A stretch of DNA of 64,000 bases. It comes from Neptuniibacter pectenicola. Lineage in GTDB: Bacteria > Pseudomonadota > Gammaproteobacteria > Pseudomonadales > Balneatricaceae. Under the pieces are notes generated by a model, which saw nothing but the letters and a program-made list of their open reading frames with translations, was not told the origin of the DNA and ran no database searches. A program made the translations under genes and the position numbers. Shown piece after piece: positions 1-64,000 of the stretch; the first letter of the stretch is position 1; each line of letters opens with the position of its first letter. The stretch spans positions 186,001-250,000 of the forward strand of contig NZ_LUTS01000003.1 of the NCBI RefSeq assembly GCF_001597735.1, in the 5' to 3' direction.

Positions 1-1
1 T

Positions 2-3000
2 AGCTCATCTAGCTCCCATTCAGATTTTAACTATTTATTTATTCATGGTGGTTCAGATTATTATATTGATGATCTAAGTATTATTGAAAGTGGCGGAGGC
101 GGTGGTGTTGCTTATCATGCTATATCTGGTGATCGTTTTGAAACCAGTGTACGCGTCAAAGTGTGTGACCCTGCTGTAGGTGTTGAATCTAATTGCCGAC
201 TTTATGGTTCTAACTGGAAGCCCGAAGGGTTGATCCAACGTTATTCCGATAATGTACGTTACAGTGTGTTTGGTTATTTAAATGATAGTAACGGCCTGCG
301 AGACGGCGGTGTATTAAGGGCTGAACAGAAGTTTGTTGGGCCTGAGCAGTTAGACCCTAGCTTAGGGGTAGTGGCGAATCCAAATAAAGAGTGGGATGAA
401 AATACGGGTATTTTAATTCAAAATCCTGATGCTTCTATTGCGGCTGATACGGCGAGTTATTATGGTGTGTCTATTGCCGATAGCGGTGTGATCAATTATA
501 TCAATAAGTTTGGTCAACTTAACTCTAACTCGTTTAAGAGTATTGACCCTGTTAGTGAGCTATATTACACCGCCCTACGTTATTACAAAAACCAATCTAA
601 CGTTCCTGCTTATTATTCGAAGTCTCCTGCCCATAACTCGTCACCTAGTAGTGGTACTATTTCGGCGTGGTTAGATAACTTTCCAGTGGTTCGTAGTTGG
701 GATGACCCAATTCAATATGCTTGCCAAAAAAATGTGGTGTTGGGAATTGGGGATGTTAATACCCATAGAGATAAAAACTTACCGGGCAACACGTCAAGCG
801 AAAATGAGCCAGCAAAGCCGTCCGAGGTTAGCAGCGATACTACGGTGAACGTGCGAACAGCGACGGATAAAATCGCTGAGTTGGAGGGTATTAGTATTGA
901 TACTGCTTCGGGTAGTTATTCGGGGCGTAATAACTCGGCGTTTATGGCGGGCCTTGCTTATGATGCTAACACGTCCGATATTCGGGATGATTTTGCGGGT
1001 ACTCAAACCATTCAGACCTACTGGGTGGATGTGCTGGAAGGTCAGGTGCTTCAAGATAAAAGGGATAACCAGTTTTGGTTGACAGCTAAATATGGCGGGT
1101 TTGAAGTACGTAAGCATCCTAGCTGTTCTATACCAAGTTATACCCCGGTTGGAACTGAGTGCAATGAACAGAGTTTGGGCAATCCTTATGCAAGGACAGA
1201 TCCTTTACCTGAGTGGTGGTGGCATACCAATAGCGATACTTTAGATCCTAATTCGGGCAGCGATTATAAACGAGCGGATACCTACTATACTGCTGGCGAT
1301 GCTCAGAAGATGGTTGATGGGTTAACAGATGCATTCGCTTCAATCTCTGCATCTGTACGTGGCGCTGCTTCTGCGCTGACAGCCAATACCTCTCGTTTAG
1401 GTACGGACTCCGCGTTATTTAATGCGCTTATGGATACAACTTTATGGTCGGGTGATTTGGTTGCGCGGGGGATTAGTTCGACGGGTGTACTAGATAGTGC
1501 GGATACATGGAGTGCAGCATCTATTATGGATGCCATTCCTGAAGCCGACTTAAATAGTCGGAAGATATTTACCAGTACTTATGCCGCTAAAGATGCATTA
1601 ACGGGTGTCACTTTAAACTCTGGTGGGGTCGAATTTAAATGGGCTAGCTTATCCGCAGAGCAGAAAGAGATGCTGCAGACGACACCCGCGAGCGGTCCTT
1701 TAACGACAGAGGCTGTAGCGCAGCAGCGGTTAGACTTTTTACGTGGTAGTCGCACATTAGAACAGACGATTGTGAATACATCGAATCCTTTCCGGCAGCG
1801 TAGTAGTCGTTTGGGGGATATCGTAAATTCTTCGCCTCAGTATGTGAATAAAAATAACTATGGTTACAGTGCGCTAGGGGCACCTACGTTTTCAGCTTCT
1901 GTTGGTAATGATTATATTAGCTATCGTAAATCGGCTACTTATGTGGATAAACCACCGATCATCTTGGTCGGTGCAAATGATGGGATGCTTCATGCGTTTG
2001 ATGCCTCTTTAGGCGTTAATGGTGGTAAAGAACTGTTTGCGTATGTGCCATCGGGAGTGTTTAGTAATTTATATGAACTCGTTTATCCCGATTATAGTCA
2101 TCGCTACTATGTAGATGGCATTCCTCGAGTTTTTGATGCTTGGTTTGATCCTGCTGATGTGCCGACTGGGATAAGTTCTGGTTGGAAGTCTGTGGTGGCT
2201 GTGACGCCTGGAGCGGGCGGTGCTGGGGTATCGCTATTAGATATTAGTAATCCTGAAAATATGACCAAAGATGAGGTCTTGTGGGAGTTCTCCCATGAAA
2301 ATATGGGGGTGTTGATTCAGCAGCCTTATATTGCACCTTTGCATAATGGTAAGTTTGGTGTAATCGTCACGAGTGGTTTCTCTCATGGTGCCACGGAGGG
2401 ACATATTTGGGTTTTAAATATTGCTGATGGATCAGTCATTAGAGACATTATTGTGCCAACGTTGGGGGGGCTAGGTCAGCCAGCCATTGTTGATTTAAAT
2501 AGAGATAAAATCGCTGATCGCATTATTGTAGGTGATACGTTAGGTAATGTGTGGCGGTTTGATATTACTAGCTCGCTTCCGAGTAGTTGGGCGCCACCTA
2601 GTGCTTTACTTAGTGGCGTAACTCCTCTCCCATTTTTTGTTGCTAAAGATGCGTCGGGAACACGTCAGCCGATTACGGGGCCGGTAAATACAGCGTTTGA
2701 TAGCAAAGGTCGTCATATGGTGTTGTTCGGCACGGGTAGTTATTATTTGAGCGGCGATAATCAGATAACTGCGACACCTCAAGTGCAATCACTATACGGT
2801 GTATTAGATACAGGTGAGGTTATCAATGATCGGTCTCAGCTTCTGAAGCAAGAAGTTCTTTTTGAGGGTTACATTGGAGGCAATGGGGCACGAGTGACGA
2901 CGGATAATAACTTGCTGCTATCCCATAAGGGGTGGTACTTGGATTTAGCGTGGGGGTCCTTGTATGGAGGGCCTGGCGGCATTGGCGAGTTGGTTGATAC

Positions 3001-3427
3001 GCGTCCTGTGTTAAGAATTGGGCAAATGATTGTTGCAACAAAAGTTCCCTCATCAGACCCTTGTCTGGCAGGGGGGAGCAGTTGGATTATGGCGCTTGAT
3101 TATGAGTCGGGATCAGCATTAAGTAATACGACATTTGATTATGACGAGGATGGAAGCTTCACTAGTTCTGATTTAGTCGGGGTGCCTACGACGGATGCGG
3201 ATGGTAATCCGATCGTTGAGAACCAAGTGGGGTCTGGTTTGATGTTGCAAGGCGGAGGGTTTGCGAATTTAGGTGACGGATCATTTGTTGCCGAAATTCC
3301 GCCGGAGGATGGTTCTTCGACCACCATCAGGGCGTGCTTAAGCAACAGTAGTACTACAGGGATTAGTTGTCCTGAATTTAATGGGACATTTAGCCAAGGC
3401 CGTAAAGGGTGGAGAGAGGTAAGGTGA
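2..3427 (+). CDS. pilY1: Type IV pilus assembly/tip adhesin PilY1 (5' end outside window)
   Basis: The reading frame is open from the first bases, so the gene begins upstream of the window; the GTG at 161 is internal. About 1140 residues are visible. PilY1 proteins sit at the pilus tip or outer surface and control pilus extension and retraction and surface sensing. The C-terminal half has the beta-propeller seen in PilY1, with the typical stretch near 2540-2575 (GDTLGNVWRFDI). Just before it, near 2489-2520, lies a calcium-loop-like DLNRDKIAD. A second acidic loop, DYDEDGSFTSSD, lies near 3134-3172. The N-terminal part visible here carries the VCDPAVG and GLIQRYSDNVRY segments common in the family. 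The stop overlaps the start of pilE by one base, as in minor-pilin operons, so upstream genes fimU/pilV/pilW/pilX are expected outside the window. Identification is strong; the N-terminal domain cannot be assessed. Confidence 0.93.
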   Translation, partial: SSSSSHSDFNYLFIHGGSDYYIDDLSIIESGGGGGVAYHAISGDRFETSVRVKVCDPAVGVESNCRLYGSNWKPEGLIQRYSDNVRYSVFGYLNDSNGLRDGGVLRAEQKFVGPEQLDPSLGVVANPNKEWDENTGILIQNPDASIAADTASYYGVSIADSGVINYINKFGQLNSNSFKSIDPVSELYYTALRYYKNQSNVPAYYSKSPAHNSSPSSGTISAWLDNFPVVRSWDDPIQYACQKNVVLGIGDVNTHRDKNLPGNTSSENEPAKPSEVSSDTTVNVRTATDKIAELEGISIDTASGSYSGRNNSAFMAGLAYDANTSDIRDDFAGTQTIQTYWVDVLEGQVLQDKRDNQFWLTAKYGGFEVRKHPSCSIPSYTPVGTECNEQSLGNPYARTDPLPEWWWHTNSDTLDPNSGSDYKRADTYYTAGDAQKMVDGLTDAFASISASVRGAASALTANTSRLGTDSALFNALMDTTLWSGDLVARGISSTGVLDSADTWSAASIMDAIPEADLNSRKIFTSTYAAKDALTGVTLNSGGVEFKWASLSAEQKEMLQTTPASGPLTTEAVAQQRLDFLRGSRTLEQTIVNTSNPFRQRSSRLGDIVNSSPQYVNKNNYGYSALGAPTFSASVGNDYISYRKSATYVDKPPIILVGANDGMLHAFDASLGVNGGKELFAYVPSGVFSNLYELVYPDYSHRYYVDGIPRVFDAWFDPADVPTGISSGWKSVVAVTPGAGGAGVSLLDISNPENMTKDEVLWEFSHENMGVLIQQPYIAPLHNGKFGVIVTSGFSHGATEGHIWVLNIADGSVIRDIIVPTLGGLGQPAIVDLNRDKIADRIIVGDTLGNVWRFDITSSLPSSWAPPSALLSGVTPLPFFVAKDASGTRQPITGPVNTAFDSKGRHMVLFGTGSYYLSGDNQITATPQVQSLYGVLDTGEVINDRSQLLKQEVLFEGYIGGNGARVTTDNNLLLSHKGWYLDLAWGSLYGGPGGIGELVDTRPVLRIGQMIVATKVPSSDPCLAGGSSWIMALDYESGSALSNTTFDYDEDGSFTSSDLVGVPTTDADGNPIVENQVGSGLMLQGGGFANLGDGSFVAEIPPEDGSSTTIRACLSNSSTTGISCPEFNGTFSQGRKGWREVR

Positions 3428-3819
3428 TGCAGCGAAGGAGTGAACAAGGCTTTTCTTTATTAGAGCTAATGATTGTTGTGGCAATTATCGGTATTTTGGC
3501 ATCGATAGCTTACCCTAGCTATCAGGAAAGTGTTGCAGAAGGGCGTAGGGTTGATGCGCAAGCGAACTTATTATCGTTGGCTCAACATATGGAACGTGAG
3601 TTTACAGAGAATGGGACTTATGCAGGTGCTGGTTTGCCTTACACTGAGGCGCCGAAAGATGGCACTGATAAGTTTTATGACCTTGCGCTAACTGTGCAAA
3701 CGGCTACCACTTACACCATCAGGGCTCGGCCTAAGAATGGCATGGCTGGTGATCGTTGTGGTGATATGTCCCTTAATCATATAGGGCAAAAAACAGCGGC
3801 GGAGACTGACTGCTGGTAG
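3427..3819 (+). CDS. pilE: Type IV minor pilin PilE
   Basis: Type IV prepilin of about 130 residues, processed by PilD and incorporated in or at the tip of the pilus. The short leader MQRRSEQG is followed by the cleavage and methylation context FSLLELM, with the conserved Glu at +5 and a hydrophobic alpha-1 helix ending in ASIAYPSYQ. Two Cys near the C-terminus (in GDRCGD and TDCW) would form the D-region disulfide. The ATG at 3427 is chosen because it overlaps the pilY1 stop (TGATG) and a purine-rich GAGAGG lies just upstream; an upstream in-frame start at 3409 would add six residues and lacks this fit. The order pilY1-pilE matches the Pseudomonas minor-pilin operon. Confidence 0.9.
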   Translation: MQRRSEQGFSLLELMIVVAIIGILASIAYPSYQESVAEGRRVDAQANLLSLAQHMEREFTENGTYAGAGLPYTEAPKDGTDKFYDLALTVQTATTYTIRARPKNGMAGDRCGDMSLNHIGQKTAAETDCW

Positions 3820-3869
3820 CAATTTCTATAATTTAATTGACTAACCTGCAATGGACTGCGGGGGGATGT

Positions 3870-4427
3870 ATGAGAAAGGGATGTTCTTCCGGCTATTGTT
3901 GGCCGCTGCCTGTGATTTTTTCAAAAGGCTTTTCTCTTGTTGAGTTGTTGTTGGCGTTAGCCTTGCTCTCAATCTTATTATTTGTAGCGGTGCCAAATTT
4001 TTCTGCAGTGTTGTCAAGGATGCAGGTGGATGCTGACGTGTCTTCTATTCGAGGCACATTGTCCTTTGCTCGAATGACGGCTTTATCAACACATAAAAAA
4101 ATCATTGTTTGTCGCTGGGATGGCGGCAGTAATTGCACGGGCGATAGCGGAAAAGATTCATTGATATGGCAAGAAGGTATGCTCGTGTATGTAGACGAGG
4201 ATGCTGATGGTAACTGGAATCCTTTAATTGATAATGTACTTAAAATTATTGCGTTTACTACTCATAATGAGATTAGATGGAATAATGGAGAGAAAGTTAT
4301 TTTCCAGCCTAATGGAAGCAGTCCTGGGTACAATGGGACGTTTCGTATAGTGAATAATACGAATGTAATTTCGGCCGAACTGATTTTATCTATGACCGGC
4401 CGTTTACGCAATAAAAGTTTAGAATAA
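3870..4427 (+). CDS. FimT/GspH-family pseudopilin
   Basis: Prepilin-like protein of about 186 residues. The leader ends in FSKG and the mature protein begins FSLVELLLALALL, with Glu at +5, followed by a GspH/FimT-like beta domain with the usual 'RMTALSTHKKIIVC' helix-to-strand junction. A Cys pair (VCRWDGGSNC) is present. It is likely a minor pilin or DNA-uptake-related FimT/FimU paralogue that follows pilE in the same operon (50-base gap). The ATG at 3870 is preceded by a GGGGGGA purine stretch; an in-frame TTG at 3837 is less likely. The leader of about 20 residues is long for this class. Whether it is FimT or FimU cannot be decided from sequence alone. Confidence 0.82.
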   Translation: MRKGCSSGYCWPLPVIFSKGFSLVELLLALALLSILLFVAVPNFSAVLSRMQVDADVSSIRGTLSFARMTALSTHKKIIVCRWDGGSNCTGDSGKDSLIWQEGMLVYVDEDADGNWNPLIDNVLKIIAFTTHNEIRWNNGEKVIFQPNGSSPGYNGTFRIVNNTNVISAELILSMTGRLRNKSLE

Positions 4428-4502
4428 ATTACCTATGTCATGGTATCTATGCCAACTTACCTGCAGAATATAGCCCATTTTCAATAGCCCTAGGATTTTT
4501 TA

Positions 4503-5588
4503 ATGTCTGACTTCCTCATTATTGGTGGTGGTGTGATCGGCATGATGTTGGCGCGTGAATTGGCGCAGTCAGGTGCAGAGGTAACCATCGTAGATCGTAA
4601 AGCATGTGCGAAAGAAGCCTCGTGGGCGGGTGGAGGGATTGTTTCACCACTTTACCCTTGGCGATACCCCGATGCCGTTACCCAGCTAGCCACATGGTCG
4701 CAAAGTAGTTATATACACTTATCTCAAGACCTACTTGAAGAAACCGGCTGTGATCCTGAGTTGCGACAAAAAGGGATGTTTATGGTTGATGTTGAGGACC
4801 ATAAAGAGGCGCTTGTTTGGGCACAGAAGTTTCACCGCCCTCTCCGTGAAGTTGATGCTTCTTTCGTTTATCAGAAAGAACCTAATCTTGCTAAAGATAT
4901 CGAGAATGCTTTATGGATGCCTGAGGTCTGTAGCATTCGAAATCCACGCTTAGGTCGTTCGTTACGTGAAAGTTTATTAAAAAACCCTAAGGTCAGTTTG
5001 CTTGAGCATCAAGAGGTGCATGGCTTTATTCGGGCAGGAAACCGAGTCTTAGGGATCAAAACTCAGCAAGGGGATGTATGTGGTAATAATGTCATTATTG
5101 CTGCTGGTGCCTGGAGTGCTGAACTACTCAAATTAGTGGGTAAAGCTATTCCGATTGAGCCTGTGCATGGGCAGATGATGTTGTTTAAGGCTGAGCCTGG
5201 TTTGGTTAATCGAGTGGTGCTAAAAGGTGGGCGTTACGTCATTCCTCGAAATGATGGGCGTGTGTTGGTGGGGAGTACGCTTGAGCATTTTGGGTTTGAG
5301 AAGCAAACGACAGAAGAGGCTGCCGCGTCACTGTATCAAACGGCGTTAGATATTGTGCCTGAATTAGAGAAGTTTAACGTTGAACACCATTGGTCGGGTT
5401 TACGCCCAGGGTCTCCAGAAGGGATACCTTATATTGGTCGTGTTCCTGACGTTGATAATCTCTATGTAAATGCAGGTCAGTACCGAAATGGCTTGGTATT
5501 AGCGCCAGCATCTACGCGTCTACTGGTGGATATTCTCTTAGGGCAGGAGCCGATTATTCCTGCTGATCCCTATCGAGTGGATCGATAA
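4503..5588 (+). CDS. thiO: Glycine oxidase ThiO
   Basis: FAD-dependent oxidase of 361 residues (DAO family) that oxidises glycine to iminoacetate for the thiazole of thiamine in aerobes. The N-terminus has the dinucleotide-binding GGGVIGMMLARELAQSG followed by an acidic strand end (TIVDRK). The segment ASWAGGGIVSPLYPWRYP is typical of ThiO. The C-terminal segment has WSGLRPGSPEGIPYIGR and the FAD-pyrophosphate-region GQYRNGLVLAPAS. It stands alone: no thiS, thiG or thiE is adjacent. It lies downstream of the pilin genes on the same strand with a 75-base gap and converges with nadE. Confidence 0.92.
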   Translation: MSDFLIIGGGVIGMMLARELAQSGAEVTIVDRKACAKEASWAGGGIVSPLYPWRYPDAVTQLATWSQSSYIHLSQDLLEETGCDPELRQKGMFMVDVEDHKEALVWAQKFHRPLREVDASFVYQKEPNLAKDIENALWMPEVCSIRNPRLGRSLRESLLKNPKVSLLEHQEVHGFIRAGNRVLGIKTQQGDVCGNNVIIAAGAWSAELLKLVGKAIPIEPVHGQMMLFKAEPGLVNRVVLKGGRYVIPRNDGRVLVGSTLEHFGFEKQTTEEAAASLYQTALDIVPELEKFNVEHHWSGLRPGSPEGIPYIGRVPDVDNLYVNAGQYRNGLVLAPASTRLLVDILLGQEPIIPADPYRVDR

Positions 5589-5627
5589 CTCAAACGGCAA
5601 AATAAACAGTCTTGTTTGTCAGAGTGA

Positions 5628-5679
5628 AGGCCTTAATTTGATTAAGGCCTGTTTGCCTATAGGTAGACTCCTGTAGGCA
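5628..5679. terminator. Paired hairpins between convergent thiO and nadE
   Basis: A perfect 9-bp inverted repeat AGGCCTTAA / TTAAGGCCT (5628-5636 and 5642-5650, 5-base loop) is followed by a second hairpin TGCCTA / TAGGCA (5654-5659 and 5674-5679). Neither has a clean T-run, so termination is inferred from position between convergent genes. Confidence 0.4.
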
Positions 5680-5696
5680 GGGGGCTCTATTATGGT

Positions 5697-6530
5697 TTAA
5701 TCGTAAATGGTTGGAATGGGGGCGCGCTTATGCACAGTCTTTGTGTAGATTTCAATAATGCGTTGCTCTGCTGCTTTGGATACGCTTTTACCTTCTAAAA
5801 AGTCATCTATTTCATCATACGTAAGGCCGAGAGCGAGTTCGTCAGCTTTTTGAGGGGCTAAGCACTCCAGATCCGCAGTGGGTGTTTTCTCTACGAGAGG
5901 GGCGGGCGCACCTAACGTTTGTGCGAGGAGGCGAACTTGACGTTTACTCAGGCCAAACAAGGGCGCTAAGTCGCAGGCGCCATCACCCCATTTAGTGTAA
6001 AACCCCGTAATGTTTTCGGCGGAGTGGTCCGTGCCGAGCACTAATGCACCTGTAATACCGGCCACTTCATATTGAGCGATCATGCGTGCGCGGGCTTTGA
6101 CATTGCCTTTTGCAAAATCAATGGCTGATTCTGATGCTTGATTTAAACCGTTTTCTGCAAGCGATTTGCAAACTTCAGTGTGCATGCCTTCAACGCCAGG
6201 TTGTACATTTACCGTTAGTCGCTGGGAGGGTTGAATGAAATCCAGTGCCATCTGGGCGTCATCTTCATCATGCTGAGTACCAAAAGGTAAACGCATAGCA
6301 ATAAAGCGATAGTCGCTGCTGTGACTTTCTGCATTAAGCTCATCGATGGCGAGTTGAGCAAGCCGTCCACAGGTTGATGAGTCAACACCACCACTGATAC
6401 CAAGCACAAGGGTTTTGAGTCCTGATTTTTTTAGTGTGTTTTTAATAAATGAAGTTCTGCGTGCGATTTCTGTTATAGGGTCGATTTCCGCTAAAACTTT
6501 CATCTCTTGAATAATGGTTTCGGCCTGCAT
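5697..6530 (-). CDS. nadE: NH3-dependent NAD+ synthetase
   Basis: 277-residue ATP-pyrophosphatase-fold enzyme that amidates deamido-NAD+ with ammonia, the last step of NAD synthesis. The P-loop SGGVDSS lies near residues 46-52, and later segments include [22 protein letters not shown] and the K-rich [24 protein letters not shown] region that binds substrate. There is no N-terminal glutaminase domain, so it is the short bacterial ammonia-dependent form. It is monocistronic in this window, convergent with thiO, and separated from bamD by about 125 bases. Confidence 0.95.
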
Positions 6531-6623
6531 CGTGGATATCTCTGCTTAGTTGAACGCTTTTAATGTGATTATGCTACTTGAATTAGGCCTTGTAGGTAAA
6601 TTATGTTTTATGCTTTCGCCATT

Positions 6624-6645
6624 AAAAAAGGCACCCGAAGGTGCC
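6624..6645 (-). terminator. Intrinsic terminator of bamD
   Basis: Minus-strand hairpin GGCACC-TTCG-GGTGCC (6630-6645), a stable tetraloop stem, followed on the minus strand by six T. It lies just past the bamD stop. Confidence 0.85.
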
Positions 6646-6655
6646 CTGTTATGAA

Positions 6656-7582
6656 TTACTTACTTTCTTCATCATCATCGAACACACCAAATGTGACGGT
6701 GCTGAAAATACTACGTTCAGGTTTGGGTGCATCTTGGCTCATTCGAACCGGTGCGGCTACCGGCGCTTCTTTTGCGCTACTAAAGAGATCGAAGGTGGCG
6801 GCGTCAAATAACGTTTTCTCCCCTTTATAAACGGGGGTGTATTGATAGCCCGGGAAGTTTTTATTTAAGACCGATTGGGTATCTGCTGCTAAGTCTTGCT
6901 GCCCTAAATGGGTATAGGCCTCTATCATTACCGCTAACGCGTCAGGTACCGCTGGCGTTTCCTGCATATTCTCAACCACGTAACGACCTCGGTTGGCGGC
7001 TGCGACAAACGCTTCACGTTGAATATAGTAACGGGCTACATGGACTTCATATGCGGCCAAACGGTTTTTTAGGTACACCATACGTTTTTGTGAGTCGGGC
7101 GCATATTGGCTATCAGGGTAACGGTTAACCAGTGTTGAGAAGCTTTCAAATGAGTCAAGTGCGGCGCCTGGGTCTCGTTGTGTTTCATCAACCGGTAAAT
7201 ATTGTGTTATCCATGAGATGTCTTGCTCAAATGAGGTGAGTCCTTTGAGGTAGTATGCGTAGTCGATATTTTCATGGTTTGGGTGTAAACGAATGAACCG
7301 GTCTGCTGCCGCACGAGCGGCTTCTGGCTCGTAGCTATTATGGTAGGCATAGATCAGCTCAAGCTGAGCCTGTTCGGAAAAACGCCCAAATGGATAACGG
7401 GCTTCAAGTAACTGTAATTTTTCGATGGCGAGATCATAGTTTTCCTGATCCATCGCGCTCATCGCTTCTTGGTAAAGCTGTTGCTCAGGAATATCCGGTA
7501 CCTCTTGGATATCCTCAAACCATGAGCATGCTGTTGTCATAACGCAAAACAAAGCAATAATAAGTAATTTGGTCATTCGCAT
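6656..7582 (-). CDS. bamD: Outer membrane assembly lipoprotein BamD
   Basis: Essential lipoprotein of the BAM complex that helps BamA insert beta-barrel proteins. The N-terminal lipoprotein signal has its lipobox Cys near residue 19 (MTTACSW). The body is a TPR superhelix beginning [17 protein letters not shown], with [23 protein letters not shown] typical of BamD. The protein is 308 residues, clearly longer than the roughly 245 of E. coli; the extra length is a polar C-terminal tail with alternating acidic and Ala/Pro-rich stretches ending in DDDEESK. It is divergent from rluD, as in many gammaproteobacteria. Two in-frame ATGs (7582 and 7576) could start it. Confidence 0.94.
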
Positions 7583-7593
7583 CTTTTATTAAT

Positions 7594-7629
7594 CCCAGTG
7601 TAGTCTCGGGCCCGAACGGTTATACTGGG
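7594..7629. promoter_or_regulatory. Long inverted repeat in the bamD-rluD divergent promoter region
   Basis: Arms CCCAGTGTA (7594-7602) and TATACTGGG (7621-7629) match at 8 of 9 paired positions and flank a palindromic CGGGCCCG (7607-7614). It lies just upstream of the bamD start. It could be an operator or an mRNA 5' hairpin; no known binding site is recognised. Confidence 0.4.
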
Positions 7630-7730
7630 CTCAAAGAGGCTATAAGCAATTCAACGGCCTATTTAAACACAACTGGTTGGGCCTGTTAACACACTCAGGC
7701 CTACAATTAAGAAAGTTCTGCTAGGTTCTG

Positions 7731-8699
7731 ATGTCTGACCAAATACAACTACAAGCACAAGTGGGAAATGATCTCGTTGGTAAACGACTTGATCAAGCGG
7801 TAGCGCAGCTATTTCCAGAGTATTCACGTTCTCGTCTTCAAGGCTGGATCAAAGATGGGTCATTGACGGTTGATGGCGTTGTAAAGCGTCCGCGTGACAA
7901 GTTATTTGGTGGCGAGATAGTCGCTATTGATGCTGAGCTTGAGAAGATCGAAGATCACCAGCCACAAAATATCCCGCTGGATATCGTTTATGAAGATGAT
8001 CATATTCTGATTGTTAATAAGCCCGCAGGTTTAGTGGTGCACCCCGCCATAGGTCATCGTGACAGTACGCTATTGAATGCACTACTTTACCATTGCCCAG
8101 AGATAGCCCAAGTGCCTAGGGCCGGTATTGTCCATCGGCTTGATATGGATACGACAGGGTTGATGGTTGTTGCGAAAACGATCATGGCTCAAACCGAATT
8201 GGTAACACAACTGCAAGAGCGCTCTATGGGGCGCGAATATGAAGCGGTTGTGAATGGTGTGATGACGGGGGGAGGTATGGTAGATGAACCGATGGGACGT
8301 CACTCCAAACACCGTCAAAAGATGGCCGTTGTTGGGGTAGGTAAGGAAGCGGTTACCCATTATCGCGTGCTGAAAAAATTACGTGCCCACACGCATATTC
8401 GTTTAAAGCTCGAAACGGGCCGTACCCATCAGATTCGAGTACATATGGCGCATATTAATTACCCTCTTGTGGGCGATCAACTTTATGGTGGTCGTTTTCG
8501 TCTGCCCAAAGGGTGTAGTGATGAGATGTTAAAGACCTTACGTGATTTTAAGCGTCAGGCTTTGCATGCGAAAAAGCTAGAACTCTGGCACCCTCATAGT
8601 GGTGAGTTAGTCTCTTGGGAGGTTGATCTGCCTGATGACTTTCAGCATTTGCTGCAAGTACTTACCGCGGATGCGGATGCATCCACCGATGAGATTTGA
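7731..8699 (+). CDS. rluD: 23S rRNA pseudouridine synthase RluD
   Basis: 322-residue enzyme that makes pseudouridines in helix 69 of 23S rRNA (positions 1911, 1915 and 1917 in E. coli). An N-terminal S4 RNA-binding domain (KRLDQAVAQLFPEYSRSRLQ) is followed by the catalytic domain with the RluA-family motif HRLDMDTTGLMVVAK, whose Asp is the nucleophile. The later segment GRTHQIRVHM is also diagnostic. The six-base gap to the next gene indicates co-transcription with pgeF, the usual rluD-yfiH pairing. Confidence 0.95.
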   Translation: MSDQIQLQAQVGNDLVGKRLDQAVAQLFPEYSRSRLQGWIKDGSLTVDGVVKRPRDKLFGGEIVAIDAELEKIEDHQPQNIPLDIVYEDDHILIVNKPAGLVVHPAIGHRDSTLLNALLYHCPEIAQVPRAGIVHRLDMDTTGLMVVAKTIMAQTELVTQLQERSMGREYEAVVNGVMTGGGMVDEPMGRHSKHRQKMAVVGVGKEAVTHYRVLKKLRAHTHIRLKLETGRTHQIRVHMAHINYPLVGDQLYGGRFRLPKGCSDEMLKTLRDFKRQALHAKKLELWHPHSGELVSWEVDLPDDFQHLLQVLTADADASTDEI

Positions 8700-8705
8700 T
8701 TTATT

Positions 8706-9437
8706 GTGGAATTTATAACCGCTCAATGGGATGCGCCTAAGCGCGTTCACGCCTTGACGACGACGCGCATTGGCGGTGTTAGTGAGGGTGTGTATCAAGG
8801 ATTAAACCTTGGTGATCATGTATCTGATCGTGAATGCGATGTTCAGACTAATCGTCAGCAGTTAACAGCGCTATTGGGTTTGGCCCGTAGACCGCAATGG
8901 TTATCACAAGTGCATGGCGTTGAGTTGGTTAAGGCGATTGATGATGGCGTTAAGCGTGAAGCGGATGCCTGTTGGACCGATGAGCGCGGATTGGCGTGCG
9001 TTATTATGACGGCGGATTGTCTACCTGTTTTTTTTAGTAATCGTGAGGGTAGTCAAGTAGCGGTAGCGCATGCGGGTTGGCGAGGATTGCTGAATGGCGT
9101 ATTGGAAAAGACATTAAGTGTTTTCCATGATCCTGCGGATCTACATGTTTGGTTAGGGCCGGCTATTGGGCCTAATGCTTTCGAGGTGGGTCGTGACGTT
9201 TATGAGCAATTTTGTAGCTATAGCCCAGAGGCGCAAACGGCGTTTATACCTCTGATAGATCGTGAGGGTAAATATCTAGCTGATATTTATCGTTTAGCAG
9301 CGCTGCGTTTAAAGCATGCAGGTGTGATTGATGTGACGTCTTCTGATCTGTGTACATATTCTGATGCTGAGCGTTTTTACTCCTATCGTCGTGATGGCGA
9401 GACTGGGCGTTTAGCCAGTTTGATCTGGATTGAGTAA
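8706..9437 (+). CDS. pgeF: Purine nucleoside phosphorylase / laccase-fold protein PgeF (YfiH)
   Basis: 243-residue protein of the YfiH/DUF152 family, described as a multi-substrate purine nucleoside phosphorylase and, in some species, a peptidoglycan-editing factor. The metal and active-site segments ADCLPVFF and AHAGWRGLL, plus the early QVHG, are present. It starts with GTG six bases after rluD. The conserved rluD-pgeF pairing supports the call; which activity dominates here cannot be told from sequence. Confidence 0.9.
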   Translation: MEFITAQWDAPKRVHALTTTRIGGVSEGVYQGLNLGDHVSDRECDVQTNRQQLTALLGLARRPQWLSQVHGVELVKAIDDGVKREADACWTDERGLACVIMTADCLPVFFSNREGSQVAVAHAGWRGLLNGVLEKTLSVFHDPADLHVWLGPAIGPNAFEVGRDVYEQFCSYSPEAQTAFIPLIDREGKYLADIYRLAALRLKHAGVIDVTSSDLCTYSDAERFYSYRRDGETGRLASLIWIE

Positions 9438-9475
9438 CCTTTGAGTGGACGTGAATGTAAAAGCTTTCTTGGGAG

Positions 9476-10108
9476 ATGAGTTTGCTTGATGTGACCGCAA
9501 GACCGGCATCGTTTGTGGAGCTTAATACAGTGATCCCGAATGTAGTGGTGGAGCTTAAATATTTCACAGGTGATAACTTTGTCGGTTCTCGAGTTAACGG
9601 CTACGAACGCGAGGTTTGCCTGATAACACACCCGGCCGCACAAGCGCTTTTGAGAGTTCAGCATGAACTCGCCAGTTTTGGTTTAGGCCTTAAAGTGTTT
9701 GATGCGTATCGTCCGCAAAGGGCTGTAGATCACTTTATTGATTGGTGTCGAGAGGTTGGTCCTTGCGCTACGCAGTCACGTTTTTTTCCAGATTTAGCTA
9801 AAGGAGAGCTTTTTAGTAAAGGCTACTTAGTGCGCCACTCAAGCCATAGTCGTGGTAGTACCGTTGATCTGACGCTTATTGATTTAGTCAGCCAAACAGA
9901 GCTTGAGATGGGGACTGAGTTTGATTTTTTTGGGCCTGAATCATGGATTGATCATCAGCAGATACCACACCAGGCAAGAGCTAATCGGATGTTATTGCAA
10001 AAACTGATGATGCAACACGGTTTTGTACCTTACCATCATGAGTGGTGGCACTTTACCTTGCAGGGTGAGCTTTACACGGATACCTATTTCGATTTTCTAA
10101 TTGCATAG
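9476..10108 (+). CDS. D-alanyl-D-alanine dipeptidase, VanX/DdpX family
   Basis: About 210-residue zinc dipeptidase that splits D-Ala-D-Ala. The metal motif SxHxxGxxxD is present as SSHSRGSTVD, and the second zinc-ligand segment HHEWWHFTL carries the catalytic Glu and His. KVFDAYRPQRA supplies the conserved Arg region. No signal peptide is seen, so it is probably cytoplasmic, with a role in peptidoglycan dipeptide reuse as proposed for E. coli DdpX rather than vancomycin resistance: there is no vanH or vanA neighbour. The start is uncertain. The ATG at 9476 touches the GGGAG purine run with no spacer, while an in-frame TTG at 9482 has better spacing. Confidence 0.85.
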   Translation: MSLLDVTARPASFVELNTVIPNVVVELKYFTGDNFVGSRVNGYEREVCLITHPAAQALLRVQHELASFGLGLKVFDAYRPQRAVDHFIDWCREVGPCATQSRFFPDLAKGELFSKGYLVRHSSHSRGSTVDLTLIDLVSQTELEMGTEFDFFGPESWIDHQQIPHQARANRMLLQKLMMQHGFVPYHHEWWHFTLQGELYTDTYFDFLIA

Positions 10109-10575
10109 CGAGGGTGAGCAAGCCCACCATGTTATATGTTTATAAGGCCATGCCCACTGTGTTGTGCGGCTAAATCGCACACCTTTTTCCTCCTTACGCC
10201 TGATAACTCCCCTCTATTGCTGGTACCCCTCCCGTTTTATTGATACTGGAGTGAGTGAATAAAACGGCCCGTTTTAGAGGCCTTATTTACGGGGATGTTA
10301 TTTAAATCCTTCTTTCTACGGCAATCCCTACCGTTTTCCACTATATTTGTATTATTGAATAGTTGTTTTTTGTTTGAGCATGTAGCAGTGAGCGCCAGCG
10401 CAATTGACTTGCAACTTTTCTTGTTTAGGCTAAGAATTAGCTTGCTTCAAACGTACCTCCCACCTTAAACGCTATAAAGTGGCTACCACGGATATGGCTC
10501 AGGTATAGTTAATCTGTTCTGTGTAACAGTGTTCTATTGCTTCGTTTTGTATGCTGAAGCTATAAGGGATTAATA
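10109..10575. other. 467-base intergenic region upstream of the GTPase module
   Basis: No gene is seen. It holds a terminator-like hairpin (10163-10188) and a cluster of CGTTTTA repeats: CGTTTTATT at 10233-10241, its inverse AATAAAACG at 10258-10266, and an overlapping AAAACGG/CCGTTTT palindrome to about 10275. Nearer the gene, CTGTT/AACAG forms a small inverted repeat around 10514-10529. A promoter could not be assigned with confidence. Confidence 0.5.
10163..10188 (+). terminator. Probable terminator of the dipeptidase gene
   Basis: Stem TGTGCG/CGCACA (10163-10168 and 10176-10181) with a 7-base loop, followed by CC and five T. Modest stem length. Confidence 0.55.
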
Positions 10576-11541
10576 ATGACTGATTATAAAGTTTTATTCA
10601 CAGGCTCGGTGTGCTCAGGTAAGACCACGGCCATTCGTTCATTAAGCGACATCGAAACGGTTGATACGGATGCCCGAGTCAGTGACTCGGCTATTCGCCG
10701 TAAGCGAAAAACCACAATTGCGATGGATTACGGGGTACTGGATTTATCGGATGACGCTCGCTTGCACCTTTATGGAACACCGGGGCAAGAGCGCTTTAAG
10801 TTTATGTGGGAAGTGATGATGAGTGACTTAGTGCATGATGCTGAGGGACTGGTCTTGCTGGTGGATAATACGCGGAACGACCCATTTAAAGATATCCGTT
10901 TTTATGTGGAAGAGTTTCGTGACTTTATTGTGCGTCGTCGCTTAATTATTGCCGTTACCCATTCGGATGAACAAGCCGAACCCGATCACGATTACTATAT
11001 GCAAGAACTGAAGGCGATGGGGTTGTTTACGACGGTCATCTTCATTGATGCTAGGGATCCCTCTTCGGTGTTAAAAATCGTTAAAGAGTTGGTTGGGCAT
11101 AGGGAAAAAGAGATCGCTTGGTCGGAACTGGAAGAGCGCTTGGCTGTAAATAGTTCGATGCCTCAAGTCACCGAGGAAGAGCATGAGTCTTCTAGCGCTG
11201 ACATGAGTGAGAATGTCACCCTCCTTGACGCCGCAATGAATACCCGAGGTATAACGGGGGCTATTCACTTAGGCGCGGACCGTAAAGTGCTTAGCTCTAA
11301 TGTAAGCAGTAAGCAAAATAAAGAGTTGCTTCGCTCCATGATCAATCTCGTGACTGCATTAGAGACGAAAGCGTCTTTCTTAGGGCATATAGACGACCTG
11401 GTGTTATGTGGGCCGCAACAAGAAACCCTATCGGTTTTTGTGGAAAAAGAGCAAGCACTGGGCTTGTGTTCTGATAAAGAGTTAAGTATCAATGTAGTTA
11501 AACAGCAAGCGATGGATCTTTTGCAGTGGAGTCAGCGGTGA
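10576..11541 (+). CDS. CvnD/Mgl-like small GTPase fused to a C-terminal roadblock-like domain, copy 1
   Basis: 321 residues in two parts. Residues 1-185 are a Ras/Arf-like GTPase of the COG2229 type: P-loop GSVCSGKT at 10-17, paired Thr (TT) at 46-47, G3 as LYGTPGQERFKFMW with TPGQ at 68-71, and G4 degenerate as THSD at 128-131 in place of NKxD. The GTPGQ...FMW form is like the CvnD GTPases of actinobacterial conservons. After an acidic, Ser-rich linker, residues about 215-321 (GITGAIHLGADRKVLSSN onward) have the length and strand pattern of a roadblock/LC7 domain, the fold that acts as GAP or partner for such GTPases. The RBS AAGGGA is six bases from the ATG. The downstream gene overlaps by four bases. 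A second copy of the pair follows at 12099. The GTPase call is firm; the roadblock assignment is by pattern. The cellular role is unknown: polarity, motility or signalling are possible. Confidence 0.82.
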   Translation: MTDYKVLFTGSVCSGKTTAIRSLSDIETVDTDARVSDSAIRRKRKTTIAMDYGVLDLSDDARLHLYGTPGQERFKFMWEVMMSDLVHDAEGLVLLVDNTRNDPFKDIRFYVEEFRDFIVRRRLIIAVTHSDEQAEPDHDYYMQELKAMGLFTTVIFIDARDPSSVLKIVKELVGHREKEIAWSELEERLAVNSSMPQVTEEEHESSSADMSENVTLLDAAMNTRGITGAIHLGADRKVLSSNVSSKQNKELLRSMINLVTALETKASFLGHIDDLVLCGPQQETLSVFVEKEQALGLCSDKELSINVVKQQAMDLLQWSQR

Positions 11542-11888
11542 ACGAATTGCTCGGTACAGTCGATAAAGAGAATATTGTTGAGAGTAGTTGCTTCTTGGAA
11601 GGTAAAGAGGTGACCGCGTCCTCTTTTTCTAAAGCGAATCGACATTACGAGACCGTTGCAAGACAGACCTTTAGCTATATCTTTTTAAATGTAGGGAAGC
11701 ATAAAAGTAAGCACAATGAGGCGCATTTAGAGATAGGTGATAAGCGTTTAAGCGGCTTTCTGCTCAAGGCGAATCGGGTGTTGGTCTGCTTGTCGGCGAA
11801 AGATACCAATATTGTTGATGTGCGTGCGCATGTTCAACAGGTTCAGCGTTTAATGTTAAAGGCTGAAGTAGATCGAATGCTCGCTTAA
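11538..11888 (+). CDS. Small roadblock/LC7-like partner protein, copy 1
   Basis: 116-residue protein. The GTG at 11538 is chosen because it overlaps the upstream stop as GTGA and has a GGAG six bases before it; an in-frame GTG at 11526 has no such site. No named domain is certain, but the pattern (early strand with ESSCFLEGKEV, long amphipathic helix, then EAHLEIGDKRLSGF, a strand RVLVCLS and a last helix after DTN) fits a divergent roadblock/LC7 fold. It is paralogous to the protein at 13039: both share EAH(L/I)EIGD, SGF and LS..DTN. The overlap with the GTPase gene implies coupled translation and a probable complex. Confidence 0.72.
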   Translation: MNELLGTVDKENIVESSCFLEGKEVTASSFSKANRHYETVARQTFSYIFLNVGKHKSKHNEAHLEIGDKRLSGFLLKANRVLVCLSAKDTNIVDVRAHVQQVQRLMLKAEVDRMLA

Positions 11889-12098
11889 TTGAGCGTTAGC
11901 TTGATTATAGATCTCTATTTTTCTGTTCCTATCGGTAGGTCTTCGACTTATTCGTCATATCAATACATGATTAAGCATGCGATAAATGCCGTACTCTCGA
12001 TAAAAATCTGAATGTTTTTTGAGGTGTTTTAGTTTCTGTTCAGCTCGATCTGGCTACACTGACACTATCAATATTCCTCTGACATAAGGACAGTATGC

Positions 12099-13055
12099 AT
12101 GAAGGATTATAAGATCCTATTCACAGGGTCGGTTTGTTCAGGTAAAACGACAGCGATTCGGTCAGTGAGTGATATTGAAACACTGGATACAGATGCGCAA
12201 GCCAGTGATGTAACCGTTCGGCGTAAGAAAAACACCACCATCGCAATGGATTATGGTGTGTTAGATTTAAATGATGATACCCGTGTCCATCTGTATGGAA
12301 CGCCAGGACAAGAACGATTCCGCTTTATGTGGGATATGTTAACCAGCGAATTTGCTCACGACGCCATTGGTATGGTGTTATTGGTTGATAACACCCGCAA
12401 AGACCCTTTCAGAGATATCCGCTTCTACGCTAAAGAGTTTGGCGATTACCTGCGCCAACGCCGATTAATTATCGCCGTTACTCACTCCGATGTGGAGCCT
12501 TCCCCTGATTACAACCGTTACCTAAGTGAGTTAAAAGGCTTAGGTGTGATGACAACGGTTATGTTCGTCGATGCCAGAGACCCCCGCGCTATATTGGGGG
12601 TGATTGAAGAGTTGATTTCAGCGGTAGAAAGAGAGATCGATTGGGATAAAGTATCTGATCGCTTGCTTGATACAAATGGCTTTTCGCTTGATTTCTATAA
12701 GCCCCTCTATGAAGAAACACTCCTCGATGCTGCGATGAATAAACGCGGGGTTTTAGGCGCGATGCATCTAGGGGATGCTCATGATGTATTGTGCTCAAAT
12801 ATAGACGATGCCTCCGTTAAAACATTACTACTGAATATTGATAGGCTCACGGGCGCTATTTCCGACAAGGCGAGTTTTATGGGCGCTGTGAATAACGTTG
12901 TTTTAGCGGGACCTGACGTTGATACCTTATCGGTTTTTAATGATCAGAATCAGGCCCTCTGTTTACGTTCAGATAAAGCGATATCACTGCCGGTATTAAA
13001 ACAGCAAGCGAGTGACCTGTTGCAATGGAGTATCGAAAATGACTATATGGCATGA
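12099..13055 (+). CDS. CvnD/Mgl-like small GTPase fused to a C-terminal roadblock-like domain, copy 2
   Basis: 318-residue paralogue of the protein at 10576. The first 74 residues align without a gap: P-loop GSVCSGKT at 10-17, TTIAMDYGVLDL at 46-57, TPGQ at 68-71 followed by ERFRFMW. G4 is again THSD. Divergence is concentrated in the linker between the domains (RLLDTNGFSLDFYKPLYEE here against an acidic Ser-rich linker in copy 1) and in the roadblock-like half, although TLLDAAMN.RG is kept. The RBS AAGGA lies eight bases before the ATG. It has its own 210-base upstream region, so it may be transcribed separately. The next gene overlaps its 3' end by 17 bases. The divergence suggests an old tandem duplication with separate partners. 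Confidence 0.82.
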   Translation: MKDYKILFTGSVCSGKTTAIRSVSDIETLDTDAQASDVTVRRKKNTTIAMDYGVLDLNDDTRVHLYGTPGQERFRFMWDMLTSEFAHDAIGMVLLVDNTRKDPFRDIRFYAKEFGDYLRQRRLIIAVTHSDVEPSPDYNRYLSELKGLGVMTTVMFVDARDPRAILGVIEELISAVEREIDWDKVSDRLLDTNGFSLDFYKPLYEETLLDAAMNKRGVLGAMHLGDAHDVLCSNIDDASVKTLLLNIDRLTGAISDKASFMGAVNNVVLAGPDVDTLSVFNDQNQALCLRSDKAISLPVLKQQASDLLQWSIENDYMA

Positions 13056-13365
13056 TATGCAGGCGGCGGGTTTAATTCATTGCGGCTGCGTATTACTGAA
13101 TGGGGAAGTGCAGCACTCCTGTTTTCCTGCTGAGTCTAAAAAACAATTGGCGGTTGCTAAACAAGCACTCATGTATGTTTTTCGTTCGGTGGATAAAAGC
13201 GATAAGGATTATGATGAAGCACATATCGAGATAGGCGATGCCTTGTTTAGTGGCTTTAAGCTAGATTCTGATAGGTTGCTGATTTTTTTGAGTGAACATG
13301 ACACGAACACATTACAGATCCGTCAGTTTATTGATGACAATAAAGAACGCTTTCTACAGCTGTAA
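13039..13365 (+). CDS. Small roadblock/LC7-like partner protein, copy 2
   Basis: 108-residue paralogue of the protein at 11538. The ATG at 13039 has a TGGAG eight bases upstream; an in-frame GTG at 13012 would lengthen the overlap and lacks a site. It keeps EAHIEIGD, SGF and LSEHDTN, and has a Cys in the first strand (HCGCVLLNGEVQ), where copy 1 also has a Cys. It overlaps the GTPase gene by 17 bases, which points to translational coupling. The fold is inferred from pattern only. Confidence 0.7.
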   Translation: MTIWHDMQAAGLIHCGCVLLNGEVQHSCFPAESKKQLAVAKQALMYVFRSVDKSDKDYDEAHIEIGDALFSGFKLDSDRLLIFLSEHDTNTLQIRQFIDDNKERFLQL

Positions 13366-13419
13366 AGATAGCCTGCCTCGCTTTAATATAAGAATTATCT
13401 AATTTTTGTTTGCTCAGCT

Positions 13420-13448
13420 CTTGAAGCGAACCACTTCCACCCTCATAT
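13420..13448 (+). promoter_or_regulatory. Sigma-32 (heat shock) promoter of clpB
   Basis: CTTGAAG (-35 type, 13420-13426), a 13-base spacer, then CCCTCATAT (-10 type, 13440-13448), close to the RpoH consensus CTTGAAA and CCCCATNT. It lies 84 bases before the clpB start. Confidence 0.8.
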
Positions 13449-13532
13449 CATTGGTATAGATAAATTATTTAATCATCCTATCCTTTATAACGCGAGGATA
13501 ATCGGTGTATTGGATTAACCAGCGGAGGGCAT

Positions 13533-16112
13533 ATGCGTCCAGATAAATTTACATCCCAATTGCAAGAAGCTCTGGCAGACGCGCAATCTTTGGCTGTAGG
13601 CAGAGATCATAATTATATTGAACCTGTTCACTTATTACATGCGTTGTTAGAGCAGAAAAAAGGCAGTGCTGTGCAGTTATTAGCTCAGGCGGGTGCAGAT
13701 ATGCAGCGCTTGCAGAGTCTGACAGCGCAATACATTGATCGCTTGCCGAGTGTGCAAAATCCTGATGGTGAGATTCGTTTTTCTCAAGATGTTGCGCGCG
13801 TTTTTAACAAAACAGATAAGATCGCCCAACAGCGGGGTGATCAATATATCGCTAGCGAGCTTCTTCTCTTAGCATTACTCGATGATAAATCAGATGCAGG
13901 TAAAGCACTGCGTGAATCGGGTGTTAGTAAAGATCGATTAGAAGCGGTTATTAATCAAATGCGTGGAGGGGAGTCGGTGCAAGATCCTAATGCAGAAAGC
14001 AATCGTCAGTCTTTAGATAAATACTGTATCGACCTCACAGAGCGCGCGGAATTAGGCAAATTAGACCCTGTTATCGGCCGTGATGATGAGATTCGTCGGA
14101 CGATTCAGGTGTTACAGCGCAGGACTAAAAATAACCCCGTGCTTATCGGTGAGCCGGGTGTGGGTAAAACAGCGATTGTTGAAGGGTTGGCTCAGCGTAT
14201 TGTGAATGGTGAGGTCCCTGAAGGCCTTAAACGTAAAAAGGTGCTTTCGCTTGATATGGGCTCATTAATCGCCGGCGCTAAATTTCGCGGTGAATTTGAA
14301 GAGCGCTTAAAAGCGGTTTTAAATGAGCTTTCTAAGCAGGAAGGTCAAGTCATCCTATTTATAGATGAGTTGCACACCATGGTTGGGGCAGGCAAGGGCG
14401 AAGGCTCTATGGATGCCGGCAACATGTTAAAACCTGCGCTAGCGCGTGGTGAGTTGCACTGTGTAGGTGCCACAACGCTGGATGAGTACCGTCAATATGT
14501 GGAAAAAGATGCTGCACTAGAGCGTCGTTTCCAAAAAGTGATTGTGGATGAGCCGGATGAGGAATCCACCATTGCGATTTTACGTGGACTAAAAGAGCGT
14601 TACGAAATTCACCATGCGGTAGATATTACCGACTCTGCCATTATTGCCGCCGCTAAGCTGTCGCAGCGATATATCACCGATCGTCAACTGCCTGATAAAG
14701 CGATAGACCTGATCGATGAGGCGGCGTCCCGTATCCGTATGGAGATGGACTCTAAGCCAGAGGATATGGACCGTTTAGAGCGCCGTTTAATCCAATTGAA
14801 GATGGAGCGAGAGGCGCTTAAAAAAGAGAAAGATGCCGCAGCTAAACAGCGCTTACACGAGCTGGAAGATACCATCGCTAAAGTTGAAAAAGAGTTTTCC
14901 GATTTAGATGAAGTGTGGAAAGCTGAAAAACTAGCGTTGCAGGGCTCGCAAAAAGTTAAAGAAGAGTTGGATCAGGCGCGTATTGAGCTGGAAAAGTTCA
15001 CGCGAGCGGGTGATCTACAAAAAATGTCTGAACTGCAATACGGTCTAATTCCTGAACTAGAGAAGCAACTTGCTGCCGCAGCAGAAGCGGAAGAGGAGGG
15101 ACAGCCAGAGACTAAATTACTTCGAAATAAAGTGACCGAAGAAGAGGTGGCTGAAGTTGTCTCTCGGTGGACGGGGATTCCGGTCAACCGTATGTTGGAG
15201 GGTGAACGGGAAAAACTACTTCGTATGGAGACTGAGCTGCATAAGCAAGTGATCGGGCAAGATGAGGCCGTGATTGCTGTCTCAAATGCGGTACGCCGTT
15301 CACGCGCGGGGTTATCTGATCCGAATCGCCCTAATGGTTCATTTCTGTTCCTTGGCCCTACAGGGGTCGGTAAGACCGAGTTGTGTAAAGCCCTCGCGAG
15401 CTTTCTTTTTGATACGAAGGACGCGATGGTACGCATCGATATGTCTGAGTTTATGGAGAAGCACTCCGTTGCTCGTTTAATCGGTGCGCCTCCGGGCTAT
15501 GTGGGTTATGAAGAAGGGGGCTACCTGACCGAGGCCGTGCGGCGTAAGCCATACTCTGTCTTGCTGCTGGATGAGGTAGAAAAAGCACATCCTGATGTCT
15601 TTAATATCCTATTGCAGGTGTTGGAAGATGGTCGTTTAACGGATGGGCAGGGGCGCACTGTTGATTTTAGAAATACGATTGTCGTCATGACGTCAAACTT
15701 GGGGTCTGATCTGATTCAGAACTTCAGTGATGACGACGATTATCAGCTCATGCATAACGCGGTAATGGAATCGGTGGGTATGCATTTCCGCCCTGAGGTG
15801 ATTAACCGTATAGACGAGGTCGTTGTGTTCCATAGCCTGAAGAAAAGTCAGGTGGCAGGCATCGCAACTATCCAGCTTCAGCATTTGCAGGATCGCTTAG
15901 CCGAACGGGAGTTAAAACTCACGTTAACCAGCTCCGCGATGGACAAATTGGTGGAGGTTGGTTTTGAGCCAGTGTATGGGGCGCGGCCTTTAAAACGTGC
16001 GATTCAACAATGGATAGAAAACCCGTTGGCGCAGCAAATACTGGCGGGTAAATACCTTCCCGGTACTGAAATTGCGGTAGATGTCGAGCAAGGGGAATTT
16101 GTGTTTAGATAG
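13533..16112 (+). CDS. clpB: ATP-dependent disaggregase ClpB
   Basis: 859-residue Hsp100 chaperone that works with DnaK to dissolve aggregates, normal length for the family. An N-terminal Clp-N repeat domain is followed by AAA+ module 1 (Walker [10 protein letters not shown], Walker [10 protein letters not shown]), the coiled-coil middle domain (about residues 405-525, [19 protein letters not shown]), and AAA+ module 2 (Walker [10 protein letters not shown], Walker [11 protein letters not shown]). The C-terminal [10 protein letters not shown] sensor-2 segment is intact. There is a strong purine-rich RBS (GCGGAGGG) before the ATG and a sigma-32 promoter upstream. Confidence 0.97.
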
Positions 16113-16151
16113 GTTGTATCAGTTTCGACGCGAAAGTTGAGGTTTTCTTCT

Positions 16152-16188
16152 ATAAAAATGCTCGATGCATTGTATCGGGCATTTTTAT
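16152..16188. terminator. Bidirectional terminator after clpB
   Basis: Stem ATAAAAATGC / GCATTTTTAT (16152-16161 and 16179-16188), extended inward by CGAT/ATCG, with A- and T-tracts on both sides. It lies between the convergent clpB and siderophore-interacting protein genes. Confidence 0.8.
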
Positions 16189-16240
16189 ATCTGCTATTTA
16201 TTACCGCGTAGGTCTGTCATCTTCGTTATTGATTCACGTC

Positions 16241-17401
16241 CTATAGGTCCTCGACCGTGCCTCTTTTCGATTTTAAGTTCCAGTATGCCTTGGTGTGATT
16301 GTTTTTTCCGGCGATCTTTCTGTGGTTACGTAAGTAATGTCTCACTGCTTTTGCAGACTCAGATTCGAAAGCGGCCCAAACTACATCTATGTCAGTTATC
16401 TGTTTCACGATGGCTAAGATTTCAGTAGCTTGATTCTCGGGTGGGCATATTATTCTATGTATTTGGCCTGCGGCTAATTGGTCTTTATCCTCAAAATAGC
16501 ACTGCTCATCTTCTGATTCGCTAATGATAATAATGTGAGGCGGTAATGGGTTCTGCCAATGCTCAAGAATGCCTGCCATTGCGGGATAAGCGGTTTCATC
16601 GGCAATAAGTAGGGCTTGCCCATTTGATAGGTGAGGATGTTTATCTTTGGCTTCCGAACGACTCATAATGATGTCGTCAGTGTTGAGCTCATTAGCCCAT
16701 TGACTGCCTAGGGTCTCCCCATGCGTGAAGATGTCTATATATCCTTGATTATGAAAACGATCATTTTTATTCTTTTTCCAGGATTTACGCAGCGTATAAA
16801 GGCGAACATCTTTGTTCGCGCTTTGTAAGAGCTTTTGGCGATTTTTACTGGATAAGTACTTCATCAATGAGATAAAAACACGATCGAAAAGTTTTTTGCT
16901 CCAGTGTTTTTTATTCGATTCTGGAGTAGCTGGGAGGGGGCGTTTTTTAAGTGTTTTTAGCAAAAAAGCATAAGCGTAGCCCGGATAATATGTAGGAAGT
17001 TCGGTCGTGCTTTCAATGGTTAGACGCACTATATTAGTGGTGATTTTTTGTTTGTCTATAATCTTAAAAAAGCGTTTGCCTACGCCGCTAAAATCACGAC
17101 CTTGTTGAATGATAGAGGCATAGGCTTGATAGAGAATTTTGTCCTCTAATTCACCTTCAATTTCAAAAGGCACAAAAATTTTTGTGTTCTGAGGAGTCGT
17201 CTTTAAGTGAACGCTAATGTCTATGCCTTCTTGGAAAATGTCTAGAACGCTTGCTGATCGAATATTCGTCTCGTGTGGGGATTTTGTTTGAGATAGATGA
17301 CTTTTTGCAATCGCTAAAAGTTCTTCCGTATGATCTTGATTAACATGATCAATAATATCTATTTTTTGATCGATATCTTGGATAGGCGTGTAGGTGTCCA
17401 T
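16241..17401 (-). CDS. Siderophore-interacting FAD protein with N-terminal DUF2470-like domain
   Basis: 386 residues. The first 95 or so (IDHVNQDHTEELLAIAK...) look like the DUF2470 domain found at the C-terminus of HugZ-type haem proteins. The rest is a ferredoxin-reductase-like siderophore-interacting protein: the FAD-binding part has RLYTLRKSW (equivalent of the RxYTxR motif), a GSQWANEL segment, then the SIP domain with LLIADETAYPAMAGIL and a C-terminal VWAAFESESAKAVRHYL. Such proteins reduce ferric siderophores in the cytoplasm to release iron. It is the last gene of the minus-strand iron island, 87 bases after the TonB receptor, with a strong hairpin in that gap. The basic insert around residues 165-200 (KKHWSKKLFDR) is longer than usual. 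Confidence 0.85.
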   Translation of the reverse strand: MDTYTPIQDIDQKIDIIDHVNQDHTEELLAIAKSHLSQTKSPHETNIRSASVLDIFQEGIDISVHLKTTPQNTKIFVPFEIEGELEDKILYQAYASIIQQGRDFSGVGKRFFKIIDKQKITTNIVRLTIESTTELPTYYPGYAYAFLLKTLKKRPLPATPESNKKHWSKKLFDRVFISLMKYLSSKNRQKLLQSANKDVRLYTLRKSWKKNKNDRFHNQGYIDIFTHGETLGSQWANELNTDDIIMSRSEAKDKHPHLSNGQALLIADETAYPAMAGILEHWQNPLPPHIIIISESEDEQCYFEDKDQLAAGQIHRIICPPENQATEILAIVKQITDIDVVWAAFESESAKAVRHYLRNHRKIAGKNNHTKAYWNLKSKRGTVEDL

Positions 17402-17437
17402 AGGTCTCGGTATTTAATTAGATAGAAGAGGTGTCAT

Positions 17438-17460
17438 ATAGAGGCGCAATGCGCCTCTAT
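17438..17460 (-). repeat. Perfect 10-bp hairpin between the receptor and reductase genes
   Basis: ATAGAGGCGC / GCGCCTCTAT with a 3-base loop. No T-run follows on the minus strand, so it is more likely an mRNA processing or stability element that sets different levels of receptor and reductase than a terminator. Confidence 0.6.
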
Positions 17461-17488
17461 GATTAGGATGTTGAGGGGCTATAGCCTA

Positions 17489-19570
17489 TTACATGCGGTA
17501 AGTTGCGCTAATACCTACAGATCGATCTTGACCTACTGCCGCCAAGGAGTCTGCTCGGTAATACAGGATATTTTCATCGGTTAGGTTTTTAATAAAGCCG
17601 TTAATCGTTAAGTCTCCAGTTACGTATTCAAAGCGTGCATTAGTAATTAAATAATCACCGGCCATATCATTAGTAGTGTTACTCAGATCAGAATAATATT
17701 CGCCAACATAAGTTATGTCGGCACCGAAGGACCATTTGTTGCCAATGTACTGGGTAAAGCCTAAACCTAAGTTCGTTTCGGGTGCGCCTGAAAGTTGGTT
17801 CCCTTTATCAGTGGTGTTTGATGCGTACTCATCGATTTCACTGCGTAGTAAACCAATAGAGCCCTGCAGTTCAAGGTTCTTGGAAATCCATGTGGAGGCT
17901 TCTAACTCAAAGCCTATCGTGTGTGCAGCATCTACATTGACCACGCTAAAGCCGGATAGAGCTTGGTAGTCAGAATAATCGTTGTAAAATAGATTGGCGC
18001 TTAACGTTGTGCCTTTACCAAAATCGCTTTTACTGCTTAATTCAAAGGAGGATACTTTCTCGCTATCAAAGGCAAAAACATCACCTGTTGTATTAATATA
18101 GGTTCCACTCGGGCTGTAGCCTTTGCGAATGCTGGCACCTAACGTGGTGGAGTTAGAGATATCATGCGTAATGGCGAGTTTCGGTAAGTAATAGGTCGAA
18201 TCTGTGTTTTGAGCCACTTCGGTGCTCGAAAAAAAAGAACCAATCTTATCGGTATTTTCATTCTCAATACGCAATCCCGTTGTTAGCTTTGTTTCAGGGG
18301 AAAGTGCATAAGTCCCTTCACCATAAAGGGCTGTAGTAGTGGTGTTATAACTCGTATCAATATTAATCACTCCTTGAGATGCATCGATGACCGAGTCTTT
18401 ATAAGCAGCAAAGAGCCCTATTACACCGGATAGCTTGGTGTTTTGATTATTAAAAATAATACGGTTTTCTAATGAGGTCGTAGTTTGTTCAATATCGTAA
18501 CTGTGGGTGGTTGTGCCACTAGCCGAACCGTAACCATCGGCATACATATCTGAATCTATGTAGCTAATATGTAAAGCGTTAGTAATGCTGTCGCTGATCT
18601 GGTAATCGATATCTGTAGCCACACTTTTTTCTTTAGAATCTTGTACGCGGGAGACGGCACCACCAGCGTCAGCAATTGTCATTGTTTGTGTGGCGATACC
18701 TTCGGTGGTATTGCTGGCGAAATTAGCATGCTCACCCTTATTTTTAAGGTAATTTACGGTCAGTTTGGCTGATAATTCAGGGGCATCTGTGGGTTCCCAT
18801 AGTAACTTGCTTCGCACGTTAAGACTTGTGGACTCGCTGAGATTGGGAAGATAGCCGCTGTAGCCAGATGTATCGTAACTCAGCCAGCCCTCCCCTTTTG
18901 TTTGGTCAACTGCGATACGGTAAGCAAGCTCATCTTTAATTAAGGCACCAGACGACATAACTGCCAAATTGTGTTTTAGGTTACCATTTTTATAGCTTTC
19001 TAATCCCGCTCGAATAGCCGCTTCATTTTCAAATGTTGGATCATTTGTATTAACGACAAGCGCGCCTGCGATGGCACTTGCCCCTTGCGTTGTAGACTGT
19101 GGACCACGGAGAACCTCTACTTGCTCAACATCCCATAAATTAGTAGGTGAAAAATTGTAACCTGACCAGTCTTGGGTGGTGCCATCTACCACGGTAGCGA
19201 TACGAGCACGAGCGCCTGTCATTAGTGCTACGCCTCCTGTTGCAGCCCCTCCACCAGAAATGCCGCGAATAGCGATATGACCAAAGGTATCGGTAGTAAC
19301 GTTAGGGGCGCTTGTCGCAATATCTTTGACTTGCTTAACCTCTCCTGTTCCTAGAGTTTTTTCAGAGAAAACAGTGACTGCTGTTGTTGTATCTTTAATA
19401 TTTTTATCAATTTTTTCACCGGTCACCACAATGGCGTCTAGTACTACAGCTTCTGCATTCGCCATAGGGGAAGTTAATAAGCTGTTAATGGCCATAATGG
19501 ATAACGCCATAAAAGAAAGTGTAGGAGGATTATGGGGGGAAACGGTGTTAGTTTTTCTAGCGGGATACAT
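17489..19570 (-). CDS. TonB-dependent siderophore receptor
   Basis: 693-residue outer-membrane receptor. The long N-terminal signal ends near ANAEA, followed by a TonB-box-like VVLDAIVVTG (residues about 42-51). The plug domain has NVTTDTFGHIAIRGI and VEQVEVLRGPQSTTQGASAIAGA, both classic. The 22-strand barrel ends in RSVGISATYRM, with Met at the last position where Phe or Trp is usual. An in-frame Met at residue 21 could be the true start. Neighbours (reductase, RhtX-like importer, AraC regulator) indicate a ferric siderophore as ligand, but the particular siderophore cannot be read from sequence. Confidence 0.92.
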   Translation of the reverse strand: MYPARKTNTVSPHNPPTLSFMALSIMAINSLLTSPMANAEAVVLDAIVVTGEKIDKNIKDTTTAVTVFSEKTLGTGEVKQVKDIATSAPNVTTDTFGHIAIRGISGGGAATGGVALMTGARARIATVVDGTTQDWSGYNFSPTNLWDVEQVEVLRGPQSTTQGASAIAGALVVNTNDPTFENEAAIRAGLESYKNGNLKHNLAVMSSGALIKDELAYRIAVDQTKGEGWLSYDTSGYSGYLPNLSESTSLNVRSKLLWEPTDAPELSAKLTVNYLKNKGEHANFASNTTEGIATQTMTIADAGGAVSRVQDSKEKSVATDIDYQISDSITNALHISYIDSDMYADGYGSASGTTTHSYDIEQTTTSLENRIIFNNQNTKLSGVIGLFAAYKDSVIDASQGVINIDTSYNTTTTALYGEGTYALSPETKLTTGLRIENENTDKIGSFFSSTEVAQNTDSTYYLPKLAITHDISNSTTLGASIRKGYSPSGTYINTTGDVFAFDSEKVSSFELSSKSDFGKGTTLSANLFYNDYSDYQALSGFSVVNVDAAHTIGFELEASTWISKNLELQGSIGLLRSEIDEYASNTTDKGNQLSGAPETNLGLGFTQYIGNKWSFGADITYVGEYYSDLSNTTNDMAGDYLITNARFEYVTGDLTINGFIKNLTDENILYYRADSLAAVGQDRSVGISATYRM

Positions 19571-19613
19571 AATTTAGGTTTCCTGTACTTACAATAAAAT
19601 AATATTAAAAAGG

Positions 19614-19678
19614 CTAATGATTCTTATTCTTTGATTTTGTTAGATATAGCTATTCATGCTCTTATCGAAACAGATAAG
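19614..19678 (-). promoter_or_regulatory. Possible Fur box and GATAAG inverted repeat upstream of the receptor gene
   Basis: TAATGATTCTTATTC (from 19615) is a partial match to the Fur 7-1-7 pattern. Further up, CTTATC-GAAACA-GATAAG (19661-19678) is a perfect 6-bp inverted repeat that could bind the neighbouring AraC-type regulator or Fur. Both lie within 110 bases of the receptor start. Confidence 0.4.
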
Positions 19679-19730
19679 GTATTTAAAATACTATCGGATT
19701 TAGTAAATATAAAAATCTAACTGATTGATA

Positions 19731-20975
19731 TTATTGAATATTGACTGGTTCTGATATTGTAATGACGCGTTTCAGAATGAAGCTGATAAATAAGGCAATA
19801 CTAAAGCTGATTACAATACCGGCTATTACGACGGCGCTGTAACCAATATGTTTTGCCATCGCCATACTAATTGAGGAGTAAATAAAACCGAGTAGAGAGG
19901 CAAAACTAAACTGCAGTGTAAAAAAAGTAGCCTTATGTAAAGTTTGAGCCGCTTTATCCATGATTATTGTCGAGGAAACGACTAATAGAGCAGGGAAGCT
20001 GATAAAGTGTAAGGTAATCGCTGTGTATACCATAAGCTTACCGGTAAATCCGAGTGTTAGCGGTATCATGAGCAGTAAAGCTAGGACTTGAATAAACAGT
20101 ACCCCAATAAAAGCATGCACGCGGCCAAACCGGGTAATAAGTGGGGTTGCAAGTAAGGCTGCACATAAACCCACGGCAGAGCCAAATATTTTTACTGCAA
20201 AGCCAACGTCCCCCAGTGCCCAACCACTGTCGATTAATAAAGGATTGAGTAAGGCAAAACCACAGGTTGAGCCGATGGGATAGAGCGCCAAGATGAAAAG
20301 CCAATACTTTTGCTCTGTGATAAAGCGTTTTATATCCTGCAAAAGGTGTCGAGGTTCTGTTGAATGGGCCTTGTTGCTAGGGATATCTTCAGGTTCGGTA
20401 AACAAGGTTATTTGTAACAATGAGATACAGGTTAGACCAGCTAGCAGCCATAATGAGCCCTGCCAATCAAGCCAAGGGTAAAACATGAGGATTAGGCCAC
20501 CCCCAATAATGTTTCCCAATAAATTTCCTGAGAATTGAATACTACTAGCAAGTTTACGAGCTTCTGGGGCAAATAACTTGCAGGATAAGCCGTCGATAGC
20601 AACATCCTGTACGCTCATACAAAAAGCATAGAGTGCTAGGATGGCTATTATCCATGTAAATTGGTGTTGAAAGTCCATTGAGCCTGCCACGGCCAATAAC
20701 AACGCCATACCGGTTTGAGCCATAATTAACCAGCTACGATACTTACCATGCAGCGATAAGCGATATTTATCAATTAATGGGGCATACAATACTTTTCCCA
20801 TCAAAGGTAAGACTGCAAGATTGAGTAACGCTAACTTATCTAGGGCAACGCCTTGTTGCCGTAAAATCGCTACAGCCGCTGACAGAATAAATGCCACGCC
20901 GATATATTGGGTGATATATATGCTAGCTAGCATCCCCCAAGGGTATTGGGTGTTTAGCTTAAAGCGGTTTGTCAT
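19731..20975 (-). CDS. MFS siderophore importer, RhtX/FptX-like
   Basis: 414-residue, about 12-segment inner-membrane protein. The N-terminal GMLASIYITQYIGVAFILSA and the loop LPLMGKVLYAPLIDKY, together with FCMSVQDVAIDGLSCKLF, fit the AmpG-like RhtX/FptX branch of the major facilitator superfamily, which moves rhizobactin or pyochelin across the inner membrane as a single-protein permease. It lies between the receptor and the AraC regulator, with no ABC permease in the island, consistent with this route. Assignment to transport of a siderophore rests on family resemblance plus context. Confidence 0.78.
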   Translation of the reverse strand: MTNRFKLNTQYPWGMLASIYITQYIGVAFILSAAVAILRQQGVALDKLALLNLAVLPLMGKVLYAPLIDKYRLSLHGKYRSWLIMAQTGMALLLAVAGSMDFQHQFTWIIAILALYAFCMSVQDVAIDGLSCKLFAPEARKLASSIQFSGNLLGNIIGGGLILMFYPWLDWQGSLWLLAGLTCISLLQITLFTEPEDIPSNKAHSTEPRHLLQDIKRFITEQKYWLFILALYPIGSTCGFALLNPLLIDSGWALGDVGFAVKIFGSAVGLCAALLATPLITRFGRVHAFIGVLFIQVLALLLMIPLTLGFTGKLMVYTAITLHFISFPALLVVSSTIIMDKAAQTLHKATFFTLQFSFASLLGFIYSSISMAMAKHIGYSAVVIAGIVISFSIALFISFILKRVITISEPVNIQ

Positions 20976-21286
20976 TACTCATTATCCTGCGTGCCTTCCG
21001 TTTGGGCGGAAGGCTAGTTTGATTTCTTTTAACGTTTTATTTTATTTTATTTTGTGCGATGCGATGCAGTGTCAGAAAATACTAGTCTTCAATTATTGAT
21101 AACTTTGAAGTTTATCGATGAAAAGTCTTAATATCTTTCGGATAGGGACATGGGGCTTTCGAAAATAGATAATTTTTGCCTGATGTTTTTAGTTTAAAAA
21201 GTGCGGATGGTATAGCCTTAACTCTTTAATACGGTTTTCTGGTTTCAATCTCTCAGTATGTTAAGTCCAATGCTTTTAGCTTTTTA
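20976..21286. other. 311-base region between the importer and regulator genes
   Basis: No gene is seen. A perfect 8-bp hairpin GCCTTCCG / CGGAAGGC (20993-21000 and 21007-21014) sits about 18 bases before the importer start in the mRNA leader, close to the RBS. Otherwise the stretch is AT-rich and holds the likely promoter of the importer gene, which could not be pinned down. Confidence 0.5.
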
Positions 21287-22171
21287 CTAAGCGCTGCGTT
21301 GCATTGATAAAGATTGTCGATACTCACTAGGGGTAACACCTACTTCGCTTTTAAATAAGGTGGCAAAATGGGCTTGGCTTTTGAAACCGACATTATGGGC
21401 TATTTGGGTAATAGATTCGCGGCCAGCCAGTTGTTCGCGAGCGGCTTCAAGCCTGATGTTTTTGAGCCAATCCCTAAAGCTGGTACCTATTAGTTCTTTA
21501 ATATCTTGTTTTACGTAGGTGCGATTACTCCCTGCCATATGCGCGACGGAAGAGAGCGACCAATCTTGGGCTAAGTTGGTCTGTATGTGGCTTAAAACAT
21601 TCGATAACTGGGTGATTCGTGAGGTTGCGGGTACTTGATGTTGCTCATGTCGCTTGTGGAGAAAGAGCGCTAATACTTCTTGGGCTTTTGCTTTAATGAA
21701 TAGCTCCCGTTCAAAGCCTTCAAATGCACAATCCCAAACAGCTTCGCAGCAGCGTAAAATATCAGCTGGAATGGGGCCTAACTCAGCAAAACGAATGTTA
21801 GGGATTGCGTCAAGGGCGTTGCCTGGTTGTTTGGGGAGGATGGAGCTTTCGTTGAGTTTATTGAGTGGAAGCATAATAGCGAATGTCTGCCAAACACTGT
21901 TGTGAGCAAAGTGTATTCGGCTAGTACTCGATTGATCAACTAAGGCAACCACATATTGATGATTATAATTACGTTGCTTGTCTGTCCCTTCGTTTAATGT
22001 TTCGCATTGGCACTGGCCCAGCATCGAAATATAAAGGCCGGGGGGATAAATATGTTCAATTACGGTATCTTCAGTAAAACGATGATTGACGAGTCGCACT
22101 GAACTTTGAGCATCTAAACCGAGGTTAAAGTGCTCGAATGTAGAAATGTTCTCAAGTGAGTGTTGTGACAC
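21287..22171 (-). CDS. AraC-family transcriptional regulator (PchR-like)
   Basis: 294 residues. The C-terminal 100 form the double helix-turn-helix of the AraC family, with DWSLSSVAHMAGSNRTYVKQDIKEL as the first and ITQIAHNVGFKSQAHFATLFK as the second, ending GVTPSEYRQ. The N-terminal 180 residues are a ligand-sensing domain like that of PchR/YbtA-type regulators, which respond to a ferric siderophore. It is in the same orientation as the importer, receptor and reductase. A good Fur box lies upstream. It probably activates the island when the siderophore is present. Confidence 0.85.
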   Translation of the reverse strand: MSQHSLENISTFEHFNLGLDAQSSVRLVNHRFTEDTVIEHIYPPGLYISMLGQCQCETLNEGTDKQRNYNHQYVVALVDQSSTSRIHFAHNSVWQTFAIMLPLNKLNESSILPKQPGNALDAIPNIRFAELGPIPADILRCCEAVWDCAFEGFERELFIKAKAQEVLALFLHKRHEQHQVPATSRITQLSNVLSHIQTNLAQDWSLSSVAHMAGSNRTYVKQDIKELIGTSFRDWLKNIRLEAAREQLAGRESITQIAHNVGFKSQAHFATLFKSEVGVTPSEYRQSLSMQRSA

Positions 22172-22585
22172 GAGGATACCTCTTAGTAGGTGTAAAGCTT
22201 TATGTGGTTATCTGTAAAACTCTAGTTAGGGAACTATAGTATCAAAAAATGCCATAATTAATAATCATTATCATTATCATTTACGTTTTAGGTAATAGCA
22301 ATGCTAAGTTTGGTTACGTAATGCTTAATAAGGATTGGAAGTGAAAGATTTGTCAGTGTAATAGTTACTTGTTAATTATTGCTTCAGCCTTAGTTGGCTG
22401 GCTCTAAATGTTAGGAGTTACTGCGAAACCTAAACACTAAGTAGTGAAGGGCGCTAGCCGAGTAAGAGGGGGCTCTTCCAAGGTAGTGCATAAAATTTTA
22501 GAGACTTCATTATTCTGTATGTATAAGTTCTTTTATTGATACGTTATGTTTAAGTTAGTTTAGTTTTTTATAGGATTGCGTTGAT
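22172..22585. other. 414-base region between the regulator and the lipoprotein gene
   Basis: Contains the Fur box at 22260-22278. The rest, 22290-22585, is without recognisable genes or strong hairpins. It must hold the plus-strand promoter of the lipoprotein gene; an AT-rich run just before 22586 is seen but no clear consensus. Confidence 0.5.
22260..22278 (-). promoter_or_regulatory. Fur box upstream of the AraC regulator
   Basis: Read on the minus strand, GATAATGATAATGATTATT matches 17 of 19 positions of the consensus GATAATGATAATCATTATC. It is 89 bases from the regulator start, so iron repression of the regulator, and through it the island, is likely. Confidence 0.85.
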
Positions 22586-23266
22586 ATGCGATTATGGTTT
22601 ATAGCTTTTTTATTACTGACTGGATGTGCAACACAAAAACCGCAAGAGCAGGTTCCGCCCATTTCAAAGGTTACAACCGTCACGCCGATTGAGATCGGTT
22701 TACCTACACACTATGCCTATTCAGCTTATGCTGATTATCTATCGCCCCTCTTATCTAACTTGAACCAAGCACCGTTTTATCAATTAAGTAACCCCCAATT
22801 ATTAGTTAATGCCTACCGTTATCATGATCAAATCGGTGCGGCTGACCCACGCAAAACGATCTATACATTTAAGAGCACAACAGATGATAGCTGGGGTTAT
22901 GTTACAACCAGTGTAGGCCGCTCACCGATTGCCAATGGGTTTGTTATTGAAGGGAGTGCTTTAGGGACGGTATATGCGTTAGTGCTTAAGCAGACCAAAC
23001 TTTGTTTAGCGACTCAAGCGAAAGGTTTGCCGGTGTTTGCAAATGGGCGTTGGCTGTTTAATGAGTCCCCCGGTTTTTTTGAATGCACAGGGTTAACCAA
23101 TACGCGTATCTATAAAGTGGGTTCAGGTTTGCCGGGGCTACTAGGGCCTTACTTTGATGATAAAGATACCGTGTTTGTTTTTCGCTCACAGGGGCAGTTA
23201 CAGCGGGTTGCGGTGGCACTTAAACAGCAGTTTCCTCAACTCAGCGTGCCCGATATTAGAAACTGA
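22586..23266 (+). CDS. Hypothetical lipoprotein
   Basis: 226 residues. A short signal with lipobox LLTGCAT puts the lipidated Cys at 14; Ala-Thr-Gln after the Cys predicts outer-membrane sorting. I do not recognise a family. The body has a central Gly- and Ser-rich beta region (GVRSPIANGFVIEG-like, TVYALVLKQTKLCLA) and two further Cys (in TKLCLA and FFECTG) that could form a disulfide. It is probably periplasm-facing. It is monocistronic, in the same direction as the response regulator 130 bases downstream. Confidence 0.7.
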   Translation: MRLWFIAFLLLTGCATQKPQEQVPPISKVTTVTPIEIGLPTHYAYSAYADYLSPLLSNLNQAPFYQLSNPQLLVNAYRYHDQIGAADPRKTIYTFKSTTDDSWGYVTTSVGRSPIANGFVIEGSALGTVYALVLKQTKLCLATQAKGLPVFANGRWLFNESPGFFECTGLTNTRIYKVGSGLPGLLGPYFDDKDTVFVFRSQGQLQRVAVALKQQFPQLSVPDIRN

Positions 23267-23395
23267 TGTGTGCTTTTGTAATCGACTCAACTAGACTGAA
23301 AACGTTGTGTTTGTTATACCTGACAGGCTTACATATTTTTTTGTATGGGTTAACCGCCCAGTTTCAGTTAACGGGTTGTGTTGTAGAGGGAAAGA

Positions 23396-24181
23396 ATGAG
23401 CCAAATTAAGGTGCTGATTGTAGATGATGCCCGCTTTATACGTGATCACGTTTCACGCATTGTAAGAGAACACTTTCCTGACTATCACATTGATTCCGCT
23501 GAAGACGGTGAAGTTGGTCGAAAATTGATGAGCGCGCAGGGGTATGATCTCATTCTTTGTGATTGGGAGATGCCTGGCATGTCCGGATTGGATCTTCTGC
23601 AGTGGGCGCGTAAGCAAAGTAGTTATGCCGATATTCCGTTTATTATGATTACGAGCCGCGGGGAGCGTGATTATGTTTTAAAAGCGATTCAGGCGGGTGT
23701 TAATGACTACATGGGTAAACCGTTTGAGGATGCGCAGTTAGTCGAGAAAATTAAAAAATATGTGGGTAAGCGCTTTGAGACAAGTGCTGAGTCTCGTCGT
23801 AAGGCGGCCCAAATGTTAGCGGCGGGTCAAACCGCAGCGGTGGCCAAAAAAGCGAAAAAGCCAAAAGGTCTAGCGCAGTTACGTGTGGCTGCGGGCGTGC
23901 TTCGTTGTGCGATTAAAGAGGTGACACTACAGTCGGTACAGGTGGTGGTGAAACGGGAAGATGGTATCCCACTGTTGCTTGAGCAGTCGGTGGTGGATAT
24001 CGAGCAAGTAAGCGGTAACAGTGTTGCTCAGATGAATGGCTTTATCTCGGGTTTGCACGCTAATGAGAAAAGTACGCAAACAAACTTTATTAGCGTTGAT
24101 ATACAGTTTGTTGATAATGACCCCGAGAAGCTCGAAGTGTTAACCCATTATATTGCCAGCCTGGCTAAAAAACCGAGTTAG
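23396..24181 (+). CDS. Response regulator with CheY-like receiver and a degenerate PilZ-like C-terminal region
   Basis: 261 residues. Residues 1-125 are a full receiver domain: acidic pair D10-D11, phospho-acceptor D56 in LILCDWEMPG, T86 and K108 in YMGKPF. A basic, Ala-rich linker (AVAKKAKKPKG) leads to a C-terminal part of about 100 residues. That part ends in a strand-helix pattern (ISVDIQFVDNDPEKLEVLTHYIASL) resembling the end of PilZ domains, but no RxxxR motif is clear, so c-di-GMP binding is doubtful. No histidine kinase is adjacent. It may act in chemotaxis-type or surface-behaviour signalling. Confidence 0.82.
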   Translation: MSQIKVLIVDDARFIRDHVSRIVREHFPDYHIDSAEDGEVGRKLMSAQGYDLILCDWEMPGMSGLDLLQWARKQSSYADIPFIMITSRGERDYVLKAIQAGVNDYMGKPFEDAQLVEKIKKYVGKRFETSAESRRKAAQMLAAGQTAAVAKKAKKPKGLAQLRVAAGVLRCAIKEVTLQSVQVVVKREDGIPLLLEQSVVDIEQVSGNSVAQMNGFISGLHANEKSTQTNFISVDIQFVDNDPEKLEVLTHYIASLAKKPS

Positions 24182-24204
24182 TGCTGAAGGGTTTTTTGCA
24201 TAGT

Positions 24205-24228
24205 AAAGGCTGCGATGAAGCAGCCTTT
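24205..24228. terminator. Hairpin between convergent genes
   Basis: AAAGGCTGC / GCAGCCTTT, 9-bp perfect stem with a 6-base loop, between the response regulator stop and the small unknown gene. The U-tract is only three bases within the stem. Confidence 0.55.
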
Positions 24229-24257
24229 AAGTCAATGAATAGGCGTCGATCGCTCGC

Positions 24258-24524
24258 TTAATATAGTGCCTTCTCATCTTTAATAACGTCGATCAGCACT
24301 TCAAGGAAAAGGCGATCAGCTTCGCTGTGTTCTAGCGGTATTTTAATGTTCGTGACTGATGATAGTTCATCCGCGATAACCACTGCTGCATTATCATCAT
24401 TTATATGTTCTCGTGCTATTTTTAGCGCCGTTTCACAAATCTCGGGTTCAACAAGCACTTTTCGTATGAACGACATCAGTTCGTTAATCACGCGCTCTTT
24501 GTTCTTAATCTCAGCAATACTCAT
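24258..24524 (-). CDS. Small hypothetical protein
   Basis: 88 residues, no family recognised. The sequence is acidic and mostly helical: MSIAEIKNKERVINELMSF, then a segment with INDDNAAVVIADELSSV, and a C-terminal helix. A GGAG lies seven bases before the ATG. It converges with the response regulator and is followed upstream by the ilv leader region. It is real by RBS and composition, but the function is open. Confidence 0.65.
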   Translation of the reverse strand: MSIAEIKNKERVINELMSFIRKVLVEPEICETALKIAREHINDDNAAVVIADELSSVTNIKIPLEHSEADRLFLEVLIDVIKDEKALY

Positions 24525-24674
24525 AGGGATCTCCTGTAAACGTATGGTCGAAGTGGGTCGGTTATTAGCACTTCGTCTCTGAGCTTTTTATAGCAAAACT
24601 ATAACTCGATCTGCTTGTTCTGGATAGCATCTTGCCATAAACAGGCCGAATACGGCTGTTTTACCACCTTTTGG

Positions 24675-24704
24675 TTGAAAAAATAAACCGGTCTAGGCTA
24701 CAAT
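24675..24704 (+). promoter_or_regulatory. Promoter of the ilvIH operon
   Basis: TTGAAA (24675-24680), 18-base spacer, TACAAT (24699-24704). This predicts a start near 24711 and a leader of about 270 bases. Confidence 0.65.
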
Positions 24705-24710
24705 TACCGC

Positions 24711-24974
24711 CTCGAATTTTGAGACCTTGAGTATGTAGGTAACCCCGAAACTCAGGGAGACTGCTTTCTGTGAGCCGTTTCTCAAAGGTCTGTCGGTTAG
24801 GCGATCCCTAACACTGGCACACACCCGAACGTGAACCTTCGGCTCTACCCCTGGAATGGTTCAGAGTGAGATCGCTAGAGAGTCAAAAAATATTGTCTGG
24901 TACAGGCACGTTCAACGTTACAGAAACAAAAACTGTTAATTTCGTCAGTAACGAGACACTGACGTCGTTAGAGG
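24711..24974 (+). ncRNA. Long structured 5' leader of ilvIH
   Basis: The leader between the promoter and ilvI contains several hairpins: GACCTTGAG near 24723 with CTCAAAGGTC at 24781; GTTAGG/CCTAAC (24796-24801 and 24807-24812); CCGAA/TTCGG (24825-24829 and 24838-24842); and CGTCAGT/ACTGACG (24943-24949 and 24958-24964). Some pairs exclude each other: GCGATC (24801-24806) can pair with GATCGC (24870-24875), GAACC (24833-24837) with GGTTC (24858-24862), and TAACGA with TCGTTA next to the RBS. No leader peptide rich in Ile, Val or Leu codons was found. This resembles a cis-regulatory RNA; conserved ilvB leader RNAs of marine gammaproteobacteria have been described, but identity with one cannot be checked here. 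Confidence 0.6.
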
Positions 24975-24983
24975 GTGAATAAA

Positions 24984-26705
24984 GTGGAATTACTTTCAGG
25001 CGCAGAAATGGTTGTTCGCGCACTTCGTGATGAAGGCGTTAAATTTATATACGGATATCCTGGCGGTGCATTACTGCACATTTACGATGCGATCTTTACA
25101 CAGGATGACGTCGAACACATTTTGGTCCGCCACGAGCAAGCTGCTACTCATATGGCAGATGCGTATGCACGTGCTACCGGTAAAGCCGGTGTTGCACTTG
25201 TTACTTCAGGTCCAGGCGCTACCAATGCCGTTACAGGTATTGCTACGGCTTACATGGACTCAATCCCAATGGTTGTTCTTACAGGTCAGGTTATGTCACA
25301 CCTGATCGGTGAAGATGCTTTCCAAGAAACCGATATGATCGGTGTCTCGCGTCCTATCGTGAAACACAGCTTCAGTGTTCAGCGTCCGGAAGATATTCCA
25401 GAGATTATAAAGAAAGCGTTCCATATCGCTGAGAGTGGCCGTCCAGGCCCCGTTGTTGTCGATATCCCTAAAGATATGACAACACCCACAGAGCGTTATG
25501 AGTATGAATACCCTAAGAGTGTCAAAATGCGCTCTTACAACCCTATCTCTAAAGGGCATTCCGGCCAGATTAAAAAGGCTGTGGATATGCTGTTGGCTGC
25601 CAAGCGTCCTGTTATCTATGCGGGCGGTGGTGTCATTATGGGTGATGCGAGTCAAGAGTTGATCGCACTTGCTAAAGAGTTAGGTTGCCCCGTTACAAAT
25701 ACGCTGATGGGCTTGGGTGGTTTCCCAGGTACTGACCCTCAGTTTATTGGTATGTTAGGTATGCATGGTAGCTATGAAGCAAATATGGCGATGCATCATA
25801 GTGATATGATTTTAGCGGTCGGTGCTCGCTTTGATGACCGAGTAACGAACGGTACCGATAAGTTTTGTCCAACGGCAAAAATTGTTCATATTGATATTGA
25901 TCCAGCATCGATCTCAAAAACGATTAAAGCCGATGTGCCAATCGTAGGGCCTGCGCAAGCGGTCTTAAAAGAGATGTTAGAGCAACTGCAAGCGGCGAAA
26001 AGCACGCCATCTGCTGAAAGCCTGAAAACATGGTGGGAGCAGATCGAAGAGTGGCGTGGTCGTCACGGCGGTCGTTATAACACCAATGATTCAGAACTCA
26101 TGAAGCCTCAACAGGTTATTGAGATGCTGAGTAAAGTTACAAACGGCGATGCTTATGTTTGTTCTGACGTAGGTCAGCATCAGATGTTTGCCGCTCAGTA
26201 TTATAAGTTCAACAAACCTAACCGTTGGATCAACTCAGGTGGTTTAGGCACGATGGGCTTTGGTTTGCCTGCTGCGATGGGCGTTAAGCTTAACTTTCCT
26301 GATGAGGAAGTGGTTTGCGTAACAGGTGAAGGTAGTATCCAGATGAACATTCAGGAGCTATCTACCATTAGCCAATATGGCATCCCTGTAAAAGTTATCT
26401 GCTTGAATAACCAATCCCTCGGTATGGTGCGCCAGTGGCAGGATATGAACTATGAGTCCCGCCATTCTCAGTCTTACATGAAGTCATTACCTGATTTCGT
26501 GAAGCTGGTGGAGTCGTACGGTCACGTAGGGATTAAAGTTGAGCGTTATGAAGATCTGGAAGGGGCGATGCGTGAAGCGTTTGCCATGAAGGATCGTATG
26601 GTATTCATGGATATCGCTGTAGATCCGTTTGAGCACGTTTACCCTATGCAGGTACCGCGTGGTTCTATGCGTGATATGTGGTTAAGCAAAACGGAGAGAA
26701 CATAA
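24984..26705 (+). CDS. ilvI: Acetolactate synthase large (catalytic) subunit
   Basis: 573-residue thiamine-diphosphate enzyme that condenses two pyruvates, or pyruvate and 2-oxobutyrate, in valine, leucine and isoleucine synthesis. The catalytic Glu segment [18 protein letters not shown], the FAD-site region, and the ThDP motif [12 protein letters not shown] with downstream Asn-Asn (CLNNQSLGM) are all present. The start is a GTG. The one at 24984 is preferred because GAGGG lies eight bases before it; the in-frame GTG at 24975 overlaps that site. It is followed by ilvH after a short gap. Confidence 0.95.
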
Positions 26706-26707
26706 TC

Positions 26708-27202
26708 ATGCGTCATATAATTTCTGTATTGATGGAAAACGAACCGGGCGCATTGTCCCGTGTAGTTGGATTGTTCTCTCAGCGCAACTTCAATATTGAG
26801 TCGTTAACCGTTGCACCGACCGAAGATGAGACGTTGTCTCGTTTGACGGTGACAACGATTGGCGATGACCGTGTGGTTGAGCAGATCACTAAGCAGCTAA
26901 ATAAGCTGATCGATATCGTAAAGGTTGTTGACCTGACTGAGGGTGACCACCTTGAGCGTGAGCTTATGATGATCAAGATGAAAGCGAATAATGGTACTGT
27001 GCGCGCTGAAATTAAGCGTACGGCAGATATCTTTCGTGGCACCATCATTGATGTAACACCCAATACCTTTACCGTACAGTTGGTAGGTGCAAGCAGCAAG
27101 CTAGATGCATTTATCGAAGCCTTGGGTACCGCTAATATTATGGAAGTGGTGCGTTCAGGTGTATCGGGTATTGCACGTGGTGAGAAAGTTCTGAGCGTAT
27201 AA
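26708..27202 (+). CDS. ilvH: Acetolactate synthase small (regulatory) subunit
   Basis: 164-residue regulatory subunit that activates IlvI and confers valine feedback inhibition. The N-terminal ACT domain has ISVLMENEPGALSRVVGLFSQR with the valine-site residues. The C-terminal domain has ELMMIKMKAN and the segment GVSGIARGEK. The ATG at 26708 is chosen: it is preceded by GGAGAG and lies two bases after the ilvI stop; a start at 26678 would only overlap ilvI. Confidence 0.95.
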   Translation: MRHIISVLMENEPGALSRVVGLFSQRNFNIESLTVAPTEDETLSRLTVTTIGDDRVVEQITKQLNKLIDIVKVVDLTEGDHLERELMMIKMKANNGTVRAEIKRTADIFRGTIIDVTPNTFTVQLVGASSKLDAFIEALGTANIMEVVRSGVSGIARGEKVLSV

Positions 27203-27224
27203 ATTCAGACAACGGTTAGAATCA

Positions 27225-27259
27225 AGCGGCATTCTGGTAACGGGATGCCGCTTTTTTTA
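27225..27259 (+). terminator. Intrinsic terminator of ilvIH
   Basis: AAGCGGCAT / ATGCCGCTT stem (about 27224-27232 and 27245-27253) followed by a T-run to 27258. Textbook form. Confidence 0.9.
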
Positions 27260-27343
27260 TGCCACAACCATATGTTTTGGTGGCGTTTTTAGCCTAGAGA
27301 TCTTTAGTTATTATTGGAGAGGTGGCTGGTAACTGACCGAATG

Positions 27344-27622
27344 TTAGGCAATAAGGAGTTGTTTAAGCTCGGATATTTTCTCGCGAGAGATATCTAAATC
27401 AACTTTAATTGCCGTGTCGGCAGCGCGTCTTCGGGTCGTGTGATGTTTATCACAAGCAGATTTGCGGCGTTCAGGGCCGGGGTAGTTCACACGCTGTTGC
27501 TGAACAAACCAATCCTCAGCATGGTTAAGTGTGGGGAAGTAGGGGCTAACTTTACCCGCATCCTTCTCATACCAGTAATAAACAAATTGGTAGTTACGAA
27601 AGTCTTTGATGAGTTTAGGCAT
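27344..27622 (-). CDS. Small hypothetical protein with PGPERR motif
   Basis: 92 residues from the ATG at 27622; an in-frame TTG at 27682 would add 20 residues and is less likely. It has a WYEKDAGKVSPYFPTLNHAEDWF segment resembling small proteins of marine gammaproteobacteria, then the PGPERRKS motif and a basic TTRRRAAD stretch, ending in a helix. It is similar in style to short 'GPERR...DRR' proteins seen widely in such genomes, whose function is unknown to me. It is the only gene between ilvH and the peroxidase. Confidence 0.6.
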   Translation of the reverse strand: MPKLIKDFRNYQFVYYWYEKDAGKVSPYFPTLNHAEDWFVQQQRVNYPGPERRKSACDKHHTTRRRAADTAIKVDLDISREKISELKQLLIA

Positions 27623-27692
27623 AATTTCTACAGCAGTGATACAAGGTATGTCTCTGTATTGTATCTGTAGAAAGCTGAACAAAAGCTGATAA

Positions 27693-27730
27693 TTTTACAG
27701 GTTTATAAAATCTCGTATAAACCTGTAAAA
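27693..27730. repeat. Perfect 14-bp inverted repeat
   Basis: TTTTACAGGTTTAT (27693-27706) and ATAAACCTGTAAAA (27717-27730) with a 10-base spacer. There is no T-run after either end, though A/T tracts lie at the stem base. It sits between the peroxidase stop and the start of the small unknown gene, so it is either an atypical terminator or an operator. Confidence 0.6.
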
Positions 27731-27763
27731 AAAGGCGGCAGCTATAGATTAAGGTATCGGGTT

Positions 27764-28930
27764 TTACTGTGTGTTAAGCAGATGCTCATAACGTTTATCT
27801 GTGAGTGTTTTCATAAAGGCCACGAGTGCATCGATGCGTTCATCTTTGAGGGCAGGTCCTGTTTCTAACTCGGTTAATGATAAGTTTTGAGGGACTTCGG
27901 GTGCGCCCCAAGCCCGCCCTGTTTCAGGGTTGACCTGACGTTTACTGCTGCGGCTATTGTATTTATCGTAAAATAGAACAACCGTACGTAAGTCTTTAAA
28001 AACGCCATTGTGCATATATGGGCCGGTTACCGCGACATTACGTAGAGTCGGTACTTTAAATTTCCCCGCTTGTTTAGCATCATCAACCTGTGGATTGTTG
28101 AGTAAACCTGTATCCGCTGTATCAACAGGCACACCATTTTTCTTGCGCCCCTCAATGTTGGTTGGAACGCCAATGTTGTGATACTGGTAGTTAGTGAAGG
28201 TCTCTTGCGGATGACGTTGGGACGTGTTGAGTTGGTGACATAAATTACAGTTGGTGAACTGTTGAGAGAAGAATAGCGTACGACCTAACTCCTCCTGCTC
28301 AGTCATCTGGTATTCGCCTTTTAAATAGCGGTCATATTTTGAATCAAAGGGCGCGAACAGCTCAGTGCGCTCGAAGTGGGCAATACTGTCCGCCATTGCG
28401 GCATAGCTTTTTTCGTTGTCAGAAAAGATTGCCTCGCCATAAAGTGACTGTAGTGCGGCCACATAAGTGGGGTTTTCTTGTAGGCGCTCGACCATCGCCG
28501 CTTTACTCGGCATACCCATTTCGATTGGATTTGTGGGTGGGCCACCGGCTTGCCCCGCTAAATTATGTTCACGTCCATCATGAAATTGACCACCAACATA
28601 CACCCCTTTTTCATTGACACCAAAATCAGGACTAAACATTGCGTAGGCGGCGGTGGGTGCATTTCGGTCACCGAGGGAGTGGCCGTCGTCGCCGAGAGAG
28701 TATGCGCCGTTGACACCATTATCGCGAGGGTCCACAAATGCATGACTTGGCGCATGACAGGTCGCGCAGGATTGGGTTCGGTTTGATGATAAGTTAGTGT
28801 CAAAGAACAGTTGTTGCCCTAACTGCTCTTTGCTTAGAGCCTGTTGGGTGTTATCGACATCATTATTATGGCCACAAGCGGTGAGCAGAAGTAAGGCGAT
28901 GGACGATAAGAGTGTATGGCGAATATACAT
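27764..28930 (-). CDS. Di-heme cytochrome c peroxidase/MauG-family lipoprotein
   Basis: 388-residue exported protein. The signal ends in LLLLTACGH, a lipobox with Cys 19, so it should be membrane-anchored in the periplasm. Two haem-binding CxxCH motifs are seen: CATCH at residues 55-59 and CNLCH about residue 230. The proteins of this family reduce H2O2 or oxidise protein cofactors. The segments PTLRNVAVTGPYMHNGVF and 'RDNGVNGAYSLGDDGHSLG' are typical. A Fur-box-like site lies 32 bases upstream of the start. The lipobox and iron link suggest a role in peroxide defence or iron-related redox; substrate unknown. Confidence 0.88.
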   Translation of the reverse strand: MYIRHTLLSSIALLLLTACGHNNDVDNTQQALSKEQLGQQLFFDTNLSSNRTQSCATCHAPSHAFVDPRDNGVNGAYSLGDDGHSLGDRNAPTAAYAMFSPDFGVNEKGVYVGGQFHDGREHNLAGQAGGPPTNPIEMGMPSKAAMVERLQENPTYVAALQSLYGEAIFSDNEKSYAAMADSIAHFERTELFAPFDSKYDRYLKGEYQMTEQEELGRTLFFSQQFTNCNLCHQLNTSQRHPQETFTNYQYHNIGVPTNIEGRKKNGVPVDTADTGLLNNPQVDDAKQAGKFKVPTLRNVAVTGPYMHNGVFKDLRTVVLFYDKYNSRSSKRQVNPETGRAWGAPEVPQNLSLTELETGPALKDERIDALVAFMKTLTDKRYEHLLNTQ

Positions 28931-28961
28931 AGTAAATAGATTCAGTAATATAAATGTAATT

Positions 28962-28980
28962 GATAATGGTTATCGATAAT
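28962..28980 (-). promoter_or_regulatory. Fur-box-like site upstream of the peroxidase gene
   Basis: The minus strand ATTATCGATAACCATTATC matches about 14 of 19 positions of the Fur consensus. It is 32-50 bases before the start of the peroxidase gene and about 130 bases before the diguanylate cyclase, so it may serve the first. Confidence 0.5.
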
Positions 28981-29113
28981 AACCTGTTCTACTCGATTTT
29001 TATATTGATGCTTATCAAATAGTAGCGAGGGAGTGGGCCTTATTCCCTGTTTTACTTGGTATCTTGGGGGATAAGGCACTAAAATGGTCTGTAAAACGGT
29101 TAGGTGAGAGTTA

Positions 29114-30550
29114 GTGAAGTTTAAACAGCGGATGCTTGTGGTTGTTAGTCTACTTATTATCGTAGGATTTACGTTAACCGCCAGTGTGAGTTTTTACCTT
29201 TCAAGGCAAGCGGCTTTAGATTCCCTTGTTGAGCATGAGATGCCGTTAACCAGCGATAATATTTATGCTGAAGTACAACGGGATTTAATCAAACCGAGAA
29301 CCGTTTCCTCATTTATGGGGAATGATACCTTTCTAGAAGATTGGATTTTAGGTGGTGAGCAGGATCCCACTTCGGTAACGCGCTATTTAAATGAGATTAA
29401 GCAGAAATATGGCGCATTTACTGCGTTTATGGTCTCCGATTTAACACGTAATTATTACCATGCCGAAGGTCTTCTTAAGCAGGTCTCCGAGAGCGACTCG
29501 CGGGATGATTGGTATTTTCATCTGCGCCAGATACCCGGTGATAGTGAGTTAAATCTTGACCCTGACTTAGCGAATGGCGATGAATTAACGATCTTTATTA
29601 ATTTTAAAATTCACACCTCAGACGGCACATTTCTTGGTGCGACAGGGCTTGGCCTAAATTTAGCGAGTATCACGCAGACGTTTTCAGATTATCGTGAACG
29701 TTATGGTAATAACGTTTACCTTGTTACGCCGACGGGTAATCTTTTATTGCATGATCGCTCTACCCCTTTCTCGGAAACTCTCTTTCAAAAAATCGGCATA
29801 CAATCAGTCGTTGATCAGGTTTTGTCTCAGCCAGAAGGGCGTTTCTCTTACGTGAAAGATGGAACCACTTATCTGCTTAATACGCGCCATATTGAGGAAT
29901 TAAACCTGATTCTCTGTGTTGAAGCAGAGGAGGGGCAGGTTGATGATGCTCTTTTCCCACCGCTGTTTATTACCTTATTTGTCTGTTTTATTGTAACGGG
30001 TGTTGTGCTGATCCTGCTTCTTAAAGCGATTAATCATTATCAGCAGGAGTTAGAAGGGGTTGCTTGGCAAGACCCACTCACGGGGTTGCTTAATCGCCGC
30101 GCCTTCACTGAACGTTATGAGCGTATCAAAAGCAGTCACCTTAGGAGCGGTAAGCCTCTTGCTTTGTTAATGATCGATGTTGATCACTTTAAAGCGGTGA
30201 ATGATCACGGGGGGCACGCCTTAGGGGATAAAGTCTTACAAACGATTGCACAGTTGCTTAACAGCAACCAGCGGCCTGCTGATTGTTTGGGGCGTTGGGG
30301 TGGTGAAGAGTTTATTCTTTTGTTGCCGGAAACGGACCTTGAGCAGGCGAGAGTGATCGCAGAACGTGTTCGCTTGAATCTTGAGACTGATGGGTTACTT
30401 GCTACGCTGTGCCCGCAGGGCGTGACACTCAGTATCGGTGTCGCTGTGGAGCAGGACGTATTTGATTTGGATGCCCATGTTTTAGCTGCCGATACGGCCT
30501 TGTATCAGGCAAAACAAGATGGCCGTAATTGCGTACGCACAGCGGAGTAA
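29114..30550 (+). CDS. Diguanylate cyclase with periplasmic sensor domain
   Basis: 478 residues. A first membrane helix (residues about 7-30) is followed by a large periplasmic Cache-like sensor domain. A second helix (about residues 286-308, FITLFVCFIVTGVVLILLL) leads to a C-terminal GGDEF domain. The active site is GGEEF in GRWGGEEFILLLPE. The inhibitory site RxxD is present as RPAD five residues upstream, so product feedback is expected. DPLTGLLNRRAF starts the domain and LMIDVDHFKAVNDHGG has the metal-binding Asp. It makes c-di-GMP in response to a periplasmic signal. It starts with GTG and its stop abuts the stop of ppiC. Confidence 0.9.
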   Translation: MKFKQRMLVVVSLLIIVGFTLTASVSFYLSRQAALDSLVEHEMPLTSDNIYAEVQRDLIKPRTVSSFMGNDTFLEDWILGGEQDPTSVTRYLNEIKQKYGAFTAFMVSDLTRNYYHAEGLLKQVSESDSRDDWYFHLRQIPGDSELNLDPDLANGDELTIFINFKIHTSDGTFLGATGLGLNLASITQTFSDYRERYGNNVYLVTPTGNLLLHDRSTPFSETLFQKIGIQSVVDQVLSQPEGRFSYVKDGTTYLLNTRHIEELNLILCVEAEEGQVDDALFPPLFITLFVCFIVTGVVLILLLKAINHYQQELEGVAWQDPLTGLLNRRAFTERYERIKSSHLRSGKPLALLMIDVDHFKAVNDHGGHALGDKVLQTIAQLLNSNQRPADCLGRWGGEEFILLLPETDLEQARVIAERVRLNLETDGLLATLCPQGVTLSIGVAVEQDVFDLDAHVLAADTALYQAKQDGRNCVRTAE

Positions 30551-30832
30551 TTATTTACGGTAGATCGTTTCGATTAAATGCCAACCAAACTGGGTTTTTA
30601 CCGGCCCATGTACAACATGAAGCGGTTTTTTGAAGACAACATCATCAAACGGCTTCACCATCTGACCGCGTCGGAATTCACCGAGGTCGCCAAATCGTTT
30701 GGCAGACGGGCAAAATGAGTGTTTTTTTGCCAGTTTGCCAAAGTCAGCACCACGCTTTAACTGTTTTTTGATGGCTTCTGCTTGATCCCGTGTTTTTACT
30801 AATATATGCCGTGCGCAGGCGCGATTAGCCAT
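30551..30832 (-). CDS. ppiC: Parvulin-type peptidyl-prolyl isomerase
   Basis: 93-residue single-domain parvulin. The conserved [33 protein letters not shown] and [11 protein letters not shown] segments match PpiC. There is no signal peptide, so it is cytoplasmic, assisting general protein folding. Its stop is directly next to the stop of the diguanylate cyclase on the other strand, with no gap. Confidence 0.92.
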
Positions 30833-30916
30833 GATGCTACCCCTTAAAATCTATCCCTTTATTTTACTGTAAAAGGGTACGTATTGCAGAAACATTCTGT
30901 CGGCGGCCGCAGGGCT

Positions 30917-31750
30917 TTATAGTAATGGCAGTGTTGCGGTGAGGGTTTCGCTAATGGGGGCGTTAATTTTTAAGTTGAGTAGCGGGTCTGCACGGGTGAC
31001 GCCTAAGTTAAGTGCGGCAATCGGTTTATTCCATTCGGCTGCTTTTTTGCAAAACCTATAGCCGGAATAGACCATCAGTGAGCTACCTACGGTCAACAAA
31101 GCATCAGCGTTCTGTAAGGCATCTAACGCGCTAAATACGGTTTCTTTGGGGACATTGTCGCCAAAGTAGACGACATCTGGTTTTAATATGCCCCCGCAAG
31201 CCGAGCATTCCGGCACCTTAAAAAGGTTAAACTGTTCTGTTTCTAAATCGGCGTCGCCATCGGGCTTCGCCGCCACTTGGATCTGTTCAAAATGAGGGTT
31301 TGCTTGCGCACTGAGTTCATGGATATAGGTTCGATTGTAACGCTGTGCACATTGCATGCACTTTACTTTGTCGGAGCGCCCATGCAAATCGATAACTTGG
31401 TGACTGCCTGCTTTTTGGTGTAAACGGTCAACATTTTGTGTAATGAGCAAATGGATGTGACCTAATTGCTCCAGTTTGGATAGGGCTACGTGGGCAGGGC
31501 TTGGTTGGGCATCACGAATCGTTGGCCAGCCGAGTAAGCTCCGTGCCCAATAACGCTGGCGGGCATAATGACTGTTCATAAACTCATGGTGTTGTACGGG
31601 GGCGGCGTGCTGCCAGTTGCCCTGTTTATCCCTATAGGCAGGGATTCCCGAGTCTGTGCTCACGCCTGCACCCGTCAGGACGACTAGGCGAGGGTGTTCG
31701 CTAATAAAGGCAGCCAGTTGTTCTGCATGGGGCGTAATATTCATTAACAT
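30917..31750 (-). CDS. Sir2-family NAD-dependent protein deacylase (class II sirtuin)
   Basis: 277 residues. The NAD-binding TGAGVSTDSGIPAYRD, the QNVDRLHQKAG with the catalytic His context in IDLHGR, and a zinc site formed by CMQC and CSAC are seen. The GAGVSTDSGIP form matches class II (SIRT4-like) sirtuins, which include deacetylases and possibly ADP-ribosyl/lipoyl-acting enzymes. It is probably monocistronic; a strong terminator separates it from glcB. Confidence 0.88.
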   Translation of the reverse strand: MLMNITPHAEQLAAFISEHPRLVVLTGAGVSTDSGIPAYRDKQGNWQHAAPVQHHEFMNSHYARQRYWARSLLGWPTIRDAQPSPAHVALSKLEQLGHIHLLITQNVDRLHQKAGSHQVIDLHGRSDKVKCMQCAQRYNRTYIHELSAQANPHFEQIQVAAKPDGDADLETEQFNLFKVPECSACGGILKPDVVYFGDNVPKETVFSALDALQNADALLTVGSSLMVYSGYRFCKKAAEWNKPIAALNLGVTRADPLLNLKINAPISETLTATLPLL

Positions 31751-31787
31751 TTGACTCGTAAACGGTAACTGTAGTTTACCTTATACG

Positions 31788-31824
31788 AAAAAACCGCGCT
31801 CTCGGTTTAGAGGTGCGCGGTTTT
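31788..31824 (-). terminator. Intrinsic terminator of glcB
   Basis: AAAACCGCGC / GCGCGGTTTT stem (31790-31799 and 31815-31824), with a T-run on the minus strand. It lies just past the malate synthase stop. Confidence 0.88.
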
Positions 31825-31856
31825 ATATGTTATTCAGTCGCTATTAGTGAAACTAA

Positions 31857-34034
31857 TTATGCACCAAATTTTTCTTTTGCTTCGATACGACGACGATGAA
31901 GAACCGGCTCGGTATAACCGTTTGGCTGTTTGCACCCTTCGATAACGAGCTCACAGGCTGCTGCGAAGGCGATGCTGTCGTCAAAATTAGCGGCCATAGG
32001 ACGGTAAAGAGGATCGTTTTCGTTCTGGCGATCCACAACGGCAGCCATGCGTTTCATGGTTTCCATTACTTGCGCTTCAGAGCAGATGCCATGACGTAAC
32101 CAGTTAGCAATATGTTGGCTAGAGATACGCAGTGTCGCGCGATCTTCCATTAGGCCTACATCATTGATATCGGGCACTTTAGAACAACCTACACCTTGGT
32201 CGATCCAGCGAACAACGTAGCCTAAGATACCTTGTGCATTGTTATCGAGCTCCTGTTGAATCTCTTCTGCAGACCAGCTTGGGTTTGCTTCAACGGGAAT
32301 GGTGAGAATGTCATCTAGGTTGGCACGAGAACGTGATTTAAGCTCGTCTTGACGGGCAAAAACGTCAACCTGATGGTAATGGGTAGCATGAAGAACCGCT
32401 GCGGTAGGCGAGGGTACCCATGCGGTATTTGCACCCGACATAGGGTGACCGATCTTAGCTTTTAGCATATTCGCCATTTGATCAGGGATTGGCCACATGC
32501 CTTTACCGATCTGCGCTCGACCTTGTAGACCACAAAGTAGACCGTTATCAACGTTCCAGTCTTCGTAAGCACCAATCCATGACGCGGCTTTCATATCACC
32601 TTTACGGATCATTGGGCCCGCTTCCATCGATGTATGAATCTCATCGCCGGTACGGTCAAGGAAACCTGTGTTGATGAATACCACACGTTCTTTAGCTGCG
32701 CGGATACACTCTTTTAGGTTGACCGTCGTACGGCGCTCTTCATCCATGATGCCCATCTTCATCGTGAAGCGTGCAAGGCCAAGCATATCTTCGATACGAG
32801 CAAATAGTTCATTCGCAAAAGCGACTTCTTCAGGGCCGTGCATCTTAGGTTTAACGATGTAGGTAGAGCCGGTTGTCGTGTTACTGAACTTGCCGGTGCC
32901 TTTCATGTCATGGATGGAGATAAGTGTTGTAACGACACCATCCATGATCCCTTCAGGTACTTCATTGCCATCTTTGTCCAAGATCGCTTCGTTTGTCATT
33001 AGATGACCTACGTTACGAACGAACATCAGGCTACGACCTTTAAGGGCGATAGTTGAACCGTCTAGTGCAGTAAACTCACGGTCAGGGTTAATACGGCGTG
33101 TAAACGTTTTGCCGCCTTTGTTAACCTCTTCCGTCAGGTCACCTTTCATTAGGCCTAACCAGTTACGGTAGATCACAACTTTGTCATCGCCATCAACGGC
33201 AGCAACGGAGTCTTCACAATCCATAATGGCTGTTAACGCCGCTTCCATGATGATGTCTTTAATGCCCGCAGCGTCTTCTTTGCCGATTAGACTGTCACGG
33301 TCGATCTGCACTTCAAAATGCAGGCCGTTATTTTTAAATAAGATAGAGAGTGGCGCAGACGTTTCACCGGTATAGCCGATAAGCTTTTCAGCATCGGCCA
33401 ATGTTGCTGTGCTGCCGTCGCGCATGGTGACAACAAGTTTACCTTCGGCAATCGCATAGGCTGCAGAATCTTTGTGCGATCCCGCTGCCAGTGGTGCTGC
33501 TTGATCGAGGAATTCACGTGCTGCGGTAATAACTTTTGCACCACGTGCAGGGTTATAGTCTGCTGTTTTTGCAGCGCCGCCCTCTTCAGATACCGCATCG
33601 GTACCATAAAGTGCGTCGTACAGGCTGCCCCAGCGAGCATTTGCAGCATTCAATGCAAAGCGTGCATTCATGACAGGGACAACAAGTTGAGGGCCTGCCA
33701 TTGTTGCCATTTCTGGATCAACATTTTCTGTTGTCGCGGTGAAATCTTCACCTTCAGGCAATAGATAGCCGATCTCAGATAAGAAGCCTTTGTAGGCCTC
33801 TAGGTTGAAAGCTTGACCTTGACGTTCGCGGTGCCATGCATCGATCTGTTCTTGGATCGCATCACGTTTCGCAAGCAGGTCGCGATTTTTAGGTGCTAGG
33901 TCGTGAACAAGTGCATCAAAACCAGCCCAGAATTGTTCGCTAGTTACGCCAGTGCCTGGCAGTGCTTCATTGTTTACGAAATTATATAGAGACTCTGCAA
34001 CTTGAAGGCCGCCGCTCTGTACCCTTTGACTCAT
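31857..34034 (-). CDS. glcB: Malate synthase G
   Basis: 725-residue monomeric enzyme that condenses glyoxylate with acetyl-CoA to malate in the glyoxylate pathway. The length is that of isoform G. Diagnostic segments include [17 protein letters not shown], the glyoxylate-binding [15 protein letters not shown] and the catalytic Asp region near the C-terminus ([17 protein letters not shown]). No isocitrate lyase is nearby. It is monocistronic with its own terminator. Confidence 0.96.
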
Positions 34035-34265
34035 AATTATTTGCCCCAGTTATATGTTCCGACAGTCCTGGTGCGAGGCAACCGGGAGCTGAGTGGAGTA
34101 GAAACTGCTTTTGATTGCAGTTGTCTTTGTGCAATGCAACAGTAGCGTAAAGAAGGAAAAAAGTCGCCTGACTAGACCCTAAAGTATGATAAGCAAGCCT
34201 TATGTTCGGTATAAGTTGAGCGAATGGCTATAGTTATACGTTAAGGTTAGGGGCGTGTTTTCGTT

Positions 34266-35270
34266 GTGGCGGTGTTATTTAAAGAGGAAGGGATGGATCT
34301 ATTTGATCGCGAGATACTAATTAAAAGCTTACCTGCCTATCACGATGCGACGCCCGGTCTGCTCAATAGTCAGGTTAAGGGGTATTTACAGATGTACCAA
34401 CTCTTACCTTTAGTGACGCGAGCGCATTATAAAATGGGGCGTGTGGTGTTGGATGGTATTGAGGTAACGCTTCAGTACTATGGGCAGAAAAAAAGAGAGA
34501 CTGCGCGTGGAACCGTTATCATCGTGCATGGCTACATGGATCATGTAGGTCTATATCGACATGTCATTGAAGCGTTGCACGACGATGGTTTTGATCTGCT
34601 CTGTTATGACCTCAGTGGTCATGGTCTTTCTGGCGGTGAGCCTTTATCGGTGGATAGCTTTAAACATTATGCTACCCAATTAGCCGAACTGATCACTACT
34701 GTGGAAGAGGATATTGCTTACCCGCTGCACTTAATGGGGCAGAGTACGGGGGCTGCGATCGTGATGGCCCATCAGTTGTTTTTTATGCATGAAAACCGCG
34801 CCCCTATGGGTGAGCGAATTCTATTAGCGCCATTAGTACGTTCGACTTCATGGCGTTCAGTCCAGCGCAAATTTCGTTGGTTTCAGCATATAGTAAAGCA
34901 AGTGCCACGGGGTCATAGCAATAACACCCATGACCTAGGGTTTCGGCAATTTATTAATGAGTACGATCCTTTGCAGCATAAAAAAATACCCGTGAACTGG
35001 GTAGGGGCAATGTTGATCTGGGGAGAGTGGATCGAGTCACATGCGCCGGTGGCGGGGACGATCCATATGATTCAAGGAACCAATGATGATACGGTCGATT
35101 GGCGTCACAATCTGGTGGTATTAGGACGTTTATACCCCGATTTGGCATTAACGTTGATCAAGGGCGCTAAACACCATTTAGTGAATGAAACACCCGCCTA
35201 TCGTCACCAAGTATTTACAACGGTGCGGCAGATTCTTACTCACTGGGAAAATAAAAACGGGCGCCTATAA
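34266..35270 (+). CDS. Alpha/beta hydrolase (monoacylglycerol-lipase-like)
   Basis: 334 residues. The fold is shown by the oxyanion region IIVHGYMDHVGLYRHV, a nucleophile elbow GQSTG, a late Asp (TNDDTVDW) and His in KGAKHHLVNE. It belongs to the Hydrolase_4/serine aminopeptidase S33 group, which includes monoacylglycerol lipases and lysophospholipases; the substrate cannot be named. There is no clear signal peptide, so it is likely cytoplasmic. Start: GTG at 34266 or ATG at 34293. It converges with serA. Confidence 0.82.
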   Translation: MAVLFKEEGMDLFDREILIKSLPAYHDATPGLLNSQVKGYLQMYQLLPLVTRAHYKMGRVVLDGIEVTLQYYGQKKRETARGTVIIVHGYMDHVGLYRHVIEALHDDGFDLLCYDLSGHGLSGGEPLSVDSFKHYATQLAELITTVEEDIAYPLHLMGQSTGAAIVMAHQLFFMHENRAPMGERILLAPLVRSTSWRSVQRKFRWFQHIVKQVPRGHSNNTHDLGFRQFINEYDPLQHKKIPVNWVGAMLIWGEWIESHAPVAGTIHMIQGTNDDTVDWRHNLVVLGRLYPDLALTLIKGAKHHLVNETPAYRHQVFTTVRQILTHWENKNGRL

Positions 35271-35284
35271 GGTCGCCCGTTTTA
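35253..35284. terminator. Bidirectional terminator between the hydrolase and serA
   Basis: AAAACGGGCG / CGCCCGTTTT (35254-35263 and 35274-35283). It overlaps the hydrolase stop codon at 35270, and the A and T tracts serve both strands. Confidence 0.85.
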
Positions 35285-35310
35285 TGTGTCGCTTTATGTG
35301 CGCTTGCTGC

Positions 35311-36543
35311 TTAGAACAAACGACGGCAGCGAATAGTGCCTTCGATCCGTTTTAAGTTTTCTAACGCAACTTTAGAGCAGTCTGCGTCTACATCAATGAC
35401 GACATAGCCTACTTTCTCGTTGGTCTGTAGGTATTGGCCGCTAACGTTAATGCTGTTTGATGAGAACACGTTGTTAATGGATGCCATAATGCCGGGTACG
35501 TTGTTATGAACATGTAGCAAACGGTGAACATTTGGGTACTCTGGCAGTGCCACTTCAGGGAAGTTAACAGAGGTAATTGAAGAACCGTTATCACTATATT
35601 TGATCAGTTTTTCAGCGACTTCATAGCCAATGTTTTCCTGTGCTTCCATAGTAGAGCCACCGACGTGAGGTGTCAGAATAACATTGTCATATTTGCGTAG
35701 TGGTGAGATGAACTCATCATTGTTAGAGCGAGGTTCAACTGGGAATACGTCGACTGCAGCGCCTAGTAAACGGCCTGAATCAAGCGCTTTACATAGATCG
35801 TCGATAACCACGACGGTGCCACGAGCAGCGTTTAAAAAGATAGAGCCTTGCTTCATCTCTGCAAACTGAGCTTCGCCCATCATATCTTTGGTTGAGGGTG
35901 TTTCAGGAACATGCAACGTCACAATATCACTAATATTAAGCAGTTCTTTTAACGATCCCACCTGTTTGGCATTACCCAGGGACAATTTTGTCACTACGTC
36001 ATAAAAGTAAACATCCATGCCCAGCGCTTCAGCAATGATACTTAACTGTGAGCCGATGCTGCCATAGCCAACGATACCAAGCTTTTTACCACGAATTTCA
36101 TAAGAGTTTTTAGCCGATTTCTGCCATTCGCCGCGGTGAGCTTTAGCACTTTTTTCTGCAACGCCACGCAGTAATATGATCGCTTCAGCAATCACTAACT
36201 CTGCTACAGAGCGTGTATTTGAGAAAGGCGCATTAAAGACGGCAACCCCATTGATGGTCGCTGCTTCTAAGTTCACCTGGTTAGTGCCGATACAGAAACA
36301 ACCTACCGCTACTAATTTTTTAGCAGCATCAAAAACTTTATCCGTTAGCTGAGTGCGGGAACGAATACCAATGAAGTGAACATCTTTTACACGGGCGATC
36401 AATTCGTCTTCTGGTAGTGAGCCAGTTAGGAATTCGATATTGGTGTAACCATTCTGATTAAAAGTGTCCACCGCAGATTGGTGTACGCCTTCTAGTAGCA
36501 AGATCTTAATTTTGCTTTTATCAAGAGAGGTTGTATTACTCAT
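35311..36543 (-). CDS. serA: D-3-phosphoglycerate dehydrogenase
   Basis: 410-residue first enzyme of serine synthesis. The NAD-binding GIVGYGSIGSQ, the active-site RGTVVVIDDL region and the catalytic His in VILTPHVGGST are present. A C-terminal ACT domain (HNNVPGIMASINNVFSSNS) gives serine feedback inhibition; the length is that of the E. coli type. It ends in RRLF, as the family often does. It has an unusual 255-base upstream spacer with a strong hairpin. Confidence 0.96.
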   Translation of the reverse strand: MSNTTSLDKSKIKILLLEGVHQSAVDTFNQNGYTNIEFLTGSLPEDELIARVKDVHFIGIRSRTQLTDKVFDAAKKLVAVGCFCIGTNQVNLEAATINGVAVFNAPFSNTRSVAELVIAEAIILLRGVAEKSAKAHRGEWQKSAKNSYEIRGKKLGIVGYGSIGSQLSIIAEALGMDVYFYDVVTKLSLGNAKQVGSLKELLNISDIVTLHVPETPSTKDMMGEAQFAEMKQGSIFLNAARGTVVVIDDLCKALDSGRLLGAAVDVFPVEPRSNNDEFISPLRKYDNVILTPHVGGSTMEAQENIGYEVAEKLIKYSDNGSSITSVNFPEVALPEYPNVHRLLHVHNNVPGIMASINNVFSSNSINVSGQYLQTNEKVGYVVIDVDADCSKVALENLKRIEGTIRCRRLF

Positions 36544-36740
36544 GGTAGTAGCTCTTTAATTGCGTGGTGATCGCCTATAACAGGTGCGCCACAGGTTTAG
36601 TCGCTGAAAAATTATGCGGGCATATTATCACAGCCTAAGTTGAAAAGGATGAATGAACAGTCCAGATTGCGGGAAAAATATTCAACTTAAGTTGAGGCAG
36701 ATTGGATTGAATCAGAAAAGGGCCCTATTCTTACAGGCGT

Positions 36741-36773
36741 CCACTCGAAGGGATATTTTTTCCCTTCGAGTGG
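36741..36773. repeat. Perfect 12-bp hairpin between ppnP and serA
   Basis: CCACTCGAAGGG / CCCTTCGAGTGG with a 9-base AT loop (36753-36761). It follows the ppnP stop on the minus strand and is upstream of serA. No T-run follows, so it is not a standard terminator. Confidence 0.7.
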
Positions 36774-36798
36774 GAAGGGTGCATTCAGTAACGGTTAT

Positions 36799-37080
36799 TT
36801 AGCCGTAGAAGCATAAGTAGGCAGTCGGTTGCTCAACTTTTAGCTGGAAACGTTGGTTAGCCACAACGTTGAACTCAGTGCCTGTCGGGAACGACTGAAA
36901 GGCGTCGCTATCTGGAAGTTTTACAATGAGTTCGCCGCTGACGACTTTCATTAATTCGTCTTCGCTTGTGCCGAATTCATATTCGCCAGGTGCCATGACG
37001 CCTACGGTTGCTTTACCTTCAGTATTTGTAAAACCAATCGATTTGACGGTTCCGTCGAAGTATTCATTTACATCCAACAT
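36799..37080 (-). CDS. ppnP: Pyrimidine/purine nucleoside phosphorylase
   Basis: 93-residue cupin-like protein of the YaiE/DUF1255 family, which splits nucleosides with phosphate. Length and the segments [30 protein letters not shown] and [17 protein letters not shown] are characteristic. The position in the lane is free of co-transcribed neighbours. Confidence 0.92.
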
Positions 37081-37145
37081 TATCGTGCTCTCCTGAAATT
37101 TTCGCGAATCATAGAGATAAATGCAGATCGCTGCAAGCTGAGCGT

Positions 37146-38045
37146 TTATCGTGCTTTATCTTGCTGCCTGTTTGTTTGGCTGTGCTCTAAAAGAAAGTCG
37201 ACAAAGGTTCGGTTCGCCTGTGAAAGATAGCCGCCTTTACGCCAAGCAATCGATAGGTCTAGCCATACGGATTTGGTGAAGGGCCTCGCCACGAGATCAG
37301 GCTCATCTTGAATCACCATCTCCATTAAAGTGGAGATCGCAAATCCCTGTTTTACGATCGATTTAATGAGCGGGATTAGGTTGGTTTCAAAGCTTATATT
37401 AGGTGTGACACCTGATTCGGCGGCGATACGGTCTACAACGTTACGATGAAAGTAGCCGCTGTTAAACATGACCAGTTCTTCGGCGAAGAGCTGTGGATAA
37501 CTAATACTCTTTAATGCGGCGAAGGGATGGTCTTTGGGTGAGACGACCATCATTTGTGCACGTAAGAAGACTTCTGTTTCTAAAAATTCAGATGTGGTTT
37601 CGTCTACGATAACGGCAAGATCAAGCTCACCGGTTTCAAGTAGTTGTTGTAGTTTTCCCGCCCCACCATCGATCACTGTTAGGTTTAACTGTGGATAGCG
37701 GTGGCGAAACGCCATCAGTATGGGAGGGAAATAATAGGACCCCAGCATACTAGGGATACCTACACGGACATCGCCTCGAATTAATCCTTTTAACTCCTGC
37801 ATCTCCAGCAAAGCATCTTCTGTTGCTTGCAGAATACGGCAGGCATGTTGGTAAAGGTGTGTGCCCTCATCGGTGAGGCTTATTTTACGGTCTTGGCGAT
37901 GGAATAGGGTGAGCTCTAATTCGGCCTCTAGCTTTTTTATGGCCATGCTGATGGCCGGCTGGGCTATATGAAGATGGTCGGCGGCTTTTGTAAAGCTGCT
38001 GAAGTCGGCTACGGTTTTGAAGTAGGTCAGGTGTTTTATATCCAT
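37146..38045 (-). CDS. LysR-family transcriptional regulator
   Basis: 299 residues. The N-terminal winged helix-turn-helix ([36 protein letters not shown]) is typical LysR. The C-terminal periplasmic-binding-like domain binds an unidentified effector. It is divergent from the MFS exporter at 38139, which is the likely target. A TTTC-TTAT-GAAA inverted repeat (about 38050-38064) lies in the 93-base gap. Confidence 0.9.
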
Positions 38046-38049
38046 GCAT

Positions 38050-38064
38050 AATATTTTCTTATGA
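38050..38064. promoter_or_regulatory. Possible LysR-type operator
   Basis: ATTTTCTTATGAAAT contains the T-N11-A pattern with inverted TTTC/GAAA arms, in the intergenic region between the divergent regulator and exporter. Confidence 0.4.
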
Positions 38065-38138
38065 AATGTATAAAAAGTATATATTTTTATTATTACTATT
38101 AGGTTGCTAATCTACTTTGCATAATGAGAGGTGTAGAG

Positions 38139-39344
38139 ATGATTGAAGCAGGTACAGCACAGTTTTGGCGGGCCACATTGGCGTTATGCTTGGGGTCCTT
38201 TATGGTTTTCTCCAATGTATATATCACCCAGCCACTGCTTCCAATGTTGGCGAATGAGTTTCAAGTCACACCTTTGCAAGCGAGCTGGAGTTTAACCGTG
38301 ACAACGCTCACGTTAGGCATCTCATTACTGTTTTTTGGTCCCATCTCTGATGCCATCGGACGCACACAGTTGATGCTGGGCAGTATGGCTGGTGTGGTTG
38401 TATGCAGCTTTGCGCTGTCACAGGTGAGCAGTTTTGAGCAATTAATACTGTTAAGGGCGGTACAAGGGGTGTGCTTAGCAGGGCTGCCCGCGATTGCTAT
38501 CGCGTATATGGGCGATGAGTTCGGCCGTAATGCCTTGAGGGTTGCGGTGGGTTTGTACATTAGCGGAAACACGCTAGGCGGTATTGGTGGTCGCTTGATC
38601 GGTGGTTTTATCGGTGATTGGCTGGGTTGGCAAGAGGCGTTTGCGCTGATGAGCCTGATTAGTTTTGTCTGTTTAAGTGTGTTTGCTTGGATGTTGCCAG
38701 TGTCTGAGAATTTTACGCCTTCCTTATTACGTCCTAAACGTATTGTGGATGATATGTTGTCACACCTGCGTAACCCGTTACTGGTGTTGGCTTATTTAAT
38801 TGGTGGTTTTAACTTTTTTATTTTTATCAACCAATATAGCTATGCCACGTTCCTATTAGCGGAGGCGCCGTTTAGTCTGCCTGCTAGTTTGTTAGGTATG
38901 TTGTTTTTGACCTATTTAAGCGGGACATTCGGCTCGGCCATCTCGGGTAATATTGCGGCGAGAATTCCGCAGCCTTTGGTGATTGCACTGGGTTGTTTAA
39001 TCTTAATGTTAGGGACGCTGGTTACGCTCATCCCGTCGTTATGGGCGATTATTCTTGGCTTCCTTATTAATGCGTTTGGCTTCTTTGTAGCGCACTCTAG
39101 CGCCAGCAGCTGGGTGAGTCAAAATGCGCGTCATGCTAGAGCTACGGCGTCCTCTATCTATCTTGTGTTTTATTATTTGGGTGCCAGTAGCGGAGGTTTT
39201 TATCTGGATCCGTTTTGGCACTGGGCGGGCTGGTCCGGTATTGTTGTCGGCTCATTAATGGTATTAGTGTTCACCTTTGTTTTATCTATAGGGTTGTATT
39301 TACGTTCACGCCCATCGCTAGCTACTGAGCAAGGGTGCGGGTAA
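38139..39344 (+). CDS. MFS transporter (YnfM-like)
   Basis: 401-residue, 12-segment major facilitator, of the drug/metabolite exporter type. SNVYITQPLLPMLANEFQVTPLQASWSLT is typical of the YnfM/arabinose-like efflux group. The ATG at 38139 is chosen because GAGAGG sits seven bases upstream; the in-frame ATG at 38124 lies before that site. It is controlled by the divergent LysR gene, by inference. Substrate unknown. Confidence 0.85.
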   Translation: MIEAGTAQFWRATLALCLGSFMVFSNVYITQPLLPMLANEFQVTPLQASWSLTVTTLTLGISLLFFGPISDAIGRTQLMLGSMAGVVVCSFALSQVSSFEQLILLRAVQGVCLAGLPAIAIAYMGDEFGRNALRVAVGLYISGNTLGGIGGRLIGGFIGDWLGWQEAFALMSLISFVCLSVFAWMLPVSENFTPSLLRPKRIVDDMLSHLRNPLLVLAYLIGGFNFFIFINQYSYATFLLAEAPFSLPASLLGMLFLTYLSGTFGSAISGNIAARIPQPLVIALGCLILMLGTLVTLIPSLWAIILGFLINAFGFFVAHSSASSWVSQNARHARATASSIYLVFYYLGASSGGFYLDPFWHWAGWSGIVVGSLMVLVFTFVLSIGLYLRSRPSLATEQGCG

Positions 39345-39387
39345 ACTTAGCCTCTAAATTGACCTTTGATATAGTTGGGGAGCACTG

Positions 39388-40050
39388 ATGAGTTATCAAC
39401 ATCGTTTTATTGACGGTACACCTGCAGGTTTACCTACAGGTAAAGTAATTTGTGTGGGACGTAACTATGCTGATCATGCCGCTGAGCTAAATAACCCTAT
39501 TCCTACTGAACCGATGTTGTTTATTAAGCCATCCACCAGTGTGGTTGATATGGCGCAGCCTTTTGTAGTTCCACAGGGATATGGCTCCGTGCATTTTGAG
39601 ACAGAGATGTCGATATTAATTGGCAAACGGTTGAGTCATGCCTCTGAAGATGAAGCGAAAGCAGCCATTGCGGGTGTTGGTCTAGGTTTGGACCTCACGC
39701 TTCGCGACCTGCAGGGGAGGCTTAAAGATAAAGGTCACCCTTGGGAAAAAGCGAAAGGCTTTGATGGTGCGGCTCCTTTATCGGTATTTGTTGCGCCGAG
39801 TGAGGTGCCGGATTTGCAGAATGTAGCGATTAAACTGACGGTCAATGGCGAGCTGCGTCAGTCGGGTAATAGCTCACATATGTTGAATCGCGTTTTGCCC
39901 TTGATTAGCCACAGTAGTGAGTTCTTTACCTTGGAGCCGGGTGATGTAATCTTGACCGGAACCCCCGCTGGCGTGGGACCTATATTGCCTGGCGATCAGT
40001 TACAGGTGGAATTGGCTGACCTGTTGAATATATCAACCCACGCGATCTAA
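39388..40050 (+). CDS. Fumarylacetoacetate-hydrolase-family protein (acylpyruvase type)
   Basis: 220 residues. The FAH domain is shown by VICVGRNYADHAAEL, EPMLFIKPSTS, the metal-binding HFETEMSILIG and the late GDVILTGTPAGVGPI. It is similar to YcgM/FAHD1, acylpyruvate or oxaloacetate-acting hydrolases. It is in tandem with the DUF2927 gene, whose start overlaps its stop by one base. Confidence 0.85.
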   Translation: MSYQHRFIDGTPAGLPTGKVICVGRNYADHAAELNNPIPTEPMLFIKPSTSVVDMAQPFVVPQGYGSVHFETEMSILIGKRLSHASEDEAKAAIAGVGLGLDLTLRDLQGRLKDKGHPWEKAKGFDGAAPLSVFVAPSEVPDLQNVAIKLTVNGELRQSGNSSHMLNRVLPLISHSSEFFTLEPGDVILTGTPAGVGPILPGDQLQVELADLLNISTHAI

Positions 40051-40832
40051 TGTGTCGTCTGTATTGTCGTACGGTGCTTTTTTGGGTGCTGGGGGTTTGT
40101 TCGTTCACGGCCAACGCTGATTACCGCTGGCAGGACCCGCATTATTTAATTAAGGCTTTTACCCAAGTCGCGTTGCGTAATGAGTATTCTCAGCAAGGTC
40201 AAGTTGTGCGCCGTTGGGAAAAGCCTATCCGTGTCTGGTTGGATCACCACGTAGGTGATAAAGGGTTGCATACGGACTTAGTACGTATGCATATCACGCA
40301 CTTGTCCTCATTAATGCAGCGGCCTATCAGTTTTGTTTCGTCACCTGAGCAGGCTAATCTCAAAATTGTCTTTACGCAGCAGCGGGATTGGAAAGCGCAG
40401 GTGCGTCAGCTGTTTGGTGAAAAAGCAGAGAAGGCTGTACATGGTGCGGTATGTATGGCGAATTTTCATGTGAATGGTCATTATGAGATTGAACGTGCGA
40501 GTGTCATTATTCCTGTAGATCAAGCGCGAATGCATGGAAAATTAGTGGCCTGTATAGTCGAAGAGATTACTCAGGTCATGGGCTTGCCGAATGATTCTGA
40601 TGAGGTATACCCTTCAATTTTTAATGATAAAACGCCAGAAAGCCTGCTCTCAGGCTTAGACGGTTTGTTGTTAAAGATGCTTTATAGCCCTAAGTTAAAA
40701 AGCGGTATGACGGAGAGTGAGGTTAGGCCTCACTTGGAAAAAATGATTGTTCAGTGGCAAGGTGACGGTACAATCAAGGCTGCGAGCCGCGAGATAAAAC
40801 GCGGTGAACTTTATCCTTTATTAGGTTATTAA
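40050..40832 (+). CDS. DUF2927 exported protein
   Basis: 260 residues, with an N-terminal signal (VLFWVLGVCSFTANA). The domain has ANLKIVFTQQ, a conserved Cys region AVCMANFHV, and the signature CIVEEITQVMGLPNDSDEVYPSIFND, then LLLKMLYSPKLKSGMT. This metzincin-like helix (VEEITQ) resembles a zincin active site without the full HExxH, so a peptidase role is uncertain. The start overlaps the FAH gene stop by one base, implying translation coupling. Confidence 0.82.
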   Translation: MCRLYCRTVLFWVLGVCSFTANADYRWQDPHYLIKAFTQVALRNEYSQQGQVVRRWEKPIRVWLDHHVGDKGLHTDLVRMHITHLSSLMQRPISFVSSPEQANLKIVFTQQRDWKAQVRQLFGEKAEKAVHGAVCMANFHVNGHYEIERASVIIPVDQARMHGKLVACIVEEITQVMGLPNDSDEVYPSIFNDKTPESLLSGLDGLLLKMLYSPKLKSGMTESEVRPHLEKMIVQWQGDGTIKAASREIKRGELYPLLGY

Positions 40833-40842
40833 GGAGACTCCC

Positions 40843-41256
40843 ATGTTATGGGTTAAAACCTTTCATATTCTTGCCATGACGAGCTGGATGGCCGGTATTT
40901 TTTACCTGCCTCGTATCTTTGTGCATTATGTTGAAGGTCGTGAGGCGGGGCAAGATGTCACTCGATTGGAGATAATGGCCGGTAAGCTCTATGGCTTTAT
41001 GAGTATTATGGCGCTGTTTACGCTGGCGTTAGGTTTATGGTTGTGGCTGGGCTTTGGCTTTAGTGGTGGCTGGTTGCACGCTAAGTTGTTTTTTGTCGTG
41101 CTGTTACTGGGATATCACCACTGGTGTAAAGCGTATTTGAAGAAGATGAGGGCGGGGATGTTAGACCGAAGTGGTCGTTATTTTAGGTTATTTAATGAGC
41201 TTCCTCTTTTGATTTTTATACCGATCTTGATTTTTGTGGTGGTTAAGCCTTTTTAA
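40843..41256 (+). CDS. hemJ: HemJ/CopD-like membrane protein (probable protoporphyrinogen oxidase)
   Basis: 137 residues with four membrane segments. LWVKTFHILAMTSWMAGIFYLPRIF contains the conserved His and Trp of the HemJ family (the CopD-like UPF0093 group), which oxidises protoporphyrinogen in haem synthesis. YHHWCKAYLKKM is also a conserved section. It is 10 bases after the DUF2927 gene. Confidence 0.82.
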   Translation: MLWVKTFHILAMTSWMAGIFYLPRIFVHYVEGREAGQDVTRLEIMAGKLYGFMSIMALFTLALGLWLWLGFGFSGGWLHAKLFFVVLLLGYHHWCKAYLKKMRAGMLDRSGRYFRLFNELPLLIFIPILIFVVVKPF

Positions 41257-41270
41257 TAAAAGGCTTAATT
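41245..41270 (+). terminator. Terminator after hemJ
   Basis: AAGCCTTTT-TAAT-AAAAGGCTT (41245-41266) followed by AATTTT. A second perfect stem CAGCCAAGG / CCTTGGCTG (41273-41297) lies inside the ubiJ 3' end on the opposite strand. Confidence 0.65.
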
Positions 41271-41271
41271 T

Positions 41272-41889
41272 TCAGCCAAGGTTAGCAGCCTTGGCTGCAA
41301 TTCTCGCGCTCAAACGTTCTACGCGTTCTCTCAATGTGTCTACCTCGCTGTAAAATTTATTAACCTCAGGGCGGGTAGGTATTACTCTGAACTCTTCTTT
41401 AAGGTATTCATCTAAATTTTGCAGGGCGCTTGTACCTGCATTCTTGTACCACTGAGCCTTCCAGCTTGCGTACAGGGCTAACTGATGGGCGGGTAGTTCA
41501 CCAATAAGGTTAGCGATCATCGCTTCCCAATCAATTTGTGCGTCAGCCAAAATCTCTTGTAAACGGGTTGCAAGTACAGTGTCGCCGGTGATCTGGATGG
41601 TTTTGCCAAACATCGCATCCGCGCGGTCTGCACGGGTGATCAATGTTAAAAAGTCGATAGCGCGTCCACTAAGGATTGTGTCTGGGGTGTCATTATAAAT
41701 CGATTGAAGTTGTAGGCCGTCTGCATTGGGTAAGAGGAATAGGCTTAATTGAGGCTGTGTTAGCTCTATAGAGATCACTTTACCGCTTAATCGTTCGAGA
41801 TGTTGAAGGGTAACGGGATCCCGTTTTAGTAGCTGGTTGCAGATCTCTTCAGCCGTCGTGAAGAGGGTTGCTTGTAACATCTCGATCAT
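41272..41889 (-). CDS. ubiJ: Ubiquinone biosynthesis accessory factor UbiJ
   Basis: 205-residue protein with an N-terminal SCP2-like lipid-binding domain (IELTQPQLSLFLLPNADGLQLQ, SGRAIDFLTLI), and a C-terminal helix with heptads (DTLRERVERLSARIAAK). It helps organise the soluble Ubi complex. It follows ubiE in the usual order. UbiB, which normally comes next, is absent here: hemJ converges instead. Confidence 0.88.
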   Translation of the reverse strand: MIEMLQATLFTTAEEICNQLLKRDPVTLQHLERLSGKVISIELTQPQLSLFLLPNADGLQLQSIYNDTPDTILSGRAIDFLTLITRADRADAMFGKTIQITGDTVLATRLQEILADAQIDWEAMIANLIGELPAHQLALYASWKAQWYKNAGTSALQNLDEYLKEEFRVIPTRPEVNKFYSEVDTLRERVERLSARIAAKAANLG

Positions 41890-41902
41890 TAGGTATGAAC
41901 CT

Positions 41903-42661
41903 TTAAGGTTTAATACCGGTATGAAGGGCGACGATACCGCCTGTCATATTTTGGTATTTACAGTGCGTTAATCCAGCGTCTTGCATCATCGATTTTAAGG
42001 TCTCTTGGTCCGGATGCATGCGAATCGATTCTGCTAAGTAGCGATAGCTGTCGGCATCGCCCGCAATCATTGATCCCATTTGGGGAAGGATGTTGAAAGA
42101 GTAAAAATCGTAAGCTTTGGTCAATAATGGATTGTCTGTTTTAGAAAATTCTAACACCATGACTTTGCCGCCGGGCTTTAATACGCGGGTCATTGAGCGT
42201 AATGCAGCGTCTTTATCAGTGACGTTACGTAAACCAAATGCAATGGTGATAACGTCGAAGGTGTTATCCGGAAAAGGTAGGGCTTCGGCGTTGGCTTGGA
42301 CAAACTCTACGTTGCCAGTGACGCCTTTATCCATCAGCTTGTCACGGCCAACTTTAAGCATAGAATCGTTGATGTCGGCTAGTACAACTTTACCTGTAGG
42401 CCCGACTAAACGGGAAAAACGCATGGTTAAGTCGCCGGTGCCGCCCGCGATATCTAATACCGTATTACCCGTACGTACGCCGCTTTGCTCAATGGTGATA
42501 CGTTTCCAGAGGCGGTGAACGCCGCCGGACATGAGGTCATTCATCAGGTCATATTTTCCGGCCACGCTGTGGAATACATCGGCAACACGCTGTACCTTTT
42601 CTTCTTTTTTTACGTCTTCGAAGCCAAAGTGTGTTGTGTTGTCATTGTGCTGGTCGGTCAT
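41903..42661 (-). CDS. ubiE: Ubiquinone/menaquinone C-methyltransferase UbiE
   Basis: 252-residue SAM-dependent methyltransferase. Motif I is [17 protein letters not shown], with the family signature [18 protein letters not shown] and later [14 protein letters not shown]. It methylates the quinone ring. Thirteen bases separate it from ubiJ, consistent with one operon. Confidence 0.96.
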
Positions 42662-42768
42662 TTTTAGATGTCCTGATGGTGGTCTGTAATAGGGTTGTTG
42701 GAATTGTACCTATATGGATCAGTATTGTCTTGAAAATGTCTTTAAGAATTGTCGTAACGAGCGGGGTG

Positions 42769-43152
42769 TTAGCCCCGTCCGATGGCGATTAATCCACCAT
42801 CGCGACTTTCACCGGCCGCTTTAAGTTTAGCTAAATAGGTTTCCCAGTACTGGTCGTAATTGTAGGCGAGGTCGTGTAGGCAGTCCCAGGTATAAAGGCC
42901 GCTGTCATGCCCATCGTCAAAAACGATTTTTAGGGCATAGTTGCCCGTGGGGATGAGTTCTTTAATCCCGACGAGCTTTTTGCCTGTTTGTAATACGCCA
43001 TTACCTATCCCGTGACCTCTGACTTCGGCGGAAGGTGAGTGCACACGAAGGTATTCTGCCGTTAACTCGAAACGGTCGTCACCGTAGGTGAGTTCCAGCG
43101 TGCGAGATTTTTTGTGTAGCTTTATCTCGGTAGGTAATGGCGCTTTGGACAT
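42769..43152 (-). CDS. DUF971 protein
   Basis: 127 residues. The GBBH-like N-terminal domain (DUF971) is shown by IKLHKKSRTLELTYGDDRF, ELTAEYLRVHSPSAEVRGHG and FDDGHDSGLYTWDCLHDL. The family is widespread downstream of hslU in Pseudomonas-like bacteria, with links to iron-sulfur or cofactor biology suggested but not settled. It is 14 bases after hslU. Confidence 0.88.
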   Translation of the reverse strand: MSKAPLPTEIKLHKKSRTLELTYGDDRFELTAEYLRVHSPSAEVRGHGIGNGVLQTGKKLVGIKELIPTGNYALKIVFDDGHDSGLYTWDCLHDLAYNYDQYWETYLAKLKAAGESRDGGLIAIGRG

Positions 43153-43166
43153 GGTTATCTCCTTGT

Positions 43167-44507
43167 TTACAGGATGTAGTGACTTAAGTCTTCATCCTGA
43201 CTCAACTCACTGAGTTGTTGGTCAACAAAGGCTTTATCTATTTTGATGGATTGGCCGGAACAATCAGACGCCGAGAATGATAGCTCTTCTAGTAGGCGCT
43301 CCATCATTGTGTGCAGGCGACGAGCCCCAATGTTTTCAGTGCTTTCATTCACTTGGAATGCGAGCTCCGCAATGCGGTGTATACCCTCGTCAGTAAATTC
43401 AACATTCACGCCTTCGGTGTTTAACAGTGCGATATATTGTTCTGTCAGTGAGGCGTTAGGTTCTTTGAGTATGCGGCGGAAATCATCCGGTGTCAGTGCT
43501 TTTAATTCAACACGGATGGGTAGGCGGCCTTGCAACTCAGGAATGAGGTCTGAAGGTTTGGATAAGTGGAAGGCGCCTGAAGCGATAAACAGAATATGAT
43601 CGGTTTTAATCATGCCATATTTAGTGCTTACCGTGCAGCCTTCAATCAGAGGAAGCAGATCTCGTTGTACGCCTTCGCGAGACACTTCGCCGCCACTGCT
43701 GTTTGAGCCGTTTTTGCACACTTTATCAATCTCATCGAGGAAGACGATGCCGTGCTGTTCGACGAGTTCAACTGCATTTTGTTTGAGTTCATCCTCTTTA
43801 ACCATGTTAGCCGCTTCTTCATCGGTTAACATTTTAAAGGCTTCTTTTATCTTCATGCGGCGCGATTGTTTTTTGCCGCCGCCCATGCCGGAAAACATGC
43901 TTTGTAGCTGGTTAGTCATCTCTTCCATGCCGGGAGGGGCCATGATCTCGACGCCAACTTGAGGCTGGGCTACATCAATATCGATCTCTTTGTCGTCAAG
44001 CTGGCCTTCGCGTAGCTTTTTGCGGAAGACTTGACGTGTTGCGCTATCTTCCCGTTCGGCGGGCTGTTGATCATTAAGGTTGGCTGGGCGAGCGGGCGGG
44101 AGTAGTGCGTCTAATACGCGCTCTTCTGCCGCTTCTTCTGCGCGGAAGCGGACCTTTTCCATCTCTTGTTCGCGCAGCAGTTTGATCGACATATCGACTA
44201 AGTCGCGGATAATGGTTTCTACATCACGACCTACATAGCCAACTTCAGTAAATTTTGTCGCTTCTATTTTGATAAACGGCGCATTGGCGAGTTTTGCTAG
44301 GCGGCGAGCAATCTCGGTTTTACCGACACCGGTTGGGCCAATCATTAAGATATTTTTAGGCGTTACTTCAGTGCGCAGCTCATCGTTTAGCTGCATACGG
44401 CGCCAGCGATTTCGTAGGGCGATGGCTACCGCTCTTTTTGCTTCGTCCTGTCCGATGATATGGCGATCCAGCTCGGAGACGATTTCACGTGGGGTCATGT
44501 TAGACAT
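43167..44507 (-). CDS. hslU: HslU (ClpY) ATPase of the HslVU protease
   Basis: 446-residue AAA+ unfoldase that feeds substrates to HslV. Walker A is [11 protein letters not shown], Walker B is [12 protein letters not shown], and the I-domain insertion lies between. Sensor-2 is [15 protein letters not shown] and the C-terminus ends in LSHYIL, the tail that docks in HslV. It sits 14 bases after hslV. Confidence 0.97.
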
Positions 44508-44521
44508 AGGTTCTTAGTTCC

Positions 44522-45055
44522 TTAGCTGGCGACAGAATCAAGTTCTTCAATGGTTAGGTTGCCGTTGGTGAAAACGCAAATGCCTGATGCAATGAGTAGG
44601 CTTTTTTCAACAATCTCTTTGGCGTTTAGCTCAGTGTTATCAACGAGTGCGCGGGCCGCTGCTAGGGCGAAATTACCCCCTGAGCCGATTGCAATCACGC
44701 CGTCTTCTGGCTCAATAACATCCCCACTACCGGAAATAAGGTAGGTTTTTTCTTTGTTCGCGACCAGCATGAGTGCTTCTAGGCGACGTAGTACTCTATC
44801 GCTGCGCCATTCTCGCGCTAAATGGATAACGGCATTAACAATGTTGCCTTGGTGTTTCTCAAGCTGTTGTTCGAATAGGTCACGGAGGGTTATCGCATCA
44901 GCGGTAGAGCCTGCAAAGCCAGTAATTACGGCATGTTTAGCCAGAACGTTGACTTTTTTGGCGCTGCCTTTCATGACCGTGTTGCCTAAAGAGACCTGGC
45001 CATCGCCGCCGACTACTACTTTGTCTCCACGACGTACGGATACAATCGTTGTCAT
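44522..45055 (-). CDS. hslV: HslV (ClpQ) peptidase of the HslVU protease
   Basis: 177-residue threonine peptidase of the proteasome type. After Met removal the catalytic Thr is the first residue, in [23 protein letters not shown]. It forms a double hexamer with HslU. The typical [13 protein letters not shown] and [16 protein letters not shown] segments are present. A sigma-32 type promoter lies about 100 bases upstream. Confidence 0.97.
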
Positions 45056-45147
45056 CTTCTGCTCCTAATGGGAGATTTAATTACCAATAACACGCAAAAA
45101 AACGATGTAGCGGGCGTGATATTGCTTTCTTTAAGGGGTTTACAGAA

Positions 45148-45175
45148 AGATGGTGACGCTGAGATGAATTTCAAG
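45148..45175 (-). promoter_or_regulatory. Sigma-32 promoter of hslVU
   Basis: Minus strand: CTTGAAA (45175-45169), 13-base spacer, CACCATCT (45155-45148), close to the RpoH consensus. It is 93 bases before hslV. Confidence 0.8.
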
Positions 45176-45185
45176 GCTTAATTGA

Positions 45186-45215
45186 CTAAAAAGCCCAGCT
45201 TTATCGCTGGGCTTT
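45186..45215 (-). terminator. Terminator between the SPOR gene and hslV
   Basis: AAAGCCCAGC / GCTGGGCTTT (45190-45199 and 45206-45215), with a T-run on the minus strand, insulating the upstream operon from hslVU. Confidence 0.85.
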
Positions 45216-45238
45216 CTCGTTTGTACCTGTATTGCGCC

Positions 45239-45886
45239 TTATTGCTTGATGCGTAGGGGTTGGATATTGAGTTGCACCAGTTTGTCATAGGCTTTTGAAA
45301 GCTTGGAGCGGTTATCAAAAGGCCCTAAGCGAACACGATACCAAAGGGTGCCGTCTTTGTTTTTACTGGTGTCCGTATGGACGCTAGGTAAGCCTTGTAG
45401 AATGAGTTGAGCGCGCATTCTTTCTGCGTCGGCTTTTACTTTGAAAGAGCCGGCCTGAAGTAAGTATGAGTGTTCAGATTTTGCGTTTTTGGGCGTGGAT
45501 TTATACACATCCACTTTAGCCGTTTCAACTTCGCTCTCTTTTAGCATCTCGTAAAATTCAAAACGGTTGGTGTTTTCGGTCGTTGTGGATTTTTCGATGA
45601 CGGGGGGGTTGCTGGCAGCGGGAGTTTTAGGCGCTACTTTGGGGCTGCTCTTGGGTGCGGCTTTAGGTGCAATATGAGTGATCGGGGTTGCTTCTGAGCC
45701 CGGTGTGACTTGGGTTAGTTTGAATAGCCCATAACCAAGGCCTCCCAATAAGATAAGGGTGAGTGCAAGTAGACCTGTGGGAAAGCGCTTTTTAACTTTT
45801 GCAGGCGCTTTCTTCGGTGTCGGTCTTGAGCGGCTAGCGGATGCTGCGCCGCGTTTGTTTTTTGCATAGTCCTTACGGGAGGCCAT
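45239..45886 (-). CDS. SPOR-domain cell division protein, FtsN-like
   Basis: 215 residues. A basic N-terminal tail (residues 1-33), one membrane helix (FPTGLLALTLILLGGLGYGLF, split by the Gly), then a Pro/Ala/Lys-rich periplasmic linker, and a C-terminal SPOR domain (SYLLQAGSFKVKADAERMRAQL ... WYRVRLGPF) that binds denuded septal peptidoglycan. The spot between argS and hslV is the usual place for the FtsN-like gene in Pseudomonas and related bacteria. It has a 4-base gap to argS. Confidence 0.88.
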   Translation of the reverse strand: MASRKDYAKNKRGAASASRSRPTPKKAPAKVKKRFPTGLLALTLILLGGLGYGLFKLTQVTPGSEATPITHIAPKAAPKSSPKVAPKTPAASNPPVIEKSTTTENTNRFEFYEMLKESEVETAKVDVYKSTPKNAKSEHSYLLQAGSFKVKADAERMRAQLILQGLPSVHTDTSKNKDGTLWYRVRLGPFDNRSKLSKAYDKLVQLNIQPLRIKQ

Positions 45887-45890
45887 AGTG

Positions 45891-47576
45891 TTACATCTGC
45901 TCCGGTGCGGTTACGCCGAGTAGGTCTAAGCCGTTGGCTAAAACGTGGCGTACGGCTACCGCAAGCGTTAGGCGGGCATTACGCACATTGTCATCATCGA
46001 CTAAGGTTTTTTCCGAATTATAGTAAGTATGGAAGTCCCCTGCGAGGTCTCGAAGGTAGTTAGCAATTTGATGTGGCTCACGGGCATCGGCTGCATTTTT
46101 AACGACTTCAGGGTAACGGCCTAAATTGATAATCAGATTTTTTTCTGAGTCTAGCTCTAAAGCCGAAAGGGCGGCTTTACCGGTTTCAATATCCCACGTT
46201 CGGTTGTTTTCAGCCAGTTTGCGGAAGATTGAACATACGCGAGCATGGGCATATTGAATATAGTAGACAGGGTTGTCTGCCGACTGTGAACGTGCCAAGT
46301 CGATATCAAAGGTTAGGTGACTGTCTGACTTACGTGCGGCTAAGAAGTAGCGAGTTGCGTCACGTCCTACTTCATCGATGAGATCGCGCAGTGTTAAGTA
46401 GCTGCCTGCACGTTTGGATATTTTTACCTCTTCACCGCCGCGCATAACGGTAACCATCTGGTGAAGTACGTAATCAGGCCAGCCTTGAGGGATGTCTGCC
46501 TTGAGGGCTTGAAGGCCTGCGCGGACGCGGGTAATTGTACTGTGATGGTCGGCGCCTTGTTCATTGAGTACGCACTCAAATCCACGCTGCCATTTGTCTA
46601 GATGGTAAGCAACATCAGGTACAAAGTAGGTATAACCACCATCGGTCTTGCGCATTACGCGGTCTTTGTCATCCCCAAAATCGGTAGTACGTAACCAGAG
46701 TGCGCCACCGTCTTCATAGGTGTAACCGTTTTCGATCAGTGTTTGTACTGTGCGTTCTACTTTTCCTTCCTCATAAAGGGAGGATTCAAGGAAGTAAACA
46801 TCAAAATCAACGGCAAACGCTTTGAGATCGAGGTCTTGTTCGCGTCTTAAGTAGGCAACGGCGAAATGGCGAATGGCTTCTAAATCATCAGCATTTTTCG
46901 TTCCAGTAAATGACTGGTCTTCAGATTCAACGGTGTCACCGCGCATGAAACTATCAGCAAGTTCGATAATATAGTCGCCGCGGTAACCATCGGCGGGCCA
47001 GCTTGCATCATCCGGTGTTAACTTTTTGCAGCGCGCTTGTACAGATAGCGCCAGGTTGTTGATCTGTTGGCCCGCGTCGTTGTAGTAAAATTCGCGGGTT
47101 ACATCCCAGCCATTCGCATCCATGATACGGCAAAGGCAATCACCGACAGCGGCTCCGCGACCATGACCTATATGAAGCGGGCCTGTTGGGTTCGCCGATA
47201 CGAATTCCACTTGGACTTTGCGTCCAGCGCCTTCGTTATTACGACCATAATTCTCTTTTTGCTCAAGAATCGTGGTGAGTAGACTGCTGGTTGAGGCTTC
47301 ACTAATGAAAAAGTTAATAAAACCCGGTCCGGCTATTTCGGTACGCGTCAGGTTGTCTGATTGAGGGAGGGCTGCAACCAGTTTCTCGGCGAGTTGTCGA
47401 GGATTACAGCGTGCGGGTTTTGCCAGCGTTAGCGCGATATTGGATGCATAGTCGCCGTGTGACTTGTCTCGTGTGTTTTCAACCATAATGTTTGGTTGCA
47501 CGTCGTCAGGCAAAGTGCCGTTTTCAATCAATGTTTTTAGGGCAGAATCGATAAGTCCTGCAATAACTTGTTTCAT
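45891..47576 (-). CDS. argS: Arginyl-tRNA synthetase
   Basis: 561-residue class I synthetase. The HIGH motif is [12 protein letters not shown] and the KMSKS equivalent is KISKRAG, a known degenerate form in ArgRS. The C-terminal anticodon-binding domain is complete with a last segment [10 protein letters not shown]. The ATG at 47576 ([13 protein letters not shown]) matches the family N-terminus; the in-frame extension to 47669 is probably not translated. Confidence 0.97.
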
Positions 47577-47746
47577 TAGCGTACATACTACCGTTTGAAT
47601 GATTCGGTGGGCCTGAAGGCGTTTCTGGTTTTGGCTCGGGCGATCTTCTCCCTTGCTTGTTGCCGTCATCGAAGTTAGGCCGCTGAAGAACCGCGTATTA
47701 TCCCTGTAAATCGGAATTTTGTTAAGGGGCAGAAGGGCTCTTCTGT

Positions 47747-49942
47747 TTAAAAAGTGTCTGCTGGATCGACATCTATAGACCAGCGGACCTTTCTAGACTC
47801 TTTATTTTGCTCTAAATACCAGCATAGGTTGGCTAATAGCTGGTGAAGTGCCTTTCTGTTTTCAGCATAGATCATGAGCTGCGCTCGGTGCATCCCCGCT
47901 CGCTTTTCCATCGGTGAAGGAAACGGGCCTATCCAGTGAACGTGTTCAGGGAGGAGTAAATCATCTTCCAGTTGCTGTCTGAGCGCCCCTAGAAAAGACT
48001 CGGCGCGGTATTTTGTGGTTGTTTCGGCGCGTAGCAGGGCGTAATGGGTGTAGGGGGGGAGTTGAGCCACTTTGCGGTTATGGAGTTCCTCTTGGGCGAA
48101 GGCGCTGTAGCCGTGTTCAACCAACGTTTGTAAAGTGGGGTGATCGGCGTGATAGGTTTGCATTAAGACGGTGCCTGGGTCTTCAGCTCTGCCCGCCCGT
48201 CCTGCGACTTGGAGTATGAGTTGCGCGGTTCTTTCCATGCCTCGGAAATCGGCACTAAATAAACCACTATCGGCGTTGATTATGGCCACTAAGGTGACTT
48301 TGGGAAAGTGATGCCCTTTTGCCAGCATTTGGGTGCCCACAAGGATGCAGGGTTCACCGGAGTTAACGCGGTCCATAATGTCATGCATCGCATTTTTGCG
48401 TTGGGTACTGTCCCGGTCAACGCGGATCACTGGGGTATTAGGGAATAGTTGTTGTAGTGCTTGTTCGCTACGTTCTGTGCCGACACCTACTGGTTGGAGC
48501 TGGTCGCTATTGCATTCAGGGCAGTGGCGAGGGATGCCGTGCTGTTTGTCACAGTGATGGCAGTGCAGATGAGGAGGCTCTCTATGCAGTGTCATGTGTG
48601 CGTCGCACCGGTCGCAATCGGCGATCCAGCCGCAATCATTACAACTCAGTGTAGGTGAATAACCGCGACGATTTAAAAATACCAACACTTGAGTGCCATT
48701 GGCCAAGTGTTGGCGCATCGCGGTAATCAGTTGTGTGGAAAGTCCTTCGCTTAGTTTTTCTTGGCGAATATCCAGCAGCTTAAACGTGGGGGCGAGTGAG
48801 GTGCCAGCTCGCTGGGTTATTTTCAACCATTGGTAACGCCCCTCTTTGGCGTTGTGTAACGTTTCCAATGAGGGGGTTGCGCTGCCGAGTATGATTGGTG
48901 TTTCCTCTGCTCTAGCGCGCATAACGGCCAGATCCCTCGCGGAATAACGGAACCCGTCTTGCTGTTTGAAGGAGGGGTCGTGCTCTTCATCAATGATGAT
49001 AATGCCGGGATGTTTTAGCGGGGTGAAAATAGCGGAACGTGTGCCGATCACTATTTTTGCAATACCTTCTCTGGCCTGTAGCCAAGCATCCAGTCTTTGA
49101 CGGTCGGTTAGGTTGGAGTGCAGCACAACGATAGGATTATTAAAACGTTGCCTGAAACGCGTTACCGTTTGCGGCGTTAAACCGATCTCAGGGACTAAGA
49201 TTAAGGCTTGCTTCCCTTCATTGAGCTTTTTTTCGATCGCTTGTAGATACACTTCGGTTTTACCCGAGCCGGTAATGCCTTCGATCAGGTTGGCGGTAAA
49301 GCCTGGTAACTTATTGATTTGGTCCAGCGCGGATTGTTGTTCTGCATTAAGGGTTAAAGGCGCTTCGTGTAGGACTTGTTCATGATGAGATGGGTGTGTG
49401 CGTTGAAAGGATTCAACGAGTTGTTTCTCTTCAAGCGCCCGTAAGGTCGTGGTATTGCCTCCTTCCGCTTTGATGGCGTCGAGGCTTATGCCGGATGGGT
49501 GTTCGTTAACTAATGCTAACAGCTCAATTTGACGGGTCGCATTACTTTTGAGTGTATTCGGGTCTGCATCAGCGACAGCACGCCAAAGTATTTCGTGTTG
49601 GTATTCACAGGCATGACCCTTTCTGAGCAGTACGGGAAGAGCTTGTTGTAAAGCATCGCCTTCAGGATGTTGATAATAGGACGCCGCCCAGCGTGCGAGT
49701 TTAAATAAATGGGCGGGTAGTGGAGGCTGTTGGTCGAGAATTTTTTTTGCCCGTTTGAGCTTGCTTCTCTCAAACTGCGTCTCGTCTGTTATTTCGACTA
49801 AAATGCCAATTAGGTCGCGGTTACCGAAAGGAACGAGCACCCTGACGCCTAGCTCTACTGTAGCCAGTTCAGTTGCTGCGGGAGGCAGGTAATCGAATAA
49901 TCTGCGCAGTGGGCTAGGTATGGCGAGGCGTAATATGGTCAT
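47747..49942 (-). CDS. priA: Primosomal protein N' (PriA helicase)
   Basis: 731-residue replication-restart helicase. N-terminal 3'-DNA-binding domain, then the helicase core: Walker [10 protein letters not shown], Walker [16 protein letters not shown], and a zinc-binding Cys cluster from [13 protein letters not shown] to CPEC. The helicase motif [15 protein letters not shown] is intact. It reads divergently from rpmE. Confidence 0.97.
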
Positions 49943-49979
49943 AATTGTTATGGCTGCTCATTTTTTAAGCGTTATTATG

Positions 49980-50008
49980 TTGATTAGCTGTATGTGCATG
50001 CGTATAAT
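49980..50008 (+). promoter_or_regulatory. Sigma-70 promoter of rpmE
   Basis: TTGATT (49980-49985), 17-base spacer, TATAAT (50003-50008). Near consensus, as expected for a ribosomal protein gene. Confidence 0.85.
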
Positions 50009-50009
50009 C

Positions 50010-50088
50010 CGCCGCCTACTTAACATACCGGTGATTTTCGCTGGTAGTTTAAATCAATGCGGTACCTGGCAGAAGATCAGGTGGCGGC
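50010..50088 (+). ncRNA. Structured leader of rpmE (probable L31 autoregulation)
   Basis: Hairpin 1: TACCGGTGA / TCGCTGGTA (50026-50034 and 50038-50046, two G-U pairs). Hairpin 2: ACCTG / CAGGT (50064-50068 and 50078-50082). An outer stem GCCGCC / GGCGGC (50011-50016 and 50083-50088) could close both, though the first bases may lie before the transcript start. Leaders that sense L31 are known in gammaproteobacteria; this is a candidate. Confidence 0.55.
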
Positions 50089-50109
50089 ATGAATACTATG
50101 AGGTTTACC

Positions 50110-50325
50110 ATGAAAGCGGATATCCATCCTAATTATGTTGAAATTTCTGCTACTTGTTCTTGCGGAAATGAGATTAAAACCAAGTCTACTCTTGGTAAAG
50201 ATCTTCATCTAGACGTTTGCTCTTCTTGCCACCCGTTCTACACAGGCAAGCAGAAAGAAGCAACTTCTGGTGGTCGTATCGATCGCTTCAACAAGCGTTT
50301 CGGCGCTCGCGGCGTGAAAAAATAA
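50110..50325 (+). CDS. rpmE: 50S ribosomal protein L31
   Basis: 71 residues. [27 protein letters not shown] and [15 protein letters not shown] carry the four Cys of the zinc-binding L31 form, rather than the Cys-free paralogue. The ATG at 50110 (preceded by GAGG) is the family start; an upstream in-frame ATG at 50089 is likely not used. The RBS lies just past the leader structure. Confidence 0.96.
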
Positions 50326-50339
50326 AAAACGCTTAGCCA

Positions 50340-51134
50340 ATGAGAATTCTAAAAAGGGCGCTTCCGTTATGGGGCGCCTTTTTTGTTGTCTTTAGTTTAC
50401 CTGTTTACTCCCAGTGCGGTTCTGACTTGGCGCTTGAGCCGGTGACTGTGGCCTATGTTTATGATGGGGATACCGTTCGGTTAAGTGATGGGCGTCATGT
50501 GCGTTTAATTGGTTTGAATGCGCCTGAGGTGGCGAAAAATGGGGCTGGTGAGCCGTTCTCGGATGCTGCTGCCGCTCGATTGGAGGCACTGTTACAGCGG
50601 GGTGATGTGTTTCTTGCGTTAGGTGAGGAGCCTCAGGATCACTATCAGCGCTGGCTTGGCTATCTTTATGTGAATCAGCAGTTGGTTGCTGAGCAGTTAA
50701 TACGGGAGGGGTTGGCGTTTCATATTGCTCTACCGCCGAACGTGCAGTTTTTGGATTGTTTGAAGCAAGCAGAGCGTGATGCAGCGAAGGCGGCACGAGG
50801 GTTGTGGCGTACCTTTCCGTGGCGCGATGTTACTCAGCTAAGTCTGCGCGATGTGGGTTTTAAGTTGGTGAAGGGGCGTGTTTCTTTGGTTAAGGCCGTT
50901 AGAACTGGCTGGATTTTAGAACTTGATGGGCTGCTAGCGTTAAAGATAAGTCGCTCTATCGGTGATGATTTATGGGTGGGTGGGGATATAAACGCACTCG
51001 AAGGTAAGCTTGTTTATGTGCGTGGTTGGGTCCGCCCTAAGCGATCATCGGCGCCTTCTCACTACTTACCTTGGTCAATGACACTAAGTCATAAGTCGCA
51101 TATTCTGTTTAGTGCTTTAGGTTTGGTTGAGTGA
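50340..51134 (+). CDS. Exported thermonuclease-family nuclease
   Basis: 264 residues, with a signal peptide (KRALPLWGAFFVVFSLPVYS, cleavage before QCG). The SNase-like domain is shown by VAYVYDGDTVRLSDGRHVRLIGLNAPE, with conserved Asp and Arg, then AEQLIREGLAFH and AKAARGLWR. The C-terminal region (about residues 165-264) is extra and resembles an OB-like fold. It is 14 bases after rpmE. Its signal-peptide codons coincide with the rpmE terminator. Confidence 0.85.
   Translation: MRILKRALPLWGAFFVVFSLPVYSQCGSDLALEPVTVAYVYDGDTVRLSDGRHVRLIGLNAPEVAKNGAGEPFSDAAAARLEALLQRGDVFLALGEEPQDHYQRWLGYLYVNQQLVAEQLIREGLAFHIALPPNVQFLDCLKQAERDAAKAARGLWRTFPWRDVTQLSLRDVGFKLVKGRVSLVKAVRTGWILELDGLLALKISRSIGDDLWVGGDINALEGKLVYVRGWVRPKRSSAPSHYLPWSMTLSHKSHILFSALGLVE
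50351..50384 (+). terminator. Terminator of rpmE, inside the nuclease coding sequence
   Basis: An 11-bp stem (50351-50361 and 50374-50384) with GGCGC / GCGCC core and A- and T-tracts, and a 12-base loop. It overlaps the first 15 codons of the nuclease gene. Confidence 0.75.
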
Positions 51135-51229
51135 AAAAAGATCGATAGAGTAGGCCCTAAGCTTGTCCGATACAGGGGTTTTCTATATAGTTCTGGGTTC
51201 GAAATTTTAACTAGATTGGAACAGCAGCT

Positions 51230-52477
51230 ATGTCTGATGATATGAAACAAGCAGCTCTTGATTACCATGAGTTTCCACGTCCAGGTAAGATCAGCGTTGA
51301 GCTGTCTACACCAGCTGAGTCTCAGCTTGATCTTTCTTTGGCATATAGCCCAGGTGTAGCTGAGCCGGTTCGTGAAATCGCGAAAGACCCTGATAACGCA
51401 TACCGTTACACAGCTAAAGGTAACTTGGTAGCGGTTATTACAAACGGTTCAGCAATCTTAGGTCTTGGTGATCTAGGTCCGTTAGCGTCTAAGCCTGTAA
51501 TGGAAGGTAAATCATTACTGTTTAAACGTTTTGCTGGTATAGACTCAATTGATATTGAAGTTGATGCAGAAAGCCCGCAGGCATTTATCGATACGGTTGC
51601 TCGCATCGCTGAAACGTTTGGTGGTATTAACCTAGAAGATATTAAAGCACCTGAGTGTTTTGAAATTGAGCGTGCGCTTATTGAGCGTTGTAATATCCCC
51701 GTTTTCCATGATGATCAGCACGGTACAGCGATTGTTACGGCTGCAGGCATGATCACAGCATTGGAAATTGCGGGCAAAACGCTTGAGGAAGCTCAGATTG
51801 TTTGCCTAGGTGCGGGCGCTGCCGCAAACGCTTGCATGAAGCTACTTGTAAGCATGGGCGCTAAGATTGAAAATATCTTTATGATTGACCGTACGGGTGT
51901 TATCCATTCCGGTCGTGAAAACCTAACGCCAGAAAAAGCAGCCTTCGCTTCAGAAACTGATAAGCGTACGCTGGATGACGCAATTGATGGCGCTGATGTT
52001 TTTGTTGGTCTATCAGGTCCGAACCTACTTTCTGCTGAGCAGTTAGCTAAAATGGCAGCAAACCCAGTTGTGTTTGCATGTGCGAACCCCGATCCTGAAA
52101 TTCGTCCAGAGCTTGCTCATGCAACGCGCGATGACGTGATTATGGCGACAGGTCGTTCTGATTATCCTAACCAGGTTAACAACGTAATCGGCTTCCCATT
52201 CATTTTCCGTGGTGCTTTGGATGTACGTGCTTCTGCGATTAATGAAGAGATGAAAGCTGCTGCGGTTCGTGCATTGGTTGATCTGACAAAACAGCCTGTT
52301 CCTCAGGATGTGTTGGATGCCTATGGATTAGATTCATTGGAGCTTGGTCCGGAATATATTATTCCTAAGGCGACTGATTCACGTCTGCTTGGTGCTGTAT
52401 CTACAGCTGTGGCGCAGGCGGCGATTGATTCTGGCGTTGCGCGTTTACCGCTACCAGATAACTACCCGCTTTCTTAA
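51230..52477 (+). CDS. Malic enzyme (single-domain form)
   Basis: 415 residues. Malic domain LDLSLAYSPGVAEPVREIAKDP, with the metal-site DDQHGTAIVTAAG, then the NAD(P) fold GAGAAANACMKLL. It decarboxylates malate to pyruvate. The length shows it lacks the phosphotransacetylase-like C-terminal half of the MaeB type, though the N-terminal half is MaeB-like. Monocistronic with its own terminator. Confidence 0.92.
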   Translation: MSDDMKQAALDYHEFPRPGKISVELSTPAESQLDLSLAYSPGVAEPVREIAKDPDNAYRYTAKGNLVAVITNGSAILGLGDLGPLASKPVMEGKSLLFKRFAGIDSIDIEVDAESPQAFIDTVARIAETFGGINLEDIKAPECFEIERALIERCNIPVFHDDQHGTAIVTAAGMITALEIAGKTLEEAQIVCLGAGAAANACMKLLVSMGAKIENIFMIDRTGVIHSGRENLTPEKAAFASETDKRTLDDAIDGADVFVGLSGPNLLSAEQLAKMAANPVVFACANPDPEIRPELAHATRDDVIMATGRSDYPNQVNNVIGFPFIFRGALDVRASAINEEMKAAAVRALVDLTKQPVPQDVLDAYGLDSLELGPEYIIPKATDSRLLGAVSTAVAQAAIDSGVARLPLPDNYPLS

Positions 52478-52492
52478 GCGCGTTGTTATGAT

Positions 52493-52521
52493 AAAAAAAA
52501 CCGGCCTAGGCCGGTTTTTTT
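52493..52521. terminator. Bidirectional terminator after malic enzyme
   Basis: A perfect palindrome AAACCGGCC-TA-GGCCGGTTT with flanking A- and T-runs, between the convergent malic enzyme and PBP1A genes. Confidence 0.92.
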
Positions 52522-52545
52522 GTGTCTGGAGTAAGCTTTTCCGCT

Positions 52546-54897
52546 TTAGAATAACTCTTCAGTTACGTTGCTTTTACCAGAGCCTGCTGGTGCCGCATAG
52601 TTTGTAGGTACATTTTTTCTTCTGAAAAACTCATAGATTGCATCGCTTTGGCCGGGGTACGCAAGCTTGCCGCTTTGTGGATCTATTTTGACACTTACAA
52701 TACCTGCAGGAGGCTTAGGTGGATTCTCCGGTGTGTCCTTCAGTGCTTCGCGCATAAAATCTATCCAGATAGGCAGTGCGGCGGTTCCACCAAACTCTCG
52801 TCTGCCCAGTGTCTTGGGTTGGTCAAATCCGACCCATGTTGTTGTAACAATAGATTGGTTGAAGCCAGAGAACCAAGCGTCTTTTTGATCGTTGGTCGTG
52901 CCTGTTTTTCCTGCAATGTCTTTGCGGTTGAGTACCAGCGCTTTTCTGCCGGTACCCTTGCGAATCACGTCTTGTAAAATGTTATAGATCAAAAAGGCGA
53001 CTTGCTCGTTAAATATTCTTGGGGCTATGTTTTCTGCGCCTTCTGTTTCTGTACAGGGGTTGCATGCGGCTTTGGGTTGAGCGGTGAAAAGGACTTCGCC
53101 AAAAGCGTCTTCAACACGCTCGATGAAGAACGGCTCAACTTTAAAGCCTCCGTTTGCAAAGGCGGCATAACCCGCTGCCAGTTTTAGTGGGGTGACATCA
53201 GCGCTGCCTAGGGAGAGGGATAGGTTGTTGGGCAGTTTGCTGCGATCAAAGCCGGCGAGTTCGAGGTAGTCCTGTGCTGCCGGTATGCCTATCGCTCTGA
53301 GTAACCGGATTGATACTAGGTTACGTGATTTATAGAGTGCTTTGCGAAGGCGGGTAGGCCCGTAAAATTTTCTGCTTGAGTTTTCAGGTCTCCAGTTGCC
53401 CTCTAGGGAGGTGTCGTGGAAAACAATAGGTGCGTCATTTATAAGCGAGGCGGGTGAGTAGCCTTTATCTAATGCGGCAGCATAAATAAACGGTTTAAAG
53501 TTAGAGCCTGGCTGTCGAACGGCTTGGGTACTGCGATTAAATTTATTATGTGTGAAGTTGAAGCCGCCAACAAGGGATACGATTGCACCTGTTTTAGGGT
53601 CGAGCGCTATGAGAGAGCCTTGCACGTTAGGAACTTGTGATAGGTGAAACGTGCCCTCTTTTTCGCGTACTCTAACTAAATCCCCTATTTTCAAAACGTC
53701 AGCCGCTTTTTTGGGTGCTCGGCCTGTGCGGTTAACGCTTTTATAGGGTTTGGCCCACGACATGCCTTCCCACGCTAAAGTAATTGTTTGCTTATCTTTT
53801 AGTAGTAGCTCAGCACTTTTTTCGGACACGTTTAGGACGAGCGCAGGTTTGAGTACGCCATAGCTAATAATACCGTTTAGACGTTTCTGTAATGTCGCCT
53901 GTGGTTCAGTGATATCCCAGCTATCTTCTGCGCCTAAGTAACCATGTCTTTCAGAGTAAGCAATTAGGCCATTTGAAACCGCATTGTTTGCTGTGGTTTG
54001 AAGATTGCTCTTGAGTGTTGTATATACTACATAACCGTCGGTATAAAGTGCTTCACCGTATTGTTCGTAGAGCTGCTGTCTGACCATTTCTGCTACATAG
54101 AACGCTCTTAGTTCAATATCGCTCGTATGGTATTTTGCGCTCACTGGCTCGTTTTTTGCGCTCTCTAGTTGCTGATCGTTAATGAAACTGAGTGAATGCA
54201 TACGTTTGAGTATCCAGTTTCGGCGCTCAATCGCTCTATCTGAATTGGTGATTGGATTGTATGCGGAGGGTGCCTTTGGCAAGCCAGCGATCATGGCGAG
54301 TTGAGATAAGCTCAAGTTTTTTATATCGGTGCCGTAATATACATTAGCGGCTGCTTGAATACCGTATGAGCGGTGCCCCAGATAGATTTTGTTAATATAG
54401 AGTTCGAATATCTCTTCTTTAGAGAGTTCCTGCTCTATACGGAGTGCGAGTAGTATCTCCATGAACTTACGGCTAAATGTACGTTCGCGGGTTAAGAAAA
54501 AGTTTTTTGCTACCTGCATCGTTATAGTAGAACCGCCACTTTGTATATGGCCGGTGGTAGCTAACTGAAAGGCTGCGCGGACAAGACCTTTGATGTCGAT
54601 GCCGTGGTGATCAAAGAAGCGACTATCTTCTGCGGCGGTGAGTGCTTGAACAAATTGAGGGGGTATATTCTCAAAGGTGATAGGTGTTCGACGCTTTTCG
54701 CCAAATTCAGCGATTAGCTTATGATCTTGGGAATAAATACGCAGCGGGGTTTGGAAACGTATATCCCGTAATGTCTCTACATTAGGTAATTGTGGAGAAA
54801 AATAATAATAAGCGCCTGCAGCGGATATAAGGCCGATGAGGAAGCAAAAAATACCTAATTTAAACAAAAGTTTGAAAAGCGAAAACATAGGTGACAT
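52546..54897 (-). CDS. mrcA: Penicillin-binding protein 1A
   Basis: 783-residue bifunctional peptidoglycan synthase. An N-terminal membrane anchor (KLGIFCFLIGLISAAGAYYYF), the transglycosylase domain with EDSRFFDHHGID (catalytic Glu) and GGSTITMQVAKN, an OB-like insert (about residues 315-425), then the transpeptidase with SNFK (SxxK), SRN and KTGTT motifs. It is divergent from pilM, the standard ponA-pilM arrangement. Confidence 0.95.
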   Translation of the reverse strand: MSPMFSLFKLLFKLGIFCFLIGLISAAGAYYYFSPQLPNVETLRDIRFQTPLRIYSQDHKLIAEFGEKRRTPITFENIPPQFVQALTAAEDSRFFDHHGIDIKGLVRAAFQLATTGHIQSGGSTITMQVAKNFFLTRERTFSRKFMEILLALRIEQELSKEEIFELYINKIYLGHRSYGIQAAANVYYGTDIKNLSLSQLAMIAGLPKAPSAYNPITNSDRAIERRNWILKRMHSLSFINDQQLESAKNEPVSAKYHTSDIELRAFYVAEMVRQQLYEQYGEALYTDGYVVYTTLKSNLQTTANNAVSNGLIAYSERHGYLGAEDSWDITEPQATLQKRLNGIISYGVLKPALVLNVSEKSAELLLKDKQTITLAWEGMSWAKPYKSVNRTGRAPKKAADVLKIGDLVRVREKEGTFHLSQVPNVQGSLIALDPKTGAIVSLVGGFNFTHNKFNRSTQAVRQPGSNFKPFIYAAALDKGYSPASLINDAPIVFHDTSLEGNWRPENSSRKFYGPTRLRKALYKSRNLVSIRLLRAIGIPAAQDYLELAGFDRSKLPNNLSLSLGSADVTPLKLAAGYAAFANGGFKVEPFFIERVEDAFGEVLFTAQPKAACNPCTETEGAENIAPRIFNEQVAFLIYNILQDVIRKGTGRKALVLNRKDIAGKTGTTNDQKDAWFSGFNQSIVTTTWVGFDQPKTLGRREFGGTAALPIWIDFMREALKDTPENPPKPPAGIVSVKIDPQSGKLAYPGQSDAIYEFFRRKNVPTNYAAPAGSGKSNVTEELF

Positions 54898-55059
54898 GCT
54901 AATCTGATAGTTGAGGATTTTAGTAAGGGTCTATTATATAGGCAGCTTACCACTTTGCTCTAGCGTATATTGAATTTTAATTTGTTCTAATACGGGTTAG
55001 AGTTAGGGAATAGAGTAGTAAACACACATTAACGCAGTATTAAGTTAGGGAATATATTT

Positions 55060-56121
55060 GTGTTTGGCTTATTGGGGAATAAATCGGGAAGCTTGGTTGG
55101 GCTAGATATTGGCTCGTCTTCGGTTAAGCTGGTTGCGTTGTCTAAAAATGGACAAAGCTATTCGTTGGAAGCTTATGCCGTCGTGTCTTTGCCTCCTACT
55201 GCTGTTATTGATGGAAATATACAGGATGTAGGTGAAGTTGCTGCTACCATCGAAAAAGCGATGAAGGTTGCAGGGGGGCGAATGTCGTCTGCCATTGCTG
55301 CTGTGCCGGCGTCCGCTGTCATCACTAAACGTATAGAGATGAGTAATGCCTTTTCTGAGTTTGAATTGGAAGATCAGATAAAAGTAGAGGCTGATCAGTT
55401 CATTCCATATTCTTTAGACGAGGTCGCATTAGATTTTGAAGTGCAAGGACCTGTTGAGAATAACGATCACTTGAATCGAGTATTGCTTGTTGCCTGCCGT
55501 AAAAGTGATGTAGAACAGCGAGAAGACGCAATCAACAGTGCTGGTTTGAAGTGCCAAGTGGTCGATGTTGATACTTACGCGGTAGAGCGTACCTTTCCTC
55601 TTATCTCCTCCGAACAAAGAAGCACTGATTATTTAATTGGTGTTGTTGATATTGGCGCTGCCACCTTGACCTTAAATGTGTTTAAGGGCGGTGAGATTGT
55701 TTATAGCCGAGAACAAGCCTTTGGCGGTAATGATTTGACGAACTCTATTCATCAGCAATATGGGATGAGTATCGAAGAAGTTGAACAGTCATTACGCCTT
55801 AATGATCTCTCGCCAGAGATTAATGAGATGGTGGTCCTTCCTTTTAGGGGAACGGTAGCACAGCAAGTATCTCGTTCATTACAGTTTTTCTATTCATCGG
55901 GTGCACATAGTGAGCTTTCAGCGCTTTATCTTTCAGGCGGTACAGCAACTATTGATGGGCTTGCAGAGCAGCTATCGGAAGAGTTAGGTATAGCGACTAA
56001 AATGGCTAACCCTTTCAACTCAATGGCTATTAATTCGAGAGTTAATCGATCTAGACTTGAACGGGATGCGCCTTCATTAGTGAAGGCTTGTGGTCTGGCG
56101 ATGCGTGGATTTGAGGGTTAG
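55060..56121 (+). CDS. pilM: Type IV pilus inner-membrane platform protein PilM
   Basis: 353-residue actin-like ATPase-fold protein, cytoplasmic. SLVGLDIGSSSVKLVAL is the first phosphate-loop and GVVDIGAATLTLNVF the second. It binds the PilN N-terminal tail. GTG start with AGGG upstream. First of the pilMNOPQ operon, whose genes are separated by 12 bases or fewer. Confidence 0.95.
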   Translation: MFGLLGNKSGSLVGLDIGSSSVKLVALSKNGQSYSLEAYAVVSLPPTAVIDGNIQDVGEVAATIEKAMKVAGGRMSSAIAAVPASAVITKRIEMSNAFSEFELEDQIKVEADQFIPYSLDEVALDFEVQGPVENNDHLNRVLLVACRKSDVEQREDAINSAGLKCQVVDVDTYAVERTFPLISSEQRSTDYLIGVVDIGAATLTLNVFKGGEIVYSREQAFGGNDLTNSIHQQYGMSIEEVEQSLRLNDLSPEINEMVVLPFRGTVAQQVSRSLQFFYSSGAHSELSALYLSGGTATIDGLAEQLSEELGIATKMANPFNSMAINSRVNRSRLERDAPSLVKACGLAMRGFEG

Positions 56122-56127
56122 GGACAG

Positions 56128-56682
56128 ATGGCAACTATCAATTTAAGACCCTGGCGTGAAGAGCGCGCAGAAGAGAGAAAGAAAAATTTCGTGATGAACC
56201 TGTTAGGAACCGCGTTGTTTGCGGGGCTTATCGTGTTTGCGGTGGGTTACTATTTTGATGCGATGAAAGATCGTCAAAATGATCGAAATGGTTACTTAAA
56301 AGCGGAAACGGCAAAGTTGGATCGTGACCTTGCTGCGATTAAAGAGTTAAAGGAAAAAAGAGCAAAGCTTTTGGAACGCTTGACGGCGATTCAGGAGCTA
56401 CAGGGTTCAAGGCCGCTTATTGTAAGGAATTTTGATGAACTGGTGAGGGTGATGCCTGATGGCCTCTACTACTCGTCGTTATCACGTAAGGCTAACAATG
56501 TGGTTATAGCGGGTTTGGCTCAAGATAATTTAGATGTATCTACTCTGATGAGAAACTTGGATACCTCAATCTGGTTTGGTGAACCTAACCTCAGTGGTGT
56601 TGGTAAAGGAAAGGATAGTTTGAATACATTTAACCTTTCGGTTCCTATTGCTAAACCTAAAGCGGATGAGGCTGGCAAATGA
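56128..56682 (+). CDS. pilN: Type IV pilus alignment protein PilN
   Basis: 184 residues. The N-terminal INLRPWREERAEERKK is the PilM-binding signature; one membrane helix follows (LLGTALFAGLIVFAVGYYF), then a coiled-coil and a ferredoxin-like periplasmic domain. The 3' end overlaps pilO by four bases. Confidence 0.95.
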   Translation: MATINLRPWREERAEERKKNFVMNLLGTALFAGLIVFAVGYYFDAMKDRQNDRNGYLKAETAKLDRDLAAIKELKEKRAKLLERLTAIQELQGSRPLIVRNFDELVRVMPDGLYYSSLSRKANNVVIAGLAQDNLDVSTLMRNLDTSIWFGEPNLSGVGKGKDSLNTFNLSVPIAKPKADEAGK

Positions 56683-57275
56683 GTGCGTTACAGAATGCGT
56701 TTAAAGGATTTGATCCTAATGATATGGACTTCAACGCCGCAGGAAATTGGCCGATTGGGGTGAAAATAGTCTGCTATCTGATGGTGATGATTGCTATCGG
56801 TGCTGCGGGGTGGCATTTCTATATTACAGACAAGCAAGTGGCTCTCAAAAAAGAGATTGCTAAAGAGAGCGGCTTAAAAGCGGTGTATGAGGAGAAAGCA
56901 TTCCAGGTCGCTAATCTTGCTGCACTTAGAAAACAGATGGAAGATGTAGAAGATAAGTTCACTGAGCTGAAAAAGCAGTTACCGACTGAAAAAGAGGTAC
57001 CTGGACTTTTAGACGATATTACCAACCTAGGCACGGATAGTGGTTTGGATATTGGGTCGATAAAATTGGCCGCAGAGTCGAAAAAAGAGTTCTACATTGA
57101 GCTGCCTATTAATATTAATGTTTCAGGTTCGTATCATCAGCTTGGGCAGTTTGTAAGTGGTATTGCTGGGCTACCACGTATCGTAACCTTACATGATTAC
57201 ACAATAAAACCCTCAGGAACGACGGTCTCTATGCAGATTAGTGCTAAGACCTATCGTTATGATGAAACTAAATAA
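56679..57275 (+). CDS. pilO: Type IV pilus alignment protein PilO
   Basis: 198 residues. One membrane helix (VKIVCYLMVMIAIGAAGWHF), a periplasmic coiled coil (LRKQMEDVEDKFTELKKQL) and a C-terminal alpha/beta domain. PilO pairs with PilN to link PilM to PilP. The start overlaps pilN (ATGA). Confidence 0.95.
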   Translation: MSALQNAFKGFDPNDMDFNAAGNWPIGVKIVCYLMVMIAIGAAGWHFYITDKQVALKKEIAKESGLKAVYEEKAFQVANLAALRKQMEDVEDKFTELKKQLPTEKEVPGLLDDITNLGTDSGLDIGSIKLAAESKKEFYIELPININVSGSYHQLGQFVSGIAGLPRIVTLHDYTIKPSGTTVSMQISAKTYRYDETK

Positions 57276-57286
57276 GGGGGGCAAGG

Positions 57287-57847
57287 ATGACGCATCATAG
57301 TAGGATTATTATCTTGTCATTATTACTTTCTTTACTCACTGGCTGCGTTGAGTGGGTAGAGGATGACAGTGATTTAAAGGAATTTGTCACTGCCGTTCAG
57401 GCAAAGCCTGCCGGCTCAATTAAACCACTCCCTGAATTCAAACCGTACCATAGCTTTGTCTATAAAGGTGCGTCGATGAGGGAGCCGTTTGTTCCGCTGA
57501 TTCCATTTTCAGTGAGTGCTGATGAGGATGAAGAGGTTAATGCTCAATCTGATAATGGTATAAAGCCTGATGAAGTGAGGGCGAAAGATTATCTTGAATC
57601 GTTTGCTGTAGATCAATTGGATATGGTCGGCACGATTAATCAAAAAGCGGATAATACATTATGGGCTTTAATTCGTGATCCTAATTCAGAAATTCATCGG
57701 GTTACTATCGGTAATCATATGGGTTTGAATTTTGGCGAAATCGTTTCGCTGGATGAGCGTAAAATAGAGTTAGTTGAAATTGTAACGAATGGGCGTGGTG
57801 GTTGGATGAAACGATCACGAAACCTTGCCTTGGCTGAGCAGGAATAA
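57287..57847 (+). CDS. pilP: Type IV pilus lipoprotein PilP
   Basis: 186 residues. The lipobox LLTGC puts the lipidated Cys at residue 20. A long disordered region leads to the C-terminal HR domain (LDMVGTINQKADNTLWALIRDP) that contacts the PilQ periplasmic part. Found in the usual place between pilO and pilQ. Confidence 0.94.
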   Translation: MTHHSRIIILSLLLSLLTGCVEWVEDDSDLKEFVTAVQAKPAGSIKPLPEFKPYHSFVYKGASMREPFVPLIPFSVSADEDEEVNAQSDNGIKPDEVRAKDYLESFAVDQLDMVGTINQKADNTLWALIRDPNSEIHRVTIGNHMGLNFGEIVSLDERKIELVEIVTNGRGGWMKRSRNLALAEQE

Positions 57848-57858
57848 GGGATATTATT

Positions 57859-59970
57859 GTGAAAATTCGGGTCCCCATGATGACTGATATTAAAGTACGT
57901 GTTTATAAAAACCTCCGTTGGTTGAGCATCGCTTTGGTCAGTCTTTTATTGTCGGAGTGGGCGGCAGCAGATGTTTTGATGAAAAATGCTAATTTTGTGG
58001 CCCTGCCGGGAGGGAAGATAGAACTTCGTTTTGATTTCGATTCAGCACCTCCTTCTCCGCAAGCTTATATGATCAACCAACCCGCCCGCATAGTAATGGA
58101 CCTATGGGGTGTTGAAAGTGATTTAGCCAGTCGTTCACTGGATGTTAAAACAGGTCAAGTGGATGGTGTCAGCTTCGCGCAAACGGATGGTCGTTTGAGA
58201 ATCGTTGCTAATCTCTATGAGCCTTCTAGTTACAACACCTTCGCTGAAGGTAATAGTTTATTTGTTGTTGTTCAGAGTAAGAACGCTGGACTACCGGTAT
58301 CAACATCGGAAACATCAGATAATGTAGTCGCTAAATCAGCGGATGCAGGGGCTAAAACGTCATTCGAAGAGACTCGCTCGAAAGTTCAAGGTATGGATTT
58401 TGAACGCATCGAAGGGGGAGCCGGTCGAGTAACCATTACGATGTCTGATGATAAAGCAGGCGTAGATATTCAGGAAGAAGGTAATAACGTTGTTGTTAAC
58501 TTAGTCGGTGCGGATCTCTCTCGGGCGTTGGAGCAGCGGGTTGATGTGCAGGACTTTGTGACGCCGGTCATGTTTATCGACTCGATGGCGAACGGTGGCA
58601 ATACCAGTATATTGATTAAGCCCAGTGCTGAGCCTTATGAATACCTTGCTTACCAAACTGACAACCAGCTCATTCTCGATTTTAAACCGTTAAGCCAAGC
58701 TGAAAAAGACGAAAGAGCGAAAGAGTTGTTTGAGTTTACGGGTGAGCAGATAGACCTTAATTTCCAGAATGTTGAGTTACGCTCGGTTTTACAAATTATT
58801 GCAGAGGTTGCTGAGTTAAACTTAGTGGTGAGCGATAGCGTGGGCGGAAATATCACCCTGCGTCTTAAAAATGTTCCTTGGGATCAGGCACTTGATATCG
58901 TTTTGAAAACGGAAGGCCTTGATCAGCGTACGGTCGGTAATGTTTTACTAATTGCACCTGCCGATGAAATAGCACAGCGAGAGAAGGCGGAGCTTGAAAG
59001 CTCTCAGCAGGTTGAGCAGCTTGCGCCATTACGGACTGAGTTTATTCAGGTCGATTACCGCAAAGCATCCGAGATGATGGGAACGATTCAGGGCGCAAAA
59101 TTGGTTTCTGAACGCGGCTTTATCATGGCGGATGATGAAACAAATGTCCTAATGGTTCGAGAGACGACTAATGCCATTCAGGAGATTCGTGATACATTGC
59201 ACCGCTTTGACGTCGAGGTTGAGCAGGTATTAATTGAGGCACGCCTTGTTAATGCTACGTCCAATGTAACGAAAGACTTAGGTATTAAATGGGGCTTTGG
59301 TTATAACGATGTTGATAACGGTAAAGGCTGGATTGTAAGCCAAGATCAGAGCTCAATTGATTTCTCCAGTACATCGCCGACCAGTGGTTTGAACGTGGAT
59401 CTTGGTGCTACAGCAACTAATGTAGGGCAGATTGCAATTGGCTTTGCGCCAGGTGCAAGTACATTGATCGGTTTAGAGTTGAGTGCATTAGAAGCGGACG
59501 GTAAAGCTGAAATTGTTTCTCAGCCTAAAATTCTTACAACTAATGGTAAGAAGGCATTGATTCAATCGGGTTCTGAAATCCCTTATCAAACCGTTGAAGA
59601 CGGTGAAGTGAGTATTGAATTTAAAGATGTTGTACTTAGTTTGGATGTGACGCCCCGTATAAACCCGGGTGACCGGATCGCAATGGAACTTGTTATTAAG
59701 CAAGACTCTATCGGTCAGGTTTTGGCTAACGGTGAGCTGAGTATTGATAATAATGAGTTGCAAACAACCGTGGTTGTGCCTGATGGGCAAACCATTGTGC
59801 TTGGTGGCGTGTTTAAAAATGAAACGAGCGATAGTGTTAACAAAGTCCCACTGTTGGGTGATCTGCCAATTATGGGTGCGCTATTCCGAAACAAAGAGAG
59901 CACTTCTGAGAAAACGGAGTTATTGATCTTCATTACACCGAAGTTAGTACGTAATTCCTTATCTCAGTAG
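57859..59970 (+). CDS. pilQ: Type IV pilus secretin PilQ
   Basis: 703 residues. Two AMIN-type peptidoglycan-binding domains at the N-terminus (about residues 35-260), then the N0 domain (DLNFQNVELRSVLQIIAEV), the N1 domain, and the C-terminal secretin core with VEQVLIEARLV and VPLLGDLPIMGALFRNKESTSEKTELLIFITPKLV. It forms the outer-membrane pore for the pilus. It starts with GTG at 57859, with alternative ATG starts 30 bases further on. Confidence 0.96.
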   Translation: MKIRVPMMTDIKVRVYKNLRWLSIALVSLLLSEWAAADVLMKNANFVALPGGKIELRFDFDSAPPSPQAYMINQPARIVMDLWGVESDLASRSLDVKTGQVDGVSFAQTDGRLRIVANLYEPSSYNTFAEGNSLFVVVQSKNAGLPVSTSETSDNVVAKSADAGAKTSFEETRSKVQGMDFERIEGGAGRVTITMSDDKAGVDIQEEGNNVVVNLVGADLSRALEQRVDVQDFVTPVMFIDSMANGGNTSILIKPSAEPYEYLAYQTDNQLILDFKPLSQAEKDERAKELFEFTGEQIDLNFQNVELRSVLQIIAEVAELNLVVSDSVGGNITLRLKNVPWDQALDIVLKTEGLDQRTVGNVLLIAPADEIAQREKAELESSQQVEQLAPLRTEFIQVDYRKASEMMGTIQGAKLVSERGFIMADDETNVLMVRETTNAIQEIRDTLHRFDVEVEQVLIEARLVNATSNVTKDLGIKWGFGYNDVDNGKGWIVSQDQSSIDFSSTSPTSGLNVDLGATATNVGQIAIGFAPGASTLIGLELSALEADGKAEIVSQPKILTTNGKKALIQSGSEIPYQTVEDGEVSIEFKDVVLSLDVTPRINPGDRIAMELVIKQDSIGQVLANGELSIDNNELQTTVVVPDGQTIVLGGVFKNETSDSVNKVPLLGDLPIMGALFRNKESTSEKTELLIFITPKLVRNSLSQ

Positions 59971-59976
59971 TTATGG

Positions 59977-60510
59977 TTGTGTGATTTGAATATATTTCTT
60001 GTTGGGCCTATGGGTGCTGGAAAAAGCACCATAGGCCGTTTGTTGTCCCAGGAACTTAAGCTTGAGTTTGTGGATTCTGATCGCGAGATTGAGAAGCGCG
60101 CTGGTGCGGATATTCCGTGGATCTTCGATGTTGAAGGGGAAGCGGGTTTTAGAGACCGAGAAGAGGGTGTGATTGAAGCGCTCTCTTTACGTAAGGACGT
60201 TGTCTTATCTACCGGTGGCGGTGCTGTTTTAAGGCCTGAAAATCGGTCGGTGCTTCAAGCTAATGGTACGGTGGTCTACTTAGAAACATCGGTTGAGCAG
60301 CAATTAGACCGAACATCTCGGGACAAAAATCGGCCATTATTACAAACAGAAAACCCACGGGCTGTTCTGGAAGAGTTAATGTCTATTCGGCACCCTTTAT
60401 ACTTGGATACCGCAGATATTGTTGTAGTCACCGATAAACGTCATCCTAAGACCGTCGTTACAGAGATCATTCGACAGCTAAAGGCTAAGTCCCCTCTCGA
60501 AGTTGAGTAG
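59977..60510 (+). CDS. aroK: Shikimate kinase
   Basis: 177-residue kinase that phosphorylates shikimate. Walker [13 protein letters not shown], shikimate-binding [11 protein letters not shown] and GEAGFRDRE, and the lid [10 protein letters not shown] are present. No ATG fits the family start; TTG at 59977 or TTG at 59986 are both possible. Coupled to pilQ in the standard pilQ-aroK-aroB order. Confidence 0.95.
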
Positions 60511-60524
60511 TTTAAGTAGGTAGT

Positions 60525-61619
60525 ATGCAAACGTTGAAAGTAGACCTAGGGGAGCGTAGCTACCCTATTTTTATTGGCCAAGGATTATTAGATAGAGGGC
60601 TGATGACGCCTTATATCTCAGGTAAACAAGTTCTTATTGTTACTAATGACACCATCGCACCCTTATATCTTGAACGGCTTAAGGCCACCCTAGATAAAAA
60701 GTTTCAGGTTGATGAGGTGATTCTGCCGGATGGTGAGCAGTATAAAAATTTAGAACAGATCAATACCATCTTTAATGCTTTGCTGGATAAACGCCATAAC
60801 CGTACGACAACGTTGATTGCCCTCGGTGGAGGTGTGATCGGCGATATGACCGGGTTTGCCGCTGCGTGTTATCAGCGTGGAGTCGATTTTATTCAAGTGC
60901 CGACCACATTGCTATCGCAGGTGGACTCCTCTGTCGGGGGGAAGACGGGTGTTAATCATCCAAAGGGCAAGAATATGATTGGGGCCTTTCATCAGCCTCA
61001 GTGTGTTGTGATCGATACTGATGTACTTAATACCTTACCGGAACCTGAGCTTTCTGCCGGTATGGCTGAAGTGATCAAATATGGCCTGATCTACGACGAG
61101 GCTTTTTTGTGCTACTTGGAAGATCATATTGATGGCCTTATGGGGCTACAATCAGATCTTCTTGAGCAGGCGATCTTTAGGTCGTGTGAAATCAAAGCGG
61201 AGGTTGTTGCTTTGGATGAGCGCGAAGAGGGTATTCGTGCCTTGCTTAATTTAGGTCATACCTTTGGCCACGCGATTGAAGCGGATCAAGGTTATGGTGA
61301 GTGGTTACATGGTGAAGCGGTAGGTGCTGGCACCATGATGGCGGCAGATATGTCTTACCGTCTAGGCAATATTTCGGCGGCTGATGTGAAGCGTGTGAAA
61401 GCTATCCTTGAAGCGGCTAACCTTCCTATCTATCCGCCAGAGTCCATGAGTCCTGAGCGCTTCATTGAGCTGATGGGTGTGGATAAAAAAGTAATCGATG
61501 GCAGTATTCGTTTGGTGCTCTTAAAAGATGTTGGAAAGGCGGTAGTCACATCAGACTTTGCCGCCTCAATTTTGTTGGAAACATTAAGCGCTGGAAAGAA
61601 ACTTGCTACCTGTTGTTAG
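60525..61619 (+). CDS. aroB: 3-dehydroquinate synthase
   Basis: 364-residue enzyme of the shikimate pathway, NAD- and metal-dependent. [19 protein letters not shown] and the metal ligands in [11 protein letters not shown], plus [15 protein letters not shown], are diagnostic. It follows aroK after 14 bases. Confidence 0.97.
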
Positions 61620-61660
61620 TATTGGTTGGGCGTTAGTTTAATGGATTTCGAACGGATAAA

Positions 61661-63220
61661 ATGAAGAAAAATATATATTTTGAACCGCCAAGTCGTCTTC
61701 AGCTTTTAGATAAGCTAAAGCATTTTATCCGTTTTTCTGATTTTTTGTTGCTGGTTTCTGGCGATAAAGGTACAGGTAAAAGTACGCTGCTGGCTCAGCT
61801 AAAGCCGGATACAGAAGACAGTACGTTGTGTTGTTGCTTTATCTGTCCTGATGCTGGATTGAATGAACAGCAGCTCTTGTCGCTTCTGATGCAGCAATTT
61901 CCCTCGCATGAACAAGAGGGTGCCAGTTTTGCTGACCAGTTAAAAATTTTTCATCACCAGTTAAAGTCGATAAAAGCATCAGGCCAGAAGTGTCTAATTG
62001 CGATTGATGATGCTGAGCATTTATCAGAAGACGCGCTGGTGCTACTGCTTAACTTACATGTTGCTGATGCACAAGTGTTGCTGACATCAAGCAATAGCTT
62101 TGTTGAGCAGCTGTTTGAGACTGGCGGGCTTAAGCATTTGGAAGGTAGGATCCATCACCTTAAGATTGATCCTATGAGTGCGATTGAAACGGCTGAATAC
62201 CTCGAACTCTGCCACCCCGCAGTATCCTCTCTTCCTGAGAAGAAAAAAAATGAGCTGATCCGTTTGTCTGAAGGCGTGCCGGGCCGGGTAGAAACCTTAT
62301 TAGCCGGCGGTAAAGTCTCACTCTCTTCCGCGCCGGCTAAGCGTTCACCTTTTCCTCTTCCTGCGTTACATATGCTCGGAGTAGGGGTGCTTCTAATTGG
62401 GATTGTTGCGGTTTCTCTATGGCAGTTTCTGCCAGAGAGCGCGCCACCCGCGCCAGAGGTCGTTTCCGATGAACGGGTGTCCGTACCGCTTTCTTTAGCG
62501 GTAACTGCATCGGTTGAGGGGCAAAAGGTTGATACATTAGCCGTCGATGAAGGGGAGGGTTCAGCTATCCCCACTGATGGTCCTGAAAACGGGGAAGTAG
62601 AGCCCCCGTTAAATGAAAATGAGCTTAATGAAGCGGTTGTTAAGACTGATTTAGCGCTACGGCTACAACAGCAAGAAGCGAAAATTAATAGTGAAAATCA
62701 GATCGCCTTGCAAGAAGCATCGCCGTCTATAAAAGCTAAGCCTTCGCCGCTTGAAGCGGAGCTTAGGGCCGTTGTCACTAATAATAGTTTAGCGGTTAAC
62801 GAGGCGCCAAAGGTGGCGAAAGAGCAGTCACCTTCTGCTTCTCCAGTTATCAAAAAAACGGTGCAGTCCGCACCTGCTCAGGCTAGTCCTGTGGCGAAGA
62901 AAAAGGTGTCGAGTTCCGTATCGTCTGAGCGTGATCTGTTAGCGTGGAAATCATCTGATTATACGTTGCAAATGACAGGTGCTCGATCAAAACAGAGCGC
63001 GTTAGCGTTTATTGCCGCTCAGTCGGATCCTAGTAAGTTTTACTATTTTGAGACTATTTATAAAGGATTGCCTTGGCATGTGGTCATATATGGGCAGTAC
63101 CCTAATCGTGATATTGCCAATGCGGCTATCCGAAAATTGCCAAAATCCCTCCAAAATGTAAAACCTTGGGCAAGAAGTGTTCAGGGTGTTCAGCTCGACA
63201 TAAGAAAGAAAAAATCCTGA
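61661..63220 (+). CDS. DamX-like AAA/SPOR-domain protein
   Basis: 519 residues. An N-terminal AAA ATPase domain (Walker A SGDKGTGKST near residues 33-42, Walker B CLIAIDDAEHL) resembling GspA/ExeA, then one membrane helix (HMLGVGVLLIGIVAVSLWQFL, about residues 232-252), a long Pro/Ala/Glu-rich periplasmic linker, and a C-terminal SPOR domain (DYTLQMTGARSKQSALAFI...). DamX acts at the division septum; the position after aroB is conserved. Confidence 0.88.
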   Translation: MKKNIYFEPPSRLQLLDKLKHFIRFSDFLLLVSGDKGTGKSTLLAQLKPDTEDSTLCCCFICPDAGLNEQQLLSLLMQQFPSHEQEGASFADQLKIFHHQLKSIKASGQKCLIAIDDAEHLSEDALVLLLNLHVADAQVLLTSSNSFVEQLFETGGLKHLEGRIHHLKIDPMSAIETAEYLELCHPAVSSLPEKKKNELIRLSEGVPGRVETLLAGGKVSLSSAPAKRSPFPLPALHMLGVGVLLIGIVAVSLWQFLPESAPPAPEVVSDERVSVPLSLAVTASVEGQKVDTLAVDEGEGSAIPTDGPENGEVEPPLNENELNEAVVKTDLALRLQQQEAKINSENQIALQEASPSIKAKPSPLEAELRAVVTNNSLAVNEAPKVAKEQSPSASPVIKKTVQSAPAQASPVAKKKVSSSVSSERDLLAWKSSDYTLQMTGARSKQSALAFIAAQSDPSKFYYFETIYKGLPWHVVIYGQYPNRDIANAAIRKLPKSLQNVKPWARSVQGVQLDIRKKKS

Positions 63221-63292
63221 TAAAACAACAAGCTATGCTTGATTAGGTTTCTTCTTTTAGTGATTTAATCTTTCCTTATCGTTGTTTGGAAT

Positions 63293-63321
63293 TTGTTCCG
63301 GACAGACTTCGCGTGTAGAAT
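63293..63321 (+). promoter_or_regulatory. Promoter of gltB with an inverted repeat
   Basis: TTGTTC (63293-63298), 17-base spacer, TAGAAT (63316-63321). GGACAG (63300-63305) and CTGTCC (63324-63329) flank the -10 box as an inverted repeat, a possible operator. Confidence 0.6.
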
Positions 63322-63411
63322 AGCTGTCCCTTTTTGCTGACTGGCGTATATATTGCAGCAGAAAGATTATTAAGATGTTGATTTCGAAGTATTTTTAAGT
63401 GGGAATGGCTT

Positions 63412-64000
63412 ATGAGCAAAGGTCTTTATTGCCCCGGTGAATTTAAAGATAACTGCGGCTTTGGCCTGATGGCGCACATGCAGGGTCAAGCTAGTCACGA
63501 TTTGCTAGATAAAGCAATCGAAGCGCTTGCCTGCATGACACACCGTGGGGGTATAGCTGCAGACGGTAAAACAGGTGACGGTTGTGGCCTGTTGATGCAG
63601 AAACCTGATAGCTTCTTGCGCACAGTTGCACAAGAAGAGTTAGGCACCGAACTAGGCGAATTTTATGCAGTGGGCATGGTGTTTTTGCCGCGCGAAGCTG
63701 CCAAAGCAGAAGCCGCGCGTGCAGCGGTTAATACTGCGATTACTAATGAAGGTCTAGGGGTTGCGGGTTGGCGAGTGGTGCCAACGGATGACTCATGTCT
63801 GGGCCCTATAGCAAAAGATACGCTTCCTCTTATTGAGCAGGTCTTTATTACGGCTGGCGATAAGAGTGAAAGAGAACTGGCTATTAGTCTGTTTATTGCT
63901 CGTCGTAAATCTGAAATTGCGATGGTTGCAGATCCTGATTTTTACATCTGTAGTTTCTCTGACAAGGTTATCTCCTATAAAGGGCTTACCATGCCAGTCG
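63412..64000 (+). CDS. gltB: Glutamate synthase large subunit (3' end outside window)
   Basis: 196 codons visible. The class II glutaminase domain begins after a short propeptide; the catalytic Cys is at residue 15 in DNCGFGLMAHMQG, exposed after cleavage. MTHRGGIAADGKTGDGCGLLMQ is the family signature. GGGAATGG lies upstream of the ATG. The rest of the enzyme and gltD should follow outside the window. Confidence 0.95.
   Translation, partial: MSKGLYCPGEFKDNCGFGLMAHMQGQASHDLLDKAIEALACMTHRGGIAADGKTGDGCGLLMQKPDSFLRTVAQEELGTELGEFYAVGMVFLPREAAKAEAARAAVNTAITNEGLGVAGWRVVPTDDSCLGPIAKDTLPLIEQVFITAGDKSERELAISLFIARRKSEIAMVADPDFYICSFSDKVISYKGLTMPV

Follow-up and report, generated by a model that had tools for sequence, protein, structure and literature searches.

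Tandem GTPase-roadblock genes with free roadblock partners in Neptuniibacter pectenicola, candidate tethered switches of the MglA-MglB type with a Rag-like layout

In the 64,000-nucleotide stretch of Neptuniibacter pectenicola DNA that was analysed (the window), a four-gene array, G1-R1-G2-R2, was found in which each of two paralogous MglA-family GTPases carries a C-terminal roadblock domain and is followed by the gene for a free roadblock protein. Each GTPase/partner pair is read, with moderate confidence (probability, about 0.58), as a self-contained, tethered, asymmetric switch of the MglA-MglB type, in which the fused and the free roadblocks would form the regulatory dimer. The array, whose four genes are on the plus strand, is flanked by an M15 dipeptidase gene and clpB, and its features are as follows.

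10576..11541, plus strand: G1 (321 aa), MglA-family GTPase (about residues 1-180) with a C-terminal roadblock domain (residues 215-321)
11218..11538, plus strand: C-terminal roadblock domain of G1 (coding, without stop), a row of profile A6, whose PDB matches are roadblocks only
11538..11888, plus strand: R1, predicted free roadblock protein, by homology to R2, whose model has the roadblock fold
12099..13055, plus strand: G2 (318 aa), paralogue of G1 (59% identity), GTPase with a C-terminal roadblock domain, by AF2 model and Foldseek
12717..13052, plus strand: C-terminal roadblock domain of G2 (coding, without stop), a-b-b-a-b-b-b-a in the model and covered by profile A6
13039..13365, plus strand: R2, predicted free roadblock protein (AF2 pLDDT, 93; roadblock fold matches)

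An earlier note on this DNA had described two adjoining units, each consisting of a GTPase-roadblock gene and a small overlapping roadblock-like gene, and had interpreted them as a minimal switch; the observation was confirmed, with all four open reading frames in place, and the interpretation was partly supported. According to the sequence and the orthologues, the most likely start of R1 is GTG 11538, which overlaps the stop of G1 as GTGA, and that of R2 is ATG 13039, which gives a 17-nt overlap with G2; these refined starts replaced the mechanical longest-ORF starts (11526 for R1 and 13012 for R2). The proposed tandem duplication was borne out by the identities between G1 and G2 (59% over the full length) and between R1 and R2 (36% over 88 aa, E 2e-20). 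A gap-free alignment of the GTPase halves had been reported over 74 residues, of which the homology stood and the extent proved to be understated, the alignment being free of gaps to about residue 193. Beyond this point the linkers differ in length, and linkers and small partners have indeed diverged as had been noted. Type IV pilus genes lie inside the window without adjoining the array, and no functional link is drawn; among the genes neighbouring the array, none points to motility specifically. A promoter scan gave fewer sites than were found in its shuffles.

The GTP-binding motifs are intact in both G1 and G2 (GSVCSGKT, GTPGQERF, THSD, and F(I/V)DAR), and in 35 full-length relatives there is no variation at the Lys of the P-loop, the tandem Thr of switch I, the glutamine of PGQ, or the Asp and Arg of DAR. 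GTPGQ, a lysine-less G4, and DAR in G5 are marks of MglA Groups 2 and 3 (Wuichet and Sogaard-Andersen 2014, PMC4316618), and both window GTPases have GTPGQ in G3, G4 without lysine, and DAR in G5, motifs that are common to the two groups. Their closest single-domain relatives (45-51% identity) belong to a gene cluster that is conserved in Methylococcales, Thiothrix, Leucothrix, and others and has the order C4 / REC-like C3 / GTPase / C1 / Robl_LC7 C2 / PAS-like / PhnD-like, in which the REC-, PAS-, and PhnD-like labels are a reading from the sequences and the roadblock matches of C1 are below threshold. This cluster fits the published neighbourhood of Group 3 MglA, which consists of a REC-like protein, the GTPase, and one or two separate MglBs (PMC4316618). 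Neisseria was placed in Group 3 in the same study (PMC4316618), and a C1-type frame was found downstream of the GTPase at a Neisseria locus; the Neisseria row was disregarded in the placement tree, its source locus having a split GTPase frame. At the window locus, the Group 3 neighbourhood of REC-like protein, GTPase, and separate MglBs was not found, and in the same genome the cluster stands on contig C171, without a GTPase.

Plasmid-borne Streptomyces homologues are only 31-35% identical over most of the G domain, and the two that were checked both lie in annotated conservon operons. In a small tree with few reference rows, the fused and cluster-slot GTPases were separated from CvnD, Thermus, and Deinococcus (branch, 92/90). 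Because of the motifs, the identity to the cluster-slot GTPases, and this separation from CvnD, G1 and G2 are assigned on sequence to the Group 3 lineage of MglA-family GTPases, a beta- and gammaproteobacterial group, distinct from CvnD; the CvnD-like label of the earlier note was given up, the identity to Group 3 MglA being the higher one. The Gtr1_RagA Pfam model was reached by only 3 of the 35 family members (best E, 0.0035). The same comparisons indicate that the G domain is not of Rag/Gtr descent, its nearest relatives being MglA Group 3 in a tree that held no Rag sequence; a Rag GTPase by descent was ruled out as an identity for G1 and G2 on account of these nearest relatives.

For the C-terminal domain, Pfam and NCBIfam searches with the single window proteins gave no roadblock match, and several relatives gave Robl_LC7 matches below threshold, single sequences falling under the Pfam cut-off. 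Profile A6, comprising the C-terminal domain of 35 relatives, had 13 PDB matches at E <= 0.1, without exception roadblock/LC7 proteins (best E, 1e-4). G2 was modelled with AF2 at a mean pLDDT of 80, with values of mostly 83-93 in the C-terminal domain, which shows the canonical order a-b-b-a-b-b-b-a. A Foldseek search with the whole model, in which the relative placement of the two domains is unreliable (pTM, 0.55), returned Rag/Gtr proteins as all ten best PDB matches (Gtr1, RagA, Gtr2, and Asgard LokiRagO), with both domains covered. VIA-align with full-length G2 gave G-domain matches only among the 50 listed and was uninformative on the C-terminal domain. The placement of this domain in the roadblock/LC7 superfamily, and with it the GTPase-roadblock architecture, is well supported.

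The AF2 model of R2 (pLDDT, 93) has roadblock topology, and its leading fold matches were Thorarchaeal, Lokiarchaeal, and Streptomyces roadblocks, MglB, Ragulator (VIA Z, 12.4), and the roadblock domains of Rag GTPases. With the sequence profile of the partner family, the single PDB match up to E 10 was the roadblock 7yh1 (E 0.34), a weak match that was counted against the tethered-switch model, and the free partner was homologous to the fused domain (hhalign E, 1.2e-5). R1 and R2 are accordingly predicted to adopt the roadblock fold, R2 from its model and R1 via homology to R2. The roadblock identity of the C-terminal halves and small proteins, on which the earlier note had staked its reading, was upheld by the agreement of profile A6, the R2 model, and Foldseek. 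A profile comparison of the fused and free roadblocks with the roadblock genes on C171 (A8 and A9) gave no match, a result that says little because A8 is very uniform (Neff, 1.4-1.6), and the fused domain may still derive from the adjacent Group 3 roadblock gene. The most conserved element of the partner is strand b3 (entropy 1.46 versus a mean of 2.27), which includes an invariant Glu and is the usual dimer edge of roadblocks, and the fused domain conserves b5, b1, and the last helix (KQQ..DLLQW). These patterns are consistent with pairing of the fused and the free roadblocks.

In the proposed mechanism, the GTPase domain would hold one roadblock in cis on the linker (the 'MglB1' position), and the overlapping downstream gene would supply a second, free roadblock ('MglB2'). 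The two would pair into an asymmetric dimer that would lie against the switch regions of its tethered GTPase and would tune GTP hydrolysis and nucleotide exchange. MglB works as a dimer that touches MglA mainly through one of its protomers. For a study of the MglA-MglB mechanism, Chakraborty et al. (2024, PMC11016934) engineered an MglA-linker-MglB1 protein, which gave a negligible soluble amount alone; co-expression of free MglB2 yielded a functional asymmetric complex. The window pairs share with it the topology of a GTPase-linker-roadblock chain plus a free roadblock, but the engineered complex is artificial and has two identical MglB protomers, whereas G1/R1 and G2/R2 are natural, with fused and free roadblocks that have diverged. 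The GAP-activity residues of MglB could not be transferred to the roadblocks of G1/G2 or to R1/R2. The genes and their synteny, the roadblock folds of R2 and the C-terminal domain, the intact motifs, the three-gene operon of the relatives, the absence of the sensor at the window locus, and the purifying selection are results of the analysis; the physical pairing, GAP/GEF action, sensor input, and downstream output in this scheme are all putative. If it holds, the natural fusion, with its free roadblock encoded beside it, would be an asymmetric complex that needs no engineering and in which the fused and the free subunit might each be assigned GAP or GEF roles; two paralogous versions of it stand side by side at one locus.

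A longer partner, in which a C-terminal segment follows the roadblock (about 213-246 aa in all), was found in Thiotrichaceae, Leucothrix, and Thiomargarita, and also in a gammaproteobacterial MAG, Neptunomonas-like genomes, and Pontibacterium. Ten of the long-partner loci add a third gene, always together with the long partner, for a membrane protein of about 370-400 aa. Three of these sensors were scanned, and each combines a PF21623 sensor domain with a HAMP close to the extreme C-terminus and shows no output domain; the remaining ones are their homologues. Within the short-partner clade (Neptuniibacter, genome G314, and one Neptunomonas locus type), a sensor never adjoins the genes, and a search for an orphan sensor elsewhere in the genome of the window gave partial matches only, inside larger open frames (660-1609 aa). 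From these comparisons, the ancestral operon probably comprised the GTPase-roadblock gene, the longer partner, and a kinase-less membrane sensor with a periplasmic domain and a HAMP. The sensor, whose periplasmic sensor domain is of the histidine-kinase type, would in this ancestral form govern the state of the complex by way of the long partner, a role that would parallel CvnA acting through CvnB/CvnC; for conservons, a route from sensor through GAP/GEF to GTPase has been proposed (PMC13343842). The statement that CvnA and CvnC are missing holds at the window locus but not for CvnA in a wider sense, since the relatives have a membrane sensor that resembles CvnA but has no kinase. For this reason, the Neptuniibacter locus, which lacks the sensor and the partner tail, looks like a reduced derivative, and not like the primitive minimal switch that had been suggested; the direction of gene loss is inferred from the rooted tree.

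The order G1-R1-G2-R2 before clpB is kept in all six Neptuniibacter genomes sampled (that of the window plus L033, L034, L043, L044, and L045), and dN/dS against G332 was 0.028 for G1, 0.037 for R1, 0.035 for G2, and 0.095 for R2, with all parts at about 0.01-0.1. The array is under purifying selection, and the kept order together with the low dN/dS argues that it is not a chance arrangement. R1 and R2 are among its faster-evolving parts. With the single-domain relatives as the root of the tree, the fused GTPases all fall into a single clade (SH-aLRT, 98), and the GTPase-roadblock fusion probably arose once for that reason. Since the GTPase of G314 groups with G1 (support, 94; weak in a smaller G-domain tree, 82/23), the tandem duplication seems to predate Neptuniibacter, and G314, which keeps G1-R1 alone, seems to have lost G2 afterwards. 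The fused domain is rare, being found in the genome of the window and one other among 369 genomes of the class, and in the former only among 398 genomes of the phylum. Because many genomes have a single fused GTPase with a single partner, the pair is regarded as the unit. Except in Amphritea, the gene of each fused GTPase has a roadblock partner gene immediately downstream, in most cases with an overlap or at a distance of up to about 110 nt; in Amphritea the fused GTPase stands without partner or sensor, so the partner is dispensable there, which was counted against the tethered switch.

Compared with known systems, G1 and G2 share with MglA/MglB Group 3 the GTPGQ, lysine-less G4, and DAR G5 motifs, the coupling to roadblock genes, and the closest GTPase relatives, but Group 3 GTPases are single-domain proteins with separate MglBs and a REC-like protein, whereas G1 and G2 have one roadblock fused and a free roadblock of another subfamily behind them, and relatives have a membrane sensor instead. 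The conservons (CvnA-D, MfpA-D) share the sensor-roadblock-GTPase logic, the HAMP membrane sensor seen in the relatives, and a DAR-type MglA-family GTPase; they differ in gene order, in having the roadblock separate from the GTPase, and in the modest G-domain identity given above. Of the conservon core, namely cvnA (histidine-kinase-like), cvnB, cvnC (DUF742), and cvnD, neither a kinase nor a CvnC-type gene was found at the window locus, and a CvnC-type gene is absent between the operon genes of the relatives too, whose sensor has no kinase; a conservon identity was ruled out on the absence of kinase and CvnC. From the operons of the relatives, a transmembrane G-protein pathway that dispenses with a histidine kinase is suggested; being simpler than the conservons, it would suit the question of how a bacterial small GTPase is driven by a receptor.

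In layout, the window proteins are closest to Rag/Gtr, with the roadblock in cis plus a separate roadblock protein, although their parts are MglA-like; the earlier note had not named this parallel. The nutrient-sensing Rag/Gtr GTPases of eukaryotes with Ragulator/EGO and the Asgard Rag-like proteins likewise have a GTPase and a C-terminal roadblock in one chain and separate roadblock proteins; in G1 and G2, the G domain is of MglA descent (GTPGQ, DAR), single-copy forms exist, and there is one free roadblock per GTPase. Because the G domain is MglA-derived and not Rag-derived, the Rag layout looks convergent, which suggests that it can arise more than once. A roadblock in cis has been called unique to Rag GTPases (PMC11016934), and a literature search for bacterial GTPase-roadblock fusions, in which subscription papers were only partly covered, found none describing such a protein. 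It is tentatively suggested, as a view that may well fail, that the array is an independent bacterial counterpart of Rag-Ragulator built from an MglA-family GTPase, whose paralogues would dimerise mutually and/or with their dedicated free roadblocks, and which would descend from a kinase-less transmembrane operon (sensor-HAMP / roadblock / GTPase-roadblock) new to Gammaproteobacteria.

A stricter Rag/Ragulator-like assembly, in which G1 and G2 would form a heterodimer via their C-terminal roadblocks (cf. RagA-RagC and Gtr1-Gtr2) and R1 plus R2 a separate scaffold binding it, is rather unlikely. It would account for the domain order and the ten best Foldseek matches, and two diverged paralogues stand side by side in the six Neptuniibacter genomes, with another adjoining pair, of the long-partner type, in Pontibacterium (L047); moreover, an Asgard Rag-like pair encoded in one operon was predicted to heterodimerise via its roadblock domains in the same manner (PMC10933270). 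Against this, several genomes have a single fused GTPase, among them G314 with G1-R1 only, and since single-copy genomes are common, heterodimerisation cannot be an ancestral requirement; each copy has also kept its own partner gene, and the G domain comes from MglA and not from Rag.

That the fused GTPases serve in trans, filling the empty GTPase slot of the Group 3 MglB cluster on C171, is still less probable than the heterodimer. The C171 cluster (C4, C3, C1, C2 Robl_LC7, PAS, and PhnD-like) has 35 bp in the GTPase slot, and the cluster is present in 6/6 family genomes with a fused GTPase, but this association is not significant (6/6 versus 7/12 genomes, p = 0.09), no GTPase is detectable in six of the family genomes that possess the cluster, and two Thiotrichaceae MAGs have the fused operon together with a cluster having its own GTPase (L086/L094 and L064/L095). 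Against the tethered switch as a working device, it might also be held that the module, having no sensor, is a decaying remnant that no longer signals, a view to which the absence of the sensor and of the partner C-terminal segment at the window locus and the faster evolution of R1 and R2 lend some colour. It is highly improbable in view of the low dN/dS against G332 in all parts of the array, the intact GTP-binding motifs of both copies, and the retention of both pairs in the six Neptuniibacter genomes.

On another contig (C171) of the window's own genome (G000), a Group 3 MglB-type cluster was found at locus L042, in which the slot for the GTPase is empty:

L042 263-4734 (G000:C171:196262-200733), Group 3 MglB-type cluster, GTPase slot empty

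The cluster consists of C4, C3, C1, the Robl_LC7 protein C2, and the PAS-like and PhnD-like genes, and the GTPase slot is reduced to 35 bp separating C3 from C1. In six genomes of the family, a Group 3 MglB-type cluster is kept without any detectable GTPase in the genome. At the Neisseria gonorrhoeae locus L158 (NZ_CP119140.1, a 2.17-Mb sequence recorded as a plasmid), the Group 3 GTPase frame is broken into two overlapping frames:

L158 2501-3036, Group 3 GTPase frame

Among relatives with the three-gene operon, the genes for sensor-HAMP membrane proteins are located directly 3' of the roadblock partner gene, and proteins of this family end with the HAMP domain, without an output domain:

L038 5720-6913, sensor-HAMP membrane protein
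L041 2413-3600, sensor-HAMP membrane protein
L047 9588-10778, sensor-HAMP membrane protein
L051 7636-8751, sensor-HAMP membrane protein
L066 4443-5627, sensor-HAMP membrane protein
L086 7858-9054, sensor-HAMP membrane protein

The complete operon was also present on L054 (QOAQ01000028.1), a contig of a MAG labelled Aquificaceae; its GTPase was placed with Thiotrichaceae in the GTPase tree, and the contig was probably mis-binned or transferred.

In Amphritea-type genomes (L050, L053, L056, L058, and L083), the fused GTPase occupies a conserved position with both partner and sensor absent, and a gene for a 66-aa membrane protein follows in L050, L053, and L083. These GTPases form a very long branch in the GTPase tree.

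Type IV pilus genes were located at the start and near the end of the window:

161-4427, PilY1 and ComP-type minor pilin genes
55060-59970, PilM and PilQ-type secretin genes
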